A stretch of 13,960 nucleotides of DNA from Desulfuromonadaceae bacterium (GTDB lineage Bacteria > Desulfobacterota > Desulfuromonadia > Desulfuromonadales > Geopsychrobacteraceae): assembly GCA_013138655.1 (NCBI GenBank), contig WTCI01000212.1:1-13960 (forward strand), read 5' to 3'. The notes beneath the pieces are model-generated. The model had not been told where the DNA came from and searched no databases. It saw only the letters and a program-made list of their open reading frames with translations. The translations under genes were made by a program, and so were the position numbers. Shown piece by piece: positions 1 through 13,960 of the stretch. Every line of letters begins with the position of its first letter. The first letter of the stretch is position 1.

Positions 1-47
1 TGATACTCCTCATCGTACATCACCAGAGATGACTGGGGACCGAGCAT
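1..47 (-). CDS. mglB: MglB-like Roadblock/LC7 protein, N-terminus only (runs off the left edge)
   Basis: The reverse strand has an ATG at 47-45 preceded by a clear AAGGAG ribosome site (60-55). The readable peptide is MLGPQSSLVMYDEEY, after which the window ends. The LVMYDEEY string closely resembles the start of Myxococcus MglB (LVMYEEEF) and its delta-proteobacterial relatives. MglB is a Roadblock/LC7 protein that acts as the GTPase-activating partner of the small GTPase MglA in cell polarity and motility. Only 15 residues are visible, so the call rests on N-terminal similarity and a good start site. The neighbouring mglA, which often lies beside it, would be outside the window. Confidence 0.5.
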   Translation of the reverse strand, partial: MLGPQSSLVMYDEEY

Positions 48-83
48 AAACAGTCTCCTTACTGAAGTTTATTAGCATTAATC

Positions 84-112
84 TGTATATCATTTAAAAT
101 GTCTCCCTTCAA
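84..112 (-). promoter_or_regulatory. Candidate sigma70 promoter for the leftward mglB-like gene
   Basis: On the reverse strand, TTGAAG (112-107) and TATACA (89-84) are separated by exactly 17 bases. Each matches four of six consensus positions. The predicted start near 77 leaves a leader of about 30 bases before the ATG at 47. Reasonable geometry, but a prediction only. Confidence 0.4.
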
Positions 113-269
113 GGAGTTTCCCCCATATTCCTTAAAAAGAATTCATCTTTTTCGGGGGATGCACACCGCTGGATCGGGAGATCTTCGCGGTTGACTTGCT
201 GTAAAAAATCCACTAACTATTCAAAGGGATAGCTTTTCTTCTCCAACAGAACAATCAAAAGGGTACGAT

Positions 270-1358
270 TTGCCAACTCTTCTTGAATTACCTGTCGGCC
301 TGCGTCGCTGGCATGACGACAAAATCATCGCTCCCCAGCAGCGTGAAGGGTTTGAAATGTCCCTGCTGGAGGATTGCGCTAATGCCTACCGCTTTACGGC
401 AACCATTCATGCCGGCAAAATAGCTGAGGTTTTCAACAGTTTTTCCAGATTTCTGCAGGAAGAAGCCTTTTTTATCCTTGAACACTATCCGGAAGAGCAA
501 CTGCCATCACGTCCAAGCGGTGCCGATGAACGACCGGTACCGGTTGTTCATTATTCTCCCTACCTGCCGACAACGGATTTGTTGCGGTTGGTGGCTCCCT
601 ACCTTGAGCGGATGATTCATGACGGCTTTGTCGGCTTTGGCCTGGCCAATAACCGTAGGGGGCTGGAACTTTTCTACTCCGAAGAGAAGGTCATGACCTT
701 CTTCACCGACAACCATTTGCGACTCTGCGATTTTCTGCGACAACACCAGGTTCCCCATCGACCCAACCTTGCCCTGCCGGCTGACTTTGGTCACGACCAT
801 CTCTCCCTGCTCGGCTTCCCCCGACAGTTACTGCCCAAAGCCCTTCAAGAACTGAGTGACAAGGATCTCGACTCGACCAATTTTTGTGCAGAACTGATCG
901 AGCAGCTTGATATGTATCAGGTCGAGGAGGGACTTTCCTTTTTCCTGACCCGCAAAGAGCAGGAGCAGATCGCGGAACTGGTGAACAAAGAGCTTGCGGA
1001 CAACGAATTTTCCGACATCGAATTCGGCAGCCTGCTGCTGGATTGGAGCGATTTTGTCATCGAGTGCGAAAACGGCTTTGAGGGAGACCTGTGGGAGTAC
1101 CGCCAGGGCTTGAAAATCCGCGATACTATTCAATTGGTGATTGAAATTGCTCCTGAGCCCCTCGCGGAGAAGATCGGCTCGATCGTGAGCGATCCCGACA
1201 AATTCTTTCAAAGAACCCTGATTGACCGACGCAAAAGGCTCGACCCCCCCTCTGAACCCAAATTGCAACAGGAACGCTTCTGGTACCAGGGGATGGTGCG
1301 TAACCAGGGGATTGACCTGCGCCGTGACCTGATCCGCCAGGGCTGGTTCAAGCATTAA
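270..1358 (+). CDS. Uncharacterised 362-aa protein, first gene of the mqn operon
   Basis: I do not recognise this protein. It is soluble in appearance: no signal peptide and no membrane helix. It is rich in acidic and aromatic residues, with a conserved-looking centre (about residues 94-150, including HYSPYLPTTDLLRL and GFVGFGLANNRRGLELFYS) and a charged C-terminus. The start is a TTG at 270 with a weak AAAAGGG ribosome site; no ATG or GTG start lies upstream in frame before a stop at 192-194, so the TTG is the best choice. It ends 5 bases before mqnB, which has no evident ribosome site of its own, so the two are probably translationally coupled. The position suggests co-expression with menaquinone biosynthesis, but nothing in the sequence shows an enzymatic role. 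Real gene: confident. Function: unknown. Confidence 0.8.
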   Translation: MPTLLELPVGLRRWHDDKIIAPQQREGFEMSLLEDCANAYRFTATIHAGKIAEVFNSFSRFLQEEAFFILEHYPEEQLPSRPSGADERPVPVVHYSPYLPTTDLLRLVAPYLERMIHDGFVGFGLANNRRGLELFYSEEKVMTFFTDNHLRLCDFLRQHQVPHRPNLALPADFGHDHLSLLGFPRQLLPKALQELSDKDLDSTNFCAELIEQLDMYQVEEGLSFFLTRKEQEQIAELVNKELADNEFSDIEFGSLLLDWSDFVIECENGFEGDLWEYRQGLKIRDTIQLVIEIAPEPLAEKIGSIVSDPDKFFQRTLIDRRKRLDPPSEPKLQQERFWYQGMVRNQGIDLRRDLIRQGWFKH

Positions 1359-1363
1359 ACTAT

Positions 1364-2074
1364 ATGCTATTAATCATTGCCGCCGTCCCACTGGAAACCA
1401 AGCTGCTACGCCACCAACTGCTGTCACCGCAAACCGTCCCTGTTGGCCCACGTCAAGCGTTCTCCGGAAAAATTAACAACCAACCGCTCCTGATTGCTCA
1501 TAGTGGTGTCGGCCAAGCGGCCATGGCCCTACAGCTGACACGCTTGGCAGAAAACCATCCACTGAGTTCGGTCTTGCTCTGCGGTTGTGGCGGCTGTTAC
1601 CCCGGCAGCGGCCTGAAAATCGGCGACCTGGCACTGGCCAATGAAGAAATTTATGGAGATCTGGGTGTGTCCACGGCAGATCGATTTATCCCCCTGGACC
1701 AGCTCGACATCCCACAGGATCCATCGCTGATGCCGCCCCTGCAGCAAAGTTATCCATTGCAATCACAACTGGGAGACTGGGCCCGATCAATCCTTCCGGA
1801 AGCTGCTTGTGGACCCTTTGTGACAGTCAATTGCGGCAGCGGCCAACAACTCCTGAGCGAGGAACTTGAACAACGCACCGGCGGCATCTGTGAAAATATG
1901 GAAGGTGCGGCGGCCGCCCAGGTTTGTGCCGAATATCACCTGCCGTTACTTGAACTGCGTGGCATCTCCAACCCGACCGGAACCCATAACCCACAGCAGT
2001 GGGATATTGTCAAGGGAGCCGAAACTGCCCAGCTTGCGGTCCTCGAACTCCTGACACACTGGCCGGAGCAATAA
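1364..2074 (+). CDS. mqnB: Futalosine hydrolase (menaquinone biosynthesis)
   Basis: MqnB removes the base from futalosine to give dehypoxanthine futalosine in the chorismate-derived futalosine route to menaquinone. The 236-aa product has the nucleoside phosphorylase / MTA-SAH nucleosidase fold signatures: an N-terminal MLLIIAAVPLE strand, GCGG at residues 74-77, a NMEG motif at 178-181 whose Glu contacts the ribose, and RGISNPTG at 199-206. In MTA/SAH nucleosidases the matching segment reads ISD with a catalytic Asp; Asn here fits the futalosine hydrolase branch rather than MTAN. The gene lies 5 bases after the preceding gene and 9 bases before mqnD, so it is clearly in an operon. No Shine-Dalgarno precedes the ATG, which implies coupling. 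An MTAN-type enzyme is the main alternative; the mqnD neighbour makes that unlikely. Confidence 0.9.
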   Translation: MLLIIAAVPLETKLLRHQLLSPQTVPVGPRQAFSGKINNQPLLIAHSGVGQAAMALQLTRLAENHPLSSVLLCGCGGCYPGSGLKIGDLALANEEIYGDLGVSTADRFIPLDQLDIPQDPSLMPPLQQSYPLQSQLGDWARSILPEAACGPFVTVNCGSGQQLLSEELEQRTGGICENMEGAAAAQVCAEYHLPLLELRGISNPTGTHNPQQWDIVKGAETAQLAVLELLTHWPEQ

Positions 2075-2083
2075 GGATCATTG

Positions 2084-2914
2084 ATGCAGGAACTGACCCT
2101 CGGCTATTCTCCTTGCCCAAACGACACTTTCATTTTTTATGGACTGATCCACGGCCGGATTCCCTGCCCGGGAGTGAGCTTTATCGAGCAACTGGAGGAT
2201 GTCGAAACGCTCAACCGATTGGCCCTTGAAGGCCGCCTCGATTTGACGAAAATCTCTTACCATGCCCTCGGGCACTTGCGACAGGACTACGCCCTGTTAC
2301 ACAGTGGCGGGGCACTCGGGCGGGGCTGCGGACCGCTGGTTGTCGCTCGAAAAGCAACCGACATGGCACAGCTGCGTGGCAAGAAAATCGCCATCCCCGG
2401 ACAGCTGACCACGGCCAACCTGCTGTTGCAACTCTATGGAGAAGGCTACGACAACCTGTTGGTCCTCCCATTTCACGAAATTATGGCAGCCGTGTCAGCC
2501 GGGCGGGCAGATGCGGGGGTCATCATCCACGAATCGCGTTTTACCTATCAACTGCACGGTCTGCAACAGGTGCTGGATCTCGGCCAATGGTGGGAAGAGG
2601 ATTCAGGATGCCCGATCCCCTTAGGAGGGATACTGGCCAAACGTTCCCTCGGCCATGAACTGATTCAACAGATTGATCAGGCGTTGCGCTCCAGCGTTGA
2701 ATTCGCCTTTGCCCATCCACAACAGCCGCAGGACTACATTCGCCGACATGCCCAGGAGTTGGCAGAAGATGTCGTCCGCAATCACATCGCTCTTTACGTC
2801 AACGATTTTTCCATCGATCTTGGCGACGCAGGCATTCAGGCCGTGGAAACGCTCTTCGCCCGCGCTGAACAACGCGGCATCATCCCTCCCTGTGATCTGC
2901 CGCTGTTTATTTAA
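2084..2914 (+). CDS. mqnD: 1,4-dihydroxy-6-naphthoate synthase (menaquinone biosynthesis)
   Basis: MqnD converts cyclic dehypoxanthine futalosine to 1,4-dihydroxy-6-naphthoate, the ring precursor of menaquinone in the futalosine pathway. The 276-aa product has the two-lobed, periplasmic-binding-protein-like organisation of the family: the SPCPNDTF signature at residues 9-16, KISYHALGHL at 56-65, and DAGVIIHESRFTY at 143-155, whose His149 corresponds to the proposed catalytic base. The ATG at 2084 is preferred over the TTG at 2081 because AAGGA (2073-2077) is then 6 bases upstream. The stop codon abuts a structured repeat that begins at once afterwards. mqnA, mqnC and mqnE, also needed for the pathway, are not in this window. 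Confidence 0.95.
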   Translation: MQELTLGYSPCPNDTFIFYGLIHGRIPCPGVSFIEQLEDVETLNRLALEGRLDLTKISYHALGHLRQDYALLHSGGALGRGCGPLVVARKATDMAQLRGKKIAIPGQLTTANLLLQLYGEGYDNLLVLPFHEIMAAVSAGRADAGVIIHESRFTYQLHGLQQVLDLGQWWEEDSGCPIPLGGILAKRSLGHELIQQIDQALRSSVEFAFAHPQQPQDYIRRHAQELAEDVVRNHIALYVNDFSIDLGDAGIQAVETLFARAEQRGIIPPCDLPLFI

Positions 2915-3055
2915 CCATTCAAGAACGGGTGCTGATGTGCCGGTGCCGCCCATTCCAAGGGCCGCATGACCCCATCCCTGGGGCTTGACTGTCGCCATCC
3001 GGGCGACAGACACCCTTTCCATGGGCATCACCGGCACCTCTTGCTGAATAGTTAC
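2915..3055. repeat. Structured dispersed repeat, copy 1 (MITE/REP-like, non-coding)
   Basis: About 141 bp, with a second copy at 7977-8132; a 52-base block (2972-3023 and 8049-8100) is identical in both. It folds on itself throughout: a 9-bp stem 2937-2945 with 3029-3037, further stems CCCAT/ATGGG and AAGGG/CCCTT inside it, and a central 8-bp hairpin 2989-2996 with 3002-3009. Ends are imperfect inverted repeats (TAACCATTC at 2912-2920 against AATAGTTAC at 3047-3055). TATTTAA occurs on both sides (2908-2914 and 3056-3062) and looks like a target duplication. Short open frames inside it are not genes. It may also act as a stem that ends or stabilises the mqn transcript. Confidence 0.8.
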
Positions 3056-3077
3056 TATTTAAGAAACCCCCCGAACG

Positions 3078-3110
3078 AAAAAGAGGCGCACCCTGCAGGA
3101 CGCACCTCTT
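3078..3110 (-). terminator. Rho-independent terminator of serA
   Basis: Read leftward, the arms 3110-3101 and 3090-3081 form a 10-bp stem with a 10-base loop, followed by a run of T (3082-3078). Two of the pairs are G-U wobbles in the leftward RNA but would be C-A mismatches in the rightward RNA, so the sequence is built to terminate serA rather than the mqn operon. Confidence 0.8.
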
Positions 3111-3134
3111 GCTTTTCACCGTAGAAAAAACTGT

Positions 3135-4727
3135 TTACTGGCGGATGTGTACCGCACGGATAAACGTGGCGTTCACCGCTTCTTTCACAGCGTTAAGTGT
3201 CGCTTCATCGGCCGAAGAATCGATGGAGAAAACTACCATCGCCTCACCCGCCTTTTCGGTCCGGCCGAGGCTCATATTGCCGATATTCACACCGGCATTG
3301 CCGAGAATGGTGCCGATCTTGCCGATAGAACCGGGCCGGTCGGCATAAGTCATCACCAGCATATGTTCTTCAGGGCGGAAATCGATGTCGAAGTTGCGCA
3401 TCTTGACAATTTTCGGGATTCCTTCAAAAAGAGTCCCGGCAATCGACCGCTTTCCTTGCGTGCTCTCCAGGCTCAAGGTGATCAGATTGGAAAAAGAATC
3501 GGTTTCCGTGGAGCGGACCGACTCGACCTCAATCCCCATATCCCGGGCAATCAGGCTGGCATTGACCATATTTACGTCCTGCTCGGTACAATGGTTGAGG
3601 AGCGCGGCCAGGCCGCAAACACTTAAGGGGGAACAGTCAAAACGGGCCAACTTGCCGTTATAAGTAAAGGTGATCTTGTGCGGATTCGGCGGGGCCAGTT
3701 GCGAGATAAAGTCACCGATGATCGAGATCAGTCGCATAAACGGCTTCATATGTTCCATCAGATCGGGATCGAAGCGGGGGACATTCACCGCGTTCGACAG
3801 TGGCTGACCGTCGATATAATTGACGATTTCTTTGCTCACATCGATAGCGACATTCTTCTGCGCCTCGAAGGTGTTGGCGCCCAGATGAGGGGTGACCAGC
3901 ATCTTCGGATGAGCAATCAGTTTTTTCAGCAGTTCGCTTCTCGGTGGTTCCTCACTCCAGACATCAAAAGCCGCACCACCGCACTTGCCACTTTCCAGGG
4001 CATCCAGCATCGCCTGCTCGTTGATGATACCGCCGCGGGCACAATTGATGATAAAGACGCCATCCTGCATCCCGGCAAAATGTTCGGCGGTTATCAGGTC
4101 ACGGGTTTCCTCATTGAGCGGCGTGTGCACGGTGATGATATCGGAGAAACGGATAACATCCTCCAACGAAACCAGCTTGACGCCAAAATCTTCAGCCCGC
4201 TTTTCCGAGATATAGGGATCGTAAGTGATGACGTCGGCTTCAAAAGCCCGGCAACGCAATGCCACCCGGCCACCCACCTTGCCGAGACCGATAACGCCAA
4301 TCGTTTTATCTTTCAGTTCATAACCGGTAAAGGGTGCCCGCTGCCAGTCACCCCCCTTGAGGCTGGCATTGGCGATCGACACGTTACGACAGTAAGAAAG
4401 GAGCAGCGCCATGGTGTGCTCGGCGGCTGAGTTGACATTGCCGTAAGGAGCGTTGACGACAATGATTCCTTTGCTGCTGGCCGCTTCGACATCGACATTG
4501 TCGATCCCGACACCGGCCCGGGCAATGATCTTCAACTTGCCGGCACGATCCAGTAATGCCCGGTTCACCCGAGTCATACTACGGGTAATGATCGCCTCGT
4601 AATCACCGATAATCTGATGCAACTCGTCTACGGGCAGGCCAACCTTGAAATCAACCTGAATACGTGGGTCATCAAGAATCGGCAAAAGTCCATTTTTGGA
4701 AATCTCATCGGTAATCAGAACTTTCAT
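3135..4727 (-). CDS. serA: D-3-phosphoglycerate dehydrogenase, long form with ASB and ACT domains
   Basis: SerA oxidises 3-phosphoglycerate to 3-phosphohydroxypyruvate with NAD+, the first committed step of serine synthesis in the cytoplasm. The 530-aa length is that of type I enzymes. It contains the substrate-binding half (to about residue 100), the NAD-binding GLGKVGGRV at 147-155, and the catalytic residues Arg231 (ARGGIIN), Glu260 (SEEPP) and His281 (TPHLGAN). An allosteric substrate-binding (ASB) domain spans about 325-450, and a C-terminal ACT domain begins near 457 ([17 protein letters not shown]), which in this family usually binds serine for feedback control. The ATG at 4727 has an AAAGG ribosome site just upstream. 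It is monocistronic here: convergent with the mqn operon and divergent from the PilZ operon. Confidence 0.97.
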
Positions 4728-5040
4728 TGTTGACCTTTCTCTACCTGCAAACTATTCAGCATATTTCCAAACACAAACCACAAAGCAGTCATTGCTGCAG
4801 ATTATCGTTCCCGGGGAAGGGCGGGATAGATGGATATTTAAAAAGGGGGCGATTTTAGGCCCATCTCCGAGCGATGTCAATTGAGTATACACAGCCCAGA
4901 TCCACCAGCACTATTTTGGATAATAGGTCGACCACCTTTCGATTCCCCTTGCTGAAAATCGATTTTCTGCGTAATTTGATATGATTCCAGCATGTTGTGT
5001 TTACCGAAGGTGTCTGGAAAATTTCTAGACGGGAGCTGTT
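4728..5040. other. Gene-free divergent region between serA and the PilZ gene
   Basis: These 313 bases must carry the promoters of both serA (leftward) and the PilZ-regulator operon (rightward). I see no convincing -35/-10 pair for either. A lone TATGAT (4980-4985) could be a -10 for the PilZ operon but lacks a good -35. The only clear structure is a 20-bp near-perfect palindrome at 4951-4970. No RNA gene or riboswitch was recognised; open frames crossing the region are not supported. Confidence 0.6.
4951..4970. promoter_or_regulatory. 20-bp palindrome, possible operator
   Basis: GCTGAAAATCGATTTTCTGC is a perfect 14-bp dyad (4954-4967) extended by matching GC ends across one T-T mismatch. It has no loop, so a DNA-binding dimer site is more plausible than a hairpin. 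It lies 70-90 bases upstream of the PilZ start, beside a possible -10 (TATGAT, 4980-4985). The binding factor is unknown. Confidence 0.35.
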
Positions 5041-5376
5041 GTGGCTGAGAAAAGGGAAATAAAACGGAAAAAAAAGCGTTTGAAGCTTCGCTTCGGGGTT
5101 GACTCCCCGAAGCGCGTTGCCTTTACCGAAGATATAAGTCATCGAGGGCTTTTCATCATAACCGGGCAGCCAGAGCGTCCTGGACAGAAGGTGCTGATTG
5201 AAATGCTGCTGCCGAATGAGGACACCGTCATCGTTCATGGGCGTGTCCAGTGGGCGAAAAAAGTTCCTCCTAACCTCATCCGGCTTGCCAATAAAGGGGG
5301 AATGGGTGTTCGTTTGCTCCACTTTGAATCTGGCGAAGAATCTTACCAACAGCTGGTTTATGAACTCCGGCATTGA
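5041..5376 (+). CDS. PilZ-domain protein, predicted c-di-GMP binder
   Basis: A single-domain 111-aa PilZ protein. Both parts of the cyclic-di-GMP binding signature are present: an Arg-rich RxxxR segment (RKKKR at residues 9-13, or R13-x3-R17) and DISHRG (DxSxxG) at 31-36, followed by a beta-barrel ending in GMGVRLL at 87-93. Proteins of this type change partner interactions when c-di-GMP binds. The start is GTG at 5041 with GGGAG 5-6 bases upstream; no better start is in frame. Its TGA (5374-5376) lies 11 bases before the ATG of the sigma54 activator, so the pair is almost certainly an operon. I infer that the PilZ protein may modulate that activator, but no sequence feature shows contact between them. 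Confidence 0.88.
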   Translation: MAEKREIKRKKKRLKLRFGVDSPKRVAFTEDISHRGLFIITGQPERPGQKVLIEMLLPNEDTVIVHGRVQWAKKVPPNLIRLANKGGMGVRLLHFESGEESYQQLVYELRH

Positions 5377-5387
5377 ATTTATTGTCG

Positions 5388-6815
5388 ATGGCTGATCCCC
5401 GGGAAAATCGAGAATATTTGCCGGCTGTCGCCCCGGATCTCATGTTGATTCGTTGGGGCCATGGCGAATGGCAGGTAAAGAGCCTGTCTGAGCGGCTGGC
5501 CGGTTGGCTGAAGGTCGATCCGGCCCAGGTCAGGGGCCGCTCCCCGCAACAATTTCTCCCCTCAGCAACCCCCTCCCTGGTTGATCTGGTCAGCGAAGTG
5601 CTTGAACAGGGGTACGACCTGACGGATGTCAAAGTACGTCTGCTGCCGGACCAACCGGAATTTCTGGCGGACATCCAGTTTGCCGGGTTGACCGATGATT
5701 ATCTCGGCCAGCTGGTGCGGATCAGCCTGCGACGGGAAACAACTGCCAGCAGACAGGAGGTCGGTTTTCGTAATCTGACTGGCGGCAGCCCGGCGATGCG
5801 TGAGGTTTTCCGTAAGATCCGCCTCTACGGTGCCTCCGATGCTGCGGTGATCATTACCGGAGAAACCGGTGCCGGCAAGGAACTGGTTGCCCAGGCTTTG
5901 CACGAAGAGAGCAATCGCCAGGGAAGACCCTTTGCCGTGCTCAACTGTACAGCGATCAGTGAACAGTTGCTCGAATCGGAACTGTTCGGCCATGAGCGGG
6001 GAGCCTTCACCGGTGCGCTGCGGGAACATCGCGGTTATTTTGAGCGGGCCGATGGCGGCACCCTGTTTCTGGACGAGATCGGCGATATGCCGTTGCATAT
6101 TCAGAGCAAGCTGCTGCGGGTGCTGGAGGATGGCCAGGTGCAGCGGGTTGGCGGTGAGAAAAGTCGGCAGGTGGATGTCCGGGTGATCGGGGCCACCAAT
6201 GTGCCCCTGGAACAGGCCGTTGCCGATCATCGCTTTCGCGCTGACCTTTACCACCGTCTGGCCGTTCTGCGGATTCATCTGCCTGCCTTGTGTGAACGGG
6301 TTGAGGATATCCCGTTGTTGGCCGATCTGTTTTTGCAGCAGTTTAATGTCAAGTACGGCAAAGGGGTACAGCGCCTGACCAGTGAAGCCATGCGACTGTT
6401 ACAATCCTACCGCTGGCCCGGCAATGTACGGGAGCTGCGTAACTTACTGGAGCGGATAGTTGTCGAGGCGGAAACTGAAGCAATCGGCGCCCGGGCTTTT
6501 GCCGAATGGATTCGTGAACGACAACAGTTTGCCCAGTCGCCGATCAATACTTCTTCGACTGAAAATCCACAAAACCTGCCGGTTGTCATTCCTTACGCTC
6601 AGCAGTCTTCGGACGAGGTGACTGTCGATGCCGCCCTGATTCCGGCCGGCCGGGGCCGCGGAATCAGGGCGGAGTTGTCGGAAGCCAATATCCGGGCCGC
6701 CTATCGTGCTGCGGACGGCAACCTTTCTGCTGCGGCTCGTCATCTCGGTGTGCATCGTGCCACCCTCTATCGTCATTTGCAGCGCTTGAACCTTTCCCGA
6801 GAACAGCTTTCCTGA
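5388..6815 (+). CDS. Sigma54-dependent transcriptional activator (PAS-like / AAA+ / Fis HTH)
   Basis: A 475-aa bacterial enhancer-binding protein. The N-terminus (about residues 15-115) looks like a PAS-type sensor rather than a response-regulator receiver. The central AAA+ domain is complete: Walker A GETGAGKE at 158-165, the sigma54-contacting GAFTGA loop at 205-210, Walker B GTLFLDEIG at 224-232, the arginine-finger segment FRADLYHRL at 283-291, and WPGNVREL at 343-350. After a linker, a Fis-type helix-turn-helix occupies about 430-470 (DGNLSAAARHLGVHRATLYRHL). It should hydrolyse ATP to open sigma54-polymerase complexes. The start is uncertain: ATG 5388 is chosen, but TTG 5373, overlapping the PilZ stop, is also in frame, and neither has a good ribosome site. 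Two small heat-shock genes follow, with a sigma54-like promoter, and are the likeliest targets. The signal sensed is unknown. Confidence 0.92.
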   Translation: MADPRENREYLPAVAPDLMLIRWGHGEWQVKSLSERLAGWLKVDPAQVRGRSPQQFLPSATPSLVDLVSEVLEQGYDLTDVKVRLLPDQPEFLADIQFAGLTDDYLGQLVRISLRRETTASRQEVGFRNLTGGSPAMREVFRKIRLYGASDAAVIITGETGAGKELVAQALHEESNRQGRPFAVLNCTAISEQLLESELFGHERGAFTGALREHRGYFERADGGTLFLDEIGDMPLHIQSKLLRVLEDGQVQRVGGEKSRQVDVRVIGATNVPLEQAVADHRFRADLYHRLAVLRIHLPALCERVEDIPLLADLFLQQFNVKYGKGVQRLTSEAMRLLQSYRWPGNVRELRNLLERIVVEAETEAIGARAFAEWIRERQQFAQSPINTSSTENPQNLPVVIPYAQQSSDEVTVDAALIPAGRGRGIRAELSEANIRAAYRAADGNLSAAARHLGVHRATLYRHLQRLNLSREQLS

Positions 6816-6835
6816 ACTTTTTTCGTTGTGCCCTC

Positions 6836-6893
6836 TTGCAACGTCGCACTTGTCGCATCTAAGTGCCTTCTTGCGACAGGTGCGACGTTGCAA
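6836..6893. promoter_or_regulatory. 58-bp inverted repeat, probable enhancer (UAS) for the sigma54 activator
   Basis: Two 22-base arms (6836-6857 and 6872-6893) are inverted copies with 21 of 22 matches, separated by 14 bases. Each arm contains TGC-R-ACGT-Y-GCA, itself a near-palindrome (TGCAACGTCGCA on the left, TGCGACGTTGCA on the right), plus an inner half-site (TGTCGCA / TGCGACA). The repeat begins 20 bases after the activator's stop. The arms centre about 105 and 141 bases upstream of the start predicted from the sigma54 promoter, typical enhancer distance. No T-run follows on either strand, so it is not a standard terminator. Confidence 0.65.
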
Positions 6894-6960
6894 AATCTCA
6901 TACTGCTTTTGCTGTAACTTGTAACTTACTGAAAATATAGCGATATTTATTTTTATAAGG

Positions 6961-6977
6961 TTGGCACTGCTTTTGAA
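6961..6977 (+). promoter_or_regulatory. Candidate sigma54 (-24/-12) promoter of the small heat-shock operon
   Basis: TTGGCACTGCTTTTGAA matches the sigma54 consensus (YTGGCAC...TTGCW) at the whole -24 box and at TTG of the -12 box, with correct GG-N10-spacing. The one flaw is A in place of C in the -12 GC dinucleotide, which would weaken but need not abolish it. The predicted start is near 6987, leaving a leader of about 50 bases. An AT-rich stretch (about 6930-6958) lies between it and the inverted repeat, as is common where DNA must bend. No CIRCE (HrcA) element was seen. Confidence 0.55.
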
Positions 6978-7036
6978 GTATCAATCGGCAACATCAGAGA
7001 AACAACACCGAGAGATATTCTAAAGGAGGATAGACA

Positions 7037-7465
7037 ATGTTCGCACGACAGATGATGAACGAAATCGACAATTTTCAATGTGAGATCGAGCAACTTTTCC
7101 GTGGCCTCGGATTCAATGAACGTTTTGATGTCCGGATGCAGGGTTTGCAGCTCAAAACAGAAGACCGGGGTGAGGCTGTTCAGGTTGAAGCGGTTCTGCC
7201 GGGGCTCGATGTGGAGAAGCTTGATATCAGCGTCCTCGGCCGCCGCATGACCCTTTCGGGTGAATTTGCCGAGGTTGAAATTCCCGAGGATGCTGTCTGG
7301 CATCGTCGTGAGCGGTATGTCGGCACGTTTCAACAGTCGTTCCAGCTGCCGACTGAGGTGGATACCGACAACGTTAGCGCTGAGTACAAAAACGGCATCT
7401 TGAGTATCAATCTGCCGAAAGCAGCGTCAGCGTTGCCGAAAAAAATCAGTATCAAAACTGCTTAA
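7037..7465 (+). CDS. Small heat-shock protein (Hsp20 / alpha-crystallin family), first of a pair
   Basis: A 142-aa ATP-independent chaperone that holds unfolding proteins as oligomers for later refolding by Hsp70 and ClpB. The alpha-crystallin domain spans about residues 40-130 and ends with the family signature NGILSINLPK (119-128). A C-terminal I-x-I anchor (ISI, 137-139), used for oligomer assembly, is present. The N-terminal arm is short and phenylalanine-rich. The ATG at 7037 has a strong AAAGGAGG site 7 bases upstream. A second Hsp20 gene follows after 49 bases. It lies directly downstream of the sigma54-like promoter and the probable enhancer, suggesting control by the upstream activator. 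Identity as Hsp20 is secure; the regulation is inferred. Confidence 0.95.
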   Translation: MFARQMMNEIDNFQCEIEQLFRGLGFNERFDVRMQGLQLKTEDRGEAVQVEAVLPGLDVEKLDISVLGRRMTLSGEFAEVEIPEDAVWHRRERYVGTFQQSFQLPTEVDTDNVSAEYKNGILSINLPKAASALPKKISIKTA

Positions 7466-7514
7466 GTGATGAAAATAAAACATTCAGCGATATGTACAGA
7501 GAAGGAGCAGACTC

Positions 7515-7886
7515 ATGAGTGACAAGCAGATGACAACCGAGGAAAACGGTTCTTTGAATAAAATGGCCCGGGCTCGCTCGATTTATCGCCAGACACCGGC
7601 TGTCGATATCTTTGAAACGAGCGATGAACTGGTTTTGCTGGCCGATCTGCCGGGGGTCGAGGAGCAGGGTTTACAGATCGAAGTTTCCCGCGGGGTACTT
7701 ACCCTCGAAGCTGAAAAAGTATCTGAAGGCGCTGTAAAAACAACCTATTACCGGCAGTTCAAACTCTCCGAGAGGATCGCTGCGGATGCCGGAGAGGCGG
7801 CTTTAAAAGATGGGGTACTGACCTTGCGGTTACCGAAAAGTGCCGAGGCGAAGCCGAAAAAAATCGCCGTCAAGACGCTGCATTAA
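7515..7886 (+). CDS. Small heat-shock protein (Hsp20 family), second of the pair
   Basis: A 123-aa Hsp20 protein, only distantly similar to its neighbour. The alpha-crystallin domain runs from about residue 28 (PAVDIFETSDELVLLADLPGV) to DGVLTLRLPK (99-108). The C-terminal anchor reads I-A-V (117-119) instead of the classic I-x-I. The YYRQFKLSE segment (78-86) matches the family's FxRxFxLP strand with Ser in place of Pro. It has its own AAGGAG site (7503-7508), is co-directional with the first gene, and ends just before a strong terminator, so the two form a short operon. Paired, divergent Hsp20 proteins often make mixed oligomers; that is not shown here. Confidence 0.94.
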   Translation: MSDKQMTTEENGSLNKMARARSIYRQTPAVDIFETSDELVLLADLPGVEEQGLQIEVSRGVLTLEAEKVSEGAVKTTYYRQFKLSERIAADAGEAALKDGVLTLRLPKSAEAKPKKIAVKTLH

Positions 7887-7894
7887 TACAGTCG

Positions 7895-7921
7895 GGCCGG
7901 GGTCTCCACCCCGGCCTTTTT
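7895..7921 (+). terminator. Rho-independent terminator of the Hsp20 operon
   Basis: A perfect 9-bp GC-rich stem (7895-7903 with 7908-7916), a CTCC tetraloop and a T5 tract (7917-7921) lie 8 bases after the second Hsp20 stop. It separates the Hsp20 operon from clpB. Confidence 0.93.
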
Positions 7922-7922
7922 C

Positions 7923-7953
7923 TTGCGGAAATTCCATCCGCAGGCGCTATACT
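7923..7953 (+). promoter_or_regulatory. Weak candidate promoter for clpB, upstream of the repeat
   Basis: TATACT (7948-7953) is a good -10, but the paired TTGCGG (7923-7928) is a poor -35 at a long 19-base spacing. If used, transcription would start near 7960 and carry the whole structured repeat in the clpB leader. No sigma32-type or CIRCE heat-shock element was found here. Confidence 0.25.
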
Positions 7954-7976
7954 TTGATGGATTCGCAAAAAAATCG

Positions 7977-8132
7977 TAACTATTTAGAACGGGTGCTGAT
8001 GTGCTGGCGCCGCCCATTCCAAGGGCCGCCGATTGAATGAATACATGGCCATCCCTGGGGCTTGACTGTCGCCATCCGGGCGACAGACACCCTTTCCATG
8101 TGCATCCCCAGCACATCTTGCTGAATAGTTAC
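7977..8132. repeat. Structured dispersed repeat, copy 2, upstream of clpB
   Basis: About 156 bp and homologous to 2915-3055, with a 13-base insertion near 8033-8045. Its termini are a perfect inverted repeat, GTAACTATT (7976-7984) and AATAGTTAC (8124-8132). A near-exact 9-base direct repeat, AAAAAATCG, flanks it (7968-7976 and 8133-8141), as expected of a target-site duplication. The outer stem 8001-8009 / 8106-8114 keeps a base pair that changed on both sides relative to copy 1 (C-G at 2941/3033, T-A at 8005/8110), although another pair is lost. The central 8-bp hairpin (8066-8073 / 8079-8086) is unchanged. No coding content. Confidence 0.85.
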
Positions 8133-8158
8133 AAAAAATCGAAAGACAGGAGTGAGTG

Positions 8159-10774
8159 ATGATTGATCTTAACCGGACCACGCAAAAAGTTCAGGAAGCT
8201 CTTCAGGGAGCACAGGCTTTGGCTCTTCGTTTCGGTCATGCTGAAATTGACGGTGAGCATTTACTCTTGGCGCTCTGCGAACAGCAGGACGGTTTGACCC
8301 CACGGTTGATGCAGAAACTGGCGGTGCCGCATGACGAGCTCATTGCCGGATTGCGCAAGGACCTGGAATCGCGACCAAGGATCAGTGGCCCCGGTGCCGA
8401 TAGCGGCAAGCTGTACGCCAGTCGTCGTTTGAGTAACCTGCTGTTGCAGGCGGAAGCAGAAGCCAAACAGTTAAAAGACGAGTACATCAGCGTCGAGCAC
8501 CTGCTGCTCGCCACGGTGGCTGAAGAAGAGCGGACCGCCGCCGGGAGATTATTACGTCAGCTGGGGATCGATCGAGATAAGCTGTTACAGGGGTTAACGC
8601 AGATCCGTGGCCATCAGCGAGTCACCAGCCAGGATCCGGAAGAGACCTACGAGGCCCTGGAAAAATATGGCCGTGACCTGGTTGAAGAGGTGAAGAACGG
8701 TAAGCTCGACCCGGTCATCGGTCGTGATGAAGAGATCCGTCGGATTATTCGCATTCTCTCCCGGAAGACCAAGAACAACCCGGTGCTGATCGGTGAACCG
8801 GGAGTTGGTAAAACAGCCATTGTTGAAGGTCTGGCTCACCGGATTGTTCGTGGCGACGTCCCCGAAGGCTTGAAAGGCAAGACGGTTTTTTCCCTCGATA
8901 TGAGTGCCTTAGTCGCCGGGGCCAAGTAGCGGGGTGAATTTGAGGAACGTCTCAAGGCGGTCCTCAAGGAAATCCACGACAGTGAGGGGCAGATTCTGTT
9001 GTTCATTGACGAACTGCATACCATTGTCGGGACCGGAAAGAGTGAAGGGGCCATCGACGCCGGGAATATGCTCAAGCCGATGCTGGCACGCGGTGAGTTG
9101 CATTGTATCGGCGCGACCACTCTGGATGAATATCGCCAGTACCTGGAAAAAGACCCGGCTCTGGAGCGGCGTTTTCAGCCGGTGCTGGTGGAGCAGCCGA
9201 ATATTGAAGAGACCATCAGCATTTTACGGGGGCTGAAAGAGCGTTTCGAAGTCTATCACGGGGTGCGGATTCAGGATAATTCCCTGGTTGCGGCGGCCGA
9301 GCTGAGTCATCGCTATATTGCCGATCGTTTTCTGCCCGACAAGGCGATCGATCTGATTGATGAGGCTTGCGCGACTATCCGCACCGAAATCGATTCCATG
9401 CCCGCCGAACTGGATGCGATCACGCGGCGGCTGATGCAACTGGAGATTGAAGAGGCGGCGTTGAAGAAGGAAAAAGATGCCGCCAGCCATGATCGGTTAC
9501 AATGCTTGCAGAAAGAGCTGGCTGACCTGAGAGAACAGAATGCTGCCCTGTCCGCACAATGGCAACTGGAAAAAGGGGGTATCCGCTCTGTGCAGCAACT
9601 GCGCGAAGAGATTGAACAGTTGCGGTTGGCGATTGCCGAGGCTGAACGAGCCTACGATCTCAATCGGGCTGCCGAGCTCAAACATGGCACGTTGCCGAAG
9701 TTGGAACAGCAGCTGAAAGCTCAGGAAACACAACTTAAGCAGACGGATAATACGGCAAAAATGCTGCGTGAAGAAGTGACCGAAGAAGAGATTGCCGAGA
9801 TCGTTTCCCGTTGGACCGGGATACCGCTGACCCGGTTGGTGGAAAGCGAGCGGGAAAAACTGCTGAAACTGGATGAGATTCTTCACCAGCGGGTGATCGG
9901 GCAGGACGAGGCGGTTCAGCGGGTTGCCGATGCGGTGATCCGTGCGCGGGCCGGGGTCAAGGACCCACGGCGGCCGATCGGTTCCTTTATTTTCCTCGGC
10001 CCGACCGGGGTTGGAAAAACCGAGCTGGCACGGGCACTGACGGAAGCCTTATTCGACAGCGAAGAGAACCTGATCCGCATCGACATGTCCGAGTATATGG
10101 AAAGACATACGGTCAGCCGACTGCTTGGGGCCCCTCCCGGCTACATCGGCTATGAAGAGGGTGGGCAATTGACCGAGGCAGTGCGGCGGCAGCCGTATGC
10201 GGTGATTCTGTTTGACGAGATCGAAAAAGCGCATCCGGATGTGTTCAATGTCTTGCTGCAGATTCTCGATGATGGTCATGCCACGGATGCCAAGGGGCGG
10301 ACCGTCAGCTTCAAGAATGCGGTGATCATCATGACCTCGAACATTGCTTCACCGCAGTTGCTGGAAGGGATTCGCGACGGTGAAATTCCGGAATCGGTCC
10401 GGCTGCAGGTCGAGGCGGAGTTGCGGCGCAGTTTCCGACCTGAATTTCTCAACCGGGTCGATGACATAATCATCTTCAAACCGCTCAGCAGAGAGGATAT
10501 CCGGCAGATTGTTCTGCTGCTGATCGAGGAATTGCGACAACGACTGGCCGAACGCAGACTGGACCTGGAATTGTCGCCCGCCGCCGCTGATTTTATTGCC
10601 GAAACCGCCTACGACCCGGTCTATGGTGCGCGGCCGCTGAAACGATTTTTGCAGCATCAACTGGAAACCCGGATCGGGCGTGCCCTGATCAGCGGGGAAG
10701 TGGCGGAGGGAGGGACTTTGCAGGTTGATGTTGAGAAGGGGCAGTTAGTGGTCAAGGCCTCTGTGCCCTCTTGA
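8159..10774 (+). pseudogene. clpB: ClpB disaggregase, interrupted by one in-frame TAG
   Basis: ClpB is the hexameric AAA+ disaggregase that works with DnaK and small heat-shock proteins. The 872-codon frame is collinear with the family: N domain (1-145), NBD1 Walker A GEPGVGKT (212-219), NBD1 Walker B LLFIDE, a coiled-coil middle domain (about 410-540), NBD2 Walker A GPTGVGKT (614-621), Walker B VILFDEIE (682-689) and the [13 protein letters not shown] pore loop. Codon 257 (8927-8929) is TAG where relatives have Tyr in [14 protein letters not shown], the NBD1 pore-loop tyrosine. No frameshift occurs; the frame continues intact to 10774. Termination there would leave a 256-aa fragment and separate the NBD1 Walker A from its Walker B. 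The start ATG 8159 has AGGAG 6 bases upstream. Nonsense mutation, sequencing error and stop read-through cannot be told apart here. Confidence 0.9.
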
Positions 10775-10822
10775 AAATTCTTCAGCCAGACCATTGTTGA
10801 GAGATATAAATCCAGGAATTTA

Positions 10823-10853
10823 AAAAATCCCCTCAACAGCTGAGGGGATTTTT
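10823..10853. terminator. Bidirectional rho-independent terminator after clpB
   Basis: A 13-bp perfect stem (10823-10835 with 10841-10853) with a 5-base loop. The A-rich left foot and T-rich right foot give a U-tract in either direction, but only rightward genes need it here. Confidence 0.93.
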
Positions 10854-10901
10854 ATCGACAGGGGCTAGTCCCACACGTCGGTTCTGCGCTATAAATTCCC
10901 C

Positions 10902-11714
10902 ATGAAAAAAATTCTGTTGTTTATTATTCTTCTCGGCTTGGTCGGTGTCGCAAAGGCCGAACTCCGGATAGCCGGAACCTTGACCCAGGGCGGCTTGTTT
11001 CGCGGACAGGTTACCCCGGGGACGCAAATCTATTACGGGCAACGCCGGCTCAAGGTCAGCGAGCAAGGGGGATTCATTCTCGGCTTCGGACGGGATGCCG
11101 AAACCAGCCACACTCTGACCCTGATTGACCCCTCCGGACGGGTCAGTTTTAAAGAACTGCAGATTGAATCACGTAAATACCGAATCCAGAGGATCAACGG
11201 CATCAACAAGCGGATGATGGAACCGAACCCCGCAGATCTGACAAGAATCGGCCGTGAGGCGGAACAGGCCCGCCGAGCCCGGCGGCTTGACAGCGATCTG
11301 CCCTATTTCACGGACAGCTTCATCTGGCCGGTGATCGGCCGGATCAGCGGAGTTTACGGTAGCCGGCGGATTCTCAACGGTGAGCCCCGGCGTCCACACT
11401 TTGGCGTCGATATTGCCGCGCCGACCGGAACCCCGGTCGAAGCCCCCGCAGGAGGACGCGTGACCCTGGCCCACAAGGGAATGTTCTTTTCCGGTGCCAC
11501 GCTGATTATTGATCATGGTCACGGACTGTCTTCCAGCTTTCTCCATCTCCGGCAAATTCTGGTCAAGGAAGGGCAATTGGTCACCCAAGGGCAAAGGATT
11601 GCCACCGTAGGGGCGACCGGGCGGGTCACCGGCCCACACCTTGACTGGCGAATCAACTGGTTCGAACAACGTCTCGACCCGGCATTGCTGGTTCCCGACA
11701 TGCCGGGCGGCTGA
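10902..11714 (+). CDS. Exported M23-family (LytM-type) peptidase
   Basis: A 270-aa envelope protein with a Sec signal peptide (MKK, hydrophobic core 4-16, likely cleavage after AKA at 19) and a C-terminal M23/LytM domain that normally cleaves peptidoglycan cross-bridges. The domain shows HFGVD (His166-x3-Asp170), the usual first two zinc ligands, HGHG (205-208), and SSFLHL with His215. The last motif reads GPHLDW (His246-x-Asp248) where classic enzymes have HxH. Asp may still bind zinc, and HLD variants form a recognisable subset, but loss of activity is possible. The 20-140 region is a beta-rich substrate- or wall-binding portion I do not recognise. No ribosome site precedes the ATG; a TATAAA at 10890-10895 hints at a leaderless message. 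It stands between two transcription units, with uvrB 86 bases downstream. Confidence 0.88.
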
Positions 11715-11800
11715 GTCCTCCCCTCCACCTGCGGATTGCTTTTCATTCCCGAGATCACCTATTCTCAAATCATCTGACACCCTCTGACCTGAGACCTTAT

Positions 11801-13804
<2,004 letters not shown>

Positions 13805-13858
13805 CCGCACGGGGCATTAGCTGATTTTTATCTACCTGAGGTCAGTCCCCTCCATCGT

Positions 13859-13883
13859 TGAAGCTGATTCCTTCAGTGTTTTT
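13859..13883 (+). terminator. Weak candidate terminator downstream of uvrB
   Basis: TGAAG (13859-13863) can pair with CTTCA (13871-13875) across a 7-base loop, followed by GTG and T5 (13879-13883). The stem is short and AT-rich and overlaps the stop codon of the convergent gene, so support is modest. Confidence 0.3.
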
Positions 13884-13960
13884 CCATTTGACAAATTTCC
13901 GTGAGTACTCCGCCGGTGGCTTTGGGATGCAGGAAGGCGATCAAACTGCCGTGAGCGCCG
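13873..13960 (-). CDS. mce: Methylmalonyl-CoA epimerase, C-terminus only (runs off the right edge)
   Basis: Read leftward from the window end, the frame encodes GAHGSLIAFLHPKATGGVLTEICQMEKH and then a TGA (13875-13873). The GxxGxxIAFLHPK-GVLTE pattern is the C-terminal strand pair of methylmalonyl-CoA epimerase, a VOC-superfamily metalloenzyme that interconverts (R)- and (S)-methylmalonyl-CoA in propionate metabolism. The Glu of VLTE corresponds to a conserved metal ligand. The gene is convergent with uvrB, 68 bases apart. Only 28 residues are visible, so another VOC protein is possible, but the HPK-GVL-E string is characteristic. Confidence 0.75.
   Translation of the reverse strand, partial: GAHGSLIAFLHPKATGGVLTEICQMEKH

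Follow-up and report, generated by a model that had tools for sequence, protein, structure and literature searches.

A sigma54 activator, its predicted upstream sites and a −24/−12 promoter very probably make up a dedicated regulon for the Hsp20-Hsp20-ClpB disaggregase set, a circuit that we read from the window (the whole stretch of DNA analyzed here, 13,960 nucleotides) and from related genomes. The argument rests on the anatomy of the locus, its conservation, the co-occurrence of activator and sites across genomes, and the fact that such sites stand in front of hsp20 and clpB even at places lacking a preceding activator gene. A first-pass annotation had described a small heat-shock operon apparently under sigma54 control. 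Comparative sequence analysis supports this interpretation in a widened form: hsp20 genes do lie behind a sigma54-type switch, and the predicted target is the larger set hsp20-hsp20-clpB.

In the window, a PilZ-domain gene on the forward strand (5041–5376; Pfam PF07238, E=6.7e-7) with the c-di-GMP-type motifs RxxxR (RLKLR) and DxSxxG (DISHRG) adjoins a sigma54 activator gene (bEBP; forward strand, ATG at 5388, stop at 6815). The activator combines a weak PAS-like N-terminus, an AAA+ domain (Sigma54_activat PF00158, E=7.9e-69) with GAFTGA in its translation, and a C-terminal Fis-type helix-turn-helix (HTH; PF02954, E=3.3e-7), confirming the earlier claim of a sigma54 activator with GAFTGA and Fis HTH directly upstream. 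It is followed on the same strand by two genes for small heat-shock proteins, hsp20-1 (7037–7465; PF00011, E=2e-18) and hsp20-2 (7515–7886; PF00011, E=1.4e-10), and by a clpB disaggregase frame (8156–10774). The genome also encodes rpoN and other bEBP genes.

The predicted sigma54 promoter TTGGCACTGCTTTTGAA lies at 6961–6977 on the forward strand, an exact letter match located precisely where it had been annotated, with its 3’ end 59 bases before the hsp20-1 ATG (7037) and a predicted transcription start near 6987. Its −24 box (TGGCAY with GG) is intact and the −24/−12 spacing is correct, as claimed, but the annotated GG-N10-GC has to be amended to GG-N10-GA, as the −12 box reads TTGA with the usual C replaced by A. 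Upstream are two palindromic 12-mers that are kept in relatives and represent putative activator sites without strand: UAS 1 (TGCAACGTCGCA, 6837–6848) and UAS 2 (TGCGACGTTGCA, 6881–6892), 44 bp apart from start to start. These are the two dyad operators of the first-pass annotation, which had placed them about 141 and 105 bp before the start; their centers are found ~144 and ~100 bp upstream of it. Both palindromes fall inside a 22-bp inverted repeat (arms 6836–6857 and 6872–6893, 95% complementary), and between UAS 2 and the promoter lies a candidate IHF-like block identified by pattern (TAACTTACTGAAAA, 6922–6935, forward strand). The composite pattern ACGTYGCA-N62-92-TTGGYAY-N6-TG occurs once in the 2.45-Mb genome of origin, and its reversed control does not occur; the arrangement of −24/−12 element and UAS in the window is not chance.

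We searched for the activator in 147 related genomes, the genome of origin included, and found an ortholog in 102 (E <= 2.4e-90; in G011 seen only close to a contig end), with best matches of about 1e-72 to 1e-80 in the remaining 45. Across 101 loci (100 fetched regions of relatives plus the window), the order activator, hsp20, hsp20, clpB is repeated in many families; elsewhere clpB directly follows the activator, and in some loci the activator stands apart from chaperone genes. An hsp20 (62 loci) or clpB (11 loci) start lies within 1200 bp after the activator in 73 of the 101, and the other 28, in which no hsp20 or clpB was found within that distance or the contig ends, were excluded from the promoter count. 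Using a purpose-made scheme that weights known-consensus positions and gives no weight to the base after TTG, we detected a −24/−12 site scoring at least 0.85 in 71/73 loci (dinucleotide-shuffle mean 7.9) and at least 0.93 in 66/73 (shuffles 0.45). Thus the motif is kept in relatives that preserve the gene order, the comparison that the earlier annotation had proposed for its sigma54 reading. Two loci score under 0.85, L127 and L086, and the latter has a TTGGCAT site outside the stretch scored.

The upstream sites are similarly widespread. In 60/73 loci a UAS matches with no more than one mismatch (dinucleotide shuffles 0.05), and 53/73 have a pair in which neither member has more than two (shuffles 0); these counts come from related genomes and are not independent. 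Spacing within the pair is bimodal, 41–46 bp in 30 loci and 31–34 bp in 23, corresponding to ~4 and ~3 helical turns; the window has the ~4-turn form, and ~3 turns are found in other families. The second UAS starts 79–84 bp before TTGG in 55 of the 67 loci measured.

The departure from the −12 consensus, a point that counts against the regulon, recurs throughout these loci. The canonical sigma54 −12 element has C after TTG, which is common though not absolute, and the base at this position in the 71 promoters is A in 38, T in 29, G in 4 and C in none. Among 63 generic YTGGCAY-N5-TTG matches from ten genomes of the genus, many of them perhaps non-promoters and one of them an hsp20 site, C follows TTG in 35. 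The predicted −12 element of the regulon is therefore TTGW. A block of the form [CT]AA[CGT]-N3-YYGAWW occurs in 42/71 loci, 38 of these at 39–41 bp before TTGG, against a letter-shuffled mean of 0.8 for a pattern derived from the same loci. We offer its resemblance to a reverse-read IHF site as a suggestion only; hsp20-type gene expression is raised in IHF mutants of G. sulfurreducens, according to the accessible text of PMC7962754.

Genome-wide, the composite pattern has 76 matches in 70/147 genomes, compared with 11 for the pattern read backwards. We fetched 34 match regions, picked as mostly distant from the activator. In 16 of them (L242, L246, L248, L249, L251, L253, L255, L258, L259, L261, L262, L265–L267, L273 and L274) the fetched upstream stretch holds no activator homolog and the match precedes hsp20-hsp20, hsp20-hsp20-clpB or clpB. 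Within this group, the activator lies 4–5 kb upstream on the same strand in L266 and L274, and L261, L267 and L273 come from genomes in which no activator was found; in L261 and L265–L267 the longest ORF called for hsp20 already starts upstream of the site, and translation must in truth begin further downstream. Three further matches before hsp20 adjoin an activator piece (L263, L264, L272) and were kept out of the 16, seven have no hsp20 or clpB start downstream (L254, L256, L257, L268–L271), two are cut by a contig end (L260, L122), and six follow a different activator.

These last six (L243–L245, L247, L250 and L252) come from one other family, f18, in which a second sigma54 activator is followed, at about 1500–1607, by a GTTGCA-NN-TGCAAC-like match and a TTGGCAY promoter. 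In L250, the site is followed by a small ORF that we take to be NifX-like and by a presumably nitroreductase-like ORF.

Several genomes carry split operons, with an activator-linked clpB and a distant hsp20 pair that each have one site (for example L070 and L255 in G056; L093 and L253 in G072). The predicted regulon survives operon splitting, and the presence of sites before hsp20 and clpB away from the activator, split operons included, is our strongest argument that they go with the target genes. The same observation bears on the dyad in the window. Its 22-bp arms lie right behind the activator stop codon, as would be expected if the dyad were mainly a terminator or RNA hairpin of the activator gene, the −24/−12 match were incidental and hsp20 used another promoter. 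We rejected this reading, which we find scarcely credible, on three grounds: we obtained no terminator or sigma70-type promoter call within 6700–7100, the palindromes have been conserved with two different spacings, and they also stand before hsp20 or clpB where no activator gene precedes.

Sites and activator also co-occur across genomes. The pattern is found before hsp20 or clpB in 58/102 activator-bearing versus 4/45 activator-less genomes (Fisher p = 1.9e-8, a value that overstates the association because the genomes are related); in three of the 58 (G005, G095 and G112) the contig ends before the next gene. Counting against the regulon, the strict pattern is absent before these genes in the other 44 activator-bearing genomes. 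A promoter of CTGG type, a weaker palindrome or a broken contig accounts for part of this group, and part of it has other genes after the activator. As a control, we inspected 16 of the 45 activator-less genomes, with upstream stretches of ~0.2 kb (L320), 1 kb (L319) and at least 2.5 kb in the other 14. All 16 possess clpB, and the fetched stretches upstream of it contain no UAS (at most one mismatch) and no homolog of the regulon’s hsp20 genes in any of them. The best −24/−12 scores in this control, 0.89 and 0.85, both come from positions no more than 15 bp away from where clpB is called to start.

This distribution speaks to whether the sites might serve another Fis-type activator, with the adjacent gene merely a neighbor. 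The further bEBP genes of the genome would allow it, as would four genomes that have a site before hsp20 and in which no intact activator was found (G020, with pieces only, G043, G070 and G100), although all four may reflect assembly gaps. Given that site and ortholog co-occur and that the UAS is missing before clpB in every activator-less genome checked, we consider such a substitution quite improbable. In G020 (L272), where the activator is present in pieces only, the UAS-promoter pattern and hsp20-hsp20-clpB are still there.

We then considered other routes of heat-shock control, none of which the first-pass annotation had seen at this locus. Consistent with its statement on sigma32, no RpoH above cut-off was found in the 93%-complete draft genome of origin, where the best RpoH match scores higher with RpoS (345 bits, cut-off 394) than with RpoH (151 bits, cut-off 323). 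Of the 147 genomes, 93 have a match above the RpoH cut-off: 0/44 in the window’s family, a set with 12 genomes that are 99–100% complete and of which one is a single contig, versus 93/103 elsewhere. The simplest reading of these profile scores is a single RpoH loss in the family’s ancestor, one event rather than 44. Since RpoH was not found in the family, sigma54 may stand in for sigma32 there, and the circuit probably replaces sigma32 for these genes. HrcA/CIRCE control of hsp20 was rejected, as no exact CIRCE precedes the gene; in agreement with the annotation, the single exact CIRCE that the genome contains stands before groES on a different contig. Likewise, we rejected a ROSE-type RNA thermometer, which the annotation had not seen either: the window has no Rfam match at gathering score, and the predicted 5’ UTR shows no unusual folding (z = 0.18).

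The N-terminus of the activator is the predicted point of signal input. Profile searches of this region returned no receiver-domain match and a weak PAS_4 match below cut-off (E=0.0044); PAS_4 matches at E <= 0.1 occur in 15/41 diverse members of the activator group. Against solved structures, the 41-member N-terminal profile gave weak matches, the best at E 0.043 (an augmin subunit) and bacteriophytochromes from 0.049. Across 395 genomes of the phylum, the N-terminal-domain profile matched 15: nine, all from the order, gave strong matches, and the other six only reached E values between 2e-4 and 9e-4; as the strong matches are confined to the order, the activator looks order-specific. A second, weak match to this domain, with an internal TGA, is present in G056 (L293; G056:C1:3534139-3534390). 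The activator reached no NCBIfam cut-off among 25 of the 28 matched models, the psp model falling below its own. A broader search for relatives was set aside as uninformative, since the 80 loci kept were generic AAA-domain relatives (identity 36–56%, mostly over the AAA region).

In the window’s family, 33 of 38 loci have a PilZ homolog in front of the activator, and two of the remaining five begin so close to a contig end that such a gene could have been cut off. Of the 33 homologs, 32 have RxxxR and 32 have [DN]xSxxG. No PilZ gene was found in 63 loci of other families with the window’s PilZ as query, a search that could miss a divergent one. We judge the chances evenly divided as to whether the whole family lost sigma32 and placed Hsp20-Hsp20-ClpB under a dedicated, order-specific sigma54 activator, possibly c-di-GMP-tuned via PilZ.

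In the mechanism that we propose, the single-component activator would bind the two palindromes as dimers, with TGCGACGTCGCA as its predicted target site. Dimers spaced ~4 turns apart here and ~3 elsewhere would then assemble an oligomeric ring, and IHF or a similar protein may bend the AT-rich DNA between UAS and promoter. At TTGGCAY-N5-TTGWA, the GAFTGA loop would touch sigma54-RNA polymerase, and the promoter for hsp20-hsp20, plus clpB in many genomes, would be opened by ATP hydrolysis. The PAS-like N-terminal domain would receive the input, in the window’s family perhaps together with the neighboring PilZ protein, and heat or unfolded protein is the presumed signal. The unit might also be real and answer to a different cue (redox, envelope, or c-di-GMP by way of PilZ), with Hsp20 and ClpB serving in another stress programme; the PAS-like N-terminus and the PilZ gene with its c-di-GMP-type motifs beside the activator in most of the family’s loci would fit such a cue. 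Yet all 19 of the 19 pattern matches that have this UAS type and a query-recognized next gene precede hsp20 or clpB, and the regulon extends to many of the other families in which PilZ was not found. We regard a different signal as a tenable but somewhat doubtful alternative to the heat or unfolded-protein signal presumed here.

In the window, a terminator-like hairpin lies downstream of hsp20-2 at about 7895–7925, and such a hairpin separates hsp20-2 from clpB in 19 of 59 comparable loci, the window included. One copy of a ~165 bp repeat element with inverted ends also sits between the two genes (7965–8145; another at 2912–3055), and the element has 34 matches in the genome, itself included and some of them short. 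The clpB frame is interrupted by an in-frame TAG at 8927–8929, giving ORFs 8156–8929 and 8999–10774, both matched by TIGR03346; the frame stays open to 10774, and the TAG may mark a pseudogene, result from an assembly error or truly interrupt the gene. Because hairpin and repeat precede clpB and clpB is interrupted, the promoter at 6961–6977 may not drive clpB in the window.

Chaperone induction in this lineage has so far been credited to sigma32 and HrcA: Rodionov 2004 (PMC545781) attributes the heat-shock response of delta-proteobacteria to sigma32 and CIRCE, and clpB and ibp are absent from its main text. Those regulons resemble the one proposed here in governing chaperone genes of the same lineage, with CIRCE before groES in the genome of origin, and differ from it in that the window’s family has no RpoH above cut-off. 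Counting against the regulon, the accessible text of Leang 2009 (PMC2725144) reports changed expression of chaperone genes in an RpoN+ G. sulfurreducens strain and no RpoN element for that class. The main text of Kazakov 2015 on Desulfovibrio vulgaris (PMC4641369) does not mention hsp20; its accessible text states that an attempt to delete rpoN in G. sulfurreducens was unsuccessful. In its accessible text, a 2025 sigma54 survey (PMC12316311) predicts sigma54 promoters for genes that include IbpA, GroEL and DnaK, in clusters enriched in Planctomycetota and Bacteroidota and with no ClpB in the main text. In the open-licence literature, supplements aside, we found no report of a dedicated Hsp20-ClpB sigma54 regulon. 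If correct, the circuit would add a third route, an ATP-dependent, enhancer-driven heat-shock switch that is silent until its activator spends ATP, in a family in which sigma32 was not found. Its activator is defined, its site spans 12 bp and its start is predicted, and all three are open to immediate testing in cultivable members of the order.

The first-pass annotation had invoked E. coli ibpB as a precedent, a gene that has, to our knowledge, no adjacent dedicated activator. The precedent is borne out by the accessible text of PMC4316790, which describes a sigma54-dependent promoter upstream of this small heat-shock gene; there, ibpAB is a sigma32-regulated operon, not an Hsp20-ClpB regulon. 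In Myxococcus xanthus HsfBA-lonD, an NtrC-like activator likewise directly controls a heat-shock gene, as stated in the accessible part of PMC9109919, but HsfA is a phosphorelay response regulator with lonD as target, whereas no receiver domain was found here and the predicted targets are Hsp20 and ClpB. Sigma54-type control of a heat-shock gene is already known from ibpB and lonD. PspF differs from the activator described here in that its function is in membrane stress and it is not known to have an N-terminal sensor domain, and the psp model stays below its cut-off for the window’s activator. Nevertheless, PspF-psp shares the principle of a dedicated sigma54 activator beside its own stress operon, and the −12 box of pspA is also TTGT.
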